64,000 nt of DNA from Halococcus agarilyticus. Its GTDB lineage: Archaea; Halobacteriota; Halobacteria; Halobacteriales; Halococcaceae. Shown piece by piece: positions 1 to 64,000 of this stretch. Each line of letters opens with the position of its first letter. Within the stretch, counting starts at the first letter, position 1. The position numbers were made by a program, and so were the translations under genes. The stretch is taken from positions 62,001 to 126,000 of the forward strand of contig NZ_BAFM01000012.1 of NCBI RefSeq assembly GCF_000334895.1, written 5' to 3'. Below the pieces are notes generated by a model, which was given only the letters and a program-made list of their open reading frames with translations, was not told where the DNA came from and made no database searches.

Positions 1-65
1 GCCGCGCGCGCGAGGTTGCTCGCGGTCGCGTCACCAACGAGCTCCACGTCGCGAGTGGCGCTCAC
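1..65 (-). CDS. Possible 5' end of a minus-strand gene, cut by the window edge
   Basis: An open frame enters from the left edge on the minus strand. A GTG at 65 preceded by a G-run would give a start reading VSATRDVELVGDAT. About 21 codons are visible, which is too little to assign a family. No clear TATA element lies at leaderless distance, so the start is uncertain and the frame may not be coding. Confidence 0.25.
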   Translation of the reverse strand, partial: MSATRDVELVGDATASNLARA

Positions 66-170
66 GATGCCCCCGTTCGACGGTCGCAGCGTGGTTCGGT
101 CATCGGTACAGTCACCCGACCGTCGACTCTCTTAGCCTCGTCGGTTGACGAACCTCCTGTATCGCCGGCA

Positions 171-180
171 GACTTTTATG
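171..180 (+). promoter_or_regulatory. TATA-like element for the gene at 212
   Basis: GACTTTTATG lies about 36 nt upstream of the ATG at 212. This is a haloarchaeal TATA (TTTWTA-like) with room for a very short leader. Confidence 0.5.
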
Positions 181-211
181 GATCGGTGTCAGACGCTTCG
201 TTCGCGCGACG

Positions 212-880
212 ATGGACGAGAAAACTGCAGAGCTCCGTGACATCTTCGTCGACGTCACCGACGAGTCGACGGTCACCGAGCGCCAGGAGGACACCCCCGG
301 CTCGCTCACGCGCGACGAGCCGGCGGCCGAGCGCGTCGAAGCGGTCGTGGCCTCGATGCGCGAACGCTACGACTTCGATACCGACCTTCCGGACGCGGCG
401 CTCGCCGATCTGGTCGAGGGGTTCTACGACGGCGCGAGCGACGCCGCCCTCGCGGAGCGCGCGGCAGGTGCGGTTGACGAGACCGGCGCTGAGGACGAAG
501 ACGGGGGTTCCGACGACACTTCGGCTGCCGACGTGACCGACCTCTCGCGCCGCGACGTCTTCCGCGCGCGGATGGATCTCCACCTCGTCCGGGAGGCCGA
601 CACCGACGCCCCGTTCGCCCTCGGCGACCTCCGGGATCGACTCGCGAACGACGAGTCGATCGCCGGGATCGCCGACGAGTTCGACGTCGCGGAGTCGACG
701 GTGCGGCGCTACCGGCGGGTGCTCGACACCCAGACCGAGCGCCGGCGCGTCGGCGATCGCTTCCGCGAGGAGTTCGACGAGATCCTCTCGGACGCCGATC
801 TCGCCTCGCTCACCGAGGACGTCACTCGCGACGGTCTTGACGACGCCACCGACGGGATGGAAAACGACCTCTCCTTTTGA
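212..880 (+). CDS. Conditioned medium-induced protein 4-like HTH protein
   Basis: A 222-aa acidic haloarchaeal protein. The C-terminal third (about residues 140-200) contains a helix-turn-helix-like segment, IADEFDVAESTVRRYRRVL, followed by a basic/acidic helix, so DNA binding is plausible. The N-terminal part (MDEKTAELRDIFVDVT) matches my recollection of the haloarchaeal family annotated 'conditioned medium-induced protein 4' (Cmi4), whose biochemical role is not established. The ATG at 212 is supported by the upstream TATA-like element. The next gene starts about 90 nt downstream on the same strand. The family name comes from memory; the HTH is read directly from the sequence. Confidence 0.75.
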   Translation: MDEKTAELRDIFVDVTDESTVTERQEDTPGSLTRDEPAAERVEAVVASMRERYDFDTDLPDAALADLVEGFYDGASDAALAERAAGAVDETGAEDEDGGSDDTSAADVTDLSRRDVFRARMDLHLVREADTDAPFALGDLRDRLANDESIAGIADEFDVAESTVRRYRRVLDTQTERRRVGDRFREEFDEILSDADLASLTEDVTRDGLDDATDGMENDLSF

Positions 881-968
881 TCCTGTCCCCGCTGCCGGCT
901 GTCCTAGGCTTCGACCCGAGCGCCGCACGCGAACGGGTTATCCGTCCGTGGCTCGTCGTTTCTGGCGA

Positions 969-1691
969 ATGCAGGTCGCGCTCCTCACCGTCGGCGACGA
1001 GCTCCTCGCGGGCGACACCCAGAACACCAACGCGACGTGGCTCGCGGGTCAGCTCACCGATCGCGGCGCGACGATCGCACGGATCCTCGTGGTGCCCGAC
1101 GACCGCGACCTGATCGCCCGGAAGGTGCGCGAGTTCGCCGGGAGTTTCGACGCCGTGATCGTGACGGGTGGGCTCGGTGGCACGCCCGACGACGTCACGA
1201 TGGACGCGGTGGCGGCGGCGTTCGATCGTTCGCTCGCGCCCGATGACCGTGCGCTCGCGGATATCGAGACCACGGTCGAGGCCGTTCGTGAGGAGTTCCC
1301 CGACATCGATCTCGACCACGAGGCCGAGGCCTCGATCCCCGACGGGAGTCGACCGCTACTGAACCAGCCGGGCCTCGCACCCGGTTGCGTGATCGAGAAC
1401 GTCTACGTGCTTCCCGGCGTCCCCAACGAGATGAAGGCGATGTTCGAGAACGTCGCCGAGTCGTTCGGCGGCGACGTCGAATCACGAACCTTCCACACCG
1501 CGACGCCGGAGGCCGATCTCGTCGCCGATCTCGAAGCGACTGGCGAGCGTTTCGACGTCGCCGTCGGCTGCTATCCCGATCCCGCAGTCCGTCACAACCG
1601 GATCAAACTCACGGGTGAGGACGAGAGCGAACTCGACACGGCGGCCGACTGGTTGCGCGAGCGCGTCGACGTGACGACGCCCGCAGAGTGA
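969..1691 (+). CDS. CinA-like MoaB/Mog-fold molybdopterin-binding domain protein
   Basis: This 240-aa protein is a single MoaB/Mog-fold domain of the competence/damage-inducible protein A N-terminal family. It starts MQVALLTVGDELLAGDTQNT and carries the family loop TGGLGGTPDDVT near residues 60-71. The bacterial C-terminal nicotinamide-nucleotide deamidase domain is absent, which is the usual archaeal stand-alone form. Its substrate in archaea is unclear: the fold binds molybdopterin-like or nucleotide ligands. The frame is open further upstream, but ATG 969 matches the start of the conserved domain. It is convergent with the protease gene, 12 nt downstream. Confidence 0.85.
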   Translation: MQVALLTVGDELLAGDTQNTNATWLAGQLTDRGATIARILVVPDDRDLIARKVREFAGSFDAVIVTGGLGGTPDDVTMDAVAAAFDRSLAPDDRALADIETTVEAVREEFPDIDLDHEAEASIPDGSRPLLNQPGLAPGCVIENVYVLPGVPNEMKAMFENVAESFGGDVESRTFHTATPEADLVADLEATGERFDVAVGCYPDPAVRHNRIKLTGEDESELDTAADWLRERVDVTTPAE

Positions 1692-1703
1692 GCGGAAACG
1701 CGT

Positions 1704-2882
1704 TCAGCGCATCGTTTCGTCTGGCGACCGTGGCGCGTCCGGTGTAGATGTCGCGCTCTCGCTCGACTGGAGGATCGTGAGCGCGGTCATCAGATCGGTC
1801 CGGGAGACGAGACCGGTGAACTCCCCGTTGAGGTCGACGACCGGGAGCCGACCGACGCCCGCCGACTGCATCGTCGTGAGTGCGGTCATCGCGTCGGCGT
1901 CCGCCGGGACCGTCGTGAGCTCGCGGGTCATCACCTCCTCGACCCGGTAGGCGTCGCGCTCGACCTCGCGGACCTCGCGGGCGTCCGACAGCGTGACCAG
2001 ACCGACGAGCTCGCCGTCGCGCAGCACGGGGTAGCCGGTGTGGCGCTCGGTCAACATCCGGTCGATCAGTTCGGCGACCGAGGTCTCGGGCGAGACGGCG
2101 TCGATCCCACTAGCGGGAGTCATGACCCGCTCGATTGCAACCCCCTCCAGAGCGGCCTTCGTGGTGGCCTGCTGGGCCTCACCAGCGGCGCTCATGTAGA
2201 TGAAGAAGGCGATCCCGATGTAGATGATGTTGCCAACCAGCAGCCCCGCGAGACCGAGAAGCACCGCGAACCCCTTGCCGACCTCGGCGGCGAGCTGGGT
2301 GGCCCGTGCGTGGGTGCGATTGCGCGCGAGCAGCGCACGCAGGACGCGACCCCCGTCCATCGGGAAGCCGGGGAGGAGATTGAACCCCGCGAGCACGACG
2401 TTCGCCAGCGCGAGATACGCGAGGACGAACCGGGCGGCCCCGAGCGAGTCGGGGAGTGCGAGGAAGCCGAGATACGACACCGCACCGACCGCGATGCTCA
2501 CGATCGGCCCGGCGATCGCGACCGCGAACTCCTGTCGCCAGTCCTCGGGCATCTCCGTTAACTGAGCGATCCCGCCGAGAAACCAGAGCGTGATCGAGTC
2601 GATCGGGTAGCCGTACCGCATCGCCACCAGCGAGTGGCCGAGCTCGTGGAGCACGACCCCGACGAACAGCCCGACGGCGGCGACGCTGCCGAGCACGATC
2701 GGGGTCTGGCCCGCCGACAGCGACGCTTCCGGGAGGTTCGCCCCCACGACGTCGTTCATGATCGAGGTCCACCGCCCCACGTCGGTGGCGATGAGCCACG
2801 CGAACAGGGGGAGGACGAGCAGGAACGATAGACCGACCTTGATGGGGATCCCGGCGATGCGGCCGATCCGAAAGCTGGGCAT
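1704..2882 (-). CDS. Site-2 protease family (M50) membrane metalloprotease with CBS domains
   Basis: A 392-aa polytopic membrane protein. The zinc-binding HELGH motif is at residues 79-83, and the second metal-ligand motif NLLPGFPMDGG starts at about 168, placing the third ligand Asp near 176. Hydrophobic segments fill residues 10-230. Two CBS repeats occupy about residues 250-375 (IERVMTPASG and VEEVMTRELT mark their starts). Such proteins cleave membrane-embedded substrates, and CBS pairs commonly sense adenine nucleotides. The physiological substrate cannot be read from the sequence. It is divergent from the cupin gene with a 79-bp shared upstream region. Confidence 0.9.
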   Translation of the reverse strand: MPSFRIGRIAGIPIKVGLSFLLVLPLFAWLIATDVGRWTSIMNDVVGANLPEASLSAGQTPIVLGSVAAVGLFVGVVLHELGHSLVAMRYGYPIDSITLWFLGGIAQLTEMPEDWRQEFAVAIAGPIVSIAVGAVSYLGFLALPDSLGAARFVLAYLALANVVLAGFNLLPGFPMDGGRVLRALLARNRTHARATQLAAEVGKGFAVLLGLAGLLVGNIIYIGIAFFIYMSAAGEAQQATTKAALEGVAIERVMTPASGIDAVSPETSVAELIDRMLTERHTGYPVLRDGELVGLVTLSDAREVREVERDAYRVEEVMTRELTTVPADADAMTALTTMQSAGVGRLPVVDLNGEFTGLVSRTDLMTALTILQSSESATSTPDAPRSPDETMR

Positions 2883-2961
2883 ACCCCGAGTAGGGTCGGC
2901 GGCATCTTAAGCCCGCCCCCGCCCGCGAACGGTTTTTGCCCGCGGCGTTCGTACGTGATCC

Positions 2962-3432
2962 ATGAGCGAGTCATCCCCGGTGGTGCGGCGGACGGAAGAC
3001 ATCGAGTACGAACCCGTCGATGCGGCCGACGGTCTCGAAAAAGGCGTGCTCGTCGACGAAAAACGCGGTGCGCCGAACTTCGCCATCCGGCGATTCACGC
3101 TCGAACCTGGGGGACGGGTCCCGAAACACACCAACGAGGTCGAACACGAGCAGTACGTCCTGAAGGGAGAGTACGTGGTCGGGATCAGCGAGGCGTCTTC
3201 GACGCCTCGGGCAGACGGCGACAGCGAGGCACGGTGTGCCTCGGGCCGTGCGAGCGGGCAAGGCCCGCGAGCAGAAGCCGTCGACGACGACGAGGAACAC
3301 GTCGTGAGCGCCGGCGACTCGCTGTTGATCCCGGCAGGAGCGGTCCACTGGTATCGCAACGAGGGAGACGAAGAGGGGGCGTTCATCTGCGCGGTGCCGA
3401 ACGGCGACGACGCGATCGAACTCGTCGAATAG
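2962..3432 (+). CDS. Cupin domain protein with an in-frame palindrome-bearing insert
   Basis: A 156-aa single-domain cupin. Likely metal ligands are His56 and His62 in the first cupin motif (KHTNEVEHEQYVLKGEY) and His129 in the second (PAGAVHWY). Cupins of this size are often sugar-binding or dioxygenase-like, and no specific reaction can be assigned. Residues about 76-106 form an odd low-complexity loop (STPRADGDSEARCASG and onward) between two beta strands. The DNA for this loop is three consecutive perfect hairpins with 3-nt loops (3190-3268), so it looks like an inserted repeat cluster that kept the frame. Removing it would give a normal-length small cupin. Confidence 0.85.
   Translation: MSESSPVVRRTEDIEYEPVDAADGLEKGVLVDEKRGAPNFAIRRFTLEPGGRVPKHTNEVEHEQYVLKGEYVVGISEASSTPRADGDSEARCASGRASGQGPRAEAVDDDEEHVVSAGDSLLIPAGAVHWYRNEGDEEGAFICAVPNGDDAIELVE
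3190..3268. repeat. Three tandem triloop palindromes inside the cupin gene
   Basis: GAGGCGTC-TTC-GACGCCTC (3190-3208), GAGGCAC-GGT-GTGCCTC (3226-3242) and GCGGGC-AAG-GCCCGC (3254-3268) are perfect stems of 8, 7 and 6 bp, each with a 3-nt loop. The third stem can extend across a GA/GA internal mismatch. They encode the non-conserved loop of the cupin. The same design recurs in ileS and at 20556-20704. Confidence 0.85.
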
Positions 3433-3503
3433 CCCGGTTTCCGTCCAAAGCATCGCGATGGTCGTTCGAACCGCTGAAATACCACGATCACGTATCACCG
3501 GAC

Positions 3504-5567
3504 GTGTCACAGCAGGTCGGGCGGGTCGAGACGCTGTTCGTCCACGGCGTCGGTGACGAGTATCTCGTCGCTGCGATCCGCGACGGGACGCGGCTCTTTC
3601 ATGCGCGGCTCGAACTCGGAACGACCGACGCCGGGCCGCGGCCCGCAGCCTTTCGGATCAAGGAGGGGTCGGGTGAGGAGCCGCGCAGCCCGGATCAGTT
3701 CGTCGAGATCGCACGCCGTGCCGGCCGCATCCGGATCTCCGAGCAGACGAGCCGTCGCGACCGCGACGCGATCCGCGAGATGCTGTCGGGCTACCAGCTC
3801 GACGCGAAAACCGTCCGGACCTGCCGGTACTGCGCATCGGCCGGCCGGTACTCCCCGATCACGAGCGAAACCGCGATCGCAGCCGACGGCGAGACCATCT
3901 GTCCCGACTGCGCGCGGACAGAGCTCGAACGCGAACTCGCCCACCACGACGTGAGTTCGACCGCCGGCGACCGGCTCCAGGAACTCCTCACCGAGGTCCA
4001 GGACCTCGAACGCGTCGTCAACCTGCTCTCGGGCCACCTCGATCCCGATCTCACGAAGTTCGACGAGATGAGCGCCACTACAGAGAGTGTGGACCCCGTT
4101 CCGGTGGGCGATCTCGATCTCCATCCCGGAATGGGCGAACTGCTCGACGACCGCTTCGAGACCCTCCTACCCGTGCAGAGCCTCGCCGTCCACGGCGGCG
4201 CGCTCGACGGCGAGGATCAACTGGTCGTGAGCGCGACGGCGACGGGCAAAACCCTGATCGGCGAGATGGCGGGGCTCGATCGCCTCCTGCGCGGCGAAGG
4301 GAAGATGCTGTTTCTCGTGCCGCTCGTCGCGCTCGCCAACCAGAAGTACGAGGACTTCAGCGACGAGTACGGCCATCTCGCCGACGTCACCATCCGGGTG
4401 GGCGCGAGCCGGGTTCGCGGCGACGGCGAGCGGTTCGATCCCGACGCCGACATCGTGGTGGGCACCTACGAGGGGATCGATCACGCGCTCCGGGTCGGCC
4501 AGGACCTCGGTGACATCGGCACGGTGGTGATCGACGAGGTCCATACGTTGGAGGACGACGACCGGGGCCACCGCCTCGACGGGCTGATCGCGCGTCTCAA
4601 GGGGTACTGCGAGGACCGCGCCAACGCGGGTGCGGGCGGAAGCGAAACGAATGCAGGAACGCAGTGGCTCTACCTCTCGGCGACGGTCGGCAACCCGCGC
4701 TGGCTGGCGGGACGGCTCGACGCGAACCTCGTGGAGTTCGAGGAACGCCCGGTGCCGATCGAGCGCCACGTCACGTTCGCCGACAGCCAGGAGAAAGCCC
4801 GCGTGGCGAACAAACTCGTCCGACGGGAGTTCGATCGCGAGTCCTCGAAGGGGTATCGGGGTCAGACCATCGTGTTCACCAACTCACGGCGGCGGTGTCA
4901 CGAGCTGAGCCGAAAGCTGGAGTACGACGCCGCACCGTATCACGCGGGGCTCGACTACTCCCGTCGGAAGACGGTCGAACGCCAGTTCGCCGACCAGGAC
5001 CTCGCCGCGGTCGTGACGACGGCGGCGCTCGCTGCCGGCGTCGACTTCCCGGCTTCGCAGGTGATCTTCGACTCGCTTGCGATGGGAATCGAGTGGCTGA
5101 CAGTACAGGAGTTCCACCAGATGCTCGGGCGCGCGGGGCGGCCGGACTACCACGATCGGGGCGTGGTCTACGTCCTCGTCGAACCCGACGGGAGCTACCA
5201 TTCGAGCATGCCTGGCTCCGAGGACGAGACCGCCTTCAAACTCCTGAAGGGCGAGATGGAGCCGGTCGCGATGCGGTACGACGAGACCAGCGCCGTTGAG
5301 GAAGTCCTCGCGAACATCACCGTGGCGGGCGAGGGCGCGAAGGGGCTCACCGATCGGATGGTCGGCGAGGTACCGCTGAAACACGCGGTCGGCAAACTGC
5401 TCGACTACGGGTTCATCGACGGGCTCGAACCCACGCCGCTCGGTCGCGCGGTGACGCGACACTTCCTCGAACCAAGTGTGGCGTTCACGATGCTCGACGG
5501 GATCCGGAAGGGAACCGATCCCTACGACGTGGTGGCCGACGTCGAGCTCCGCGACGAGGAGGAGTGA
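3504..5567 (+). CDS. DEAD/DEAH-box (superfamily 2) helicase with an N-terminal zinc-type motif
   Basis: A 687-aa SF2 helicase starting at GTG 3504. A four-cysteine motif, C-x2-C (107, 110) and C-x2-C (133, 136), precedes the motor. Walker A is SATATGKT (about 243-250), the DExH box is DEVH (344-347), and motif VI is QMLGRAGRPD in the second RecA domain. The Hel308/Ski2-like arrangement suggests unwinding of DNA or structured RNA, but the exact role is unknown. The frame is open upstream into the cupin gene, but GTG 3504 begins the conserved sequence (SQQVGRVETLFVHGVG) after the cupin stop. It ends 2 nt before a convergent gene. Confidence 0.88.
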   Translation: MSQQVGRVETLFVHGVGDEYLVAAIRDGTRLFHARLELGTTDAGPRPAAFRIKEGSGEEPRSPDQFVEIARRAGRIRISEQTSRRDRDAIREMLSGYQLDAKTVRTCRYCASAGRYSPITSETAIAADGETICPDCARTELERELAHHDVSSTAGDRLQELLTEVQDLERVVNLLSGHLDPDLTKFDEMSATTESVDPVPVGDLDLHPGMGELLDDRFETLLPVQSLAVHGGALDGEDQLVVSATATGKTLIGEMAGLDRLLRGEGKMLFLVPLVALANQKYEDFSDEYGHLADVTIRVGASRVRGDGERFDPDADIVVGTYEGIDHALRVGQDLGDIGTVVIDEVHTLEDDDRGHRLDGLIARLKGYCEDRANAGAGGSETNAGTQWLYLSATVGNPRWLAGRLDANLVEFEERPVPIERHVTFADSQEKARVANKLVRREFDRESSKGYRGQTIVFTNSRRRCHELSRKLEYDAAPYHAGLDYSRRKTVERQFADQDLAAVVTTAALAAGVDFPASQVIFDSLAMGIEWLTVQEFHQMLGRAGRPDYHDRGVVYVLVEPDGSYHSSMPGSEDETAFKLLKGEMEPVAMRYDETSAVEEVLANITVAGEGAKGLTDRMVGEVPLKHAVGKLLDYGFIDGLEPTPLGRAVTRHFLEPSVAFTMLDGIRKGTDPYDVVADVELRDEEE

Positions 5568-5569
5568 GC

Positions 5570-5845
5570 TCAGGCCAGCGCGGCGACGACCGCGGGGACG
5601 AACGCGACATCGAGCACCGAGAGGAGCACGACGAGGATCGCGCCGGGCAGTCCGCCGATCGCGACGATCACGAGGGTGAGCCAGTCGATCTGGACCCCGA
5701 CGCCGAGCCACTCCGCGACGAGGAACACGAGGAGGCCGACAACCGCGTTGACCAGCAGCGGGCGCACGGCCTGGACGATCCGCGCCGCACCGAGCAGGAA
5801 GACGACCGCGAGCGCGAGCGCCGCGATCTCGATTCCCGTAACCAT
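5570..5845 (-). CDS. BofA-family small membrane protein
   Basis: A 91-aa protein made almost entirely of hydrophobic segments: about residues 4-22, 30-48 and 55-90. It shows the glycine-rich pattern (LLVNAVVGLLVFL) of the pro-sigmaK processing inhibitor BofA family, which is widespread in haloarchaea although sporulation is absent. In Bacillus, BofA restrains a membrane-embedded site-2 protease, and a site-2 protease gene lies 2.7 kb away here. That is suggestive but not an operon. The stop is 3 nt from the stop of the convergent helicase gene. Confidence 0.75.
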   Translation of the reverse strand: MVTGIEIAALALAVVFLLGAARIVQAVRPLLVNAVVGLLVFLVAEWLGVGVQIDWLTLVIVAIGGLPGAILVVLLSVLDVAFVPAVVAALA

Positions 5846-5926
5846 ACTGCGACTCCGCGGCCGTGACGTATCCCTTCTGCGATCGAACGGAAGGGTTTAT
5901 TCGCGGCCGGGCGGTAGAGGGGACGC

Positions 5927-5999
5927 GGGACCGTGGGTTAGCCTGGTATACTCTGGCCCTTGGGTGGCCAAGACCGCGGTTCGAATCCGCGCGGTCCCA
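5927..5999 (+). tRNA. tRNA-Pro (anticodon UGG)
   Basis: A 73-nt cloverleaf. The acceptor stem is GGGACCG (5927-5933) with CGGTCCC (5992-5998), and the discriminator is A5999. The anticodon stem is TGGCC/GGCCA (5954-5958 and 5966-5970) with loop CTTGGGT, placing TGG at 5961-5963. The T arm is GCGG-TTCGAAT-CCGC. The 3' CCA is not encoded and no intron is visible. Confidence 0.95.
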
Positions 6000-6037
6000 C
6001 TGAGGTTTTTCTACGATACCGGAGTCAGTTCGGGGAG

Positions 6038-6454
6038 ATGGAAACACATCGGAAAGGCGACCTCACCGAGGCGATCGTCATTGCCGAACTCAAGAAACGA
6101 GCGATTCCGGTTTCGATCCCGTTTGGGGACAACGAACGGTACGACGTCGTGACGGAAACTCCCGATGGTCGTTTGCTGAAGGTACAGATCAAGACCGGCT
6201 GGATGGCCGACGGAAAAGTGACGTTTCACGGGAAATCGCAGCACACGAACGCGAGCGGAAACGTCTATGAGACGTACGACGGCGATGTCGACTTCTTTCT
6301 CGTGTACTGCTACGAGCTCAAACGGATGTACTGGATCCGAGAAGACGAGTTTCGAACACAGATGTCGTTGCGAGTCGAAGAGCCCGAACAGGTGAAGCCG
6401 AGCATCAACTGGGCCGAGGACTACGAGTTCGACGCGACCTGGCCACCGGGGTGA
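6038..6454 (+). CDS. PD-(D/E)XK nuclease of the group I intron-associated endonuclease family
   Basis: A 138-aa protein with the PD-(D/E)XK core. An N-terminal acidic helix (GDLTEAIVIAEL) is followed by Asp36 in NERYDVV and Gln50-Ile-Lys52 in LKVQIKTG, the Q-x-K variant of the I-Ssp6803I-type intron endonucleases. The likely activity is site-specific DNA cleavage. It starts 39 nt after the 3' end of tRNA-Pro and lies just upstream of mcm. No intron is seen in the tRNA, so its target is unknown. Homologues are often annotated as free-standing genes in haloarchaea. The catalytic pattern is visible; homing behaviour is inferred. Confidence 0.8.
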   Translation: METHRKGDLTEAIVIAELKKRAIPVSIPFGDNERYDVVTETPDGRLLKVQIKTGWMADGKVTFHGKSQHTNASGNVYETYDGDVDFFLVYCYELKRMYWIREDEFRTQMSLRVEEPEQVKPSINWAEDYEFDATWPPG

Positions 6455-6473
6455 TACACCCCCGATCCGGTCG

Positions 6474-6490
6474 ACCGTGGTTCCCACGGT
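6474..6490. terminator. 7-bp triloop hairpin after the nuclease gene
   Basis: ACCGTGG-TTC-CCACGGT is a perfect stem 20 nt past the stop codon and about 70 nt before mcm. It could be a transcription-end hairpin, an operator, or a member of the triloop palindrome family. No T-tract follows it. Confidence 0.4.
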
Positions 6491-6556
6491 AGGGTTCACT
6501 TTCACTCTCCACGTTGCGAAGGTTCTTACCCGGAAGCGAACAATCCAGAAACAAGG

Positions 6557-9500
6557 ATGGCTCGTGCGGAGAACACCGAACTGATCGACGACTTCGAGGA
6601 GTTCTACCGCAACTACTACCGGAACGAGATCGGCGAGCTCGCCCGGCAGTACCCCAACGAGCAGCGATCGCTCTTTATCGACTGGGACGATCTCTACCGG
6701 TTCGACTCGGATCTCGCGGACGACTACCGCTCGCAGCCAGGCCAGCTTCAGGAGTACGCAGAAGAGGCGCTCCGACTGTACGACCTCCCCGTCGACGTGG
6801 GCCTCGGGCGCGCACACGTCCGGATCAGGGGACTTCAGGAGACCACCGAGATCCGGGAGATCCGGGCGCGCCACCGCGGCCAGCTCCTTTCGGTACAGGG
6901 CACGGTCCAGAAGGCGACCGACGTCCGCCCGAAGATCACCGAGGCCGCCTTCGAGTGTCAGCGTTGCGGGACGCTCTCTCGGATCCCACAGACGGGCGGC
7001 GATTTTCAAGAACCGCACGAGTGCCAGGGGTGTGAGCGCCAGGGCCCCTTCGACATCAACTTCGACCAGTCGGAGTTCGTCGACGCCCAGAAGATCCGGG
7101 TTCAGGAGAGCCCCGAGGGGCTGCGCGGTGGCGAGACGCCGCAGGACATCGACGTCCACATCGAGGACGACATCACCGGGAAGGTCACTGCTGGCGACCA
7201 CGTTCGCGTGACGGGCGTACTTCACCTCGATCAGCAGGAATCGGGCCGGGAGGCCACGGCGATGTTCGACGTGTACATGGACGGCGTGTCGGTCGAGATC
7301 GAGGACGAACAGTTCGAGGACATGGACATCGACGAGGCCGACAAGCGCGCGATCGTCGACCTCTCGACTGCCGACGACATCTACGAACAGATGGTCGGCT
7401 CGATCGCGCCCTCGATCTACGGCTACGAGCAGGCCAAACTCGCCATGACGCTCCAGCTCTTCTCGGGTGTCGCCAAACACCTCCCCGACGGGTCGCGGAT
7501 CCGTGGCGACCTCCACATGCTCTTGATCGGGGACCCTGGGACAGGGAAATGCGTCAAGGGCGATACCAGCGTGACGCTCGCTGACGGCTCGGAGCGTCCG
7601 ATTCGTGATGTCGTCGAATCGAACCTCGACACGCCGACCGCGATCGAGGACGGCGTCTACGACGAAGTCGACATCGGGCTACCGTCGATGGAGCCGGATG
7701 GAACCATCACCGAGGAACGTGCGACGAAGGTGTGGAAGCGCGAAGCGCCCGACACGATGTATCGCATTCGGACGGCGAGCGGCAAGGAGATCGAAGTCAC
7801 ACCTTCACATCCGTTGTTCGTACAATCGGATGGACAGTTCTCCGCAACGAGGGCGTCGGAGCTACACGAAGAGGTCTTCGTTGCGACGCCGCGGACGGTG
7901 CCGACAACCGGGGACGACGCGCTCGACATCGACTACCGGCGGTCGGCGTCGAACAGCGCAGTTCGGCTGGATCTACCGACCGACTGGACGCCATCGCTCG
8001 CCCGTCTTCTCGGCTACGTCATCGCGGAAGGACACGTCCAACACCGCGACGATCACACCGGCAGCGTCTACATCACGAACAACGATTCGGCGATCATCGC
8101 GGACGTCGCGGCCGCGTACGACTCGCTCGGGGCGAACTACTCGGTCGACGAGCCTCGTGACGGAAAATTGGCGGCGCGCATCCGTTGCTCGTCCAGCGAG
8201 CTGGTGAGTTTTCTCGAAACCCTCGAACCCGCGATCCTCGAACGCTCAGCCAAGCAGCGAGTCCCTGACGCGATCCTCGGCGCAACCACGGAGACCAAAC
8301 GCGAGTTCCTTCGGGCGTACGCTGACGCGGAAGGCCACGTTTCGACGAGCCAGCGCGAGCTGGCGATCGCCTCGATGAGCCGCGAACTTCTCGATGGCGT
8401 CCAGTCTCTGCTGCTGTCGGTCGGTGTTCAGTCGTCCATCGAGCCGCGCACCAACGGGAGTTACCGGGTCCGTGTCAGTGGTGCTGCCTTCGAACGATAC
8501 GTCGAACGCGTCGGCTTCGTCACCGAACGGAAAGCGGACGCAGCTCACGACCTCGGCGACAGCCCGCACAACACGAACCGCGACGTCGTGCCGGACGTCG
8601 GCGACGAACTCCGGCGCGTCCGGGAAGCGCTCGCGCTCTCACAGTTCGAGTGTGGCGTCGCCCGAACGACCTACCAGCACTACGAACGCGGCGACCGGAA
8701 CCCGAGCCGTGACTCGCTGCTGACTGTTGTGGAGGCTTTCGAGGAACGGATCGAATGGCTTCGGGGGACGAAACACCGGATCGAGACCGGCAGTTGGGAG
8801 GACATCGAGTCAATCAGGGACGAACTGAACGTCTCACAGGCCGATATCGCCGACGAGATGGGCGTCGAGCAGACGGCGGTGAGCTACTACGAACGGAACG
8901 ACGTCGTCCCCGACGGTGGCCGAACGATGGCTGGCAAGAACGCGATACTCGAACGCATCACGACGGCCCTCGATGTCGTCGATAGCGTGGCGCGGCTGCG
9001 AGCGCTCGCCGAAAGCGACGTCCGCTGGGATCGGATCATCTCCATCGAGGAACTCACGCCCGAGGACGACTGGGTGTACGACCTCGAAGTCGCCGATACG
9101 CACACGTATCTCTCGAACGGTGTCGTCTCACACAACTCCCAGCTCCTTCAATATATCCGACAGATCGCGCCCCGATCGGTGTACACCTCGGGGAAGGGGA
9201 GCAGTTCGGCGGGGCTGACGGCGAGCGCGGTTCAGGACGACTTCGGCGAGGGCCAGCAGTGGACGCTGGAGGCCGGGGCATTGGTGCTCGCCGATCAGGG
9301 GATCGCGGCAGTCGACGAACTCGACAAGATGAAATGCGTGACTGGCGACACGCTGGTCCACCTCGGTGATCGAATCGCTCGAATCCGGGATATCGCCCAC
9401 GACGCGGTTCGAGACGGCAGTATCGAGTCACTCGAGAACGGTCGGAGTATCCGTGATGTCGACCTCGAGACGTGGACGATGACCGACGACGGGCGGCTGG

Positions 9501-12184
9501 TGACGCGTCCCGTGACGGCCATCCACGAGTACGATGCGCCCGAGTCGCTCGTCGAGGTCTCGCTCTCGACGGGCGAACGGTTGAGTGCGACCGCCGATCA
9601 CCCGTATTTCGTTTTCGAGGACGGCGAGCGCGTCGAGAAAGCCGCCGCCGACGTCGAATCGGGGGACTGGGTGTACGTGCCCCGATCCATCGAGACACCG
9701 GCGACGGACGGCGGGACGCTAGCGAGTCAGCGCGGCGATTCGAACACCGTTCCGCGTTCGTTCTCGGACGAAGCTCGCGGACAAGGTGGCGTCTCGCCAT
9801 CCATGGGAGCAGTACTCGGCTACCTCGCCGGCGATGGGAACCTGTACTACCAGCGCGATGCCGGCGTCTACGGGGTTCGATTTACGAACACCGAAGAGGA
9901 GCTACTGGCGGACTTCGAACGAGCCTGTGGGGACGCGTTCGACGCGGAGACGGTTCGGCCACCGAGCGAGCAACGCGAGGACGGCGTCGAGACGGTTCGA
10001 CTGTGCGGCCGGCAGTACGCCGACGCCGTCCTCGAAGCGGGGATGAATCTGGAGACGTACGACGGCAAACGCGTTCCCGAGGGAGTCACCGAAGCGTCCC
10101 GCGCTGCGAAGGCGGCGTTCGTGCGTGCGTTCGCCGACAGCGAGGGGAACGTCGACGGTCGAAAAGTGAAACTTTGCTCGGCAAGCAATCAACTGCTACT
10201 GGGCGTCAAACACCTCCTGTGGGAGTTCGGCATCTCCTGTCAGATTCAGCACCGCGTACGGGAGGAAAGGCGCGATATCTCTCTGCTCGTCATCACCGAC
10301 GCCGATTCGCTGGGCGCGTTCGACCGGCACATCGGCTTCACGCTGGATCGAAAACAGACGGCCCTGACGAGGACGGTCGAGACGGTCAGCGGCGATCGAA
10401 CGATTCTGGACGTCCTCCCCGACTGCGGGGCCTTGCTCGAGACGTGTCGAACGTCGCTTCGCCTGCACCAGTCCGAGTGCGGGATCGACGACGTCACGTA
10501 CTGTAACTTCGAGAACGGCGACGCCGATATCTCGTTCCGTCTGGCTCGAGTCATCTTGGCGGCATTCGAAGACCGCAAATGCCGGGCGTCGCTCGCACTC
10601 GACGACCTCGACAGCGCCGGGTGGGACGATCTGGAGCGGATTCGGACCACGTTCCACGTTTCGCAGTCGGAACTCGCCGAGGGGACGGGGTTCAGCCAAC
10701 AACAGGTGTCCCGGCGCTGGGGTGAGGACGAGGGACTGAAAGGGACCGTCACCGACCGGCTCCGATCGATCCTCGGATCGGTCACCGATACGGACATCAG
10801 TCGGTTCACGCAACTGGTCGACGGGGACGTCAAATGGCGACGCGTCGAGACCGTCGAAACGGTCCCTGCGACGATCGATGACGACCGCATTCGCCTGCTG
10901 GAGGAAGAGTTGGCGGATATCTTGGGCTGTTCGACCGACGAAGCCCGTGAAAGAGCACGCGCGTTCCGCACGGACGACCCCTCGCCCACGGAGTGGGACG
11001 AACTACGCACGGTTCTCGAACGATACGACATCTCGATGACGGCAGTCGCAGACGATCTGGGCGTCGATCAGGCGACGGTTTCTCGATGGTTCAACGGCCT
11101 CGTTGCGACCGATGGGTTCGAGACTGTCAGGGACGCTGTTCTGGATCGGGCCGATGCCGTCCGTTCGACGGCGATCCGAAAGCTGGAGGAGATCGAGGAA
11201 CGCGAACAACCCAGTGTGTACGACCTGACCGTGGACGGGACGCACAACTTCGTTGCGAACGGGATGATCGTCCACAACTCCGACGATCGGTCGGCGATGC
11301 ACGAGGCCTTGGAACAGCAGACCATCAGCATCAGCAAGGCGGGGATCAACGCCACCCTGAAGTCGCGGTGTTCGCTGCTGGGTGCGGCGAACCCCAAGTA
11401 CGGACGATTCGACCAGTACGAGTCGATCGGCGAGCAGATCGACCTCGAACCCGCCCTCATTTCGCGGTTCGACCTGATCTTCACCGTCACCGACGATCCC
11501 GACCCCGACCGGGACAGGGAGCTCGCAGAACACATCCTCCGGACGAACTACGCGGGCGAGCTCAATACGCAACGAACTGAACAGACCGCGGCGAACGTTA
11601 CCCAATCGGAGGTCGACGCGGTGACCGACACCGTCGCGCCCGCGATCGAACCCGACTTGCTCAGAAAATACGTCGCCTACGCCCAGCGCAACTGCTTCCC
11701 GACGATGACCGAGGAGGCGAAGGAAGCGATCAGCGATTTCTACGTCGATCTCCGATCGAAGGGAGCCGACGAGGACGCGCCGATCCCCGTCACGGCACGG
11801 AAACTGGAGGCGCTCGTCCGGCTCGCGGAGGCGTCGGCCCGGGTCCGGCTCGCGGATACGGTCGAACTGGAGGACGCAGAGCGCGTCATCGAGGTCGTCC
11901 GCACCCAGCTCCAGGACATCGGCGTCGATCCCGAGACCGGCGAGTTCGACGCCGATATCGTCGAAACGGGGACCTCGAAGACCCAGCGCGACCGGATCAA
12001 GAACGTGAAGGCGCTGATCGCGGAGATCGAGGAGGAGTACGACGCGGGTGCGCCAGTAGAGGAGGTGCTCGACCGCGCCGAGGAGACGGGAACCGAGCGC
12101 TCGAAGGCCGAACACGAACTCGAAAAGCTCCGCCGCCAGGGCGAGGTGTACGAACCCCAGGCCGACCACCTCCGGACGACCTGA
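6557..12184 (+). CDS. mcm: Replicative DNA helicase MCM, precursor with two inteins
   Basis: The 1,875-aa precursor would splice to about 698 aa, the usual haloarchaeal MCM size. The N-terminal domain has a zinc motif (Cys134/137 and Cys156/159). Walker A (GDPGTGK) is interrupted after Lys331 by intein 1, and Walker B (DELDKMK) after residue 926 by intein 2. The arginine-finger region SRFD follows in the last extein block, and a winged-helix tail closes the protein. MCM hexamers unwind DNA at replication forks, so both catalytic ATPase motifs are broken until splicing occurs. A TATA-like GTTCTTACC lies about 32 nt upstream. Convergent with TFB. Confidence 0.97.
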   Translation: MARAENTELIDDFEEFYRNYYRNEIGELARQYPNEQRSLFIDWDDLYRFDSDLADDYRSQPGQLQEYAEEALRLYDLPVDVGLGRAHVRIRGLQETTEIREIRARHRGQLLSVQGTVQKATDVRPKITEAAFECQRCGTLSRIPQTGGDFQEPHECQGCERQGPFDINFDQSEFVDAQKIRVQESPEGLRGGETPQDIDVHIEDDITGKVTAGDHVRVTGVLHLDQQESGREATAMFDVYMDGVSVEIEDEQFEDMDIDEADKRAIVDLSTADDIYEQMVGSIAPSIYGYEQAKLAMTLQLFSGVAKHLPDGSRIRGDLHMLLIGDPGTGKCVKGDTSVTLADGSERPIRDVVESNLDTPTAIEDGVYDEVDIGLPSMEPDGTITEERATKVWKREAPDTMYRIRTASGKEIEVTPSHPLFVQSDGQFSATRASELHEEVFVATPRTVPTTGDDALDIDYRRSASNSAVRLDLPTDWTPSLARLLGYVIAEGHVQHRDDHTGSVYITNNDSAIIADVAAAYDSLGANYSVDEPRDGKLAARIRCSSSELVSFLETLEPAILERSAKQRVPDAILGATTETKREFLRAYADAEGHVSTSQRELAIASMSRELLDGVQSLLLSVGVQSSIEPRTNGSYRVRVSGAAFERYVERVGFVTERKADAAHDLGDSPHNTNRDVVPDVGDELRRVREALALSQFECGVARTTYQHYERGDRNPSRDSLLTVVEAFEERIEWLRGTKHRIETGSWEDIESIRDELNVSQADIADEMGVEQTAVSYYERNDVVPDGGRTMAGKNAILERITTALDVVDSVARLRALAESDVRWDRIISIEELTPEDDWVYDLEVADTHTYLSNGVVSHNSQLLQYIRQIAPRSVYTSGKGSSSAGLTASAVQDDFGEGQQWTLEAGALVLADQGIAAVDELDKMKCVTGDTLVHLGDRIARIRDIAHDAVRDGSIESLENGRSIRDVDLETWTMTDDGRLVTRPVTAIHEYDAPESLVEVSLSTGERLSATADHPYFVFEDGERVEKAAADVESGDWVYVPRSIETPATDGGTLASQRGDSNTVPRSFSDEARGQGGVSPSMGAVLGYLAGDGNLYYQRDAGVYGVRFTNTEEELLADFERACGDAFDAETVRPPSEQREDGVETVRLCGRQYADAVLEAGMNLETYDGKRVPEGVTEASRAAKAAFVRAFADSEGNVDGRKVKLCSASNQLLLGVKHLLWEFGISCQIQHRVREERRDISLLVITDADSLGAFDRHIGFTLDRKQTALTRTVETVSGDRTILDVLPDCGALLETCRTSLRLHQSECGIDDVTYCNFENGDADISFRLARVILAAFEDRKCRASLALDDLDSAGWDDLERIRTTFHVSQSELAEGTGFSQQQVSRRWGEDEGLKGTVTDRLRSILGSVTDTDISRFTQLVDGDVKWRRVETVETVPATIDDDRIRLLEEELADILGCSTDEARERARAFRTDDPSPTEWDELRTVLERYDISMTAVADDLGVDQATVSRWFNGLVATDGFETVRDAVLDRADAVRSTAIRKLEEIEEREQPSVYDLTVDGTHNFVANGMIVHNSDDRSAMHEALEQQTISISKAGINATLKSRCSLLGAANPKYGRFDQYESIGEQIDLEPALISRFDLIFTVTDDPDPDRDRELAEHILRTNYAGELNTQRTEQTAANVTQSEVDAVTDTVAPAIEPDLLRKYVAYAQRNCFPTMTEEAKEAISDFYVDLRSKGADEDAPIPVTARKLEALVRLAEASARVRLADTVELEDAERVIEVVRTQLQDIGVDPETGEFDADIVETGTSKTQRDRIKNVKALIAEIEEEYDAGAPVEEVLDRAEETGTERSKAEHELEKLRRQGEVYEPQADHLRTT
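7550..9136 (+). mobile_element. Intein 1 of MCM (529 aa), inserted in Walker A
   Basis: It starts at Cys332 of the precursor (CVKGDTSVTL) and ends at VVSHN; the extein resumes with Ser, giving the junction GTGK^S. Splicing block B is EVTPSHPLF. Two LAGLIDADG-type blocks are LLGYVIAEGHV and FLRAYADAEGHV. Between the endonuclease region and block F (WVYDLEVADTHTYL) are two XRE-like helix-turn-helix segments, about 8604-8750 and 8796-8985. All splice-critical residues appear present, so it is probably an active intein with a DOD homing endonuclease. Confidence 0.95.
9335..11278 (+). mobile_element. Intein 2 of MCM (648 aa), inserted in Walker B
   Basis: It starts CVTGDTLVHL directly after DELDKMK and ends GMIVHN, and the extein resumes with SDDRSAMHEA. 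Block B is SATADHPYF. LAGLIDADG-type blocks are VLGYLAGDGNL and FVRAFADSEGNV. It is unusually long because at least three helix-turn-helix-like modules lie before block F, for example VSQSELAEGTGFSQQQVS and MTAVADDLGVDQATVSRW. The Cys1 and terminal His-Asn plus Ser+1 residues are intact, so splicing should be possible. Confidence 0.95.
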
Positions 12185-12211
12185 GACCGGTGACGTGAGC
12201 CGCGGACCGGA

Positions 12212-13063
12212 TCATGCACGCAGCTTCTGGTAGGTCACCCGGAGCGTCACTGGCGTGACGTCCGCGATCTCGGCGGCCGCCTGCTGGGTGAGGCCGTGAT
12301 CGGTTTCTGCCGCCGCGGTGTAGAGACAGGCCGCAGCGACTCCGCTCGGATTTCGGCCGCTGATCACGCCACGGTCGCGGCCCTCCGCGACGAGTTCCCG
12401 AGCGCGCGCCTCGACACCGTGCGGGAGATTCAACTGCGATGCGAACCGCGCGAGGTACTCCGTGGGATCGATCGGCCCCGTCGGGAGACCGAGGTCGCGA
12501 TTCAGGGCGTCGTAGGCCGCGGTGAGTTCGTCCCGCGAGGCCTTCGCGACCGCGACGATCTCCGCGAGCGTGCGCGAGACGCCGTCGGTGCGACAGACCG
12601 CGTAGATCGTGGCGGCGGCGAACCCCTCCAGCGAGCGCCCCCGGAGGAGGTCGGCATCCTGAGCCGACTCGAACAGCACGCAGGCCCGATCCCGAACGCT
12701 GTCCGGCAGCCCGAGCGCACATACTTGACGGCGGATCTCGGTGAAGGCGTACACCCGGTTGCGCTCGGCTTTCGAGGCGATCTGCGTCCGGGTGTGCTGG
12801 CGGCGGAGCCGGGCGAACAGGCGGCGCTTCCGTCCGGTGAGCCTGGTCGAGCGCCCGATCTCGGTCGAGAGGCCGCGGTCGTGCCGCGAGCGCGTCAGCG
12901 GTGCGCCGGTTCGCTCGCGCGTCTCGCGCTCGAACGACCGCCACTCGGGGCCGCGGTCGATCTCGTCGGTTTCGACGACGAGACCGCACCCGTTGCAGGC
13001 CGTTTCCTCGTCGACAGCGACTAGCCGTCCGTTGCATTCCGGGCAGCCGCCACTTGATTTCAT
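12212..13063 (-). CDS. Transcription initiation factor TFB
   Basis: A 283-aa TFIIB homologue. The N-terminal zinc ribbon has Cys7, Cys10, Cys23 and Cys26 (CPEC and CNGC). The B-finger/linker (about 35-85) is Arg-rich, and two cyclin-fold repeats cover about 95-180 and 190-280. TFB bridges TBP-bound TATA DNA to RNA polymerase. It is somewhat shorter than typical haloarchaeal TFBs (about 320 aa), and haloarchaea encode several paralogues, so this may be a specialised one. A TATA element sits 27-34 nt upstream of ATG 13063, indicating a leaderless transcript. Convergent with mcm. Confidence 0.93.
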   Translation of the reverse strand: MKSSGGCPECNGRLVAVDEETACNGCGLVVETDEIDRGPEWRSFERETRERTGAPLTRSRHDRGLSTEIGRSTRLTGRKRRLFARLRRQHTRTQIASKAERNRVYAFTEIRRQVCALGLPDSVRDRACVLFESAQDADLLRGRSLEGFAAATIYAVCRTDGVSRTLAEIVAVAKASRDELTAAYDALNRDLGLPTGPIDPTEYLARFASQLNLPHGVEARARELVAEGRDRGVISGRNPSGVAAACLYTAAAETDHGLTQQAAAEIADVTPVTLRVTYQKLRA

Positions 13064-13089
13064 ACCTAGGTGTCGCTACATCCTAACCA

Positions 13090-13097
13090 CTTAAACG
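13090..13097 (-). promoter_or_regulatory. TATA element of the TFB gene
   Basis: On the minus strand the element reads CGTTTAAG, centred about 30 nt before ATG 13063. Confidence 0.6.
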
Positions 13098-13132
13098 TTT
13101 GTGATTTGTCGATCGGGGGTTCGCGTGGCCGG

Positions 13133-13558
13133 TCACTGGGCATCGCGGACGTCGTCGGCGATCCGGTCGAGATCGTCGTCGGCGAGATCGGGTCGATCGC
13201 CGGCAACGACGTGGATCGGTGCGCCGCCGTCGCCCTCGAACCGGGGGATGACGTGACCGTGGACGTGGGGCACCTCCTGGCCGGCGGCCGGGCCGTTGTT
13301 GAACGCCACCGTGGTGGCGTCGGCGTCGACCGCGCTCTCGACCGCCGGCGTCAGTCGGTGGAGCGCGGCGAAGACGTCGCCAGCGAGGTCCTCGGGGAGG
13401 TCGTCGAGGCGCTCGTGGTGGTCGTTCGGGACGACGAGCGTGTGGCCGGGCGCGAGCGGGTTCGCGTCGAGGAAGGCGGTCACGGTGTCTGATTCGTGGA
13501 CGATGCGGCCGGGGATCTCGCCGGCGACGATCCCGCAGAACGGACAGTCGGCGGACAT
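13133..13558 (-). CDS. HIT-family nucleotide hydrolase/transferase
   Basis: A 141-aa histidine-triad protein. The catalytic triad region HVHGH occupies residues 98-102, and an N-terminal CPFC (Cys5/Cys8) may bind zinc. HIT proteins hydrolyse or transfer nucleotidyl groups, for example from Ap4A or AMP-lysine adducts. The frame is open far upstream, but ATG 13558 gives the family start MSADCPFCGIVAGEIPGR. The UDG gene ends 55 nt upstream on the same strand, so the two may be co-transcribed. Confidence 0.93.
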   Translation of the reverse strand: MSADCPFCGIVAGEIPGRIVHESDTVTAFLDANPLAPGHTLVVPNDHHERLDDLPEDLAGDVFAALHRLTPAVESAVDADATTVAFNNGPAAGQEVPHVHGHVIPRFEGDGGAPIHVVAGDRPDLADDDLDRIADDVRDAQ

Positions 13559-13613
13559 GGTCGACTCGTTGTGCGCACGAGACAAGAAGGTTCCTGCCGT
13601 GGGCGGTTCGACC

Positions 13614-14264
13614 TTAGCCGATCTCAGCGAGCGTCTCGTCGATGGCGGCGAGGTACGATTCGCGGGTGTAGCCGAGTCGCGACAGCCAGACTTCCTGGTA
13701 CGATGGATGGAGCACCGGAACCAGTGTGGTGTCGAGGTTGGCGAGTGAAACGGGTTCGAGCACCGCGTCGAGGAACCCGTCGAGATCGCGGTCTTCGGTC
13801 GCCAGCAGGCTCTGGGTCGCGTGTTTGCCGGTCGCGATGACAGCCCGTGGCTCGACGGTGCCGATCTCGCGTTCGAGATACGGGCGACAGTTCGCGCGCT
13901 CGTCGGCCGTGGGTTCGCGGTTCGAGCCGTCCTCACCTTCGGGGAAGCACTTCACTGCGTTCGTGAAGTAGCACTCGTCGGGGTCGTAGCCGAGATCGGC
14001 GAACAGCTCCCTGATCTTTCGGCCGGAGTGGCGTGCAGTGTAGGCCATCCCGGTCCAGTTGCCGCCCCGCCAGCGGTCGGCCGCCGGCGTGCCGGCCCCT
14101 GGTGCTTCGCCAACCACCACGAGATCGGCGTCGAGCGATCCGTTGCCCCACGAGATGCACTCGCGCGAGTCGACCAGCGCGGGACACCGCCGGCAGTCGG
14201 CGGCGAGGGCATTCCTCGATTCTGGATCCGGGAACTCGGGCACGGTCGGGTTAGCGGTCGGCAC
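13614..14264 (-). CDS. Uracil-DNA glycosylase, family 4-like
   Basis: About 216 aa from the GTG at 14264 (an upstream ATG at 14297 would add 11 residues). The water-activating motif GEAPG is at about 52-56, and the second active-site motif HPS lies near the C terminus (VPVLHPSYQEV). Four cysteines spaced C-x2-C (24, 27) plus one each in NAVKCFP and RANCRPY fit the [4Fe-4S] cluster of family 4/5 enzymes. It removes uracil from DNA to start base excision repair. It is upstream of the HIT gene on the same strand. Confidence 0.85.
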   Translation of the reverse strand: MPTANPTVPEFPDPESRNALAADCRRCPALVDSRECISWGNGSLDADLVVVGEAPGAGTPAADRWRGGNWTGMAYTARHSGRKIRELFADLGYDPDECYFTNAVKCFPEGEDGSNREPTADERANCRPYLEREIGTVEPRAVIATGKHATQSLLATEDRDLDGFLDAVLEPVSLANLDTTLVPVLHPSYQEVWLSRLGYTRESYLAAIDETLAEIG

Positions 14265-14443
14265 AGGCTTGAGTCTGCTCCCTATCGGGATCAGCACTGA
14301 TTTTCAGAATCCCCACCTCTCAGATTGTTGGTTTGGTGGACTCAGTCTGCGAGATGCAGAGAGTATAGTCAGCAAAGAGACTCTGATGATTCCACCTAGC
14401 TGATTTCTGTTGGTGGAGGGCCTACAATGATCGATGACGTTCT

Positions 14444-14459
14444 CCTGTCGGCTGACAGG
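14444..14459. terminator. Hairpin just after the bat-like gene
   Basis: CCTGTC-GGCT-GACAGG is a perfect 6-bp stem that begins 2 nt beyond the stop codon of the minus-strand gene at 14461. It is a possible 3'-end structure. Confidence 0.4.
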
Positions 14460-14460
14460 G

Positions 14461-15120
14461 TCAATATTCGTCGTCCTCCTCGACGAGAAGCGAGCTCGTG
14501 ATAAGATTCTTATGTCCCCTTCGGAGCCGCTCGGAAAGCGCTTGATGAGAGATATTGAGGTCGTCGGCGAATTCCTGGGCGTTCGTCTCTCGTGGAATAT
14601 CGTAGTAACCGATTTCGATGGCCGCCGTAAGAGTATTGTACTGTTGCTGGGTGAGATCATGCTGGGCTTCTTCGAGGTTTTCCAGTCCGTAAATGTGGGT
14701 TACGTTGAGCGTGAATTCGTTTTCCTGAGCGTATTCGCTCGTGGCTGCGAGCCCGCTCCGTTCGGGGAAGAACACCCGTAAGTGCCACTCACCGTCGCTT
14801 GCGGTGGCCTCGTGGACAGTTGCCTCTTGTTCGGCGACCATGTAGCCGATGACCTGCGCGCGGTCGGTCCATACCATCCGATAGTACGATTCGTCTTCGA
14901 CCTCGGCGAGCAGTTCGACCTCCTCGACGCTCGAATCGGCTTCGAGTATCTCGGTCAATTCATCGAACTCGCCCCGCGTTGCCCTCACGAACGGCACCAC
15001 GTGGGACGTATCGTGAGCCACCACGCGGTCGACCTCGAACACCATGTCCGGTCGGCGTTCGAGCGTCTCCGAAAGCGCGAACTCTGCGGTCGGGATACTG
15101 AACTCGGCTATCGTTGACAC
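14461..15120 (-). CDS. Bacterio-opsin activator-like HTH-10 transcriptional regulator
   Basis: A 219-aa protein starting at GTG 15120 (VSTIAEFSIP). The N-terminal 150 residues resemble the bat-like sensor half of haloarchaeal regulators. The C terminus carries the HTH-10 motif, about residues 160-212 (LTQQQYNTLTAAIEIGYYD, then FADDLNISHQALSERLRRG). It probably binds DNA at a regulated promoter whose identity is unknown. The start is supported by a TATA-like element about 22 nt upstream. Longer starts would extend into a region with no conserved sequence. A GATGTGT/ACACATC dyad lies further upstream and could be an operator. Confidence 0.87.
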   Translation of the reverse strand: MSTIAEFSIPTAEFALSETLERRPDMVFEVDRVVAHDTSHVVPFVRATRGEFDELTEILEADSSVEEVELLAEVEDESYYRMVWTDRAQVIGYMVAEQEATVHEATASDGEWHLRVFFPERSGLAATSEYAQENEFTLNVTHIYGLENLEEAQHDLTQQQYNTLTAAIEIGYYDIPRETNAQEFADDLNISHQALSERLRRGHKNLITSSLLVEEDDEY

Positions 15121-15428
15121 GTGAATGTGTGGTGCGGCTTTTACATGAAGGCGTCGGCTGGAGAGCAGTCGAGATGTGTCTTGTCGCGACTGACGGATAC
15201 ACATCGATATCCCGCCGATCCTGATTCGCCCCATCAGATCACGGTCATGAACGCGGGCGATATGCAAGATATGCGCCCTGTATCTCGCATGCTGTTCTTC
15301 TCAACTGCTGGGATGGATTCGCGCAAAACGATGGATTGCTCCGATAATTCGTATAGCATCGATCGCGGTCCCGCTGGTCGGTCTGCCCAACCGAGGTGGC
15401 TTTAGTCCCCGGGACGGATAGCACTGCC
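15121..15428. other. Divergent intergenic region between the bat-like gene and ileS
   Basis: About 308 bp without a gene. It holds the TATA-like element of the bat-like gene (15139-15146, minus), that of ileS (15398-15405, plus, GGCTTTAGT) and an inverted repeat GATGTGT...ACACATC (15173-15205). The middle is less GC-rich than its surroundings. No RNA gene was recognised. Confidence 0.55.
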
Positions 15429-18400
15429 ATGAGCAGGTTCGAGGACGTCGCGGATCGGTACGATCCCGATGCGGTCGAGGAGCGGGTGTTCGATCACTGG
15501 GACGAGACCGACGCCTACCGGCAGACGAAGGAGCACCGCGCGGGCGAGGAGGCGTTCTTCTTCGTCGACGGCCCCCCCTACACTTCGGGTGCAGCTCATC
15601 TCGGCACGACGTGGAACAAGACGCTGAAGGACGCCTACATCCGGTATCACCGAATGCAGGGCTACGACGTGACCGATCGGCCCGGGTTCGACATGCACGG
15701 CCTCCCGATCGAGACGAAGGTCGAGGAGAACCTCGGCTTCGAGAACAAGAAGGACATCGAGGCGTTCGGGATGGAGCCGTTCATCGAGGAGTGCAAGACC
15801 TACGCCGAGGAGCAACTCGACGGTCTGCAGTCTGACTTCGAGTCGTTCGGCGTCTGGATGGACTGGGAGAACCCCTACAGAACCGTCTCCCCGGAGTACA
15901 TGGAGGCGGCGTGGTGGGGGTTCGCCCAGGCCGCAGACCGGGGTCTCGTCGAGCAGGGCAAACGTTCGATCACCCAGTGTCCGCGGTGTGAGACCGCGAT
16001 CGCGAAAAACGAGGTCGAGTACCACGAGGTCGAGGACCCCTCGATCTACGTGGAGTTCCCGCTCGCCGAGCAAGAGGGTAGCCTGGTGGCGTGGACGACC
16101 ACCCCGTGGACGGTCCCGGCGAACGCCTTCGTCGCGGTCGACGAGGACGTGACCTACCAGCGGGTTCGTGCCGAAAGAGGCGACGAGAGCGAGGTGCTCT
16201 ACCTCGCAGCCGACGTGGTCGAGGAGGTCCTGAAGAAGGGCCGGTACGGGGACTACGAGGTGCTCGACGAGTTCGCAGGCAGCGAGATGCTCGGCTGGGA
16301 GTACGATCACCCGCTGGCCGATGAAGTACCAAACCACCCCGACGGCGACGGTGCGGGGCAGGTGTATCACGCCGATTACGTCGAGGTCGACCGCACAGGT
16401 CTGGTCCACTCCGCGCCCGGCCACGGCCAGGAGGACTTCGAGCGGGGCGAGGAGCTCGGCCTCGACGTGTTCTGTCCAGTCGGGAGCGACGGCGTCTACA
16501 CCGACGAGGCAGGGAAGTACGCCGGCGAGTTCGTCCGCGACGCCAACGACGGTATCATCGCGGACCTCGACGAGAAGGGGCTGCTGCTCGCCGAGGAGAC
16601 CTACGCCCACGACTACGGCCAGTGCTGGCGGTGTGACACGGACATCGTGTTCCTCGCCACCGACCAGTGGTTCATCACGGTCACCGATATCAAGGACGAA
16701 CTGCTCGACAACATCGAGGACAGCGAGTGGCACCCTCCGGAAGCCCGTGACGAGCGCTTCCGCAACTTCGTCGAGGACTCGCCCGACTGGAACGTCTCCC
16801 GGCAGCGCTACTGGGGCATCCCCGTTCCGATCTGGACGCCCGAGGGCGACGAGGACCGCTCGGAGAGCGGAGCGACCGACGACGCCCGCGAGATGATCGT
16901 CGTCGGAACGCGCGAGGAGCTCGCCGAGCGCGCGGACCAGGACGTCGATCCCGAAGCGGTCGACCTCCATCGCCCCACTGTGGACGACCTGACGATCACC
17001 GAGGGCGGCACCACCTACACTCGGGTTCCGGACGTGTTCGACGTCTGGCTCGACTCGTCGGTGGCGTCGTGGGGCACGCTCGATTACCCCGGCGAGACCG
17101 AGGCCTTCGAGGAGCTCTGGCCCGCCGACCTCATCATGGAGGCCCACGACCAGACCCGCGGCTGGTTCTGGTCGCAGTTGGGAATGGGAACGGCAGCGCT
17201 CGGTGAGGTTCCCTACGACGAGGTGTTGATGCACGGCTACGCCAACATGCCCGACGGACGAGGCATGTCGAAGTCGAAGGGCATCACGATCGAGCCGGGC
17301 GAGATCGTCGAGCGCCACGGGGCCGACGCGATGCGGCTGTTCCTCCTCTCGGTCACGCCCCAGGGCGACGACATGCGCTTCTCGTGGGAGGAGACCGAGG
17401 AGATGGAGCGCACGCTCAACATCCTCTGGAACGTCTTCCGGTTCCCGCTCCCCTATATGCGCCTCGACGGGTTCGATCCGGGCGTTGCGCCGGAGGCGCA
17501 ACGAGGTGAAGGCGGTGAAACCGCCGGAGCGACGACGCTTGCGGACGTCGAGGGCGCGCTCGAACGCGAGGATCAGTGGGTGCTCTCGCGGCTTCAAACT
17601 GTGGAGGCGGAGATGGCCGACGCGTGGGCCGACTTCCGCCAGGACCGTGCGCTCGACGCTCTCCTCGATTTCGTCGTCGAGGACGTTTCCCGATTCTACG
17701 TCCAAGGCGTCCGCGAGCGGATGTGGGAGGAAGCCGACAGCGACTCGAAGCGCGCGGCGTACGCGACCTTTTACCGGGTACTGGAGGAGGTCGTCGCGCT
17801 GCTCGCGCCGTACGCACCGTTCGTCGCCGAGGAAATTTACACGACTCTCACCGGCGACGACGGGTTCGACACCGTCCACATGTGTGACTGGCCCGAGTCC
17901 GACGACGACCTCCGCGACCCCGACCTCGAACGCACGGTGGCGGTCGCGCGCGCGGTCGAGGAGGCCGGTTCGGCCGCCCGCCAGCAGGCAGAACGCAAGC
18001 TCCGGTGGCCCGTCACGCGGGTCGTGGTCGACGCCGAAAGCGAGGCGGTCGCGAGCGCGGTCGATGACCAGCGCGACCTCGTCGCCGATCGGCTGAACGC
18101 CCGCCGCGTCGAGCTGATCGACCCCGAAGATCGGTGGGACGAACTCGCCTACAGCGCCGAGGCCGACATGAGCTTACTCGGTCCGGAGTTCGGCGATCGC
18201 GCGGGCGACGTGATGACCGCGCTCAACGAGGCTCGGGTCGACGAACCCACCCTGTCGGCGCTCGAAACCGCCGTCGCGGACCGCCTCGACGATTCGGTCG
18301 ATCTCTCCGAGGAGATGGTGACGATCGTGACCGAGACCCCCGACGCGGTCGCCGCGGCCGGGTTCGACGAGGAGGGCGGCGGCACGGTCTACGTCGACAC

Positions 18401-18689
18401 CGCGCTCACCGAGGACATCGAGAGCGAGGGGTACGCCAGGGACGTCATCCGCCGGATCCAGGAGATGCGCAAGGAGCTCGACCTCGATCTCGAAGAGCGG
18501 ATCCGCGTCGAGTTCGCCGTCGCCGACGACCGGATCGGTGATCTCGTCCGCGAGCACGAGACCCTGATCGCAGAAGAGGTCCGCGCCGACGAGTTCGGGG
18601 CGGTCGAGGACGGCCACCGCCGCGAGTGGGACGTCGAGGACACCACGGTGGAGATCGCGGTCGAGCCGCTCGCCGGCGCACGAGCGTAG
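15429..18689 (+). CDS. ileS: Isoleucyl-tRNA synthetase
   Basis: A 1,086-aa class I synthetase that charges tRNA-Ile. The HIGH motif appears as HLGT (57-60) and KMSKS as GMSKS (612-616). The CP1 editing domain and the C-terminal anticodon-binding region are present, so the protein is full length. ATG 15429 is about 27 nt after a TATA-like element. Residues about 686-699 (VAPEAQRGEGGETAG), between the catalytic core and the anticodon domain, are encoded by two perfect triloop palindromes and look like an in-frame insert. It is convergent with prs, 6 nt away. Confidence 0.97.
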   Translation: MSRFEDVADRYDPDAVEERVFDHWDETDAYRQTKEHRAGEEAFFFVDGPPYTSGAAHLGTTWNKTLKDAYIRYHRMQGYDVTDRPGFDMHGLPIETKVEENLGFENKKDIEAFGMEPFIEECKTYAEEQLDGLQSDFESFGVWMDWENPYRTVSPEYMEAAWWGFAQAADRGLVEQGKRSITQCPRCETAIAKNEVEYHEVEDPSIYVEFPLAEQEGSLVAWTTTPWTVPANAFVAVDEDVTYQRVRAERGDESEVLYLAADVVEEVLKKGRYGDYEVLDEFAGSEMLGWEYDHPLADEVPNHPDGDGAGQVYHADYVEVDRTGLVHSAPGHGQEDFERGEELGLDVFCPVGSDGVYTDEAGKYAGEFVRDANDGIIADLDEKGLLLAEETYAHDYGQCWRCDTDIVFLATDQWFITVTDIKDELLDNIEDSEWHPPEARDERFRNFVEDSPDWNVSRQRYWGIPVPIWTPEGDEDRSESGATDDAREMIVVGTREELAERADQDVDPEAVDLHRPTVDDLTITEGGTTYTRVPDVFDVWLDSSVASWGTLDYPGETEAFEELWPADLIMEAHDQTRGWFWSQLGMGTAALGEVPYDEVLMHGYANMPDGRGMSKSKGITIEPGEIVERHGADAMRLFLLSVTPQGDDMRFSWEETEEMERTLNILWNVFRFPLPYMRLDGFDPGVAPEAQRGEGGETAGATTLADVEGALEREDQWVLSRLQTVEAEMADAWADFRQDRALDALLDFVVEDVSRFYVQGVRERMWEEADSDSKRAAYATFYRVLEEVVALLAPYAPFVAEEIYTTLTGDDGFDTVHMCDWPESDDDLRDPDLERTVAVARAVEEAGSAARQQAERKLRWPVTRVVVDAESEAVASAVDDQRDLVADRLNARRVELIDPEDRWDELAYSAEADMSLLGPEFGDRAGDVMTALNEARVDEPTLSALETAVADRLDDSVDLSEEMVTIVTETPDAVAAAGFDEEGGGTVYVDTALTEDIESEGYARDVIRRIQEMRKELDLDLEERIRVEFAVADDRIGDLVREHETLIAEEVRADEFGAVEDGHRREWDVEDTTVEIAVEPLAGARA
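17484..17525. repeat. Two triloop palindromes inside ileS
   Basis: GTTGCGCC-GGA-GGCGCAAC (17484-17502, 8-bp stem) and GGCGGT-GAA-ACCGCC (17511-17525, 6-bp stem) lie 8 nt apart within the coding frame at a surface linker. They have the same perfect-stem, 3-nt-loop design as those in the cupin gene. Confidence 0.85.
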
Positions 18690-18695
18690 CTCGGA

Positions 18696-19547
18696 CTATC
18701 CCGAGATCGCATCGGCGATCGCGGGCGCGACGCTCACGGTGCTCTCGGCGCGTTCGACCGTATCGGTTCCGTGGACGGCTTCGACGCCGGCGCGGGCGAG
18801 CCTGGTCCGAGCGGTGCCCGCGAGAACGGGATGGACGCAGGTGACGAACGCGCGGGCGGCGTCGCGCTCGCGGAGATGCGAGACGGCCGTGGCCATCGTC
18901 GAGCCGGTGGCCACGATGTCGTCGACGAGCACGGCGTCGCGCCCGGCGACGTCGGTCGCGTGCGGTTCGATCTCGACCTCGGTGGCACTGTGGCGCGTTT
19001 TCTCGAAGTAATCGACCGATCCCGCGCCGTACGCGTCGCGAACGGTCGTCGCGAGTTCGCGCGCGCCAGCGTCGGGGGCGAGGAAGACGGGATCGTCGAG
19101 GGCCGGCAGGGGGGCCGCGAGTCGGCCGGCGGCGTCGACGGTGTCACAGGGAACGTCGAAAAAGTCACTCACGCTCTCTTCGTGGGGATTCACGGTGAGC
19201 ACGCGGTCGGTACCCGTACTCAGGGCGCGGGCGACCGCGCGAGCCGAGACGGGGTGGCCCGCCGCGAACGCGCTGTCCTGGCGGGCGTAGCCCATGTACG
19301 GCAGCACAGTAACGACCTCGCTCGCGCCCGCCTCGCGCACCGCATCCTGAAGCTGGAGGGCTTCGAGGTGGGCGTCGCTGGTGGTGGTCGCACACACTAC
19401 GATCGCGCGCTCGGCGTCGAAGTCGGGCACCGAGGCGCAGAGCTCGCCGTCGGGAAAGCGCTCGTACTCGGTGGCCGCGAGCGGCTCGTCGAGCGCGGCG
19501 GCGAGCGAACTCGCGAGCGACTGCGACGTCGAGGCGCTGACGATCAT
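18696..19547 (-). CDS. prs: Ribose-phosphate pyrophosphokinase (PRPP synthetase)
   Basis: A 283-aa archaeal-type PRPP synthetase, which makes PRPP from ribose-5-phosphate and ATP. The PRPP-binding loop is LVDDIVATGSTM near residue 210. The ATP/catalytic region includes YMGYARQD (about 88-95) and NPHEE. The start at ATG 19547 gives the family N terminus MIVSASTSQSLA. The beta-propeller gene ends 21 nt upstream on the same strand, so the two are likely an operon. Convergent with ileS. Confidence 0.95.
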   Translation of the reverse strand: MIVSASTSQSLASSLAAALDEPLAATEYERFPDGELCASVPDFDAERAIVVCATTTSDAHLEALQLQDAVREAGASEVVTVLPYMGYARQDSAFAAGHPVSARAVARALSTGTDRVLTVNPHEESVSDFFDVPCDTVDAAGRLAAPLPALDDPVFLAPDAGARELATTVRDAYGAGSVDYFEKTRHSATEVEIEPHATDVAGRDAVLVDDIVATGSTMATAVSHLRERDAARAFVTCVHPVLAGTARTRLARAGVEAVHGTDTVERAESTVSVAPAIADAISG

Positions 19548-19568
19548 GGATGCGTGTTCGCGGGCCAC

Positions 19569-20402
19569 CTAAACGGCGTTTCGATCCGGCCGCGCGGCGA
19601 TCGCTTCGACGCCACGCAGCCCGAGCGGGTGATCGCGCCACGCGTCGTCGGTCTTCGAGAGCAAGGTCCCGTCCGCTGCGACGGCGTAGACACCGCCCAC
19701 TTCGGTCCCCGTTCCGGTGTACGCGACGTCGACGACCCGTTTTTCGATGCCGTCGACGATCGTCCACTCGCCGTCGGCGTGGCGGTACAGCGTCCCGTCG
19801 GTCGCGGCGTGGGCGCGGCCGAGCGCGCCTGGTTCGGCCGTCGAGCGATCCGCGCACACCATCGAGAACGATCCCTCAAAGGCTTGGAGCCAGCCGTTGC
19901 CGAGCCGGTAGAGCCCGTCGGCGGTCGCGGCGTGGGGCGTGCCCGCGGCGGCGACGTCGCGGACGGCGTCGAGTCCGACGTGCTGGCAGTCGGTGTCCGA
20001 GCAGCGGTAGATGCCGTCGGCGGCCGCCACGAGGTCGCCGTCGATGGCTCGCGGTTCTTCGACGCTGCCGACAGCCGTCCACTCACCGTCGATGCGACGA
20101 GCCACGGTTCCGTCGGAGGCGGCGGCGAGGAGCGTTCCGTCGAAGCCGATCGCGGTCGCCCCGCCGAAACCGGTCGGCTCGGCGTCCGCACCGACCCCGA
20201 GGAACACGTCCTCGTCGGTCGCGGCCGCGAGCCGGCCGTCACAGAGTGCGAGGTCGCGCGCCGCGTCCCGGTCGACGAGCTCGATCTCGCCGATGCGTGC
20301 GCCGACCGCCGTGACGCGCGCGAGGCCGGTTTCGCTCGCGACGAACAGCGCCACCGGGTCGGCGTTCGGCCCGTGAACCCGCTTCTCGTCGATGCTGCTC
20401 AT
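19569..20402 (-). CDS. HVO_0234-type beta-propeller protein
   Basis: A 277-aa protein of short repeated beta-strand units (DGTLLAAASDGTVARR, DGLYRLGNG, DGTLYRHADGEW), each about 40-45 residues, as in six- or seven-bladed propellers. I recall a haloarchaeal family named after HVO_0234 with this arrangement next to prs. The function is unknown; propellers are usually binding scaffolds. No signal peptide is visible, so it is cytoplasmic. It is 21 nt upstream of prs on the same strand, hinting at a link to PRPP metabolism (inference). Confidence 0.75.
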   Translation of the reverse strand: MSSIDEKRVHGPNADPVALFVASETGLARVTAVGARIGEIELVDRDAARDLALCDGRLAAATDEDVFLGVGADAEPTGFGGATAIGFDGTLLAAASDGTVARRIDGEWTAVGSVEEPRAIDGDLVAAADGIYRCSDTDCQHVGLDAVRDVAAAGTPHAATADGLYRLGNGWLQAFEGSFSMVCADRSTAEPGALGRAHAATDGTLYRHADGEWTIVDGIEKRVVDVAYTGTGTEVGGVYAVAADGTLLSKTDDAWRDHPLGLRGVEAIAARPDRNAV

Positions 20403-20555
20403 GATCGAACACGACCGGCGACCGTCGAAAGCGTTCCGGCGTGCTGGCGAGCCGTGGATGGTGTGGCTGACGGCGATCCGATGGTTCCGACCGGCGAGAG
20501 CGACCGCCGCGCGTGGTGCGGTCTGCGGTGGCGGTGCCTGGCGAATGAAGGGCGA

Positions 20556-20572
20556 GGCGCGCTCCGCGCGCC
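20556..20572. repeat. Triloop palindrome GGCGCGC-TCC-GCGCGCC
   Basis: A perfect 7-bp stem with a 3-nt loop in the intergenic region upstream of the beta-propeller gene. It has the same design as those in the cupin gene and ileS. Confidence 0.85.
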
Positions 20573-20594
20573 GAGGGCTTCGGCGGTGCTGTGC

Positions 20595-20632
20595 GGTCGC
20601 GGAGAGGGGTAGCAATTCTACCGCGAGCGACC
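20595..20632. repeat. Nested dyad GGTCGC...GGTAG-CAATT-CTACC...GCGACC
   Basis: An outer 6-bp arm pair (20595-20600 and 20627-20632) encloses an inner perfect 5-bp stem with loop CAATT (20608-20622). It sits between the two triloop palindromes and is a candidate part of one composite repeat element. Confidence 0.7.
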
Positions 20633-20687
20633 GAAGGGAACGAGCGGATGTTTTTGATGCAGATTTTTGCGAGGAGAGGTGCCCGCA

Positions 20688-20704
20688 GCGCGCCGGAGGC
20701 GCGC
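20688..20704. repeat. Triloop palindrome GCGCGCC-GGA-GGCGCGC
   Basis: A perfect 7-bp stem with a GGA loop, 27 nt beyond the arginase stop codon. It may act as the arginase 3'-end hairpin as well as being a repeat-family member. Confidence 0.85.
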
Positions 20705-20731
20705 AAGGACACCCGACGAAGTAAAAAGGTG

Positions 20732-21643
20732 CTAGAGCACGCGCTTGCCGAGCGCGCTCGCGGCGAGTTCGACACCGAGTTCGGCGGTCTCGTTGTGCGA
20801 GTCGAGGATCGGGTTCGCCTCGACGAGTTCGAGCGAGCGGAGCACGCCGTCCTGGGTGTCGCGGTCGGCGACGGTTTCGAGCGCGGAGTGAGCCTCGCGG
20901 TAGGTGACGCCCCCTCTGACTGGGGTGCCGACGCCCGGCGCGTGGCTGGGATCGAGCCAGTCGAGATCGAGGCTGACGTGGATCCCGTCGACGCCGTCGG
21001 TGGCGACGTCGAGCGCCGCCTCGGTGATTTCCGTGACGCCGCGCTGGTCGATATCGGACATCGTGTAGGCCGTGATCTCGCTGTCGCGGATGCGCTCACG
21101 TTCGGGGTCGTCGACGCTCCGGAGGCCGACGAGTGCGACGTTTTCCTCGGACAGGTTTGGGGCGTTCGCCCACGGCGTGTCGGCGAACGTTCCCATCCCG
21201 AGCGCGGCCGCGAGCGGCATCCCGTGGACGTTGCCGGAGGGGGTCGTCTCGGGCGTGTTGACGTCGCTGTGGGCGTCGAACCAGATCGCGCCGATCTCCC
21301 GGTCGCGGGACGCGCCGGCCAGCGTGCCGATCGCGATCGAGTGATCCCCCCCGAGGACGAGCGGGAGCGCGCCGCCGTCGAGCGAGGAAGCGACCTCGTC
21401 GGCGAGTTTCGTACAGACCGACTCGACCTCGTCGAGATACTTCGCGTTGGCCTCGATCGACCTCGCCTCTGGGTCGCGCTCCTCGGCATGGGGAACCGTG
21501 AGATCGCCGGCATCGACACACGAGCGACCGATGTTCCCGAGCGTCGACGCGAGCCCGGCGTACCGGATCGCCGAGGGCCCCATGTCGACGCCCCGCCGGT
21601 CGGCTCCGAGATCCATCGGGACGCCGATCGTACTGATCGTCAT
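20732..21643 (-). CDS. rocF: Arginase (ureohydrolase family)
   Basis: A 303-aa ureohydrolase. The manganese ligands lie in GGDHSIAIG, FDAHSDVN and SLDLDWLDPSHAPG, all three signature motifs of the arginase/agmatinase fold. The region after DAHSD (TPETTPSGNVHG) and the final LDP...GTPVRGG motif favour arginase (arginine to ornithine plus urea) over agmatinase. The start at ATG 21643 has a TATA element about 26 nt upstream. It is divergent from a class III aminotransferase that could use ornithine, suggesting an arginine breakdown unit (inference). Confidence 0.9.
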   Translation of the reverse strand: MTISTIGVPMDLGADRRGVDMGPSAIRYAGLASTLGNIGRSCVDAGDLTVPHAEERDPEARSIEANAKYLDEVESVCTKLADEVASSLDGGALPLVLGGDHSIAIGTLAGASRDREIGAIWFDAHSDVNTPETTPSGNVHGMPLAAALGMGTFADTPWANAPNLSEENVALVGLRSVDDPERERIRDSEITAYTMSDIDQRGVTEITEAALDVATDGVDGIHVSLDLDWLDPSHAPGVGTPVRGGVTYREAHSALETVADRDTQDGVLRSLELVEANPILDSHNETAELGVELAASALGKRVL

Positions 21644-21664
21644 GGAGGGACTCCGCGGCGACAT

Positions 21665-21672
21665 CATAAAAC
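21665..21672 (-). promoter_or_regulatory. TATA element of the arginase gene
   Basis: GTTTTATG on the minus strand, centred about 26 nt before ATG 21643, giving leaderless spacing. Confidence 0.6.
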
Positions 21673-21774
21673 CGGCGTGCACCGGGGTCGGTGGTTGCGA
21701 ACGCCACGCGAAGGCTGAATGCGCTCCACGACCGACGTTCCCCCCAGCGCGGCCCTCGAACACCGAGATCCACA

Positions 21775-23127
21775 ATGGACGACACTACTCCCGTCGAGGC
21801 GACAAACGAGACGTTGCTGGCCCGACAAGCCGCCCGCGAATCGAACGCCAGAACCTACCCCCGCGAACTCCCGCTGGCCATCAGCGAGGCCGAGGGGATC
21901 GAGGTCGTCGATGCCGACGGCAACCGCTACTACGACTGCCTCGCGGGCGCCGGCACGCTCGCGCTCGGTCACAACCATCCCGCCGTCATCGAGGCGATGG
22001 AGGACCTCCTCGATCGCGACCGGGCGCTCCACACCCTCGACATCACGACGCCGGCAAAGGAACGGTTCGTCGATACGCTCTTCGACAGCCTGCCCGACGA
22101 GTTCACCGACACCGCACGAGTCCATTTCTGTAGTCCCGCCGGCACCGACGCCGTCGAGGCCGCAGCGAAGCTCGCCAAGACTGCGACGGGCAACGAACCC
22201 CTCCTGAGCTTCCAGGGCAGCTACCACGGCATGACCCACGGCTCGCTCAGCCTCACCGGCGACAGGAGTGCCAAGGCCGACGTATCAGGTCTCGTCCCGA
22301 ACGTCCACTTCCTGCCGTACCCCTACGACTACCGACCGCCGTTCGGCCTCGGCGGCGAGGACGGCCACCGCGCGATCAGCCGGCACATCGAGCGGGTGCT
22401 CGACGATCCCGAGAGCGGCGTCACCGAACCGGCAGGCGTGTTCGTCGAAGCGGTCCAGGGCGAGGGTGGATCGATCCCCGCACCCGACACGTGGCTCCGG
22501 CGGCTCCGCGAGCTCACTCGCGAGCGCGACGTTCCGTTGATCGTCGACGAGATCCAGGCTGGCCTCGGCCGCACCGGTGAGCTGTACGCCTTCGAACACG
22601 CCGGCATCGTGCCCGACGTGGTGACGCTCTCGAAGGCGGTCGGCGGCGGGCTTCCGCTGTCGGTGATGCTGTACGACGAGGAGGTGCTCGACTGGGAATC
22701 GGGCGCACACGTCGGCACCTTTCGAGGCAACCAGCTCGCGATGGCCGCCGGCCGGGCGACGATCGAACACATCGTCGAGAACGATCTCGCAGCCCACGCC
22801 ACGGCGATGGGCGAACGGTTCATGGAGCACTTCGCGGCGATCGACGAGCGGTTCGCGGCGGTCGGCGACGTCCGCGGTCGGGGGCTGATGCTCGGACTCG
22901 AGCTGGTCGATCCGACCGCCGACCCCGACTCCGCTGGCAGCCACCCGACCGATCCCGACCTCGCTGCCCGAGTCCGTCGGGAGACATTCGACCGGGGGCT
23001 GATCGTCGAACTCGGCGGTCGTGCGAGCGCCACCGTGCGTCTGCTTCCGCCGCTGATCGTCACGCCCGAGGAGGTCGACGAGATCGCTTCGATCCTCACC
23101 GACGCGTTCGCTGCGGCGATCGACTGA
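21775..23127 (+). CDS. Class III aminotransferase, diaminobutyrate--2-oxoglutarate transaminase-like
   Basis: A 450-aa PLP enzyme. The Schiff-base lysine lies in TLSKAVGGGLPLS, the cofactor Asp in IVDEIQAGLGRTG, and the phosphate loop in SPAGTDAVEAA. The N terminus (RQAARESNARTYPRELPL, DCLAGAGTLALGHNHP) matches the diaminobutyrate aminotransferase (Dat/EctB-like) subgroup as I know it. Ornithine or another omega-amino acid is an alternative substrate given the divergent arginase. No ectA/ectC or siderophore genes are present in the window. The stop overlaps the first base of an 80-bp palindromic element. Confidence 0.85.
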   Translation: MDDTTPVEATNETLLARQAARESNARTYPRELPLAISEAEGIEVVDADGNRYYDCLAGAGTLALGHNHPAVIEAMEDLLDRDRALHTLDITTPAKERFVDTLFDSLPDEFTDTARVHFCSPAGTDAVEAAAKLAKTATGNEPLLSFQGSYHGMTHGSLSLTGDRSAKADVSGLVPNVHFLPYPYDYRPPFGLGGEDGHRAISRHIERVLDDPESGVTEPAGVFVEAVQGEGGSIPAPDTWLRRLRELTRERDVPLIVDEIQAGLGRTGELYAFEHAGIVPDVVTLSKAVGGGLPLSVMLYDEEVLDWESGAHVGTFRGNQLAMAAGRATIEHIVENDLAAHATAMGERFMEHFAAIDERFAAVGDVRGRGLMLGLELVDPTADPDSAGSHPTDPDLAARVRRETFDRGLIVELGGRASATVRLLPPLIVTPEEVDEIASILTDAFAAAID

Positions 23128-23206
23128 TACTGTCGGACAGAACCGACACAACGGATTCAGCGGCTCGTTCCGACGAAGTCGTTGAAAGGCTTCTGTCCGA
23201 CAGTAT
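23127..23206. mobile_element. 80-bp MITE-like element with 16-bp perfect terminal inverted repeats
   Basis: The left end is ATACTGTCGGACAGAA (23127-23142) and the right end is its exact reverse complement (23191-23206). An inner imperfect dyad (CAACGgaTTC and GAAgtCGTTG) makes the whole element nearly foldable. It separates two convergent genes and contains no ORF. It could be a non-autonomous transposon or a large bidirectional terminator. Confidence 0.6.
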
Positions 23207-23263
23207 GAGCCAGCGGCAGTCGAGCCTCGATTCGTCGCGCGTCGCTTCACACGACCTGTGCTG

Positions 23264-24187
23264 TTACTGCCCCTCGTACTGGGCACAGACCCGGCGAATA
23301 CCCTCTTCGAACTCGATTTCGGGCTCCCAGCCGGTGGCTTCGTGCATCTTCGTGGCGTCGGCCATCGTGTCGTGGACGAACATGTCCTCGTCGATCGGGT
23401 TTTCGACGTGTTCGGGCTCGATGTCGGTACCGAGTTCGTCGTTCAGCATCTCGACGACCGTGTTCGCGGCGTAGCTCTCGCCCGTCCCGAGGTTGTAGAT
23501 CCCCGTCAGCCGGTGGTCGGCGGCGAGTTCGAGCCCGCGGACGATGTCCGAGACGTGGGTGAAATCGCGGGTGTGCGAACCGTCGCCGTAGATGACCGGC
23601 GGGCGACCGTTCGCGAGATCGTCGGCGAACTGGGCGATGATGTTGGCGAACTCCCCCTTGTGCTCTTCCGAACCGCCGTAACCCTGGTACACCGAGAAAA
23701 ACCGCATTCCGGCAGCCGTCATCTCGTAGCGGTTGGCGAAGTACTCGGCGTAGCGCTCGCGGGCGAGCTTCGAGGCCTCGTAGCCCGAACCCGCCTCGAT
23801 CGGCATGTCCTCGGGCGAGGGCTCGGTCCGGTCGCCGTAGATCGAGGACGTCGAGGCGTAGACCACGGTGTCACAGCCCTCGCGTCGGACCTGCTCGACG
23901 GCGTTCACGAACCCCTCGACGTTGACCCGCGCGCCGCGCTGGGGCTCTTCCTCGTGCATCTTCTGCGAGGAGAGCGCCGCGAGATGGAAGAGGACGTCCA
24001 CGTCGCTCGGGAGATCGTCGTCGACCACGCTCGCCTCGACGAACTCGACCTCGTCGTCGAGATTGTCTGGTGTCCCGAGGTAGCCGTCGTCGAGCGCGAT
24101 CACGTCGTTCGTTTCGGCGAGGTGGTTCGCGAGGTTCGACCCGATGAACCCCGCACCGCCGGTGACGAGCACGCGCTGGCTCTGCAT
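23264..24187 (-). CDS. NAD-dependent epimerase/dehydratase (GalE-like SDR)
   Basis: A 307-aa extended short-chain dehydrogenase. The nucleotide-binding motif TGGAGFIGS is at residues 9-17. Catalytic Ser/Tyr/Lys are in STSSIYG and YEASK (Tyr136, Lys140). Similarity is to UDP-glucose 4-epimerase or related sugar-nucleotide epimerases. The substrate is not determinable, and no glycosylation genes are adjacent. ATG 24187 was chosen because it begins MQSQRVLVTGG; upstream sequence in the frame is not conserved. Confidence 0.88.
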   Translation of the reverse strand: MQSQRVLVTGGAGFIGSNLANHLAETNDVIALDDGYLGTPDNLDDEVEFVEASVVDDDLPSDVDVLFHLAALSSQKMHEEEPQRGARVNVEGFVNAVEQVRREGCDTVVYASTSSIYGDRTEPSPEDMPIEAGSGYEASKLARERYAEYFANRYEMTAAGMRFFSVYQGYGGSEEHKGEFANIIAQFADDLANGRPPVIYGDGSHTRDFTHVSDIVRGLELAADHRLTGIYNLGTGESYAANTVVEMLNDELGTDIEPEHVENPIDEDMFVHDTMADATKMHEATGWEPEIEFEEGIRRVCAQYEGQ

Positions 24188-24282
24188 GGTTCGACGGGGC
24201 GTGCGGATCGTCAAGTCTCTATCGGAACGGTCCCGTGGATGCCGAGATCGAAACCACAGGACCCGGAACGGACACCCACCGG

Positions 24283-24290
24283 GTTTAAGT
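24283..24290 (+). promoter_or_regulatory. TATA element of the regulator at 24314
   Basis: GTTTAAGT is centred about 28 nt before ATG 24314, giving leaderless spacing. Confidence 0.6.
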
Positions 24291-24313
24291 GTGAGTGTCA
24301 CGAAAGCGGACAT

Positions 24314-24838
24314 ATGTCATCTATCGAACTGACTGACAGTCAGAAGAAGATTCTTCAGGAACTGGTCGATCTCTATCGCGAGAGCGAGAGCGCGGTCAAG
24401 GGCGAGTCGATCGCGGAGATGGTCGACCGCAACCCCGGCACGATCCGCAACCAGATGCAGAGCCTCAAAGCGCTCCAGCTCGTCGAGGGTGTTCCAGGGC
24501 CGAAGGGCGGGTACAAGCCGACGGCGAACGCCTACAGCGCACTCGACATCCAGGAGATGGACGAGCCAGAGACCGTCCCGCTTTCGCACAACGGCGAGCC
24601 CGTCGAGAACGCGAACGTTCAGGAGATCGACCTCATCAGCGTCCACCACCCCGAGAAATGTCGCGCGGAGATCCATCTCCAGGGATCGGTCCGGGAGTTC
24701 CACGACGGCGACTCCGTGACGGTGGGTCCGACACCGAAATCACACCTCGTGATCGAGGGCGACATCGACGGAACGGTCGACACCGACAACGTCCTCGTCC
24801 TCAACACGACGGGGATGCAAGCCCCGGCCGAGAACTGA
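24314..24838 (+). CDS. Winged-helix transcriptional regulator (Rrf2-type annotation)
   Basis: A 174-aa protein. The N-terminal winged helix (about 5-70) reads SQKKILQELVDLY, then GESIAEMVDRNPGTIRNQMQSLK, ending in a glycine-rich wing VPGPKGGYKPT. The C-terminal half (about 90-170) is a beta-rich domain that may sense a ligand. Haloarchaeal homologues are commonly labelled Rrf2-family or HTH-domain proteins; the Rrf2 iron-sulphur cysteines are not present here, so the label is loose. Leaderless promoter. It is convergent with another regulator 34 nt downstream. Confidence 0.8.
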   Translation: MSSIELTDSQKKILQELVDLYRESESAVKGESIAEMVDRNPGTIRNQMQSLKALQLVEGVPGPKGGYKPTANAYSALDIQEMDEPETVPLSHNGEPVENANVQEIDLISVHHPEKCRAEIHLQGSVREFHDGDSVTVGPTPKSHLVIEGDIDGTVDTDNVLVLNTTGMQAPAEN

Positions 24839-24872
24839 ACACCGAGCCACCCTCAGACAGTCGCCAGCGTTC

Positions 24873-25472
24873 TCAGCGATCGAGCCGGATGAGCCGGTCG
24901 GCCTCGCCCGCGAACTGCACCGTGGCGGCGTCGAAGGAGTCGGCGTACCGCACGAGCAGCGTCAACAGCAGCTCCGGCCGGTCGAGAGCGTAGCCGTCGG
25001 CCCGCGAGAGCAGCCCCGCGCGTTCGAGGTCGGCGGCGTGCTTGCTCACGGTGGGTCGCGAGACGCCGAGTTCGGCCGCGAGATCGCTCGCGGTCGCGTC
25101 GGGATCGATCAAGAGCGTGCGCACCATCCCGCGGGGTGTCTCGCGCCGGAGGTAGCCGAGCGCGATCCGTTCGAACTCGTCGAACTCGCCCGCGGGGAAG
25201 AAGCGTCGGTAGTCGCCGTCGCGCCGGCTCTCGACCGTTCCTTCGTCCTGGAGTCGCCGGAGGTGGTGTTGGGTCTCGCCGGTGCCGAGATCGAGGTCGT
25301 CGCGGAGCTTCGAGAAGTGTGCGCCGGGCGTCGCCGCGAGGTAGCCCGCAATCGCGCTCCGGGCGTCGCTGTCGTCGTCGGCTGCGAGGTGTGTGAACGG
25401 GCCGACCGCTCCGAGCGCGGCGAAGCGCCGGAGCGTGGACCGCTTCTGTTCGTCGACCTCGCGCTCTCCCAT
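24873..25472 (-). CDS. Double winged-helix transcriptional regulator
   Basis: A 199-aa protein with two winged-helix modules. The first, about 40-95, has HFSKLRDDLDLGTGETQHHLRRL followed by a basic wing. The second, about 110-165, has TASDLAAELGVSRPTVSKHAADLERAG, an ArsR/MarR-like recognition helix. Similar two-HTH proteins are common haloarchaeal regulators of unknown targets. It starts at ATG 25472, close to the stop of the SPFH gene region, and is convergent with the 24314 gene. Confidence 0.83.
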   Translation of the reverse strand: MGEREVDEQKRSTLRRFAALGAVGPFTHLAADDDSDARSAIAGYLAATPGAHFSKLRDDLDLGTGETQHHLRRLQDEGTVESRRDGDYRRFFPAGEFDEFERIALGYLRRETPRGMVRTLLIDPDATASDLAAELGVSRPTVSKHAADLERAGLLSRADGYALDRPELLLTLLVRYADSFDAATVQFAGEADRLIRLDR

Positions 25473-25546
25473 TGGCTCTCCTTAGTGGAAGTTACCTAAA
25501 ACCTCTTCGACCGTGTGCGCCGCTGCACCACGAGCGACGCCGCCGC

Positions 25547-26782
25547 TCAGTTGGCTTCCGGTTCGGCCTCGCTCTCTTCGGCGTCGCTCGCCTCGTCGGT
25601 GACGTTTGGTCCTTCCATCGACTTGCTGCCTTCCGACGTCCCCTCGTCCGTGCCGCCGCCACTCGTCGTGCCGCTGGGTTCGTCCATCTCCGCGATGACC
25701 TGATCGGGATCCTGGATGTCGCCGGTCGCCTCCCCGGTTTTGATCGCTTCGGCCTCCTGTTCCATCGCCTCGATGTCGAGTTCGGCGTCCTCGTCGATGT
25801 TGCCGATGATCTCGTCGATGTCGTCGAGCCCGATCAGCTCGCGGGTCTCGTCGTCGAAGTCGAGGCTGTCGAGGTCCTGTCCGTCCTCCCGGACGTCGCT
25901 GCCCGTGAGGTGCTTGCCGTACCGGCCGAGCATCGAGGAGAGCTCCTGGGGCAGGACGAACGTCGTCGACTCGCCCTGACCGATCGATTCGAGCGTCTCC
26001 ATCCCCTTGTCGATCACCGCGCGCTCACCCATCGACTCGGCGGATTTCGCTCGCAACACTGTCGAGACCGCATCACCCTGCGCTTCGAGGATCTGGCTCT
26101 GCTTTTCACCCTGGGCGCGGATGATGTTCGACTGTTTCTCACCCTCCGCACTCTCGACCGCGCTCCGGCGTTCACCCTGGGCTTCGAGGATCATCGCACG
26201 GCGACGCCGCTCGGCGGAGGTCTGCTGCTCCATCGCCTGCTGGACGTCCGCCGAGGGGTTCACTTCGCGAACCTCGACCGACTCGACACGAACGCCCCAC
26301 TCGTCGGTCGGCTCGTCGAGCTCTTTTCTGATTCGGCCGTTGATCTCCGAGCGCTTGCTCAGCGTGTCGTCGAGGTCCATGTCGCCGAGTACGGCTCTGA
26401 GGGTGGTCTGGGCGAGGTTCGAGACGGCGCGCTTGTAGTCGTCGACCTCCAGAAACGCCTTCTTCGCGTCCATCACCTTGATGTACACCACTGCATCGGC
26501 GGTCACGGGCGAGTTGTCGCGCGTGATCGCCTCCTGGCGCGGGACGTCCAGGGTCTGGGTCCGCATGTCGAACGGGTAGGTGTTGTTGACGAACGGCGGG
26601 ACGAAGTTGATCCCGGGTTCGAGCAGTTTCCGGTAGTCGCCGAGCACCGTGAGCGCACGCTTCTCGTAGGCGTTGACGATCTCCACCGCGCTGTAGACGG
26701 TGATGATCGCGACCAGCAACACCAGCAGTACCACGATGACCGGGGCGAAGCCGAGCCCGGCCTGAAGCGGAACGAGTGTCAT
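25547..26782 (-). CDS. SPFH/Band 7 (stomatin-like) membrane protein
   Basis: A 411-aa protein with one N-terminal membrane segment (about residues 10-35), then an SPFH domain (YEKRALTVLGDYRKLLEPG to VREVNPSADVQQAM). A helical stretch with repeated EGE/EGQ-type units (about 200-260) follows, then a very acidic C-terminal tail (about 320-411). Stomatin-like proteins oligomerise on membranes and often pair with NfeD proteins, whose gene lies 77 nt upstream on the same strand. A TATA-like CCCTTATGT is about 30 nt upstream, so it may also have its own promoter. Confidence 0.93.
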   Translation of the reverse strand: MTLVPLQAGLGFAPVIVVLLVLLVAIITVYSAVEIVNAYEKRALTVLGDYRKLLEPGINFVPPFVNNTYPFDMRTQTLDVPRQEAITRDNSPVTADAVVYIKVMDAKKAFLEVDDYKRAVSNLAQTTLRAVLGDMDLDDTLSKRSEINGRIRKELDEPTDEWGVRVESVEVREVNPSADVQQAMEQQTSAERRRRAMILEAQGERRSAVESAEGEKQSNIIRAQGEKQSQILEAQGDAVSTVLRAKSAESMGERAVIDKGMETLESIGQGESTTFVLPQELSSMLGRYGKHLTGSDVREDGQDLDSLDFDDETRELIGLDDIDEIIGNIDEDAELDIEAMEQEAEAIKTGEATGDIQDPDQVIAEMDEPSGTTSGGGTDEGTSEGSKSMEGPNVTDEASDAEESEAEPEAN

Positions 26783-26859
26783 CCAGCCAGACTTAGGAAG
26801 ACGGGGACATAAGGGTTCGGTCGGGGGAAACCGGCAGCCGGGGCCGATCGCGTCGCGGT

Positions 26860-27483
26860 TCAGGCGGTTTCGCGCTCGCGCTCGTCGTCGGCCTCCTCGC
26901 GCCCGCGGGCGAGCTCGCGATCGATGTCGCCCTCGATCGCGCCGAGCGCCTCGACGGTGACGACGTTGCCGCCGCCGGGGTCGGTGACCATGACTGGCTC
27001 GCCCTCGGGGATCTCGCTGTCGAGGGCGCGCGCGGCGTAGTAGGGGTTGAACCCGCCGCCGTCGAGCTTGACCTGGCCGCCCGACCGGGTCACGCGTTCG
27101 GTGACGTGACCCGACTTCCCCCGGAGGGAGTTCGAGTCGCTCGTCTGGCCCATGTGCTTCCCGCCGTAGAAATCGAACTTCCGATAGGCGTACAGGGTCC
27201 CTGCGCCGCTGGCGAGCACGATCCCCGCGAGGATGACCGCGAGCACCACTGGGCCGAGGATGCCACCGAAGACCGTTCCGAGCACCACCCCGACCAGTCC
27301 GGCGACCAGCAGCGCGACCCCGAGGACCACGAAGTGCGCACCGGGAGCGAGCGCCTCCAGGCCCATCAGCCCGAGTCCGGCGACCACGAGCACCAGCGGG
27401 AGCTGGTTGAGGACGAGATCCGTGGCCTGGAGCACGACTGCGCCAGGCACGGCAGCCAGCGAATGGCCGAACGCCAGTACCAT
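26860..27483 (-). CDS. NfeD-family membrane protein
   Basis: A 207-aa protein. Four hydrophobic segments (about residues 10-105) precede an OB-fold domain (about 120-195: LRGKSGHVTERVTRSGGQVKLDGG and EGEPVMVTDPGGGNVVTVEAL). NfeD proteins partner with SPFH/stomatin proteins in membrane microdomain organisation or quality control, and that partner gene is immediately downstream. The N-terminal serine-protease domain of long NfeD forms is absent. A small one-TM protein gene lies 45 nt upstream on the same strand. Confidence 0.9.
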   Translation of the reverse strand: MVLAFGHSLAAVPGAVVLQATDLVLNQLPLVLVVAGLGLMGLEALAPGAHFVVLGVALLVAGLVGVVLGTVFGGILGPVVLAVILAGIVLASGAGTLYAYRKFDFYGGKHMGQTSDSNSLRGKSGHVTERVTRSGGQVKLDGGGFNPYYAARALDSEIPEGEPVMVTDPGGGNVVTVEALGAIEGDIDRELARGREEADDERERETA

Positions 27484-27528
27484 GATGGTGTGTTAGGGCG
27501 ACGCGTGATTAACTGTTGGGTCCATGAC

Positions 27529-27771
27529 TCAGATCCCGAGGATCACGAGCAGCGCGACCGCGACCCCGAGACAGACGAACAGCGTGTTCTCGAGGCTCGG
27601 CGATCCGGGTTCGATGTCGGTCGCGCCCGCCTCGCCGAACACGTCGGTCGCCTGTCCGTCGACCTGGTCCGTTCCCGACTCGCCCTCCGTCTCCGGCGCT
27701 CCACCACCGTCCTCGTCGGACTCTTCGAAGTCCTCGACCGCATATTTCCAGTCGTCGGCGTCGTCGGTCAT
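27529..27771 (-). CDS. Small acidic protein with a C-terminal membrane anchor (DUF7312-like)
   Basis: An 80-aa protein. The first 58 residues are strongly acidic and low-complexity (WKYAVEDFEESDEDGGG), followed by a single hydrophobic helix (NTLFVCLGVAVALLVILGI) at the extreme C terminus, i.e. tail-anchored. Similar haloarchaeal proteins carry the label DUF7312 in my recollection. The function is unknown. It lies between pcn and nfeD on the same strand, so it may be co-expressed with the NfeD/SPFH pair. Confidence 0.72.
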   Translation of the reverse strand: MTDDADDWKYAVEDFEESDEDGGGAPETEGESGTDQVDGQATDVFGEAGATDIEPGSPSLENTLFVCLGVAVALLVILGI

Positions 27772-27854
27772 GTCCCGAGAACGGGTTCCAGCCTGAAGTG
27801 CGTGCCGCCAGGCCCACGAGAGAAACCGGTTTCGGTGGAGAGAGGGCGAGGAGG

Positions 27855-28637
27855 TCAGTAATCGACGGTTCTCCGTGGACTGACGACGTACTCGACGGTG
27901 CCGGCACCGTCGGCGAACTCGTACCCGATCTCGACCGGCGTTTCGGTACCGAGTCGGAGGTCCACGTCCGGCGTTCCGGCGATCGCTCGGTCGATCGCCT
28001 GCAGGTAGTCGAGCGAGAACAGCGAATGGGCGTCGTCCGGCGTGAACGCGACGAGGTCGTCCTCGCTGAGGACGAGCGAGACGTCGTCGGTGTCGCCCTC
28101 GGCCTCGACGTAGAAGGTGCTCGCGTCCGCGTCGATGCCGAAGGCGACCTGGTTCGAAACCATGTCCGCCGCTCGCAGGGCGTGGTCGATGGCGTCGGCC
28201 TCAACGACGACCCCGCCAGGGAGGTCGACAGCCGTCTCCGAGAGGTCGGGCGGCGATCGGATCGAGCCGGGGTCGATGAGCGCGAGCGTGTATTCGAGGT
28301 CGTCGATGGTGATGTCGAGGGTGCGCGTTTCGGGATCGAGAACGAACTCGATCAACTGTCCGCGGTCGGCCATCCCGACGACCTCCTTGAGTCGGCCGAC
28401 ATCGACGCCGATCCGTCCGCCAGCGGACTCGTACGACTCGAACGCGTCGTCGGACAGTTCGAGGTCGACCATCGCGACGCTCGCCGGATCGACCGCCGGA
28501 ACCCGGATGCCGCCGTCGTCGAGTTCGATGCGACACTCGTCGACGAGCGCATCGACGAGGTCGACGATCGTCCCCATCGTCTCGGCGTCCGCGATCGCCT
28601 CGAAGGAGTGACCAGCGGTATCGTCTGCGGTACGCAT
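27855..28637 (-). CDS. pcn: DNA polymerase sliding clamp (PCNA)
   Basis: A 260-aa PCNA, the homotrimeric ring that tethers replicative polymerase and other partners to DNA. Two similar about 120-residue halves are visible, with the interdomain region around 120-135 and the hydrophobic-pocket strand near the C terminus (VEIGYEFADGAGTVEYVVSP). ATG 28637 is about 28 nt from a TTATGTG element, fitting leaderless transcription. An alternative ATG at 28646 would add three residues. It is divergent from the 28751 gene across 113 bp. Confidence 0.95.
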   Translation of the reverse strand: MRTADDTAGHSFEAIADAETMGTIVDLVDALVDECRIELDDGGIRVPAVDPASVAMVDLELSDDAFESYESAGGRIGVDVGRLKEVVGMADRGQLIEFVLDPETRTLDITIDDLEYTLALIDPGSIRSPPDLSETAVDLPGGVVVEADAIDHALRAADMVSNQVAFGIDADASTFYVEAEGDTDDVSLVLSEDDLVAFTPDDAHSLFSLDYLQAIDRAIAGTPDVDLRLGTETPVEIGYEFADGAGTVEYVVSPRRTVDY

Positions 28638-28710
28638 GTGTCCCATTGTCGTCTGCGAGACACATAACCACTTTGTGAGTTGTACTGATAATAACCTGAT
28701 TTGGGGTATG

Positions 28711-28718
28711 TTTATATG
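28711..28718 (+). promoter_or_regulatory. TATA element for the gene at 28751
   Basis: TTTATATG is about 36 nt before ATG 28751, inside an AT-rich divergent promoter region shared with pcn. Confidence 0.55.
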
Positions 28719-28750
28719 CGTGTGACTAGTTTCGTAACCCGATATAGAGT

Positions 28751-29317
28751 ATGAGCGGTGATGGCCGAGAACGCGGCATGCTGAGTCGAGCGGATCGAGC
28801 GTATCTCCGGGGTGAGACGGAGCTCGCGAGCGCCCAGTCGGAGCGAAACGCGCGCTCGCGGATCCGTGACCGTATCCACGACGCCACGCTCGATTTCGAG
28901 GTGCTGGTCGAGCATCTCTCGGATCGCGACCGGGAGCTGGTGTTCGGAAAGCGCTTCGAGGAGATGGAGGGGGCCGAGGCGTTCGACGTCCTCGTGTCCG
29001 CGATCGCGTTCCTCTATCGGGCGACGGGCGACACCGACATCGCGTTCGAGACGGTGCTGAAAGAGGGGATCAACGTGGCCGAGGCGAAGGCGGATCGAGC
29101 CGCGACCGTCGACCTCGATCTGACCTTCCAGACGCTCACTGCCGAACAGCTGCGCCACAAACTGGAACAGGGAGAGACGCTCTCGCTCACCGAGATCGCG
29201 TATCTGCACGAAAGCGACGACGTGAGCATGGACGAGCTCGCACAGTACTTCACGGACGCCGATGGAGCCGAGGCGATCGACGACGGTCGCATCCAGTCGA
29301 AGGTCACGAACTTCTGA
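28751..29317 (+). CDS. Conserved haloarchaeal protein of unknown function
   Basis: A 188-aa cytoplasmic protein. The N terminus (MLSRADRAYLRGETELASA then RNARSRIRDRIHDATLDFEVL) belongs to a widespread haloarchaeal family I recognise only as hypothetical. It is mostly helical and charged, with no catalytic motif or membrane segment. The middle contains a region predicted coil-rich around 60-110. It is divergent from pcn and convergent with metG (33 nt). No function is assigned. Confidence 0.75.
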   Translation: MSGDGRERGMLSRADRAYLRGETELASAQSERNARSRIRDRIHDATLDFEVLVEHLSDRDRELVFGKRFEEMEGAEAFDVLVSAIAFLYRATGDTDIAFETVLKEGINVAEAKADRAATVDLDLTFQTLTAEQLRHKLEQGETLSLTEIAYLHESDDVSMDELAQYFTDADGAEAIDDGRIQSKVTNF

Positions 29318-29350
29318 ACCGGGAGTTCGACGAACGCGATTCGAGGGTGG

Positions 29351-31408
29351 TTAGCGAACCCGCGTGCCGGGCACGCTGTCCGCGTGGGTGGTGAGCAGGT
29401 CCGCATCCTCGCCCGCCGCGAGCACCATCCCGTTGCTTTCGACGCCGAACAGCTCGTTCTTCTCGATGTTGGCGAGCACGACCACGCGGGTTCCCGGGAG
29501 GTCGTCGAGATCGTGGAGCTGCTTGATCCCCGCGACCACCTGGCGAGTTTCGACGCCGAGATCGACCTCCAGCCGTGCGAGGTCGTCCGCGCCCTCGATC
29601 CCCTCCGCGAGTTCGATTTCCCCCACTCGGATGTCGAGGTTCTGGAACGCCTCGAACCCGATCCGCTCGTCGGCGAGCGCCGGGAGATCGACGTCGGGTT
29701 CGGCGGTGTCGTCGTCGGAACTGTCTTCGTCGGCGTCGCTCTCGCTGGCGGCTTCGATCTGGGCTTCGAGCTCCTCGTTCAGCTCCGCGACGCGATCGTC
29801 TTCGATCGTCTCGAACAGCTCTTCGGGGGCGTCGAAGTCCGCGGACGGCGCGTCGAGCGCCGCGTCGAGGGTGGCGTCGTGGACCGAGCCGGACTCGTCG
29901 AGCTGGTCCCAGAGTCGTTCGGCGGTGCTCGGTAACACCGGCTCGGCGAGCACCGCGATCGCCTTCACGAGCTGGACGCAGTCCCGGATCACCGCCCCGC
30001 GCTCGGGATCGTCGAGCTTCCACGGCTCGTGGCCCTGGATGTACTCGTTGCCGAACTGGGCGAGTTTGACCGGTGCCTGGCCGATCGCTCGGATGGAGTA
30101 GTCGTCGAGTGCGTCGCCGAAGTCCTCGATCGCCGACTCGATGCGCTCCGCGACCTCTTCGGAAACGTCGCTTTCGGGTGTGCCGTCGTAGTTGCGGTGG
30201 GCAAAGAGTAGCGACCGATAACAGAAGTTGCCGAGCGTCCCCACCAGCTCGCCGTTGACCCGCTCGGCGAACCGTTCCCACGAGAAGTCGACGTCCTGCT
30301 GGAACCCCGTCCCGGTGGTGACGTAGTACCGATAGAGGTCGGTATCGAACCCCTCGTCGAGGTAGTCGTCCGCCCAGACCGCCCGATTCCGGCTGGTCGA
30401 GAACCCCTTGCCGTCGAGGTTGACGAACCCGCTCGCCAGCACCGATCGGGGTTCGTTGTAGTCCACCCCGTGGAGGACGGCGGGCCAGAAGACGGTGTGG
30501 TGCTGGATGATGTCCCGGCCGATGACGTGGACGATCTCTCCCCCCTCTTGCCAGACTTCCTCCCAGTCGTACTCGTCGGCCCCAACGCGTTCGCTGTACT
30601 GCTTCGTGGAGGCGATGTATTCGATCGGCGCGTCGACCCAGACGTAGAGCACGAGGTCCTCCTCGCCAGGGTACTCGATCCCCCAGTCGAGATCGCGGGT
30701 GATACACCAGTCCTGGAGCTCCCCCTCGATCCACTCCCGGGGCTGATTTTTCGCGTTCGACGTGCCGTCGAGCCGGTCGATGAACCCCGTGAGGTAGTCC
30801 TGGAACTCCGAGAGCCGGAGGAACTCGTGCTCGCGGGTGCGGTACTCCGCGGGGTTCCCCGTGATGACGCTGGTGGGCTCTTCGATCTCGCCCGGTTCGA
30901 GGTGGCGACCGCAGCCCTCGTCGCACTCGTCGCCGCGGGCGTGTTCGCCACAGTACGGACACGTTCCCTCGACGTACCGATCGGGCAGGGGTTGGTCCTC
31001 CTCGGGGTCCCACGCGACCTCGATTTCCTTCTCGTAGATATACCCACCGTCATCGAGTTCGCGCACGAACTCCTGGGTGAGTTCGACGTTCGTCTCCTCG
31101 GCGGTGTGGCCGTAGTTGTCGAATGCGACGTCGAACTCCGGGAACGTCGCTTCGTACTTCTCGTGGTGGCGCAGCGCGAACTCCTCGGGCGAGACGCCCT
31201 CGCGCCACGCGTTGACCGCGACGGGCGTGCCGTGCATGTCCGATCCCGAGACGAACGCGGTGTCCTGGCCGAGTTTTTCGAGCGCGCGCGCGAACGCGTC
31301 GCCGCCGACGTAGGTTCGGAGGTGGCCGACGTGGAGATCGCCGTTGGCGTACGGGAGTCCGCACGTGACCACCGCCGGGTTTGCGGTGGGGAACGACTCG
31401 TGGCTCAT
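29351..31408 (-). CDS. metG: Methionyl-tRNA synthetase
   Basis: A 685-aa class I synthetase that charges initiator and elongator tRNA-Met. HIGH is HVGH (26-29). A zinc knuckle follows at about 145-165 (CPYCGE, CDEGCGRH). The KMSKS loop is the archaeal variant FSTSR. The C-terminal about 110 residues are an EMAP/OB-fold tRNA-binding domain (FQNLDIRVGEIELAEGI) joined by an acidic linker, so the MetRS-beta module is fused here. The start at ATG 31408 is about 27 nt after a TATA-like element located in a hairpin. Confidence 0.96.
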   Translation of the reverse strand: MSHESFPTANPAVVTCGLPYANGDLHVGHLRTYVGGDAFARALEKLGQDTAFVSGSDMHGTPVAVNAWREGVSPEEFALRHHEKYEATFPEFDVAFDNYGHTAEETNVELTQEFVRELDDGGYIYEKEIEVAWDPEEDQPLPDRYVEGTCPYCGEHARGDECDEGCGRHLEPGEIEEPTSVITGNPAEYRTREHEFLRLSEFQDYLTGFIDRLDGTSNAKNQPREWIEGELQDWCITRDLDWGIEYPGEEDLVLYVWVDAPIEYIASTKQYSERVGADEYDWEEVWQEGGEIVHVIGRDIIQHHTVFWPAVLHGVDYNEPRSVLASGFVNLDGKGFSTSRNRAVWADDYLDEGFDTDLYRYYVTTGTGFQQDVDFSWERFAERVNGELVGTLGNFCYRSLLFAHRNYDGTPESDVSEEVAERIESAIEDFGDALDDYSIRAIGQAPVKLAQFGNEYIQGHEPWKLDDPERGAVIRDCVQLVKAIAVLAEPVLPSTAERLWDQLDESGSVHDATLDAALDAPSADFDAPEELFETIEDDRVAELNEELEAQIEAASESDADEDSSDDDTAEPDVDLPALADERIGFEAFQNLDIRVGEIELAEGIEGADDLARLEVDLGVETRQVVAGIKQLHDLDDLPGTRVVVLANIEKNELFGVESNGMVLAAGEDADLLTTHADSVPGTRVR

Positions 31409-31427
31409 GGGTAGCGATACCTCGATG

Positions 31428-31444
31428 CGGGCCTAAAGCCCGCG
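31428..31444 (-). promoter_or_regulatory. metG TATA element inside a GCGGGC/GCCCGC hairpin
   Basis: GCTTTAGGC on the minus strand (about 31432-31440) lies 27 nt before the metG ATG, in the loop and upper stem of the perfect dyad GCGGGC-CTAAA-GCCCGC. Confidence 0.5.
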
Positions 31445-31726
31445 GTTTTCTCGTTGGCGTGCATGGTCGGTGATTGGGATTGCGTCGTAACTGAAGAGCG
31501 AACGATCGGAGAACGCGCCGCGGTTTCTGCGCCGTCCGTCGGCACCGCGTCAGCGGGTTCGACGCGCCGGCGGGTCCACCACGCGCTACGCGGGTCGCAT
31601 AGCGTGTGAGCACATCGCGTGGTGGACCGACGGGAACATACTCTCCTGTGCGAAGGCGGGACACATAACGGTGTTCCTCACGGTGAGCGGCCGACACCGA
31701 TAGTCGTCGGATCGCCGAACGCCGGT
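31445..31726. other. Gene-poor region upstream of metG
   Basis: About 280 bp with no credible coding frame. Its main content is a 56-bp nested inverted repeat (see 31573-31628). It is bounded by the metG promoter and by the decayed VTT gene copy. Confidence 0.5.
31573..31628. repeat. 56-bp inverted repeat with 13-bp perfect arms
   Basis: GGTCCACCACGCG (31573-31585) and CGCGTGGTGGACC (31616-31628) are exact reverse complements. An inner alternative dyad CACGCGCTA/TAGCGTGTG shares six bases with the left arm, so the two stems cannot both fully form. Confidence 0.75.
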
Positions 31727-32080
31727 TCAGAGGGCGAAAAACGGCGCGAACACGCCCACCGTGACGAGCAGGCGACCCACGCTCCCGGCGAACGTGGCGG
31801 CGGCGAACTTCACGTAGTCCTCTTCGAGGACGGTGAACGCGTAGATCGAGAGCGTATCGGGGAAAAGGGGACAGAGAGCGCGAGCGCGATGTAGCCGTAC
31901 TCCCGCGCGAGTTCGACCGTCCGGCGCTCGGACCACTCCACGACGTCGAACCGCGACTCGCGGAGCCGGTCGATGACGGGACCGGACTGTCGTTTCGCCT
32001 CGTGACCCAGGTGGAAGGCGACGACGCTGCCGGCGGCGCATGCGGTGGTTGTCGGGGACGACCGCAGTCACGCTAACACG
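31727..32080 (-). pseudogene. Truncated, frameshifted copy of the VTT-domain membrane protein gene
   Basis: On the minus strand two frames together match the intact gene at 33017-33598. AAGSVVAFHLGHEAKRQSGP through ARGEYGYIALAL-like sequence sits in one frame. PDTLSIYAFTVLEEDYVKF to FAGSVGRLL sits in another, with the shift at about 31860-31875 (a C/T-run region). The N-terminal half of the gene is missing. It is separated from the intact copy by a secreted-protein gene, suggesting duplication followed by decay. Confidence 0.8.
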
Positions 32081-32124
32081 CTCGGCGTACTCCAATAAAG
32101 ACAGTACGGTCGGCCGCCGGCGAT

Positions 32125-32925
32125 TCAGACCTCGATCGAGTTCAGTGAGTGGACCCACTCCGTGCCTTCCGTCCCACCCCAACTGATGCTGATGCCAGCG
32201 ACCTTCCCGGCGGCGGAGAACGCGACGTTGAGGCCACTCAGGCAGTTCCCGCCGAGGAGACCCTCGGTCTTCCACGTGTGGGCGTAATCCGCGTAGATTC
32301 GATGCTGGCCAGATTCCTGCTTCTCCATGTCGAACGCGAGGTGCGAGGAGACGTCGCCGTTGTAGTCGTTGTCGTCCTTCCGGTGGGCGTCTGACTCGTA
32401 CTCGGCGGTGACGCCGTAGCGTTCGTCGTCGACGGTATCGACGTAGGGGCCAGTGTCGACGTTGCCGTCGTACGCCCAGCGGTCGTCGGAGTAGGTAACC
32501 GAGACGCCATCGGCGGGGTGGTTGCCGAAGCAAATCTTGTCCGCGTCGGGCGAAACGGTCCAATGGTACGAGGTCCGGAACACATCGTTGCCCTCGCCGT
32601 TGTTGTAGTCGTACCACGAGTAGATGTTGAACGTCGACTCGGACTCGACGAAGGCGTCCTGCGTCGTGACGCCGTCAAGCGAGGTGCGGGAGAGCGAGGG
32701 GCCGGTGGTGCTTCGGCCCCCGTATTCGATGTCGTGTCGCTCCAGCAGGCGTTCGGCCTGTTCCGGCTTGTCGTTGTGAAGGAGTTGCTCGACGGTATTG
32801 CTGATGCCAGCACGTTGTGCGCTGGGGCCGTCGCCGGAGGTCCCTGGCGAACCGGAGACGGAGACCGATGCGAGTGCGGTTGCGAGGACGGTACCACTGC
32901 TTTTCAGAATGGTTCGTCGTCGCAT
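32125..32925 (-). CDS. Secreted protein of unknown function with a Tat-like signal
   Basis: A 266-aa protein. The N terminus MRRRTILKSSGTVLATALA has a twin-arginine followed by a hydrophobic stretch and small residues, consistent with a Tat-type signal peptide. The mature part is rich in Tyr, Trp, Asp and Asn (FNIYSWYDYNNGEGND), typical of exported halophilic beta-sheet proteins, and contains three cysteines. No enzyme motif was recognised. It lies between an intact and a decayed copy of the VTT gene, so it may have arrived with, or been trapped by, the duplication. The upstream region is AT-rich. Confidence 0.75.
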   Translation of the reverse strand: MRRRTILKSSGTVLATALASVSVSGSPGTSGDGPSAQRAGISNTVEQLLHNDKPEQAERLLERHDIEYGGRSTTGPSLSRTSLDGVTTQDAFVESESTFNIYSWYDYNNGEGNDVFRTSYHWTVSPDADKICFGNHPADGVSVTYSDDRWAYDGNVDTGPYVDTVDDERYGVTAEYESDAHRKDDNDYNGDVSSHLAFDMEKQESGQHRIYADYAHTWKTEGLLGGNCLSGLNVAFSAAGKVAGISISWGGTEGTEWVHSLNSIEV

Positions 32926-33016
32926 ACATAGTTATTACTGATGAAGAACTTGATATTTGTGGCCGACGGAATACTTGGTTGTTGATTAATCCTTGAGCGC
33001 TGTCGGACGTAGCCGG

Positions 33017-33598
33017 TCAAACGAGCTCGAGAATGGCCTCGAATCCCGCCTCCCAGAGGACGAGTCGTCCGACGCTACCGGTAAATGTGGCGAGCGCGAA
33101 CTTCACGTAGTCCTCCTCGAGAACGGAGAACGCGTAGATGGAGAGCGTATCCGGGAACCCGGGGACGCACAGCGCCATCGCCAGCCCGGCGTAACCGTAC
33201 TTGCGGGCTATCTTGATGGTTTTGTTCTCGCTCCACTCCACGATGTCGAACCGCGACCGGCGCAAGAAGCGGATGACGGGGCCGGCCTCCTTCGCCTCCT
33301 GTCCGAGATGGAATGCGAACAGGCTGCCGGCTGCCTTCCCGGCCCCGCTGACGACGATGATGAGGCCGAGCTCCCCCCACCACGGGAGGCCGAGCTGAAG
33401 CGGTGCGAACAGAACGATCTCGCTGGGTAACGGCAGGACGAACGCAATGAGGAAGGAGTAGACGGCGATGATACCCAGACCCGCCCAGCCGGTTGCGGTC
33501 TCGACTGCCTCCTCCAGCCCGCCGAACTGCAGCGGCACGGCCCCGACGGCCGCGAGATCGGCGAGCGCGGCGAACGCGGCGGCCGACGGGAGTGACAC
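33017..33598 (-). CDS. VTT-domain (YqaA/DedA-like) membrane protein
   Basis: A 193-aa membrane protein with hydrophobic segments at about 35-60, 70-95, 130-150 and 165-190. The SNARE-associated/VTT motif region LPLPSEIVLFAPLQLGLPWWG is followed by GAGKAAGSLFAFHLG. Such proteins are proposed lipid or small-solute transport scaffolds, and the haloarchaeal substrate is unknown. A decayed second copy lies at 31727-32080. mfnA ends 37 nt upstream on the same strand, so the two may be co-transcribed. Confidence 0.85.
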   Translation of the reverse strand: MSLPSAAAFAALADLAAVGAVPLQFGGLEEAVETATGWAGLGIIAVYSFLIAFVLPLPSEIVLFAPLQLGLPWWGELGLIIVVSGAGKAAGSLFAFHLGQEAKEAGPVIRFLRRSRFDIVEWSENKTIKIARKYGYAGLAMALCVPGFPDTLSIYAFSVLEEDYVKFALATFTGSVGRLVLWEAGFEAILELV

Positions 33599-33635
33599 GG
33601 CAGTGTGTGCGCTCGCGTCACATCTAAGTGTGGCG

Positions 33636-34709
33636 TTATTCGACGCGATCGAGATCGGTCACGAACTCCCGAAGCGTCTCGCGGGTGACGTGGGGCATGC
33701 ACACGATCCGGAGATCGCCCGACGCGGTGCGTGCGATCCGCCAGCCGGCCTCACGGAGTGCGTCGAACTCGCGTTCGGGGAGGGTGGCGGCGACCAGCGG
33801 CAACTCGGGTTCGACGACGTCGTAGCCCCGTTCGTCGAGTGCGGCGGCGAGCCAGTCGGCGTTCGCCTGACAGCGCTCGGCCTGCTCGCGATAGCCATCG
33901 GGCCAGAGTTCGTCCATCGCGGCGGCCGCGCTCGCGACGCCCGCGCCGCTCCGCGTCCCCGTGAGGCTGGCCTGCGAGGCCGATTCGAGATACGGCGTAT
34001 CGATCGCGAGTTCGTCGAGCAGATCGGACGAGCGCGCGAGCAGTCCGCCGGCGGGCACGGCCGCCTGACCGAGCTTGTGGGGGTCGATCGTCAGGGTGTC
34101 GATGGCGGCGTGATCGAACTGCCAGTCGTGCTCGGTGAATGGCAGATGAAAGCCGCCCCACGCGGCGTCGACGTGACACAGCGCCTCGGCCTCGCTCGCG
34201 AGATCGGCGATCGCGGGGATCGGATCGACGCGCCCGTACTCGGTCGAGCCGGCGACGCCGACCACCGCGACGGTGTCGCCGTCGACGAGTTCGCTCATCG
34301 CGTCGGGATCGGCCCGGTAGTCGTCGTCGAGCGGTGCAGTTCGAAGCTCGAGGCCGAGCACGTCGGCGGCCTTGTGGAAACTGAAGTGGACGCTCGCGGG
34401 TGCGACGACGTTCGCCCGTTCGCTGGTCACCGGACCGCCGGTCGGCCCGCGATCGCGCGCGATCCGCATCGCCTGGATGTTCGCCTCGGTGCCACCGCTG
34501 GTGATGTATCCTACCGCATCCGGATGGCCGGCGATCTCGGCGAGCGCTGTGATGGCCTCGCGTTCGAGATCCGCGACCGTCTCGTAGGTGGCCGGATCGC
34601 CGGGGTTCGTCGCGAGGAACTCCTCGGCTGCCGCGCGAGCCGCGGGGTGGGGTTCCGTACACATCGAGGAGAGAACCCGGGAGAACTCCTGCGGGGAGGC
34701 CCGCTGCAT
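33636..34709 (-). CDS. mfnA: PLP-dependent amino acid decarboxylase MfnA (Tyr/Asp decarboxylase)
   Basis: A 357-aa group II PLP decarboxylase. The Schiff-base lysine is Lys212 in [16 protein letters not shown]. The cofactor-binding Asp is in [13 protein letters not shown], and the substrate region is [14 protein letters not shown]. In methanogens MfnA makes tyramine for methanofuran. In haloarchaea the likely role is aspartate to beta-alanine for coenzyme A synthesis (family knowledge; the substrate is not readable here). The start at ATG 34709 matches the family length. Confidence 0.9.
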
Positions 34710-34820
34710 GTGGTCGAGTTTTGGGTCGTGATCGGTTTAGCCGTTGTGTCTCGGCGTCGCTGTGGAACAGGTAGCGAACGGCACCGAAGATACTTGTTTC
34801 TCGCCATCACACTCGAAATC

Positions 34821-35045
34821 ATGATATCCTTTTCCGCCGACGTTTTCGTGATTTTCGGCACCGTGCTCGTGAGTTCGGCGTTCGCGAGCTCCCGGCTGTT
34901 CGAGTTTTTCTCCCGCATTGGCGTTCCTGGCGGGTTCTACGGCCGGGCGGTTTCGAGTTCGGTGCTCGGCGTCGGGGCGGGCCTCGTGACGACGTGGATC
35001 GTCGTGGGGCTCATCAACGCCACGACGTTCGGGGTAGGGACCTAA
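34821..35045 (+). CDS. Small two-helix membrane protein
   Basis: A 74-aa protein from ATG 34821 in a longer open frame whose upstream part is antisense to mfnA. It has two hydrophobic segments (about 5-25 and 48-70) separated by a short charged loop (SRLFEFFSRIGVPGGFYGR). Similar tiny haloarchaeal membrane proteins are annotated hypothetical. It is convergent with ppsA (68 nt). The hydrophobic pattern and restored acidic/GC style support coding, but there is no functional clue. Confidence 0.6.
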   Translation: MISFSADVFVIFGTVLVSSAFASSRLFEFFSRIGVPGGFYGRAVSSSVLGVGAGLVTTWIVVGLINATTFGVGT

Positions 35046-35113
35046 CGCCGCAGCGCGGATGGAAAAACGGTGTATCGAGCGGCAACTCCCGATCGGCGGG
35101 CCGAACCGCCAGC

Positions 35114-37390
35114 TCAGCGGACGGTATCGAGAATGAGCTTCTGCTCGACCCGCTTGACCTCGTGTTGCACGTCTCGAACGGCGTCGATGTTCGCCGAGAT
35201 CGAGGAGACGCCCTCGTTGACGAGGAAATCCACCATCTTCGATTTCGAGCCGGCCTGGCCACAGATGCTCGTCTCGACGTCGTGCTCGCGACAGGTCTCG
35301 ATCGTCTCGCCGATGAGTTCGAGCACCGCGGGGTGGAGCTCGTCGAACCGGTCGGCGACCTGGCCGTTGTTGCGGTCCACGGCGAGGGTGTACTGGGTGA
35401 GATCGTTGGTGCCGAAGGAGGCGAAGTCGATGCCGGCCTTTGCCATCTCGCCGACGCACAGCGCGCTCGCGGGCGTCTCGATCATCACGCCCCACGACCG
35501 CTTGTCGATGTCGATGCCCGCCTCCTCCATCAGATCGCGTGCCCGCCGGACGTCCTCGACGTCGTTCACGAGCGGGAACATGATCTCGACGTTGTCGTAG
35601 CCCATCTCGTACAGCCGCCGGAACGCTTCGAGTTCGTGGACGAACACCTCGGGCGTGTCGAGGCTCCGGCGGATGCCCCGATACCCGAGCATGGGGTTGT
35701 GTTCATCGGGTTCGTCGCCGCCGCCCTGGAGCTGGCGGAACTCGTCCGTGGGTGCGTCGAGCGTGCGCACTCTCACTGGTCGAGGGTAGAACTCGTCGGC
35801 CGAGCGCCGGACGCCCTCGACGATCTCCTCGATGTAGGCGTCCTCGCCGTGGTCAGCGATGTACTTCTGTGGGGTCTTGTTCGTCGAGAGGATCATGTGC
35901 TCCAGTCGGAGAAGCCCCACTCCGTCGGCCCCCGTCGCGGCCGCGCGTTCCGCAGCTTCAGGAATCGAGACGTTGACCTTCACTTCGGTCGCGGTCATCG
36001 GTTTGACCGGGGATTGCGGGCGGACCTCCTCGACGGCGTCGCGCTCGCCGTCGGTCGTCCGGCCCTCGCGGATCGTCCCCTTGTCGCCGTCGATCGTGAC
36101 GAGCTGGCCGTCCTCTAGAGTACCAGTCGCGCTCTGGGAGCCCACTACGGCAGGGACGCCGAGTTCGCGCGAGACGATGGCGGCGTGGGAGGTCATCCCG
36201 CCCTCGTCGGTCACGATGCCGCCCGCGCGCTTCATCGCGGGCACCATGTCGGGCGTGGTCATCTCGGTCACGATGAGGTCGCCCTCCTCGACCTTGTCGA
36301 GTTGGTCGAGCCGCTCGACCAGGCGAACCGGACCGCTCGCCACGCCGGGACTCGCACCGAGTCCGGTCAGAATGACTTCCTCGGCCGTCGTGTCGTCGGC
36401 ACCGCTGCCGTCCGCGACGCCCGTTTCGGCCCCGGCTCCCGCGTCGGCTTCGGTGATCGTCGTGATCGGCCGCGACTGGAGCATGAACACCTCGCCGTCT
36501 ACAATTGCCCACTCCACGTCCTGGGGCTCGCCGTAGTGGTCCTCGACGCGCTCGCCGAGCTCGACTAGCCTGTCGATCTCGCTCTCGTCGAGCACCTGGG
36601 CGGTGCGTTTGTCCTCGGGAACGCCCTCCGAGACGGTTTCGCCGGTCTCGCTTTTGACGTACATCGTGTTCTTCTCGGCGACCGTCACGGAGTCGAGGTC
36701 GCCGCTCGCCCGATCGATCACGTAGTTGTCGGGCGAGACCTCGCCCGCCACGACCGCCTCGCCGAGCCCCCACGCGGCCTCGATGATGAGCTCGTCCTCG
36801 CCGGTCGAGGGATGGGAGGTGAACATCACGCCCGACTTCTCGGCGTCGACCATCCGCTGGACGACCACCGCGATGTCCACTTTTTCGTGATCGAACCCCT
36901 GCTGTTCGCGGTAGTAGATCGCCCGCTGGGTGAACAGCGACGCCCAGCACTCCCGGACCCGCTCGACGAGATCCTCCTCGGTGACATTGAGGAACGTCTC
37001 CTGCTGGCCCGCGAAGGAAGCGTCCGGGAGGTCCTCGGCGGTGGCCGAGGAGCGCACCGCGACGAACGCCTCCCCGTCGTCGAGATTGCCGTAGGTTTCG
37101 ACGATCTCCTCGCGGAGGTCGGCGGGCATCTCGGTGTCGAGGATGAGCTCCTCGGCGCGGGCCTGGGCCTCCGCGAGCGCGGCCGAGTCGTCGGGGTCGA
37201 CGTCGACCGCCTCGAACAGTGCCTCGTCGATCCCGGTCTCCTCGATGAACGAGCGGTAGGTTCCCGCGGTGACGACGAACGCGGGCGGCACGGGCAGTCC
37301 GGCACCGGCGAGTTCGCCGAGCGACGCGCCCTTGCCGCCGACGTCGCCGATGTCGTCCTTTCCGACCTCGTCCAGCCAGAGTACGGCCAT
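35114..37390 (-). CDS. ppsA: Phosphoenolpyruvate synthase (pyruvate, water dikinase)
   Basis: A 758-aa protein with the three-domain layout of PEP synthase. The N-terminal ATP-grasp domain is about 1-330 (VGGKGASLGELAGAGLPVP). The swivelling phosphohistidine domain has His402 in GGMTSHAAIVSRE. The C-terminal PEP/pyruvate TIM barrel is about 470-750 (FGTNDLTQYTLAVDRNNG). It makes PEP from pyruvate, ATP and water for gluconeogenesis. A TATA-like element lies about 26 nt before ATG 37390. The frameshifted phzF gene lies 113 nt upstream. Confidence 0.96.
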   Translation of the reverse strand: MAVLWLDEVGKDDIGDVGGKGASLGELAGAGLPVPPAFVVTAGTYRSFIEETGIDEALFEAVDVDPDDSAALAEAQARAEELILDTEMPADLREEIVETYGNLDDGEAFVAVRSSATAEDLPDASFAGQQETFLNVTEEDLVERVRECWASLFTQRAIYYREQQGFDHEKVDIAVVVQRMVDAEKSGVMFTSHPSTGEDELIIEAAWGLGEAVVAGEVSPDNYVIDRASGDLDSVTVAEKNTMYVKSETGETVSEGVPEDKRTAQVLDESEIDRLVELGERVEDHYGEPQDVEWAIVDGEVFMLQSRPITTITEADAGAGAETGVADGSGADDTTAEEVILTGLGASPGVASGPVRLVERLDQLDKVEEGDLIVTEMTTPDMVPAMKRAGGIVTDEGGMTSHAAIVSRELGVPAVVGSQSATGTLEDGQLVTIDGDKGTIREGRTTDGERDAVEEVRPQSPVKPMTATEVKVNVSIPEAAERAAATGADGVGLLRLEHMILSTNKTPQKYIADHGEDAYIEEIVEGVRRSADEFYPRPVRVRTLDAPTDEFRQLQGGGDEPDEHNPMLGYRGIRRSLDTPEVFVHELEAFRRLYEMGYDNVEIMFPLVNDVEDVRRARDLMEEAGIDIDKRSWGVMIETPASALCVGEMAKAGIDFASFGTNDLTQYTLAVDRNNGQVADRFDELHPAVLELIGETIETCREHDVETSICGQAGSKSKMVDFLVNEGVSSISANIDAVRDVQHEVKRVEQKLILDTVR

Positions 37391-37412
37391 GTGGCTCAAC
37401 ACTCACGAACGT

Positions 37413-37421
37413 CGATAAAGA
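37413..37421 (-). promoter_or_regulatory. TATA element of ppsA
   Basis: TCTTTATCG on the minus strand is about 26 nt before ATG 37390, leaderless spacing. Confidence 0.6.
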
Positions 37422-37503
37422 AAGTTCCGAACCGATCGACGGGTGCGAAGGGACACCAGGGCGGTCGCCACCTCCGAGAAGCGGTCGCCGCACGCAGCGG
37501 GGA

Positions 37504-38407
37504 TCAGGCTTCGATGAGGTCGCTCTCGTCGATTTCGGGGACCGTCAGCTCCCCGTCGAGCGCCACCGCCGCACGCCCCCCGACCCGCCACCCGCTCGCC
37601 AGGCGGCGCGCCGTCGTCGATGCGGACCGCGACCCGGCCCGGCCGATCCACGAAGTGACCTTGCTCGAAGGTCATCTCGTTCGCCTCGACGGCGTCGAAC
37701 TCTCGAAGGTAGGCCCCGACCGCCCCGCTCGCGGTGCCCGTCACGGGGTCTTCGGGAATCCCCGCGCCCGGCGCGAACATCCGGCCGTGGGCGGTCGCGT
37801 CAGCAGTCAGAGTGTCGAACGTGACGGCGTACAGCCCGGTCGCGTCGACCGTCTCGCAGAGCGTTTCGATCGTGGCCATGTCCAGTTCGCACTCGCCGAG
37901 CACCGAGAGGAAGGTGACGGGCACGACCAGGAACGGGAGTCCGGTCGAGCTCCGGGCGAGCGGCAGGTCGACGTCCGCGATCGCCGCCGGATCGACATCG
38001 AGCGCGCCGGCCACTCGCTCGGTGTCGAGATCCACGGTTTCGATGTCGGGATCGTTCTGGGTCATCCACACCCGTTCGCCGTCGATCTCGATGTCGAGCA
38101 CGCCGACGTTGGTGGCGAGGCTGTGCGTGTCGTCGTCGATCGTCCCGTCCTCGCGGAGCAGCGCGTGGCTTGCGATCGTGGCGTGGCCGCAGAGATCGAC
38201 CTCGGTCGACGGGGTGAAGTAGCGCACCCGGCGGTCGGCGTCGTCGGCTGGCTGGAGAAAGGCGGTCTCGCTCGCCCCGAGTTCGCGCGCGATCGCCTGC
38301 ATCTCGGGTTCGGAGAGATCGTCCGCTGCTGGCACCACGCCGGCGGCGTTGCCTGCGAGCGGTTCGTCGGTGAAGGCGTCGACCAGGAGCGCCCGGACCG
38401 ATTCCAT
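37504..38407 (-). pseudogene. PhzF-family isomerase gene with a +1 frameshift near its 3' end
   Basis: From ATG 38407 the frame encodes a PhzF/DapF-fold protein: MESVRALLVDAFTDEPLAGN, catalytic Glu in GASETAFLQ, then DLCGHATIASHAL and GIPEDPVTGTASGAVGAYL. At about 37603-37613 (a GGCGCGCCGCC run) one extra base shifts the frame. The expected tail RRLASGWRVGGRAAVALDG continues in the other frame to a TGA at 37504-37506. Joined, the product would be about 300 aa, the family norm. Without correction the frame reads through a non-conserved Arg-rich tail to 37403. It is either a real disruption or a sequencing error in a GC run. Confidence 0.85.
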
Positions 38408-38466
38408 ACCGACGGGTCGCCGTCGGGCGTCCTCAATCCTCCGGACGGCGGTTCCGTGCTGGCGAC

Positions 38467-38844
38467 CTATGCGCCGTCCGGGCCGGCGGCGGTCGCCGGC
38501 CGCTCGTACCGGCTGGCGAGTTCGAGATACGACATCGCCCGCTCGTGACCGTCGGCGAGGCTGGCGTGCTCGCGCTCGCGGTCGTACTCCACGAGTCCTT
38601 CCCGGTCGAGCGCCGGGAGATGGGTCCGCGCGAGATCGGCGGCGACCCGTCGGCACGCGCCGGCCACCGCCGCGATCGGCCGGCCCGACTCGGCGGCCGC
38701 GATCAGGCCGGCGAGATCACGGAGCGCGAGCCCGCCGTCGGCTTCGAGCAGGGCGTAGAGCACGTAGCGGCGACGACGCACGGCGAGGACGTCGAAGACG
38801 GCGTCGGTATCGAGCATAGCGTCGGAGTTCGGGCGGTTCGGCAT
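38467..38844 (-). CDS. Small HTH-type regulator (DUF7344-like)
   Basis: A 125-aa protein with the haloarchaeal pattern FDVLAVRRRRYVLYALLEADGGLALRDLAG, a winged-helix core, and a C-terminal helical part beginning LARTHLPALDREGLVEYDRE (a wing-type LP-x-L-x2-x-GL-x-x-D signature). It is a likely DNA-binding regulator of unknown target. An alternative start is Met10 (38817). It is on the same strand as and 59 nt upstream of the phzF gene. Confidence 0.78.
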   Translation of the reverse strand: MPNRPNSDAMLDTDAVFDVLAVRRRRYVLYALLEADGGLALRDLAGLIAAAESGRPIAAVAGACRRVAADLARTHLPALDREGLVEYDREREHASLADGHERAMSYLELASRYERPATAAGPDGA

Positions 38845-39072
38845 AAACAGCCTGCACGCACACGCAGGGGCGTCGGACGTAGCGTTCGAGGAGGGGTTCC
38901 GAACGGACGGTCAGCAGGCGGCGGACGGCGGCCGGCGAGCGGCGGGCAGCGGGGATCGGTTCGCCGTCGCCCGGCCCACGACGAACGGCGTGTGAGGACC
39001 GATCGCCGTTCGGCGAACGGTCGACGAACAGGGTTAACCGATCCGATCACGGAGTCACGCCGGAGCACCACC

Positions 39073-39768
39073 ATGTCCGAACTGCCGGACGATTTCACCT
39101 GCACCGTCACCAACTGGGAGTACATCTACGGTCGGTGTCGAGCGGTCGCCGACCAGGTCAAGCGCTCGGGGTTCGAACCGGAGGTGGTCGTCGCGCTCGC
39201 CCGCGGCGGCTGGTTCGCGGGCCGGTGTCTGTGTGATTTCCTCGGGCTCGACGACCTCACCAGTCTGAAGATGGAACACTACGTCGGCACCGCCGCGAAG
39301 AGCGGCGAGCCCGAGATCAGATACCCGATGCCCGAGGGGTCGGTCGAGGGCAAGGACGTGCTCATCATCGACGACATCGCCGATACTGGAGGAAGTATCG
39401 AACACGCCCACGAGTACGTCCACGACCGTGATCCCGGAGATGTGCGCACCGCGACCCTCCAACTCCTCGGCACCAGCGAGTTCGAACCCGACTACGTCGG
39501 CGAGCGCTTAGACGAGTGGGCGTGGATCGTCTACCCCTGGAACTTCATCGAGGACATGATCGACCTCGTGAGCGGCGTGATGGGGCGCACCGACCGCGAG
39601 ACGGTCTCGACCGAGGCGATCCGCGACCTCCTCGCCGACCACCACGGGCTCGACCGGATCGGGATGGAGGTCGCCCAGCCGAATCGGTTGGACGAGGTGC
39701 TGGCGGAGATGCACCGCCGTGGCGTGATCGAACCCACCGACACCGACGAGTGGCGACTCGCCGGCTGA
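39073..39768 (+). CDS. Phosphoribosyltransferase-domain protein with C-terminal extension
   Basis: A 231-aa protein. The type I PRTase fold covers about residues 15-150, with the PRPP loop VLIIDDIADTGGS and the upstream VVALARGGWFAG loop. The C-terminal about 75 residues (MGRTDRETVSTEAIRDLL...) form a helical extension with winged-helix character. The substrate is unknown: haloarchaeal members are annotated as xanthine/hypoxanthine PRTase-like. UbiA-type gene 39789 follows 20 nt downstream on the same strand, so the two probably form an operon. Confidence 0.85.
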   Translation: MSELPDDFTCTVTNWEYIYGRCRAVADQVKRSGFEPEVVVALARGGWFAGRCLCDFLGLDDLTSLKMEHYVGTAAKSGEPEIRYPMPEGSVEGKDVLIIDDIADTGGSIEHAHEYVHDRDPGDVRTATLQLLGTSEFEPDYVGERLDEWAWIVYPWNFIEDMIDLVSGVMGRTDRETVSTEAIRDLLADHHGLDRIGMEVAQPNRLDEVLAEMHRRGVIEPTDTDEWRLAG

Positions 39769-39788
39769 CGGCTTCGCGGCTCCGGACG

Positions 39789-40652
39789 ATGCTCTGGGCG
39801 TGCTGGAAGATGAGCCGTCCCGCACAGCTCCTCCTGGTGCTCGTCGTCTACGCGCTCGGCGCGAAGATCGCGCTGTCGAGTGGGGCGTCCGTCGACGCCA
39901 CAGGGCTCGCGATCGGCGGGACGGCGCTGCTCGCCGTCGCCGCGAGCGTCCACTACGCCAACGAGTACGCCGACCACGCAACCGACGCGCTGACCGACCG
40001 CACGCCGTTTTCCGGTGGAAGCGGCGCGCTCGCTCGGACGGGACTTCCCCGAAGCCTCGCGCTCCACGCTGGGATCGCTGCGCTGGCCGTCGGGACGATC
40101 GCTGCGGTGGCCGGGATGGCTCTCGGCGTCCTTCCGCATCCCGCAGTTGCGCTGCTCGCGGTCATCGCGTGGTTCGGCTGGCAGTACTCGGTCGGGCCGC
40201 TGCGGCTCGCGTGGCGCGGCTGGGGCGAACTCGACAACGCCGCACTCGGCGGCCTCGTCCTCCCGGCGTACGGCACAGCCGTACTCGACGGCCCGGTTTG
40301 GAGAACGCTGCTCGCGTGTGTTCCCTTCTTCCTGCTCGTGTTCGCCAACCTGCTGGCGACCCAGTGGCCCGACCGCCACGCCGACGCCGCCGTCGGGAAG
40401 CGAACGCTCGTCACGCGGTGGTCGCCGCGACGACTCAGACTGTTGTACGTCGGGGCGGTCTGTCTGGCGTTCGGATCCCTGCCCGTGCTGGCGGGCGGAG
40501 CGCTCCCGGCCGTGGTCGCGGCGGCGAGCCTGGTCGTCCTACCGGTGTCAGTGTGGGGGGCTGCGGGCTACACCGAGCGTCGAGTCCCGTTCCCGAGCGT
40601 CGCCGCGATGGTGGCGCTCGTCGTCGTTCAGCTACTCGCGTGGTGTGTCTGA
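39789..40652 (+). CDS. UbiA-family prenyltransferase-like membrane protein
   Basis: A 287-aa polytopic protein with about 8-9 hydrophobic helices. The first prenyl-diphosphate motif region reads NEYADHATDALTDRTPFSGG (spaced Asp residues). The second aspartate-rich site is near ATQWPDRHADAAVGKRTL. UbiA enzymes attach polyprenyl chains to aromatic or glycerol acceptors, for example menaquinone or lipid synthesis; the acceptor here is unknown. ATG 39789 was chosen because the preceding in-frame sequence is the non-hydrophobic shadow of the PRTase gene. Its 3' end overlaps the convergent DUF547 gene by 21 bp. Confidence 0.82.
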   Translation: MLWACWKMSRPAQLLLVLVVYALGAKIALSSGASVDATGLAIGGTALLAVAASVHYANEYADHATDALTDRTPFSGGSGALARTGLPRSLALHAGIAALAVGTIAAVAGMALGVLPHPAVALLAVIAWFGWQYSVGPLRLAWRGWGELDNAALGGLVLPAYGTAVLDGPVWRTLLACVPFFLLVFANLLATQWPDRHADAAVGKRTLVTRWSPRRLRLLYVGAVCLAFGSLPVLAGGALPAVVAAASLVVLPVSVWGAAGYTERRVPFPSVAAMVALVVVQLLAWCV

Positions 40653-41447
40653 GCCGTCCGATCGCGAGCCCGCGAACCGCCCGAGCGAGAGCGACCAGTC
40701 GTAGGATCGATACCGGATCGCGGGCGTTGCGTCCGCCGGAACGATCCCGTGTTCGCAGAGCAGCGAGCGGATCCCGCGCCGACCGCCGAAGTCGCCGCGA
40801 TACCACAGCATGTGTCGCGGCACGCGAACCACGCCGCGGTCGGGATCGTACGCGACTTCCGTTTCCAGGTAGCCCGCCGTCGCGGTGTCGAGCTGGTCGT
40901 CGATCGTCCCGTGGTCGTACGCGAGGATCGGCGGGCAGCTCTCGGCCCCGCAGTTGAGCGCGAAGTGGATCCGTGGGTCGCGACTGTCGAGACGGTGAAC
41001 ACGTTCGAACGTGTCCGCAGGCCGCGGGAGGTAGCCGAGGCCCAGCGAGTGTCGCGATCGCCGGAGGAGGCCGTGTTCGATGTCGTCGAGGCTCAGCTCG
41101 TGGCCCGCGACCGCGACGATCTCCGCAGCGAAGAATCGCCGCCGATCTTGGAGCTGCTCGGGCGCGGCGTCGAGCAGGAGCTGGACGTGGGCGTTGTAGA
41201 CGTTCAGCCAGAAGGCGAGCCGACGGTCGTCGGTGGCGAGCGCGTCCCGAAGCGCCGCTGGTGGGAGGTCGCGGAGCGCACGCTCGTAGCGCCGGGTCGG
41301 CTCGCCGTAGCGCACCGATCGGAGGAGGGCCGCAGCCAGCGCCAACGGATCGTCGTCGGCGTCGCTAGTACGATCCGTATTCTCGGTGTGTCGAGTGTCG
41401 TCGGTGCGTTCGGTATCCGACCGATTCCCGGTGTCAGCGCGAACCAC
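40632..41447 (-). CDS. DUF547-domain protein
   Basis: A 271-aa protein starting at GTG 41447. After an acidic, low-complexity N terminus (about 1-35) comes the DUF547 core: LAFWLNVYNAHVQLLLD, then IEHGLLRR, then DPRIHFALNCGAESCPPI with the characteristic Cys-Gly-x-x-Ser-Cys segment. The family is widespread and of unknown function, sometimes cysteine-peptidase-like. No signal peptide is evident. It is divergent from the MTA phosphorylase gene (75 bp), which has its own TATA element. Confidence 0.85.
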   Translation of the reverse strand: MVRADTGNRSDTERTDDTRHTENTDRTSDADDDPLALAAALLRSVRYGEPTRRYERALRDLPPAALRDALATDDRRLAFWLNVYNAHVQLLLDAAPEQLQDRRRFFAAEIVAVAGHELSLDDIEHGLLRRSRHSLGLGYLPRPADTFERVHRLDSRDPRIHFALNCGAESCPPILAYDHGTIDDQLDTATAGYLETEVAYDPDRGVVRVPRHMLWYRGDFGGRRGIRSLLCEHGIVPADATPAIRYRSYDWSLSLGRFAGSRSDGSDTPRE

Positions 41448-41490
41448 GTTCGATCGAGGGTCGGCGGCGGCATGGTCCTTTTCCCGTCAT

Positions 41491-41498
41491 GTTTTAGC
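41491..41498 (+). promoter_or_regulatory. TATA element of the MTA phosphorylase gene
   Basis: GTTTTAGC, centred about 28 nt before ATG 41523. Confidence 0.6.
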
Positions 41499-41522
41499 CA
41501 CGCACACGCGATCGAACGGTGT

Positions 41523-42374
41523 ATGATCGGCATCATCGGCGGCAGCGGGATCTACGAGGCGTTTGATCTCGAAAACGTCCGCGAGGAAGGAGTCACGACA
41601 CCGTTCGGCGACCCGAGCGCACCGATCACGGTCGGCGAACTTCAGGGGACGGATGTCGCCTTCCTCCCACGACACGGCCGCGATCACCAGTTCTCGCCCA
41701 CCGATGCACCGTATCGGGCGAACGTCCACGCCCTCAAGCAGCTCGGCGTCGAGCGCGTGCTCGCGACCAACGCCGTGGGAAGTCTCCGCGACGACCTCCC
41801 GCCGCAAACCCTCGTGGTGCCCGACCAACTGTTCGACCGGACGCGCCACCGGCCGTACACCTTCTTCGACGACGGGATGGTGGTCCACATGGAGTTCGCC
41901 GAGCCGTACTGCCCACACATGGCCGAGCATCTCGTCACGTCGGCCGACGCGGCCACCGACGACGGCGCACGCGAGGGCGGGACCTACGTCTGCATCGAGG
42001 GACCACAGTATTCGACGAAGGCCGAATCGGAGTGGTTCCGCGAGCAGGGCTGGGATCTCGCCGGCATGACCGCGGTCCCGGAGGCAAAGCTCGCCCGCGA
42101 GGCCGAACTGTGCTACGCGACCATCACCGGGATCACCGACTGGGGCGTGTGGAAGGGCGCAGTCGATGATCGGCTCGGCGACGTCCTCGAAAACGCCGCC
42201 GCGAACGAACAAGCGATCAACGCCACTCTCGAACGCGCGATCCGGACGCTGCCCAACGAACGTGAGTGTTCCTGTGAGCACGCTCTGGAGGGGACGATCA
42301 ACACCCCGAGCGAGGCGATCCCCGACGCAACGAAAGAGCGCGTCGACCTGCTCGCCGGCGGGTATCTCGACTGA
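41523..42374 (+). CDS. mtnP: S-methyl-5'-thioadenosine phosphorylase
   Basis: A 283-aa purine-nucleoside phosphorylase-family enzyme that cleaves methylthioadenosine to adenine and methylthioribose-1-phosphate in methionine salvage. The N terminus is MIGIIGGSGIYEAF, the phosphate loop is LPRHGRDHQFSP, and the base/ribose site lies in CIEGPQYSTKAESEWF and MTAVPEAKLAREAELCYA. A C-terminal Cys-x-Cys (RECSCEHAL) resembles the disulfide found in archaeal homologues. The leaderless promoter supports this start rather than the longer open frame. Confidence 0.93.
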   Translation: MIGIIGGSGIYEAFDLENVREEGVTTPFGDPSAPITVGELQGTDVAFLPRHGRDHQFSPTDAPYRANVHALKQLGVERVLATNAVGSLRDDLPPQTLVVPDQLFDRTRHRPYTFFDDGMVVHMEFAEPYCPHMAEHLVTSADAATDDGAREGGTYVCIEGPQYSTKAESEWFREQGWDLAGMTAVPEAKLAREAELCYATITGITDWGVWKGAVDDRLGDVLENAAANEQAINATLERAIRTLPNERECSCEHALEGTINTPSEAIPDATKERVDLLAGGYLD

Positions 42375-42454
42375 GTACGACGGTCATCCGTCGTCCCTCG
42401 CTGTTACAAGGCAGGGACAGCCCTTATCCATCTTTGGACGAACCATGTTTTGTC

Positions 42455-43933
42455 ATGGCTAATACAGTTGTTGGCTACGTGATGGTAGCGCTCTTTTCGC
42501 TCGTGTTACTTGGCATCGGTCTCTACTCCGCACGCGGAAACGTGGTCGATTTCGACGATTACTCCGTCGCCGGCCGGAACGTGGGGCTCGGCCTCGGCAT
42601 CGGCACGCTGCTGGCGTCGTGGGTCACCGCCAGCACCATCATCGCGGCTCCACAGATCGCCTACCAGCTCGGCTATCTCGGGGCGATCGGCTACGCGATG
42701 GGCGGCCTCGGGCTGGTCTTTTTCGCGCCGATGGCCAAACGACTCCGGCGGATGATGCCGGAGGGGACCACGGTGACGGACTTCTTTCTCGCGCGGTACG
42801 ACAGGAAGAACTACTACCTGTTCATGGTGTTTTTCTTCACCTTGATCTTCATGAACAGCGCACAGCTCCCCATCGCGGCGGGCACGCTGCTGGACGTCAT
42901 CTTCGATATTCCCTACCACGTTGGGATGCTCGCCGCGACGGTCCCCGTGTTGATCTACGTGCTTTCGGGCGGCCTCCGGGCGTCGATCTCGACGGACTAC
43001 CTCCAGACGCTCGGTATCATCGTGCTCCTGTTGGTGTTCGTTCCGCTGGTGCTGTTCACCGTCTCGCCGAGTCAGATCGTGGATGGAATGGCGGCCGCGG
43101 ACCCGGCGACGGTCTCGCTGACCGCCCCTGAAGGGCTGCTCTGGGCGCTCTCGGCCGTCTTTTTCCTGTTCGGGCTGATCCTGATGCTCAACTCCTTCTG
43201 GCAGCGGCTGTTCTCGTTCGACGAGGATCAGGTGACGAAGGCGTACGTCATCGCCGGTATCGCGTGGGCGGCGATTCCGCTGCTCACCGGGATCTTCGGC
43301 TTCGTGGCGCGGGCACGGGGGATCGCGGTCGAGAGCCTCAACAACGTCGCGCCGCTGGTGATCGAACAGCTGTTTCCGCCGACGCTCGTGGTGGCGTTTG
43401 CGGTCCTCGTCTATCTCGCGTTCTCGTCGAGTCTCGACACCCGCATCAACGGGATGGCGGTGCTGTCGGCTCACGAGCTGTACTACAAGCATTTCAATCC
43501 CGACGCGAGCAACCAGCGGATGGTGCGTGCCGGGCGAATCGCAACCGCGGTGTTCGGCGTCGTCATCCTCACCATCGGGTGGGCGCGACCGGCGCTGATC
43601 GACATCATCGTGGTGTTGTCGCCGATCAACGCGGCGTACGTGCCGGCGTTCGTGCTGGGCGTGTTCTGGAAGAAGACCTCCTCGGACGCGGTGTTCGTCG
43701 GCACGCTGCTGGCCTCGCTGTTCGGGATCTACGGCACGCTCGGTCCGTTCCTCGGCCTCTGGCAGCCGCCGGACCTCCCCATCAACACCGAGTACATGAC
43801 GACGATGATCTGTTTCGTGCTTTCGACGGGGATCATCGTCGGCGGGTCACTGCTGTTCCCCGACTCCTACGACTTCGACCGGTTGGCATCCGTCAAATCG
43901 AGCACGAGCACGGGGGAGCCTGCCGATGATTAG
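42455..43933 (+). CDS. Sodium:solute symporter family transporter
   Basis: A 492-aa membrane protein with about 13 hydrophobic helices and the SSS-family signature regions (YSVAGRNVGLGLGIGTLLAS; GGLRASISTDYLQ). It imports an unidentified solute with Na+. The start at ATG 42455 (MANTVVGYVMVALF) was preferred over the upstream in-frame ATG 42434; a TATA-like CCTTATCC lies about 30 nt upstream. Its last 8 bp overlap the start of a 48-aa membrane protein gene, so translation is probably coupled. Confidence 0.92.
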   Translation: MANTVVGYVMVALFSLVLLGIGLYSARGNVVDFDDYSVAGRNVGLGLGIGTLLASWVTASTIIAAPQIAYQLGYLGAIGYAMGGLGLVFFAPMAKRLRRMMPEGTTVTDFFLARYDRKNYYLFMVFFFTLIFMNSAQLPIAAGTLLDVIFDIPYHVGMLAATVPVLIYVLSGGLRASISTDYLQTLGIIVLLLVFVPLVLFTVSPSQIVDGMAAADPATVSLTAPEGLLWALSAVFFLFGLILMLNSFWQRLFSFDEDQVTKAYVIAGIAWAAIPLLTGIFGFVARARGIAVESLNNVAPLVIEQLFPPTLVVAFAVLVYLAFSSSLDTRINGMAVLSAHELYYKHFNPDASNQRMVRAGRIATAVFGVVILTIGWARPALIDIIVVLSPINAAYVPAFVLGVFWKKTSSDAVFVGTLLASLFGIYGTLGPFLGLWQPPDLPINTEYMTTMICFVLSTGIIVGGSLLFPDSYDFDRLASVKSSTSTGEPADD

Positions 43934-44072
43934 CGCACCCGTGCTGGCGATCACCGGCGGCAGCGCGTTCCTCACTGCGTGGGCCGTGATCTCGCTGCTG
44001 GTGGTCGCCGTGACGTTCGTGATAATGCTCCGGGCGACCTACATCGAATGGCAGAACGGAACACTCTGGTGA
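43926..44072 (+). CDS. 48-aa single-span membrane protein overlapping the symporter gene
   Basis: The ATG at 43926 lies inside the last codons of the symporter gene (GATGATTAG). The protein has an N-terminal short loop, one hydrophobic helix (about residues 15-35: TAWAVISLLVVAVTFVIML) and a short charged end, RATYIEWQNGTLW. Small subunits encoded beside SSS permeases are known in bacteria (YhdT with PanF; YjcH with ActP), so an accessory-subunit role is a reasonable inference. I do not recognise a named family. Confidence 0.7.
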   Translation: MISAPVLAITGGSAFLTAWAVISLLVVAVTFVIMLRATYIEWQNGTLW

Positions 44073-44211
44073 GAACGGGTCTCCCGCGCTGATCGGGCCG
44101 TCCGGACGGTTCGGCGAGGCCGCTACTGAATTTTTCTGGTCGGTGAGTACCGTCGCTGGCCGCCACAGACGCCACGAAACCTGCCGATGGCGAGCGACCT
44201 GTGAGCCGAAC

Positions 44212-44319
44212 TCACGACCGGCCATCGTCGCGGACGTATTCGAGCGCCGCGACGAACTGATCGAGGTCGATCCGATCCTCGGTTTCGGACAGACGCTCTC
44301 GGATGCGCTCCGGTGTCAT
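44212..44319 (-). CDS. Possible 35-aa small protein
   Basis: ATG 44319 gives MTPERIRERLSETEDRIDLD followed by a short amphipathic end and stop. An upstream ATG at 44334 would add five residues. A GTCATATC element is roughly 25-30 nt upstream. The acidic amphipathic composition looks haloarchaeal, but a frame this short cannot be confirmed. It is convergent with the 48-aa membrane protein gene. Confidence 0.4.
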   Translation of the reverse strand: MTPERIRERLSETEDRIDLDQFVAALEYVRDDGRS

Positions 44320-44457
44320 GGCCAGTGTTATCATACATCTCCGAGAGATATGACTCTTTCGCCGGTCGACATCGCACTGCCCACGTCGGAGTCTCACGCG
44401 TCCAGGCAGCCTCTCATCCGGCGATCGAACCGCCGCATCGCCGGAGCGTCGAGCGTA

Positions 44458-45348
44458 TCAGTCCGCGATCGCTTCGGTCGAGCCGGCGTCGGCTGCCGGG
44501 TTCTGGATCCAGAGGTCGCCGAACAGTTCGTCCTGTTCGAGCCGGACGTGCCCCCGGTGTGAGAGAAAGAGCACGGCGAGGAAGGTTTCGACGCGCGAGC
44601 CGCCCGCTTCCTCGATCTCGGCGTAGAGTACCTCCTCGCGCCCGGCGTCGTACTGGGTTCTGAGGACGCGCTGGACGTCCGCGATGATGGCTTCGATGTC
44701 CTCGCCGTGGGCCGTGGCCGTGACCTCGGCCTCGGTCGGCTCGTCGTCGACCCGGAGATCGTCGCCTGACCGGTACTCCACCGTTTGGGTCCCGCGCTGG
44801 AACCCCTTCGGCGAGCCGTCGGTGTCGTAGGTTCGGGACTCCTTCCACCACGAGTCGCGTTCTGCCTCGCGGAGCTCCCGCACGAGCTCGTCGAGCGTCT
44901 CGGGCGTCCCGCGGGCCTGTTTCCGGTCGAGCCGGCGGTCCATCTCGTCTTCGAGCGCGGCCACCGGATCGGGGCCGAACTCGTCGTCGCCGTCGCCTTC
45001 AGCCCCACCCCACGCTTCCTCCCACGGCTCGGGCGCGGGGTCGGGCTCCGGCTCGTCGGGTTCGAGCAGCGCGTCGCTTTTCATCCGGAGGAGCACGCTC
45101 GCGTAGAACAGCGCCCGACCGGAAGTCCGGAGGTCGGCAGCGTCGAGCCGCGAGAGGAAGGCGTCGGTGACCTCGACCACGTCGATGTCCCACGGCTCGA
45201 TCTCGCCCTCTTCGGCCAGCCTGACGAGCAACTCGACCGGTTCAACCTCCTCGTCGGCCTCGTCCGCATCGCCGTCGGTCTCGCCGGCAGCGTCGTCGGT
45301 CGCTTCCGCCACACCCGCCGGGGTCGCGGGATCGGCCGGCTCAGTCAT
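44458..45348 (-). CDS. scpA: Segregation and condensation protein A (kleisin)
   Basis: A 296-aa kleisin that bridges the SMC dimer heads. The N-terminal kleisin region is VEPVELLVRLAEEGEIEPWDIDVVEV (about 36-62), then LLRMKSDALL. A long acidic linker follows, and the C-terminal winged-helix part is near 205-285 (VETFLAVLFLSHRGHVRLEQ). The start ATG overlaps the smc stop (ATGACTGA, 8 nt), so translation is coupled to smc. No scpB is present in the window. Confidence 0.92.
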   Translation of the reverse strand: MTEPADPATPAGVAEATDDAAGETDGDADEADEEVEPVELLVRLAEEGEIEPWDIDVVEVTDAFLSRLDAADLRTSGRALFYASVLLRMKSDALLEPDEPEPDPAPEPWEEAWGGAEGDGDDEFGPDPVAALEDEMDRRLDRKQARGTPETLDELVRELREAERDSWWKESRTYDTDGSPKGFQRGTQTVEYRSGDDLRVDDEPTEAEVTATAHGEDIEAIIADVQRVLRTQYDAGREEVLYAEIEEAGGSRVETFLAVLFLSHRGHVRLEQDELFGDLWIQNPAADAGSTEAIAD

Positions 45349-48300
45349 CCGCCGGGACCTCCTGGGCTCCGAGTTCGATCCCCGTCACCGCCGAGACGTT
45401 GTCGCCCTGCATCGTGACGCCGATCGCGCGCTCGGAGCGTTCGAGCATCGCCGAGCGGTGGCTGACCACGATGAACTGGGCCTCGCTCGCGAGCTCGTCG
45501 ACCAGTTCGCCGACGCGTTCGGCGTTGGCCGCATCGAGGAACGCGTCGATCTCGTCGAGCGCGTAGAACGGTGCGGGGTTGTGACGCTGGATCGCGAAGA
45601 TAAAGGCGAGCGCGGTGAGCGATTTCTCGCCGCCGCTCATCGCGTCGAGGCGCTGGATCGGCTTATCGCCCGGTTGGGCCTTCATCGTCAGCCCGCCCTC
45701 GAAGGGATCTTCGGGGTCTTCGAGGTGAAGGGTCCCCGACCCGGCGGAGAGCCGCTCGAAGATCGACTCGAACTGGTCGTTGATCGCTTCATAGGAGTCC
45801 ATGAACGTCCCCTTCTTCTGGGCCTCGTAGGACTCGATCCGCTCCTCGATCCCGTCGCGCTCGTCGGTCAAGGTGTCTTTCTTGTCGGTGAGGTCCGCGA
45901 GATCCGCCTCGACGGCGTCGTACTCGTCGATCGCGAGCATGTTGACGGGCTCCAGTTCCTCCATCGCGCCCTCGATCCGCGAGATCTCGCGTTCGACCTC
46001 GTCGTGGTCCGGGATCTCGTCGGCGTCGTACTCGCCGACCGTCGCGGCGAGCTCGTCGATCTCCCAGTCGAGACGCTCGGCGGTCTCGCGCCGGTCGTCG
46101 AGGGCGTCTGCGGCCTCGTCCACGATCTCCTGCTGTTCGTCGCGGGCCGCCCGTGCGTCCTGGAGTTCCTCCTTCAGCTCGGCGCGGTCCTCCTTCAGTT
46201 CGGCGAGCTCGTCCTCCAACTCGGCGACGGCAGCCTCCTTCTCGTCGAGGGTGTCCTCGCGCTCGTCGATCTCGGCTTCGAGCTCTTCGATCCGCTCCTC
46301 GTTTTCGGCCTTGCGATTCTGTGCGGTTTCGAGCGTTTCGTGAAGATCGTCGATCGAGTCCTCGGCGTACTCCTTCTCCAGCTGAAGCTCGTTCAGCCGG
46401 CCGTCGAGATCGTCCATCCGGTCCTCGCGGTCGTCGATCTCGCCCTCGATCGCGTCGGCCTCCTCGGTGAGTTCCGGCACGTCCGAATCCGCAAGCTCGC
46501 CCTCCAGGTCGGCGATCTCGCCCTCGATCTCGTCGATCCGGTCGTCGTGATCGCCGATCGCGCTTTCGAGGTCGCCCATCTCCTCGTCGACCTCTTCGCG
46601 GGCGGTCTCGATCTCGTCGATCTCGGTTTCGAGCGAGGCGATCCGCTCCTCGACCTCCTCGCGCTCGCGCTCTTTGGCCTCGATGTCGGCCTCGACCTCC
46701 CGCACTTGCTCGGCGGCCGCAGAGCGCCGTTCGCGCGCGTCGTCGAGGCGTTCTTCGACATCGCGCACTGCCTCCTTCGCCTCGCGGCGCTTCTCTTCGA
46801 GCTCCGCCACCCGATCCGCGACCCGTTTCAGTCGTCCTTCGCTCGATCCGAAGGAGTACCGCGACCCGCTCTTCGAACCCCCGGTCATCGCGCCGCTCTT
46901 CTCGACGAGTTCGCCCTCCAGGGTGACGAGGCGATAGTCGCCCATCAGCTCCCGCGCGGTCGCCATCTCCTCGACCACGAGCGTGCTCCCGAGGACGTAC
47001 GAGAACACGCCCGCGTACTCGGTGGGATAGTCGACGAGGTTCGCGGCGAAATCCACTACGCCCTCTTGGCCAGGCAGCTGTGGCAGCGAGCGCTGGTGCA
47101 TCTCGGTCAGCGGGAGGAAGGTCGCCCGGCCCGCGTTCCGGGACTTGAGATACTCGATCGCACGTTCGCCCACACCGTCGTCGTCGACCACGACGTGGGC
47201 CAGTCGCCCGCCGGCGGCGGTCTCACACGCGGTCGCGTACTCCGGATCGACGCCGCCGAGCTGGGCGATCGTGCCATGAATCCCGTCGAGGTCGGCATTG
47301 AGAACCGTCGACACCGCCCGGCCGTACGACGAACCGCTCTCGTCGGTCTTGGCTTCGAGATCGGCGTATTTCTGTTGGGCGGCCCGCAGGTCCTCCTCGA
47401 CCTCGTCGAGATCCTCGTTGCGCTCGCGTTTCTCGGTTTTGAGGTCCGCAACGACGTCCTCGATGTTTTCCTCGTTCGTTGCGGCCTTCTCGCGTTCGTC
47501 CTCCAGATCGTCGATCGCAGCCTCGATCTCGGGGATTTTCTCGCGTGCCTCGTCGAGTTCGGACTCGGTTTCGTCCTGCTCGGTCGAGCGCCGCCGCGCC
47601 GCGTCGAGCAGTCGGTCCTGCTCGCGCTGTTTCTCGTTCTTTGCGCTCTTCTCGGCTTCGAGCGCCTCGCGTTGCTCCGCGAGATCGGCCTTCAGCTCGT
47701 CGTACGCGGTGTCGGTCGCCTCGATTTCGGCTTCGACCTCGGCGAGATCGTTCCCCAGATCCTCGATCTCGGTCGCGATCGACGACTTCTCGACTTTCAC
47801 ACCCCGAATATCGCCGTCGAGTTCGTCGACGGTCTCCTGCTTGCGGTCGATCTCCACGAACGCCTGGCGGCGCTCGTTCTCTGCGTCCTCGATACGCTCT
47901 TCGGCGGTTTCGATCTTGTCCTCTAGACGACCGATCTCGCCTTTGACCTCCTCGATCTCCCGTTTGATCGCGAGCTGCTCGTCCTCACCCTTCCGTTCGA
48001 TCTCGGTGTTGAGGTCGTCGAGGTCGCTTTCGAGTCTGGAGACGCGACCCTCGCGCTCGTCGAGTTCGCGCCGGAGCTCCGCGAGTTCGTCCTCGCGCTC
48101 GTCGATCGCCTCGCGGGTGTCGGCGAGCGCCTCGCGTTTTTCCTCCAGTTCGGCGGCCTTCCGATAGCTCTCGTACTCCTCCTTCTCGTCGCGGAGGTCC
48201 TGATATTCGAGTGCCGTCTCGCGCTCGTCCTCCAGTTGGTCGAGCCGCTCTTCTTTCTCCTCGATCCGGAGTTCGGCCTCCTCGATCCGGCCCTCGACCA

Positions 48301-48907
48301 CTTCGAGCTCCTCGAAGGCATCCTCCTTTTTGGCGTCGAACGCCGCGACGCCCGCGATCTCGTCGATGATCTCGCGGCGCTCGCCCGCGGTCATGTTGAT
48401 GATCCCCGTGACGTCGCCCTGCATCACGACGTTGTACCCCTCCGGGGTGACGCCGGCCTGCGCGAGCAGGTCCTGGATATCGGCGAGGTTCACCGACCGG
48501 CCGTTGATGTAGTAGTAGGAGTAGTAGTTGTCCTCGGTCTGTTTGACCCGGCGCTTGATCGTGATCTCCTCGACATCCCCCACGTCCTCGGTACCGGCGG
48601 CGCTCTCGACCTCGGCGCGGGTGAGGGTGCCGTCGCCGTTGTCGAGGACGACCGCGACGCTCGCCTCGCGCGTGCCACTGACCCCATCGCCCTCCTCGTG
48701 CGCGGGGTTGTAGATTAGGTCGGTGAGCTTCCGTGCGCGAATCCCTCGGGTGCGGGCGAGGCCGAGCGCGAACAGTATGGCGTCGATGATGTTCGACTTG
48801 CCCGAGCCGTTCGGTCCGCTGACGGTAGTGAAATCCTCGTAGAAGGGGATTCGGGTCTTCCGGCCGAAACTCTTGAAGTTGTCTAAGACGAGCGTCTTGA
48901 TGTTCAT
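45341..48907 (-). CDS. smc: Chromosome segregation protein SMC
   Basis: A 1,188-aa SMC ATPase. Walker A is GPNGSGKS (31-38). Two long acidic coiled coils (about 170-510 and 660-1020) flank a hinge (about 515-640, including GGRLAHVVVDDD). The ABC signature LDAMSGGEKSLTALAF and Walker B PFYALDEIDAFLD are at the C-terminal head. It organises and condenses the chromosome with ScpA. The gene order DUF7518-smc-scpA on one strand, with 18 nt and an 8-nt overlap between genes, marks one operon driven from about 49240. Confidence 0.97.
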   Translation of the reverse strand: MNIKTLVLDNFKSFGRKTRIPFYEDFTTVSGPNGSGKSNIIDAILFALGLARTRGIRARKLTDLIYNPAHEEGDGVSGTREASVAVVLDNGDGTLTRAEVESAAGTEDVGDVEEITIKRRVKQTEDNYYSYYYINGRSVNLADIQDLLAQAGVTPEGYNVVMQGDVTGIINMTAGERREIIDEIAGVAAFDAKKEDAFEELEVVEGRIEEAELRIEEKEERLDQLEDERETALEYQDLRDEKEEYESYRKAAELEEKREALADTREAIDEREDELAELRRELDEREGRVSRLESDLDDLNTEIERKGEDEQLAIKREIEEVKGEIGRLEDKIETAEERIEDAENERRQAFVEIDRKQETVDELDGDIRGVKVEKSSIATEIEDLGNDLAEVEAEIEATDTAYDELKADLAEQREALEAEKSAKNEKQREQDRLLDAARRRSTEQDETESELDEAREKIPEIEAAIDDLEDEREKAATNEENIEDVVADLKTEKRERNEDLDEVEEDLRAAQQKYADLEAKTDESGSSYGRAVSTVLNADLDGIHGTIAQLGGVDPEYATACETAAGGRLAHVVVDDDGVGERAIEYLKSRNAGRATFLPLTEMHQRSLPQLPGQEGVVDFAANLVDYPTEYAGVFSYVLGSTLVVEEMATARELMGDYRLVTLEGELVEKSGAMTGGSKSGSRYSFGSSEGRLKRVADRVAELEEKRREAKEAVRDVEERLDDARERRSAAAEQVREVEADIEAKEREREEVEERIASLETEIDEIETAREEVDEEMGDLESAIGDHDDRIDEIEGEIADLEGELADSDVPELTEEADAIEGEIDDREDRMDDLDGRLNELQLEKEYAEDSIDDLHETLETAQNRKAENEERIEELEAEIDEREDTLDEKEAAVAELEDELAELKEDRAELKEELQDARAARDEQQEIVDEAADALDDRRETAERLDWEIDELAATVGEYDADEIPDHDEVEREISRIEGAMEELEPVNMLAIDEYDAVEADLADLTDKKDTLTDERDGIEERIESYEAQKKGTFMDSYEAINDQFESIFERLSAGSGTLHLEDPEDPFEGGLTMKAQPGDKPIQRLDAMSGGEKSLTALAFIFAIQRHNPAPFYALDEIDAFLDAANAERVGELVDELASEAQFIVVSHRSAMLERSERAIGVTMQGDNVSAVTGIELGAQEVPADD

Positions 48908-48925
48908 GGGGTGCTCGTGGGGGCG

Positions 48926-49213
48926 TTACGCGACGATGATATCGTCGGCCTCCGTCGTATCTTCCGTCTCGTCTTCGGTGCGCTTATCTCCTTCGACAGC
49001 CGCCTCGACGGCGCTCTCTTCGGACGAATCCGTCTCCGCCTCGGGCGTCGTCCCGACGCCGGCCTCGATATACTCGTCCGATTCGTCGGCACCGTCGGCT
49101 TCGAGCTCGCGGAGTCGATCCCTGGTCTCGACGAGCTCCTCGGTGAGGCCGTCCAGCGTGGCTTCGAGTTCAGTAACCCTCGATTCGAGTTCCTCGACGC
49201 GATTGCCCGACAT
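48926..49213 (-). CDS. Small coiled-coil protein upstream of smc (DUF7518-like)
   Basis: A 95-aa protein. The first about 45 residues form a heptad-like coiled coil (VEELESRVTELEATLDGLTE), and the rest is an acidic Ser/Thr/Glu tail ending in ADDIIVA. I recall this family as DUF7518 in haloarchaea. The start ATG 49213 is supported by a TATA element about 28 nt upstream. It is the first gene of the smc-scpA operon, so a link to SMC function is likely but unproven. Confidence 0.78.
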   Translation of the reverse strand: MSGNRVEELESRVTELEATLDGLTEELVETRDRLRELEADGADESDEYIEAGVGTTPEAETDSSEESAVEAAVEGDKRTEDETEDTTEADDIIVA

Positions 49214-49237
49214 ACCTCTCAAAGCCCGTCCCACGCC

Positions 49238-49244
49238 AATAAAC
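49238..49244 (-). promoter_or_regulatory. TATA element of the DUF7518-smc-scpA operon
   Basis: GTTTATT on the minus strand is about 28 nt before ATG 49213, leaderless spacing. Confidence 0.6.
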
Positions 49245-49324
49245 GTGCGTCAGACGATTATCGAACTTCCGTCATTTCTGAGGGCGAAACGTACTGCAAT
49301 CGGGTCGAACGGCGATGGCGTCAC

Positions 49325-49331
49325 GTTTTAG
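49325..49331 (+). promoter_or_regulatory. TATA element of gatB
   Basis: GTTTTAG is centred about 28 nt before ATG 49356. Confidence 0.6.
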
Positions 49332-49355
49332 CGGGTGCGGACGAACACGGCCACA

Positions 49356-50849
49356 ATGACTGCCCACGCCGCCACGGCGCGCGAACACGCCGTCGTCATC
49401 GGGCTCGAAGTCCACGTCCAGCTCGAAACCGATAGTAAGGTGTTCTGTGGCTGTGGCACGGACTTCGAGGACGACGACCCCAACTCCCATACCTGTCCGA
49501 CGTGTCTCGGCCTGCCCGGCGCGCTCCCGGTGCTGAACGAGGCGGCGGTCGAGGCCGGGCTCAAGCTCGCCGCCGCGATCGACGCCGACGTGCCCGAGAC
49601 CACCCAGTTTCACCGGAAGAACTACTACTACCCCGATCTCCCGAAGAACTTCCAGATCACCCAGTACGACTCCCCGCTCTGTGAGAACGGCGCACTCACC
49701 GTCGCGATCGAGGACGACGAGCGGGAAATCGCGATCGAGCGCGCCCATCTCGAAGAGGACCCCGGCAGCCTCCAGCACGCCGGCGGAAGCGGCGGGATCG
49801 ACACCGCCGAATACACCCGCGTGGACTACAACCGCGCGGGCGTCCCGCTGATGGAGATCGTGACCGAGCCCGACTTCCGGGGGCCTGAGGAGGTCAGAGC
49901 CTTCCTCGCGAAACTCACTGAGGTCCTCGAATACCTCGACGTGTTCGACAGCTCGCGGGACGGATCGCTCCGGGTGGACGCCAACATCTCGCTCGTGCCT
50001 GGCGAGGACATCGACGCCGACGGGACGATCGGGATCGAGGCGCTCGCGGCGGCCAACCGAACCGAGGTCAAGAACATTTCAAGCCACAAGGGCGCTGAGA
50101 AGGCGCTCGCCTACGAGGTCACGCGCCAGCGCAACGCGCTCCAGCGCGATCGGACGGTCGAACAGGAGACCCGCCACTGGGACGAATCGCGGGGTGTGAC
50201 GGTCTCGATGCGCTCGAAGGAAGCCGAGAAGGACTATCGCTACTTCGCCGAGCCGGATCTCCCCGTGCTCCAGGTCGCCGACCGGGCTGAGGCGGTCGAG
50301 ATTCCGGAGCTCCCCGACGCCAGACGCGAGCGGTTCCGGGAGGGGTACGGTCTGAGCTCTGCGGCGGCCCGGAAGCTCACCTCGTCCCGCGAGGTCGCGG
50401 ACTTCTACGAACGGGTGGCCGACCGTTTCGATCCCGACGTCGCGGCGTCGTGGGTTGCCGACACCCTCCTGGGCGAGCTCAACTACCGCGACATGCGAAT
50501 CGGGAACGTCGAGGACCGACTCGACGAGTTCGTTCGATTGGTCGAGCTCGCCGAAACGGGCGAAATCACCGAGAAGAACGCCGAAGAGGTCGTTCTGCGT
50601 GCGATGCTCGACGAGGGGCTGAGCCCGGACGACGTGATCGAGCGCGAGGGTCTCGGGGCCACCGGCGAGGACGAGATCGAGCGCGCGGTCGCGACCGCGA
50701 TCGACGAGAACCCCGGTGCGGTCGAGGACTACCACGCGGGTGATGACGGCGCACTCAACTTCCTCGTCGGCCAGGTCATGGGGGCCACAGGGGGAAGCGC
50801 CGATCCGGGCACGGTGAACCAACTGCTCCGCGACGAACTCGACGGCTGA
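49356..50849 (+). CDS. gatB: Asp-tRNA(Asn)/Glu-tRNA(Gln) amidotransferase subunit B
   Basis: A 497-aa GatB. The kinase-like domain starts VVIGLEVHVQLETDSKVFCGC, has the zinc site C-x-C ... CPTC, and contains KNYYYPDLPKNFQITQYDSP. The C-terminal helical and YqeY tail domains (about 300-497) bind tRNA. With GatA and GatC (not in the window) it converts Asp-tRNA(Asn) and possibly Glu-tRNA(Gln) by transamidation. Its presence fits the AspRS at 57539, which has non-discriminating-type residues. trpB follows 78 nt downstream on the same strand. Confidence 0.96.
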   Translation: MTAHAATAREHAVVIGLEVHVQLETDSKVFCGCGTDFEDDDPNSHTCPTCLGLPGALPVLNEAAVEAGLKLAAAIDADVPETTQFHRKNYYYPDLPKNFQITQYDSPLCENGALTVAIEDDEREIAIERAHLEEDPGSLQHAGGSGGIDTAEYTRVDYNRAGVPLMEIVTEPDFRGPEEVRAFLAKLTEVLEYLDVFDSSRDGSLRVDANISLVPGEDIDADGTIGIEALAAANRTEVKNISSHKGAEKALAYEVTRQRNALQRDRTVEQETRHWDESRGVTVSMRSKEAEKDYRYFAEPDLPVLQVADRAEAVEIPELPDARRERFREGYGLSSAAARKLTSSREVADFYERVADRFDPDVAASWVADTLLGELNYRDMRIGNVEDRLDEFVRLVELAETGEITEKNAEEVVLRAMLDEGLSPDDVIEREGLGATGEDEIERAVATAIDENPGAVEDYHAGDDGALNFLVGQVMGATGGSADPGTVNQLLRDELDG

Positions 50850-50927
50850 GTTCCCGGGAGCGAGACGACAGCGACGGATCGCATAGCCGGTATCTCTTTG
50901 TACGATACTGGCGAGGAGTGGCGTACG

Positions 50928-52094
50928 ATGAGCAACGACGACGCGGAGCACGTGGGTGAGTTCGGGAACTTCGGCGGGCGACACGTCCCGCCGGTCATGG
51001 ACGAACCGCTCGACCAACTCTCGGCAGCGTTCGACTCGATCGCCAGTACCGAGGAGTTTCAGACAGAGTTCCGGTCGATCCTCGAAGACTTCGCGGGACG
51101 ACCCACGCCGCTGTTTCACGCCGAGCGTCTCTCGGAGCGCTACGGGGCCGAGATCTACCTCAAGCGGGAAGACCTGCTCCACGGCGGCGCGCACAAGATC
51201 AACAACGCGATCGGGCAGGCGCTGCTCGCGGAGAAGGCGGGCAAATCCCGCCTGATCGCCGAGACCGGGGCGGGCCAGCACGGCACCGCGGCCGCGATGG
51301 TTGGCGCGCTGTTCGGCCTCGACACCGAGATCTACATGGGCCAGAAAGACATCGAGCGCCAGCGGATGAACGTCTTCAGGATGCGGCTGATGGGCGCTGA
51401 AGTCAACGAAGTGACCCGTGGCGGCGCGGGTCTCGCGGATGCGGTCGACGCTGCCCTCGAAGACTTCGCGCAGAACGTCGACGACACCCACTACCTGGTG
51501 GGGTCGGTCGTGGGGCCGGATCCGTTCCCGCGGATGGTTCGGGAGTTCCACTCGACCATCGGCAACGAGGCCCGCGAGCAGTTCCGGAAGCGGACCGGCG
51601 ACCTCCCCGATGCGGCTGTGGCGTGTGTCGGCGGCGGGTCGAACGCGATGGGGCTGTTCGACGCCTTCCGCGACGACCCCGTGACCTTCTACGGCGCAGA
51701 GGGTGGCGGCGAGGGTGGCGACTCGAAGCGTCACGCCGCGCCGCTTGCGGCGGGGACCGACGACGTGCTCCACGGGATGCAGACGCGAGTGATCGACGAC
51801 GACACCGAGGTCCACTCGATCTCGGCGGGCCTCGACTACCCCGGTGTCGGCCCCGAACACGCGATGTTCCAGGCGGTCGGCCGGTGTGAGTACCGCGCGG
51901 TTCCCGACGACGACGCGCTCGCGGCGTTCCGGGAGCTGAGCGAGACCGAGGGGATCATCCCGGCGCTCGAAACCGCTCACGCGCTCGCACTGACGAAGGA
52001 GATCGCGGCAGAGCACGACACGATCCTCGTGAACCTGAGCGGTCGCGGCGACAAGGACATGGCGACCGCGGCCGAGCAGTTCGACCTCGGATGA
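50928..52094 (+). CDS. trpB: Tryptophan synthase beta subunit (TrpB1 type), away from other trp genes
   Basis: A 388-aa PLP enzyme. The Schiff-base lysine is in KREDLLHGGAHKINNA, the phosphate loop is VGGGSNAMGLF, and the C-terminal serine is in VNLSGRGDKD. The N-terminal FGNFGGRHVPPVMDEPL and overall length fit TrpB1, the form that pairs with TrpA to make Trp from indole and serine. No trpA, trpC or other trp gene is adjacent, so it may be a second copy or an indole-salvage enzyme (inference). The start at ATG 50928 gives the conserved N terminus. Confidence 0.93.
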   Translation: MSNDDAEHVGEFGNFGGRHVPPVMDEPLDQLSAAFDSIASTEEFQTEFRSILEDFAGRPTPLFHAERLSERYGAEIYLKREDLLHGGAHKINNAIGQALLAEKAGKSRLIAETGAGQHGTAAAMVGALFGLDTEIYMGQKDIERQRMNVFRMRLMGAEVNEVTRGGAGLADAVDAALEDFAQNVDDTHYLVGSVVGPDPFPRMVREFHSTIGNEAREQFRKRTGDLPDAAVACVGGGSNAMGLFDAFRDDPVTFYGAEGGGEGGDSKRHAAPLAAGTDDVLHGMQTRVIDDDTEVHSISAGLDYPGVGPEHAMFQAVGRCEYRAVPDDDALAAFRELSETEGIIPALETAHALALTKEIAAEHDTILVNLSGRGDKDMATAAEQFDLG

Positions 52095-52191
52095 GTACCC
52101 CGACCGGCCGGCCGCTACGAAACCAACGAATCGGCCGCTACGGCCGCGCAGGCGTCCGGGCGCGTCCGCGCTGTCTCGTGGTTTGCGAAAG

Positions 52192-52198
52192 GTTTAGG
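52192..52198 (+). promoter_or_regulatory. TATA element upstream of the topA uORF
   Basis: GTTTAGG is about 28 nt before the ATG at 52223 and 54 nt before the topA start at 52249, so a transcript with leaderless spacing would begin at the short uORF. Confidence 0.55.
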
Positions 52199-52222
52199 GA
52201 GAGTATCGACCTACCCTCACCA

Positions 52223-52258
52223 ATGACGCGAGGGGGTTCGGTCGCCGGATGGAGCTGA
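52223..52258 (+). CDS. Putative 11-codon uORF overlapping the topA start
   Basis: ATG at 52223 encodes [11 protein letters not shown] and stops at TGA 52256-52258, overlapping the first 10 bases of topA in another frame. The ATG has leaderless spacing from the TATA element. A purine-rich GAGGGGG (52230-52236) inside it could serve as a ribosome-binding site for topA. Translational coupling or attenuation is an inference. Confidence 0.4.
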   Translation: MTRGGSVAGWS

Positions 52259-55200
52259 TCATCACCGAGAAGGAAACCGCCGCCAGAAACATCGCGGAGA
52301 TCCTGAGCGGCGAGAGCGCGGACGTCGAGCGGCGCAACGGTGTCAACGTCTACAAGTGGGGCGGCCGACGGTGCGTGGGGCTCTCGGGCCACGTCGTCGA
52401 GAACGACTTCCCGCCGGAGTACGCGAACTGGCGCGATGTCGAACCCGTCGAACTCATCGACGCCGAGGTGGTCGTCGAGCCACACGAGAGCCGCGAGAAC
52501 ATCGTCCGTACCCTCCGGCTGCTCGCTCGGGACGCCGACGGCGTCATCATCGCCACCGACTACGACCGCGAGGGGGAACTCATCGGCAAGGAAGCCCACG
52601 ACATCGTCCGAGACGTGACCGACGCCCCGATCCGGCGCGCACGCTTCTCGTCGTTCGCCGAGCCCGAGGTGCGTGAGGCGTTCGACGATCTCGACGATCT
52701 CGATTTCGATCTCGCGGCCGCCGGGGAGGCGCGCCAGGAGATCGACCTCGTCTGGGGCGCAGCACTCACTCGCTTTCTGTCGCTGTCGGCGAAACAGATG
52801 GGCAGCGACTTCATCAGCGTCGGGCGGGTCCAGTCGCCGACCCTCAAGCTGATCGTCGACCGTGAGCGCGAGATCGAGGCGTTCGATCCCGACGACTACT
52901 GGGAGCTGTTCTGCGACCTCGAAAAGGACGACGAGCGCTTCGAGGCCCAATACTTCTACGACGACGACGGCAGCGAGGCCGAGCGAATCTGGGACGAGGA
53001 CGTGGCCGAAACGGTCTACGACGACCTCCGCGGGGCGAGCACGGCAACAGTCGAGGAAGTTCGCCGACGGACGCGAACCGACGACCCACCAGCCCCGTTC
53101 AACACCACCCAGTACATCCGTGCCGCGAGCTCGCTCGGCTACTCCGCCCAGCGCGCGATGAGCCTCGCCGAGGAGCTCTACACCGCGGGGTACATCACCT
53201 ATCCCCGGACCGACAACACAGTGTACCCCGACGATCTCGATGTCGAGGAACTCCTCGGCGAGTTCACCGACCATCCCGAGTTCGGGGACGATGCCGACGC
53301 GCTGCTGGAAGGCGAGCCGACACCCACAGAGGGCGACGAGGAGACCACCGATCACCCACCGATCCACCCCACGGGAGAGCTTCCGTCGACGACTGAACTC
53401 GGTGACGACGAGCGTACGGTGTACGAACTCGTCGTCCGGCGTTTCTTCGCGACCGTGGCCGACCCCGCCGAGTGGGAACACCTCCGGGTGACCGCCGTGG
53501 CCGGCGACCACCAGTTGAAGGCCAACGGCAAGCGCCTGCTGGAGCCGGGGTATCACGCGGTCTACCCCTACGTCGACTCCACCGAGAACCACGTGCCGGA
53601 CGTCGAGGAGGGCGACGAGCTGCCGGTGAGCGACGTCCGGAGCGAGGCCAAGGAAACGCAGCCGCCGCGCCGGCGCGGCCAGTCGCGGCTGATCGAGACG
53701 ATGGAGTCGAAGGAGATTGGGACGAAGTGCTTGACAGGAGACACTCCGATACTCACCGAACGTGACGGGGGCATCGTTCGCGTTCCGATCCGAGAAGCGT
53801 TCGAGAACGGTCGCGTTGCCCTCTCGGACGGTGACACGGACATTGCCATCAACGAAACCGGCCCGAAGACGCTATCGTTCGACGAGTCCGATGGACGGGT
53901 TGCCGAACGGACGCAAACGCTCGTCAGCGAGCGTCCGCTGCGGACGGACGAGCAGGTTCACGACGTGACGACGACTGCCGGATCGTTCTCCGCGACGGGC
54001 GAACACCCCGTGTACAAGCGAACGGACGAGGGTATCGAACTGGCTCGCGTCGCCGAACTCGCGCCGGGCGACGAGTTGCTGTCCGCCCGACGGTCTGTGG
54101 GCGGGAACATCGGTGCGGTTGGGACTATCGCAACATGGGAGGAGTTCGCTGCGTCCTGCGATATCTCGACGAAACTCTACGGAACTGCCTGCAACGCAAC
54201 ACTCCGTGAACACAGAACGGCGACCAATGAAACACAGGTAGAACTCGCCGAGCGACTCGGCACGGACCGAACACACATCAGTGCCTACGAAAACGACCGC
54301 CGAGACGTGCCGGCCTGGATACTGGGCAAACTGGGAATACGACCGCCGAAACTCCATGGATTGAATTACGACTGTGCGTTCGACAACCCCTTTCCCATCG
54401 AGTGGTGTCCTGCGGTCGCCAGGGTGTTTGCGAATCTTCTCGGCGACGGTTCGGTTCACATCAACGAGGCCGAGAACGTCGTCGACATCAGGTATCACAA
54501 CACCGATCGGCGTCTGATCGAACGCTTTTCCGATGACATCGAGTCGATATTCGGATTTCGGCCGACCATCAGCGAGCAAGACGGCCACGAAGCACACCAT
54601 CGATCGAAATATCAGGTGCGGATACCCGGAGCAGTCGGTCGGGTACTGGTGTACGTGCTCGATACCGTGACCGAGAACGGCTGTCCACGCGTTCCGGAGC
54701 CGCTCCAGCCAGCGTTCATCGGTGCGCTGTTCGACGATGAGGGTCACATTTCGACCGACGCCAAGGCGTTCGTCTCGAATATCGACCACGACCTGCTCCG
54801 CGGCGTCGCCGAGATGTTGTCCCAGCACGATATCGATTCGGCTCTTGCCGAGAACCAGCACAAGCTCTACATTCGCGGCCGGAAGCGGTTGGAACCGTTC
54901 CTCGATACGGTACCGATTGCTGCCGACGAGAAGTTCTATCGCGGGCTACAAGCGCTGAAGCGGTACGACGTCACGGAGCACAACGCTCGGCTGCTCCGAG
55001 CGATGGCGGAACGACCGCGAACGTCGGAGGAACTCGCCGCCGTTGTCGGCCTATCGCGCGGGCGCGTCAACGCACTCCTCCGTGAGTTTCGGGCGGCCGG
55101 ATTCGTCCAGAGACATATCGAGGGAAGCAACCGGAGTCACGACGGAAACCGAACGATTCGCTACTCGACGAATGAGTTTTCTGATTCCATCTACGCTACG

Positions 55201-56349
55201 GTACTCGGCAGCCCCGCGACAGCAACGGTGGCGTCGGTCGAAGAGCGTGACTATGACGGGCCGGTGTACGACCTGACCATTGACGAGGAAGCCCCGAACT
55301 TCGCCGTCGAAGGCGGTGTCATCGTCCACAACTCGACCCGCCACAACACCATCGAGAAGCTCTACGACCGGGGGTACATCGAGAACGACCCGCCCCAGCC
55401 GACGACGCTCGCGAAGGCGGTCGTCGACGCCAGCGAGCGCTTCGCCGAGCAGGTCGTGAGCGAGGCGATGACCGAACGGCTCGAAGCCGACATGGACGCG
55501 ATCGCGAGCGGCGAAATCACCCTCGACGAGGTGACCGACGAGTCCCGCGAGATGCTTGCGACCGTTTTCGAGGAACTCCACGACTCGCGCGAGGCGATCG
55601 GCGACTACCTCCGGAACTCGCTCAAGGTCGACAAGACCCTCGGGCCGTGTCCCGACTGCGGGGCGGCCCTGCTCGTCCGCCGGAGTCGTCACGGCTCGTA
55701 CTTCGTGGGCTGTGACGGCTACCCCGACTGCGAGTTCACCCTGCCGCTGCCCTCTTCGGGCAAACCGGTGATCCAGGAGGAAACCTGCGACGAGCACGAA
55801 CTTCGGGCAGTGAAGATGCTCGACGGCCGGAACACGTTCGTCCACGGCTGTCCGATCTGTGCCGCTGAGGACGCCGACGAAACCGAGGATCGCGTGATCG
55901 GTGCGTGTCCCGAATGCGGCGGTGAGAAGGACAATGATGAGGAGGGTGGCGAACTCGCGATCAAGTCCCTCCGGACGGGATCGCGTCTCGCCGGCTGTAC
56001 ACGGTATCCCGATTGTGAGTACTCGCTCCCGCTCCCGCGCCGCGGCGAAATCGAGGTCACCGACGAGTACTGCGAGGAGCACGCATTGCCCGAGCTCGTG
56101 GTCCACTCGGGCGACGATCCGTGGGAACTCGGCTGTCCGGTGTGCAACTATCGGGAGTATCAGGCGCGCCAGGCGGCCACCGATCTCGAAGACCTCGACG
56201 GCCTGGGGGCGAAGACCGCCGAAAAACTCGCCGCCGTCGGGATCGACAGTCTGGACGACCTCCGCGAGGGCGAGGCCGACGCGGTCGCCGCCGAGGTCCA
56301 GGGCGTGAGCGCCGACAACGTCCGAAAATGGCAGGCGAAGGCGGACTGA
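52249..56349 (+). CDS. topA: DNA topoisomerase I (type IA), precursor with an intein
   Basis: The 1,366-aa precursor would splice to about 831 aa. The N-terminal Toprim domain has [11 protein letters not shown] and the acidic DYDREGE triad (104-110). The active-site tyrosine is Tyr318 in [10 protein letters not shown]. The C terminus has three zinc-ribbon motifs (CPDCGA, CPICAA/CPECGG, CPVCN) and a helix-hairpin-helix end ([19 protein letters not shown]). It relaxes negative supercoils. The intein interrupts the conserved GTK^STR motif that follows the active-site domain. The start overlaps a short uORF. Confidence 0.96.
53728..55332 (+). mobile_element. Intein of TopA (535 aa)
   Basis: It starts [10 protein letters not shown] (Cys494 of the precursor) and ends GGVIVHN before Ser1029, at junction GTK^STR. 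Block B is [18 protein letters not shown]-type blocks are [12 protein letters not shown] and [12 protein letters not shown]. An XRE-like HTH lies near the start ([20 protein letters not shown]), and a winged-helix module near the end ([19 protein letters not shown]). The DNA is visibly richer in A/T and less GC3-biased than the extein. Splice residues are intact. Confidence 0.95.
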
Positions 56350-56391
56350 GCCGTGTTCCTCTCTACTGGCCCGTCGTCGTTACGGAAGACG

Positions 56392-56398
56392 TTTTAGG
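56392..56398 (+). promoter_or_regulatory. TATA element of the GGGP synthase gene
   Basis: TTTTAGG is centred about 25 nt before ATG 56420. Confidence 0.55.
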
Positions 56399-56419
56399 CC
56401 ACACTGGAATGGAAACGGT

Positions 56420-57148
56420 ATGAGTGCCCCGTGGACGGAGTGGGACCATATCGTGAAGCTGGACCCCGACAAGACGCTCGTCGACGGCGAGAGCTACGCC
56501 GACGTCTGCGAGACGGGGACCGACGCCATCGAGATCGGCGGGACGACCGGGATGACCGAGGAGAAGATGACCGAGGTCATCGAGGCATGTAGTGAGCACG
56601 ATGTCCCCCTCTACATCGAACCGGGTATCGACGCGACCGTCGTCCACGCCGATTCCCTCGACGGCTATCTCATTCCGATAGTGTTCAACGCCGGCGACGT
56701 CGCGTGGATCACCGGCGCACACAAGGAGTGGGCACGTCTCGACAGCGGAATCGACTGGGAGCGAACCAACACTGAGGCGTACATCGTGCTGAACCCCGAC
56801 TCATCGGTGGCTGAATACACCCAGGCTAACTGCAATCTCGACGCCGATGAGGTTGCGGCCTACGCTACGATCGCCGAACGGATGTTCGGGCAGGAAATCG
56901 TCTACGTCGAGTATTCAGGAACGCTCGGCGACCCAGACGTTGTGAGCGCCGCGAGCGACGCGCTCGACGACGCAACCCTCTTCTACGGTGGCGGAATCGG
57001 CGATTACGACTCCGCGCGCGAGATGGGCGGACGCGCCGACACAGTGATCGTCGGCGATCTCGTCCACGACGCGGGCTGCGATGCGGTCCACGAGACCGTC
57101 CGCGGCGCGAAAGAAGCCGGCCAGGAGCCCGTCGAGCCCGACCGTTGA
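56420..57148 (+). CDS. Phosphoglycerol geranylgeranyltransferase (GGGP synthase)
   Basis: A 242-aa TIM-barrel enzyme of the PcrB/GGGPS family. It joins geranylgeranyl diphosphate to glycerol-1-phosphate, the first ether-lipid step in archaea. The substrate-binding motifs are [11 protein letters not shown] near the N terminus, [10 protein letters not shown], then VEYSGTLG and [15 protein letters not shown]. The C-terminal [11 protein letters not shown] holds the phosphate. The leaderless promoter supports ATG 56420. It is the second gene after topA in a plus-strand run that also includes the amphi-Trp and aspS genes. Confidence 0.94.
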
Positions 57149-57178
57149 GGGGTTTCTGCACGCCGAACGATGCCACTG

Positions 57179-57188
57179 TTCTTATACG
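57179..57188 (+). promoter_or_regulatory. TATA element of the amphi-Trp gene
   Basis: TTCTTATACG is centred about 25 nt before ATG 57209. Confidence 0.55.
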
Positions 57189-57208
57189 ATCGGTGCGTAC
57201 GAACACGC

Positions 57209-57490
57209 ATGCCCGAAGAGGTGCTTTTCGAAACCGAGGGGTCGATGGAGCGGAGCGAGATCGCCAACTATCTGCGGACCGTGGCAGACAGGCTCGACGC
57301 CGGCGACGAAATCGGCCTCGACGCTGGCGACCAGCACGTGACGCTCGACCCGCCGGCGCGGCCGACGTTCGAGGTCAAAGCCGAACGCGAGACCAACGGT
57401 GGTCCGGACGAGTTGAGCGTCGAGTTCGAGATCGAATGGGACGAAGGCGAGTCGGGAACGGGCGGGGACGGACGACTCTCGATCGAGTGA
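57209..57490 (+). CDS. Amphi-Trp domain protein
   Basis: A 93-aa protein with the amphi-Trp fold: MPEEVLFETEGSMERSEIA at the N terminus, the LRTVADRLDAGD helix (about 20-33), and a beta hairpin ending VEFEIEWDEGE. The conserved tryptophan is in IEWDE. The function is unknown. The start at ATG 57209 has leaderless spacing; an upstream ATG at 57170 would add 13 poorly conserved residues. It lies between the GGGP synthase gene and aspS on the same strand. Confidence 0.85.
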   Translation: MPEEVLFETEGSMERSEIANYLRTVADRLDAGDEIGLDAGDQHVTLDPPARPTFEVKAERETNGGPDELSVEFEIEWDEGESGTGGDGRLSIE

Positions 57491-57507
57491 GCGCGCCGAA
57501 GGGCGGC

Positions 57508-57514
57508 GTTTAAG
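57508..57514 (+). promoter_or_regulatory. TATA element of aspS
   Basis: GTTTAAG is centred about 28 nt before ATG 57539. Confidence 0.6.
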
Positions 57515-57538
57515 ACCGCGGCTCCGAAACTCCGCAGC

Positions 57539-58837
57539 ATGCAGGACCGAACCCACGCCGCCGCGGCCATACCGGGCGAAACGGTGACGGTTGCTGGCTG
57601 GGCACACGAGATCCGCGACCTCGGCGGGATCGCCTTCCTGATCGTCCGTGACCGCACCGGGAAGATCCAGGTCAAGTTCGAGAAAGAGGCGATGGACGAC
57701 GAGCTCGTCGAGGCCGGCACCGACCTCACCCGCGAGAGCGTCGTCGCCGTCACCGGCGATGTCGAGGAAGAGGATCGCGCACCGACCGGCGTCGAGATCG
57801 TTCCCGAGTCGGTCGACGTGATCGCGCCCGCCGAGCCCGAACTCCCGCTCGATCCCTCCGAGAAGGTCGAGGCCGAACTCCCTACCCGGCTCGACAACCG
57901 CACCCTCGACCTCCGGCGTGAGGAGGGGAAGGCGATCTTCGAGATCCGTGCCGAGGTCCTTCGAGCGGCCCGCGAGGCGTTCCGCGACCTCGGCTGCACC
58001 GAGATCAACACTCCGAAGATCGTCGCCACCGGGACCGAAGGCGGGACCGAGCTGTTCCCGATCACCTACTTCGGCCAGGAAGCGTTCATGAACCAGTCCC
58101 CGCAGCTGTTCAAACAGCTGATGGTCGGCAGCGGTCTCGAACGGGTCTCCGAGATCGGGCCGATCTTCCGGGCCGAGGAGCACAACACGCCCCGCCACCT
58201 CAACGAGGCGACCTCGATCGACTTCGAGTCGGCGTTCATCGACCACGAGGAGGCGATGGACGCGTGCGAGCAGGTCGTCCGGGCGGCCTACGAGGGCGTC
58301 GCCGCGAACTGCACCGACCAGCTCGACACGCTCGGCTACGACGACTTTTCGGTTCCCGACGAGGCGTTCCCGCGACTGACCTACGAGGAGGCGATCGAGC
58401 GGATCAACGCCACCGGCGAGCTCGACGAGCAGTTGGTGTGGGGCGACGACCTCCCGACCGAGGGCGAGAAGGCGCTCGGCAGCGACGTCGGCGGCCACTA
58501 CTTCGTGACCGACTGGCCGAGCGAGATCAAACCGTTCTACATCAAGGATCACGACGACGGCGAACTCTCGACGGGGTTCGACATGATGGCCCCGACCATG
58601 GAGCTCGTCTCGGGCGGCCAGCGTGAGCACCGTCACGACCATCTCGTCGAGGGGTTCGAACAGCAGGGTCTCGACCCCGAGGCGTTCGAGTACTACACCA
58701 AGATGTTCAAGTACGGGATGCCGCCCCACGCTGGCTGGGCGATCGGTGCCGAGCGTCTCGTGATGACGATGCTCGACCTGCCGAACATCCGGGAGGCGGT
58801 GCTGTTCCCGCGGGATCGCCAACGGCTGAGTCCGTAA
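57539..58837 (+). CDS. aspS: Aspartyl-tRNA synthetase, probably non-discriminating
   Basis: A 432-aa archaeal class II AspRS. The N-terminal OB-fold anticodon domain (about 1-100) has His23 in [11 protein letters not shown] and Pro82 in [10 protein letters not shown]. Motif 2 is in [14 protein letters not shown], and motif 3 is [13 protein letters not shown]. In archaeal AspRS, a histidine in place of Trp and a proline in place of Lys at the equivalents of these positions go with charging both tRNA-Asp and tRNA-Asn, as I recall. This fits the GatB gene nearby. Leaderless promoter. Confidence 0.95.
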
Positions 58838-58852
58838 CGACGGCGGGTGCCA

Positions 58853-58876
58853 GCGAGACGCGTGATCAAGTCTCGC
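58853..58876. terminator. Hairpin 15 nt after aspS
   Basis: GCGAGAC (58853-58859) and GTCTCGC (58870-58876) form a perfect 7-bp stem with a 10-nt loop, positioned as a 3'-end structure. The right arm overlaps an aspS-tail relic. Confidence 0.45.
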
Positions 58877-58985
58877 CGGACCGACAGCGGCTGAATCCGT
58901 AACAGGACGATCCGTTCGGTCATCGAACACCCACTCGCCGCACATCGTCTTCCAGACTTCCGAGAGGCAGTCGTCTTCGCCACCG
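58870..58985 (+). pseudogene. Decayed duplicates of the aspS 3' end
   Basis: 58870-58902 encodes VSPDRQRLNP plus TAA, matching the true tail [11 protein letters not shown] plus TAA. 58950-58985 encodes RLPDFREAVVFA, matching [12 protein letters not shown] just upstream of the true tail. The two relics are in the order tail, then pre-tail, so they represent at least two partial copies, not one. Confidence 0.55.
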
Positions 58986-59116
58986 CCGTCTGAGTTCGTC
59001 TAGTTGGGAGATATGTCTGCTTGCGTATCGGGGTCCTGTCATCGTATCAGGTCATACTGACTAGTCTTGGTTCATCACAAAAGAAGAACAGTCCCTGATA
59101 CCGGCTCGTTCGAACG

Positions 59117-62100
59117 CTACTCGACGGTAATCCGCCCCGTACGAGTGCTCGCGTTGACCGTCACCGAGTAGACGATTTCGCCGGCCTGGAAGGTGCTCGT
59201 GTCGATAGTGAACGTCACCTGCTGAGATTCGCCCGCATCCAGCGTGACGCTCTGTTGTTGGGTGGTGTTCTGGTCGACGGACGTGATGACCTCGTTGGTG
59301 AACTTATCGACGAAGTTCCCCGAACCGAAGAGGTCGAACCACGCGCCATCGGCCACGCGCTCGGCAAGTACGCGCAGATCGAGGGTGGGGTCGTACGCCT
59401 CACCGCGCAGATTGTTGTAGTTCCGGATGTAATCGACGTCCGGCGAGACCGAGATGAGTTTCGCGTTATTGCTGTCGATCAGACTCACCAGCTCGTCCTG
59501 CGTTGGGTCCGTCGACAGCCGATCGCTGTCCTCGTTCGTGATGTCGATGAGGACGTTCTTGGCGTCCGAGCGCGGCGAGAGCGCGTTCAGTGAGCCACGG
59601 ATCGCCCGGTAATTGGCCTCGAACGCCCCGCTGGCCGAGATCCCGTCGATCGTCCGTTCGGTCTGGGCAACGTTGCTCGAGTAGTCCTGTCGCAGCACTG
59701 CCGAACCCTTACCGTAGGTCACGACCGCAAAGCGGGCGTCGATTCCCTGACTTTCGAGTTCGCTGTTGAACCCGCGGATGTCGTCCCTGACCTGATCGAT
59801 GTAGGGCTGCATGCTGCCTGAGTCATCGAGCAGGAACACGATGTCGACCTTTCCGGTTGTCTGGCCGGTCGCATCGAGGGTTGCGTTCGCGCCACAGTCG
59901 TTGGCCTGACCGACGTTGGTGACGTTTGCGGTGATCGTCGCCTGTTCGCCTTGGGTGACAGTATCCGGTGCCGTGACGTCGCTCACCTGGACGTTACACC
60001 GTGGGGTGAAGCCGCTTCCAGAGAGGGGCACCGTGACGTCCTGCTGGTTCACAGCATCGCTCTCGACGACCAGGCTCGCCTCCTTCGGTCCGTCCGAAGT
60101 GGGCGAGAAGCCGACGGTTATCTCCCGCACTTCGCCGGGCGCGAGTGTGAACGGTCCGGCACCGTCGACGATGCTGAATTCCTCACCGTTCGCACCGACG
60201 ATGCTCGTATCAGTCACGACGAGTGGTGCGGTACCGTCGTTGGTGACCGTGAACGTCGTCGTGTTCGTGGTTCCGTTCGCCACCTGTCCGAAGTCGTACC
60301 GAGCCGGATCCACGACCAAGTTCGACGCGGTACCCGTTCCGGTGAGGTTCGCGGTGACGGTCGGTTGGTTGGGGTCGTCGCTCTGCACTTCGAGTGTCGC
60401 GTTTTTCGCGCCCGCGGACCCGGGCGAGAACTCGACGGTTACCTCACGGCTTTGACCCGGTTCGATTTTGAATGGGGCGTCGGGTCCGACGATGGTGAAC
60501 TCGCTGGCGTTCGCGCCGACGATGTTCAGTGCACTCACGTTGAGGCCGGCGGTGCCGTCGTTGGTGATGGTGAACGTCGTCTGGTTCGTCGAGCCAGCAG
60601 ACACCTCGCCGAGGTCACGCGTTTCGGGCGTGAGCGAGATGGACGGCGCGATGCTCGTCCCGGAGATCGGTACCGTCACGGTGGGCTGGTCGGGGTCGTC
60701 GCTCTCGACGATGAACGTCGCCTTCTTCTCGCCGACTGAGGTAGGCGCGAAGTCGATACGGACTTCGACGCTCTGTGATTCGCCGGGCTGGAGTACGAAC
60801 GGCCCACCACCGTCGGTGATGGTGAAGTCGCTCGCGTTCGCGCCGACGATGCTCGTCGAGGAGACCGACAGCGGCGCGTCTCCATCGTTGGTGATGGTGA
60901 ATGTCTGGGTCTGGTTGCTGCCAGCCGGCACCTGCCGGTAATCGTAACTCGGTGGGTCGACGACGATGTTCGACGCGGTGCCCGTTCCGGTGAGGTTCGC
61001 GGTGACGGTCGGCTGGTCGGGGTCGTCGCTAGCGAGTTCGATCGTCGCACTCTTCGCACCCGTCGAGTTCGGCATGAACCGGACTCGGATATCGCGCGAT
61101 TCACCGGGTGCTAGCAGATACGACCGTCCGCCGTCGACGAGTGCGAACTCGCTCGCGTTCGTACCGGAGATGGTCGTTCCCGAGACCGTCAGCGGCGCGG
61201 TGCCGTCATTGGTCACCGTGAACGTCGTGACGTTGCCCGTGTTGATAGGCACTCCTCCGTAGTCGTACTCCGTCGGCGTCAGATTGATATTCGGTTCGAC
61301 GCTCTCGCCGGAGAGCGGTACCGTCAGCGTTGGCTGGTCGCTGTCGTCGCTTTCGACGACGAGATTCGCCGTCTTGTTCCCCGTCGAAGTCGGGGCGAAC
61401 TCGACAGTGACCTCTCGACTCTCACCGGGTGCGAGTGTGAACGCACCACCGCCATCGGTGATGGTGAACTCACTCGCGTTGTCGCCCGCGATGCTCGTTC
61501 CGGAGACCGACAGCGGTGCAGTGCCGTCGTTCGTCACCGTGAACGTCTGCGTCGAATTCCCATTATTCGCTACCTGACCGTAGTCGTTACTCTCGGGATC
61601 GACGACGATGTTCGATTCGACGCCTGTGCCGGAGAGATTGGACGAAACGGCCGGTTGATCGGGGTCGTTGCTCTCGACTTCCAGTGTCGCACTTTTCTCC
61701 CCCGTCGAACCAGGAGCGAACTCGACGGTGATTTCACGAGATTCTCCCGGTGCGAGCGTGAATGCCCCGCCACCGTCGGTGATCGTGAACTCACCTGCAT
61801 CAGCACCGACGATGTTGGTTGCGCTCACGTCAAGGGGTGCAGTCCCATCGTTGGTCACCGTGAATGTCGTGGTGTTCGCCGAGCCAGTCGGAACGTCACC
61901 GTAATCGTGACTCGGTGGTGACAGATTGACATTCGGTTCGACGCTCTCACCGGAGAGCGGAACCGTCACGGTCGGCTGGTCAGGATCGTCGCTCTCGACG
62001 ACGAGATTCGCCGTCTTGTTCCCCGCGGAGGTTGGGGCAAACTGAACGGTGACATTTCGGGATTCACCGGGTGCGAGTGTAAACGCTCCGCCACCATCGG

Positions 62101-64000
62101 TAATGGCGAACTCGCTTGCATCGGATCCGACGAGACTCGTCCCTGAAACCGTGAGCGGCGAAGTGCCATCGTTGCTCACGGTGAACGTCTGTGTCGTCGT
62201 CGAGTTGTTCGCCACCTCACCGTAGTCGTAGGTGTCCGGGTTGACGACGATGTTCGATTCGATGCCCGTTCCGGCAAGCGATGCGGAGACGATTGGTTGA
62301 TCGGAATCGTTGCTCTCGACGTCTAGCGTTGCGGTCTTCGCACCCGTCGAGTTGGGTGCAAATTCGACAGTGACCTCACGGGACTCGCCGGGACCAAGCG
62401 TGAACGTCCCGCCACCGTCGATGATAGCGAACTCACCGGCGTTCGCCCCTGAAATCGTTGTCCCGTTCACCGACAGCGGTGCGCTGCCGTCGTTGGTCAC
62501 TGTGAATGTCGTGGTGTTCGCCGAGCCAGTCGGAACCTCACCGAAGTCGTGGCTCGGTGGCGAGAGGACAACGTTCGGTGCGACGCTTTCGCCCGACAGC
62601 GGCACCGTCACGGTGGGCTGGTCGGCGTCGTCGCTCTCAACGACCAGTTGTGCGTTCCGTTCACCGACCGAGGTGGGAGCGAACTGGATGGTGATTTCAC
62701 GAGATTCACCCGGCGCGAGCGTGAACGGCCCACTACCGTCGGTGATCGTGAACTCACCGGCATCCGCACCTGAAAGCGTCGTCCCGTTCACCGAGAGCGG
62801 TGCAGTCCCGTCGTTCGTGACCAAGAGCGTGCGTGTACCTTCCCCGTTGTTGGGAACCTCACCGTAATCGAGACTCGGCGGGTCGACGACGATGTTCGAT
62901 TGGGTCCCGGTACCCGACAGCGAACTCGTTAGCGTCGGACTGTCCGGGTCGTCGCTTGCGATTTCGAGCGTCGCGTTCTTCGTTCCCGTCGAAGTCGGCG
63001 CGAACGACACGGTGATCTCGCGGGATTCGCCCGGTGCGAGCGTGAACGCCCCATCACCAGAGACGAAGGAGTATTGGTCCGAGTCAGCGCCGATCAGTCG
63101 CGTTTCGCTCACCGAAAGCGGTGCGCTCCCGTCGTTGGTGACGGTGAACACTTTGGTGTCACCGGAACCGACCGGCACGTCGCCGTAGTCGTACGTGCTG
63201 GGAGTGAGCACCGCATCAGGTTCGACACTTTCACCGGAGAGCGGTACTGTCACGGTCGGCTGGTCGGCGTCGTCGCTCTCGATCACGACTGCTGCGGTTT
63301 TGTCGCCCGTCGAGTCCGGCGCGAACGCCACCGTGACCTCCCGTGACTCGCCCGGTGCGAGGTCGAACGCCCCACCACCGTCGGTGATCGTGAAGTCGCC
63401 GGCGTCCAGTCCGGAGATGCTCGTCCCGGAAACCGAGAGTGGCGCATCTCCATCGTTCGTTACCGTGACCGTCTGAGTCGCCGTCGAGTTGTTCGAAACA
63501 TTACCGTAGTCAATGCTCGTGGGGTCAACGACGATGTTCGACCGGGTTCCCTGTCCGGTGAGCGAGCTCGTTACTGTCGGTCGGTTGGGGTCGTTGCTGT
63601 CGACTTCGAGTGTCGCGCTCTTCGTCCCTGTCGATCCTGATGCGAACTCGACGGTGACCTCACGGGATTCACCAGGGGCAAGCGTGAATGACCCGCCACC
63701 GGAGATGACAGCGAATTCAGCGGCATCGACACCCGAGAGCCGGGTCGCACTCACGTCGAGTGGTGCGGTGCCGTCGTTGGTGACCGTGAACGTCGTCGTG
63801 TTTGCAGAGCCGACCGGCACGTCGCCGTAGTCGTGCGTCACCGGTGAGAGGGTAAGGCTGGGTTCGACACTTCCACCGGAGAGCGGCACCGTCACCGTGG
63901 GCTGGTCGGCGTCGTCGCTTTCGACGACGAGATTAGCCGTCTTATCACCCGTCGCGTTGGGTGCGAACGTCACCGTGACCTCGCGGGATTCGCCTGGTGC
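59117..64000 (-). CDS. Giant tandem-repeat surface protein with VWA domain (N terminus beyond the window)
   Basis: The frame is open from the right edge to the stop at 59117, giving at least 1,627 visible residues. At least 12 full copies of an about 107-aa 'choice-of-anchor D'/ASH-type beta-sandwich repeat occur (VTNDGTAPLSVSG ... LAPGESREVTVEFAP ... SDDPDQPTVTVPLSG). They are followed by a CARDB-like stretch and a von Willebrand A domain (about 59850-59200) whose MIDAS motif reads LLDDSGSM. The C terminus has no visible membrane anchor or PGF-type sorting signal. A secreted or cell-surface adhesive role is likely. Start, signal peptide and full length are outside the window. Confidence 0.9.
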   Translation of the reverse strand, partial: APGESREVTVTFAPNATGDKTANLVVESDDADQPTVTVPLSGGSVEPSLTLSPVTHDYGDVPVGSANTTTFTVTNDGTAPLDVSATRLSGVDAAEFAVISGGGSFTLAPGESREVTVEFASGSTGTKSATLEVDSNDPNRPTVTSSLTGQGTRSNIVVDPTSIDYGNVSNNSTATQTVTVTNDGDAPLSVSGTSISGLDAGDFTITDGGGAFDLAPGESREVTVAFAPDSTGDKTAAVVIESDDADQPTVTVPLSGESVEPDAVLTPSTYDYGDVPVGSGDTKVFTVTNDGSAPLSVSETRLIGADSDQYSFVSGDGAFTLAPGESREITVSFAPTSTGTKNATLEIASDDPDSPTLTSSLSGTGTQSNIVVDPPSLDYGEVPNNGEGTRTLLVTNDGTAPLSVNGTTLSGADAGEFTITDGSGPFTLAPGESREITIQFAPTSVGERNAQLVVESDDADQPTVTVPLSGESVAPNVVLSPPSHDFGEVPTGSANTTTFTVTNDGSAPLSVNGTTISGANAGEFAIIDGGGTFTLGPGESREVTVEFAPNSTGAKTATLDVESNDSDQPIVSASLAGTGIESNIVVNPDTYDYGEVANNSTTTQTFTVSNDGTSPLTVSGTSLVGSDASEFAITDGGGAFTLAPGESRNVTVQFAPTSAGNKTANLVVESDDPDQPTVTVPLSGESVEPNVNLSPPSHDYGDVPTGSANTTTFTVTNDGTAPLDVSATNIVGADAGEFTITDGGGAFTLAPGESREITVEFAPGSTGEKSATLEVESNDPDQPAVSSNLSGTGVESNIVVDPESNDYGQVANNGNSTQTFTVTNDGTAPLSVSGTSIAGDNASEFTITDGGGAFTLAPGESREVTVEFAPTSTGNKTANLVVESDDSDQPTLTVPLSGESVEPNINLTPTEYDYGGVPINTGNVTTFTVTNDGTAPLTVSGTTISGTNASEFALVDGGRSYLLAPGESRDIRVRFMPNSTGAKSATIELASDDPDQPTVTANLTGTGTASNIVVDPPSYDYRQVPAGSNQTQTFTITNDGDAPLSVSSTSIVGANASDFTITDGGGPFVLQPGESQSVEVRIDFAPTSVGEKKATFIVESDDPDQPTVTVPISGTSIAPSISLTPETRDLGEVSAGSTNQTTFTITNDGTAGLNVSALNIVGANASEFTIVGPDAPFKIEPGQSREVTVEFSPGSAGAKNATLEVQSDDPNQPTVTANLTGTGTASNLVVDPARYDFGQVANGTTNTTTFTVTNDGTAPLVVTDTSIVGANGEEFSIVDGAGPFTLAPGEVREITVGFSPTSDGPKEASLVVESDAVNQQDVTVPLSGSGFTPRCNVQVSDVTAPDTVTQGEQATITANVTNVGQANDCGANATLDATGQTTGKVDIVFLLDDSGSMQPYIDQVRDDIRGFNSELESQGIDARFAVVTYGKGSAVLRQDYSSNVAQTERTIDGISASGAFEANYRAIRGSLNALSPRSDAKNVLIDITNEDSDRLSTDPTQDELVSLIDSNNAKLISVSPDVDYIRNYNNLRGEAYDPTLDLRVLAERVADGAWFDLFGSGNFVDKFTNEVITSVDQNTTQQQSVTLDAGESQQVTFTIDTSTFQAGEIVYSVTVNASTRTGRITVE
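60014..64000 (-). repeat. Coding tandem array with a two-module higher-order period
   Basis: Modules alternate between a type beginning SVEP or SVAP and ending SGTG (108 aa) and a type beginning xSNIVVDP and ending PLSGE (106 aa). The real repeat unit is therefore about 214 aa (about 642 bp). Six such pairs are complete in the window and a further module is cut at the right edge. Confidence 0.85.

Follow-up and report, generated by a model that had tools for sequence, protein, structure and literature searches.

Palindromic inserts kept in frame in a cupin gene of Halococcus agarilyticus and in other haloarchaeal genes

A small cupin gene of Halococcus agarilyticus contains a cluster of triloop hairpins that is very probably a copy of a dispersed palindromic element of the haloarchaea, one that enters genes and persists where its insertion is in frame. 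Copies of this element are dispersed, occur as exact in-frame insertions opposite empty alleles, use a single reading frame, and have arms that covary and stems that are conserved while the loops change. The family is spread across the haloarchaea; until now, palindromes that encode protein had been known mostly from Rickettsia.

The cupin gene and its hairpins

The cluster lies in a window (the whole stretch of DNA that was analysed) of 64,000 nt, whose relevant features are listed here.

2962..3432, + strand: Cupin_2 host gene, 156 aa (PF07883, E 7.9e-16)
3187..3282, + strand: palindromic insert in frame, 96 nt, missing in most relatives (protein junction 76/109-110)
3189..3209, + strand: hairpin 1 (hp1), perfect 9-bp stem CGAGGCGTC-TTC-GACGCCTCG
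3214..3219, + strand: outer stem, left arm GACGGC; in G039 this stem holds no insertion and its loop is GAA
3222..3276, + strand: family unit hpA + hpB (hp2+hp3), covariance model R2, positions 1-55 of 55
3225..3243, + strand: hairpin 2 (hp2, hpA of the unit), perfect 8-bp stem CGAGGCAC-GGT-GTGCCTCG
3249..3273, + strand: hairpin 3 (hp3, hpB of the unit), extended, TGC-GA-GCGGGC-AAG-GCCCGC-GA-GCA, with a tandem G.A mismatch
3254..3268, + strand: inner perfect stem of hairpin 3, 6 bp, GCGGGC-AAG-GCCCGC
3277..3282, + strand: outer stem, right arm GCCGTC, pairing with GACGGC at 3214-3219
17481..17528, + strand: second in-frame two-hairpin insert of the window, in the isoleucyl-tRNA synthetase gene (IleRS; gene named from sequence)
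20547..20735, strand not given: composite repeat of hairpins, intergenic, arms TTTTTGCGAG ... AAGTAAAAAGG, read by eye

The initial annotation had described three perfect stems with 3-nt loops, side by side and in frame in a cupin gene, and this was borne out at 3189-3268: all three hairpins have perfect stems and a triloop each within the 156-aa ORF, and the outer stem GACGGC/GCCGTC encloses hp2 and hp3. The region had a fold z of -3.06 as RNA and -3.08 as DNA. When the same 31 residues were synonymously recoded, none of 50,000 recodings reached the observed stems, and three triloop stems of any kind arose in 18 of 50,000. Using covariance model R2, built only from other haloarchaeal copies, the cupin copy at 3222-3276 was the sole strong match in the 64-kb window (68.8 bits, E 1e-15). 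The only other cluster of three triloop stems in the window, at 36287-36364, had no match to the family model.

The suggestion that relatives' cupins lack residues ~76-106 held when the alignment was run, since among the 44 genomes with a cupin match most matched in two protein segments that meet at residues 76 and 109-110. G002 encodes a short cupin with no insert, and the H. agarilyticus gene is 99 nt longer than this empty allele, while the same-genus G008 also carries the insert (~90% protein identity). A shorter form occupies the same site in G007, from the same genus, and in G039, from another family; there GAA alone forms the loop of the outer stem (GGCGGT-GAA-ACCGCC and GACGGC-GAA-GCCGTC). 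Cupins of distant genera with the same residues over non-palindromic DNA, on whose absence the initial reading had been staked, were not found, and the insert of G039 is palindromic. In G000 and G008 the hp2+hp3 unit lies within the loop of the short-form hairpin, and the same composite, GACGGCGA-unit-AGAAGCCGTC, recurs in the H. agarilyticus genome at C2:258346 and C1:194117. The cupin composite may therefore have arrived whole, or it may have been built in two steps; its unit occupies the loop of GACGGC-GAA-GCCGTC. Elsewhere, at L001 1547-1611 and L002 1518-1582, the nested composite is inverted relative to its outer flanks, which suggests inversion between palindromic arms.

The initial annotation had also supposed a tolerated protein linker. 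In the AlphaFold2 model, pLDDT fell below 50 exactly at residues 79-107, although these low values may partly stem from the few sequences aligned there, and the flanking strands 70-76 and 111-116 were the two strands of a beta hairpin around the insert. The insert is thus predicted to be a disordered loop, as expected for a linker.

The element across the haloarchaea

The family unit of ~50 nt (48-54 bp within genes) consists of hpA (8-bp stem, triloop), a 5-nt spacer, and hpB (6-bp stem, triloop, tandem G.A). A genome search for related units, proposed in the initial annotation, found them recurring across the genome and the order. In H. agarilyticus, where copies were counted by model and pattern searches, there were ~17 recognisable dispersed copies by DNA search, ~46 covariance-model matches at E up to 0.01, and 19 strong copies. 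Both intergenic and coding copies were present, and most of the 30 best matches had no clear coding frame. Repeated intergenic stretches around these copies span ~120-300 nt. An autonomous parent element was considered and rejected, since the long repeats shared between copies end by ~300 nt. The window's repeat at 20547-20735 is like the larger intergenic copies elsewhere in this genome.

Family copies were found in 10 of 10 genomes of the genus. With R2, the second covariance model, built only from named haloarchaeal copies, strong matches (E 1e-8 or better) were obtained for 126 of the 195 genomes sampled in the order, representing 45 of 66 genera. In a sample of 148 genomes of the phylum, 10 matched, all within the order, and no match was found outside it. 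The exact hpB pattern, searched in 84,980 species, gave 74 loci, 72 under haloarchaeal names and two in 'Euryarchaeota archaeon B79T1B8' (MAG). Twelve records of the plasmid collection held the element, all of them haloarchaeal, and the phage and viral collections gave no match. An Rfam 15 scan at the gathering threshold returned tRNA only and no family for the hairpins, and the insert peptide had no match in solved structures. In the open-access literature, we found no archaeal description of such coding palindromes.

By codon-position G+C, 53 of the 74 exact-pattern loci scored as coding, and 50 of these 53 shared one frame and strand (binomial P = 1.7e-35 against 1/6). Among the three exceptions, L143 at least appears to be mis-scored, as its sense frame resembles the L136 helicase. 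None of the six frames of the consensus contains a stop. The one in use encodes the peptide SAExSSADxSSGxSPRED, with net charge 0 and the lowest GRAVY (most hydrophilic), and the other five, all less hydrophilic, are basic (+2 to +6). Use of one frame would fit random insertion followed by selection within an acidic halophile proteome. Insertion sites are codons for D/G/E-rich turns. Host genes identified by HMM or annotation included oligoendopeptidase F, A-type ATP synthase B (AtpB), GatE (twice), thioredoxin reductase, a Rad3-type helicase, AlaRS, SufD, MetRS, GyrB, iPGM, S-adenosylmethionine synthetase, an eIF2-gamma-type GTPase, QueC, a PurL-type protein, MoeA, a class I tRNA synthetase, MerA, and CobN; ELP3, MoaA, FBPase, SBP56, TopA, and others were assigned from reading the flanks. 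That so many hosts are essential genes suggests that the inserts are translated.

Filled and empty sites, and the palindrome at the DNA level

Palindromic inserts that keep the frame, as the initial annotation had remarked for the cupin, proved to be present in many more genes whose counterparts in sister genomes are cleanly empty. Comparison within the genus gave exact insertions of 16-18 codons, and one longer, opposite such empty alleles.

GatE site 1: 17 codons, filled in G000 and G004 only
GatE site 2: 18 codons, filled in G000 and G006
SBP56: 17 codons, filled in G000 and G008
FBPase: 17 codons, filled in G005 and G007
ELP3: 17 codons, filled in G002
M28: 16 codons, filled in G005 and G007
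CBS: 16 codons, filled in G005 and G007
MoaA: longer insertion of 34 codons, filled in G008

The IleRS insert of the window, with stems CGTTGCGCC-GGA-GGCGCAACG and GGCGGT-GAA-ACCGCC, was found among the ten genus genomes only in G000 and G007, and in G007 the second stem is changed on both sides (GGCGGT/ACCGCC to GGCGGC/GCCGCC), a compensatory change. This insert also resembles the short form of the G039 cupin. In MerA, a 54-nt insert is filled at the same codon in Halorussus, Salinirubellus, Salinigranum, Natrinema, Halomarina, Halovivax, and Halobellus (plasmids or genomes), and 28 sampled genomes are empty at the site. With haloarchaeal plasmids (L112, L308-L311) included, no fewer than seven genera carry the insert at this mercury reductase site. 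Patchy presence at identical sites (GatE site 1, IleRS, MerA) may reflect target preference, recombination between lineages, or loss; for GatE site 1 and MerA, recombination or loss could stand in place of fresh insertion. The FBPase insert (L206, L207) lies between 9-bp repeats, GACGGCGAG twice in G005 and GACAGCGAG twice in G007, with the same A/G difference on both sides of the insert.

Across 60 copies the arms covary, with 55 double-changed cells compared with 13.2 in shuffles (0 of 500), and since hpA is absent from the scan pattern, its pairing is independent evidence. Paired synonymous codons were GAG/AGC in 19 cases, GAG/AGT in 1, GAA/AGC in 0, and GAA/AGT in 10 (Fisher P = 3.7e-7, a value inflated by copies related by descent), and this covariation is beyond what protein constraint could produce. 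At five orthologous coding sites, the stems showed 0 changes in 156 positions, as against 181 of 1554 in the flanks (P = 2.4e-8) and 10 of 33 in the loops. The GatE site 1 copies may be two independent insertions, and with this site left out the stem-flank comparison gave P = 2.2e-5. The loop of cupin hp1 is TTC in H. agarilyticus and its reverse complement GAA in the sister genome G008 (L021/L022), and the same exchange is seen at GatE site 1 (L195/L197), the stems being identical in both cases. Perfect stems persisting while loops invert would be predicted by template switching at hairpins, judging from few pairs. Stems have decayed at some sites, namely CBS, M28, and some MerA; those of CBS and M28 are already imperfect and drifting (~4 changes in 54 sites by hand count; P = 0.004 vs. 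the perfect stems).

Possible routes of spread and known systems

Could the palindromes be a by-product of codon bias in an ordinary low-complexity, hydrophilic halophile loop? High G+C and biased codon use speak for it, but its probability is practically negligible, and this origin was rejected as contradicted by the recoding test, by the covariation of paired synonymous sites between arms, and by the dispersal of homologous copies. It is also quite improbable that the hairpins are functional RNA or DNA signals (for pausing, stability, or protein binding) under selection, their coding role being incidental. Stems more conserved than flanks, the tandem G.A conserved in hpB, and the existence of intergenic copies would suit such signals; presence and absence at the same site among sister genomes, essential genes included, use of a single reading frame, stem decay at some sites, and the lack of an Rfam family at the gathering threshold argue against them.

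Two further accounts concern how copies move. Mobilisation of a REP-type sequence by a RAYT/IS200-type Y1 transposase acting on a GTAG-tagged hairpin draws on the GTAG found directly 5' of hpA in 26 of the 74 pattern loci (ATAG in 14, others variable) and at most H. agarilyticus intergenic copies looked at, on the fact that bacterial GTAG-tagged REPs can be intragenic (PMC3733652), and on the lack of a consistent target-site duplication at empty/filled sites (MerA and SBP56 have none, FBPase being the exception). Nevertheless, we consider it unlikely, as Y1_Tnp (PF01797) is absent from the H. agarilyticus genome despite its 19 strong copies, no association between Y1_Tnp and the element was seen across 195 genomes (71/55/43/26, P = 0.45), and the long repeats around its copies stop within ~300 nt. 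It is possible, if rather doubtful, that no dedicated transposase is involved and that copies spread in polyploid cells by template switching during replication or by gene conversion from one hairpin to another. Inverting loops on unchanged stems, hairpin units nested in the loop of another, and the missing Y1 enzyme point towards it, and template switching has been proposed for the coding palindromes of nematomorph mitochondria (PMC6649704). Against this, a discrete 48-54-nt unit at unrelated sites exceeds in-place repair, orthologous pairs are few, and Y1 was the one transposase family tested.

We favor a dispersed element that inserts into genes. Its unit would enter at codons for D/G/E-rich turns and persist if it landed in frame; all six frames are open, yet proteins contain almost exclusively copies read in the neutral, hydrophilic frame, which would form a disordered loop. 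Copies would be spread by an active copying process, template switching at hairpins would account for loop inversion and stem perfection, and the peptide is probably translated and tolerated rather than useful. As for the mobile or self-spreading element of the initial annotation, presence/absence patterns are the basis for it, and no transposase or transposition product was identified. The lack of a mobilising enzyme and of a consistent target-site duplication counts against the favored account, as do the same-site patchiness and the stem decay noted above. More tentatively, and as a plausible reading that falls short of probable, these may be coding palindromes that perfect themselves and extend across the order: a DNA unit of two hairpins would enter essential genes in a single frame, keep its stems perfect while template switching flips the loops, and time and again give core enzymes new disordered loops, no classical transposase being involved.

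Rickettsia reportedly carries palindromic elements (RPE-1 and others). These are one longer palindrome, compared with the two-hairpin unit of ~50 nt described here. Like them, the haloarchaeal repeats are palindromic, lie in frame within many protein genes, are lacking in relatives, and are tolerated by the protein, and such inserts, missing in relatives, were found in conserved proteins (cupin, GatE, MerA, IleRS, and others); unlike them, they are archaeal and G+C-rich, have two triloop hairpins, and use a single frame across an entire order. The Rickettsia comparison made in the initial annotation thus stands for the mode of working, and the likeness appears to be analogy only, common descent being unlikely because the matches are order-specific. 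A study of nematomorph mitochondria (PMC6649704) cites Ogata et al. (2000, 2002) for the Rickettsia elements. The coding palindromes of that study are similarly perfect inverted repeats in genes with arms changing together; however, their arms, of up to 142 bp, encode conserved protein regions, whereas the haloarchaeal repeats belong to a dispersed family and are insertions added to their host genes. Intragenic GTAG/CGTC REPs of bacteria (Di Nocera et al., 2013; PMC3733652), in a text that makes no mention of haloarchaea, are likewise short palindromes, many intergenic and some intragenic, with GTAG at the hairpin foot as in part of the haloarchaeal copies, but the H. agarilyticus genome has no RAYT/Y1 gene, there is no Y1 correlation, and GTAG is not universal. 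Prokaryotic MITEs (reviewed in PMC10969869) are also small, non-autonomous repeats; here, in contrast, no architecture of terminal inverted repeats with target duplication was found, and inserts stay in frame in genes.

Protein-coding palindromes have so far been described as a peculiarity of Rickettsia. The haloarchaea, free-living and in part cultivable, offer a large and clean system in which housekeeping genes exist as both empty and filled alleles. For annotators and structural biologists there is a caution in this, as some haloarchaeal 'insertions' are repetitive DNA in origin. The system opens to direct study how such elements move, why copies survive in a single frame, how an enzyme is affected by the extra loop, and whether template switching is what keeps hairpins perfect.
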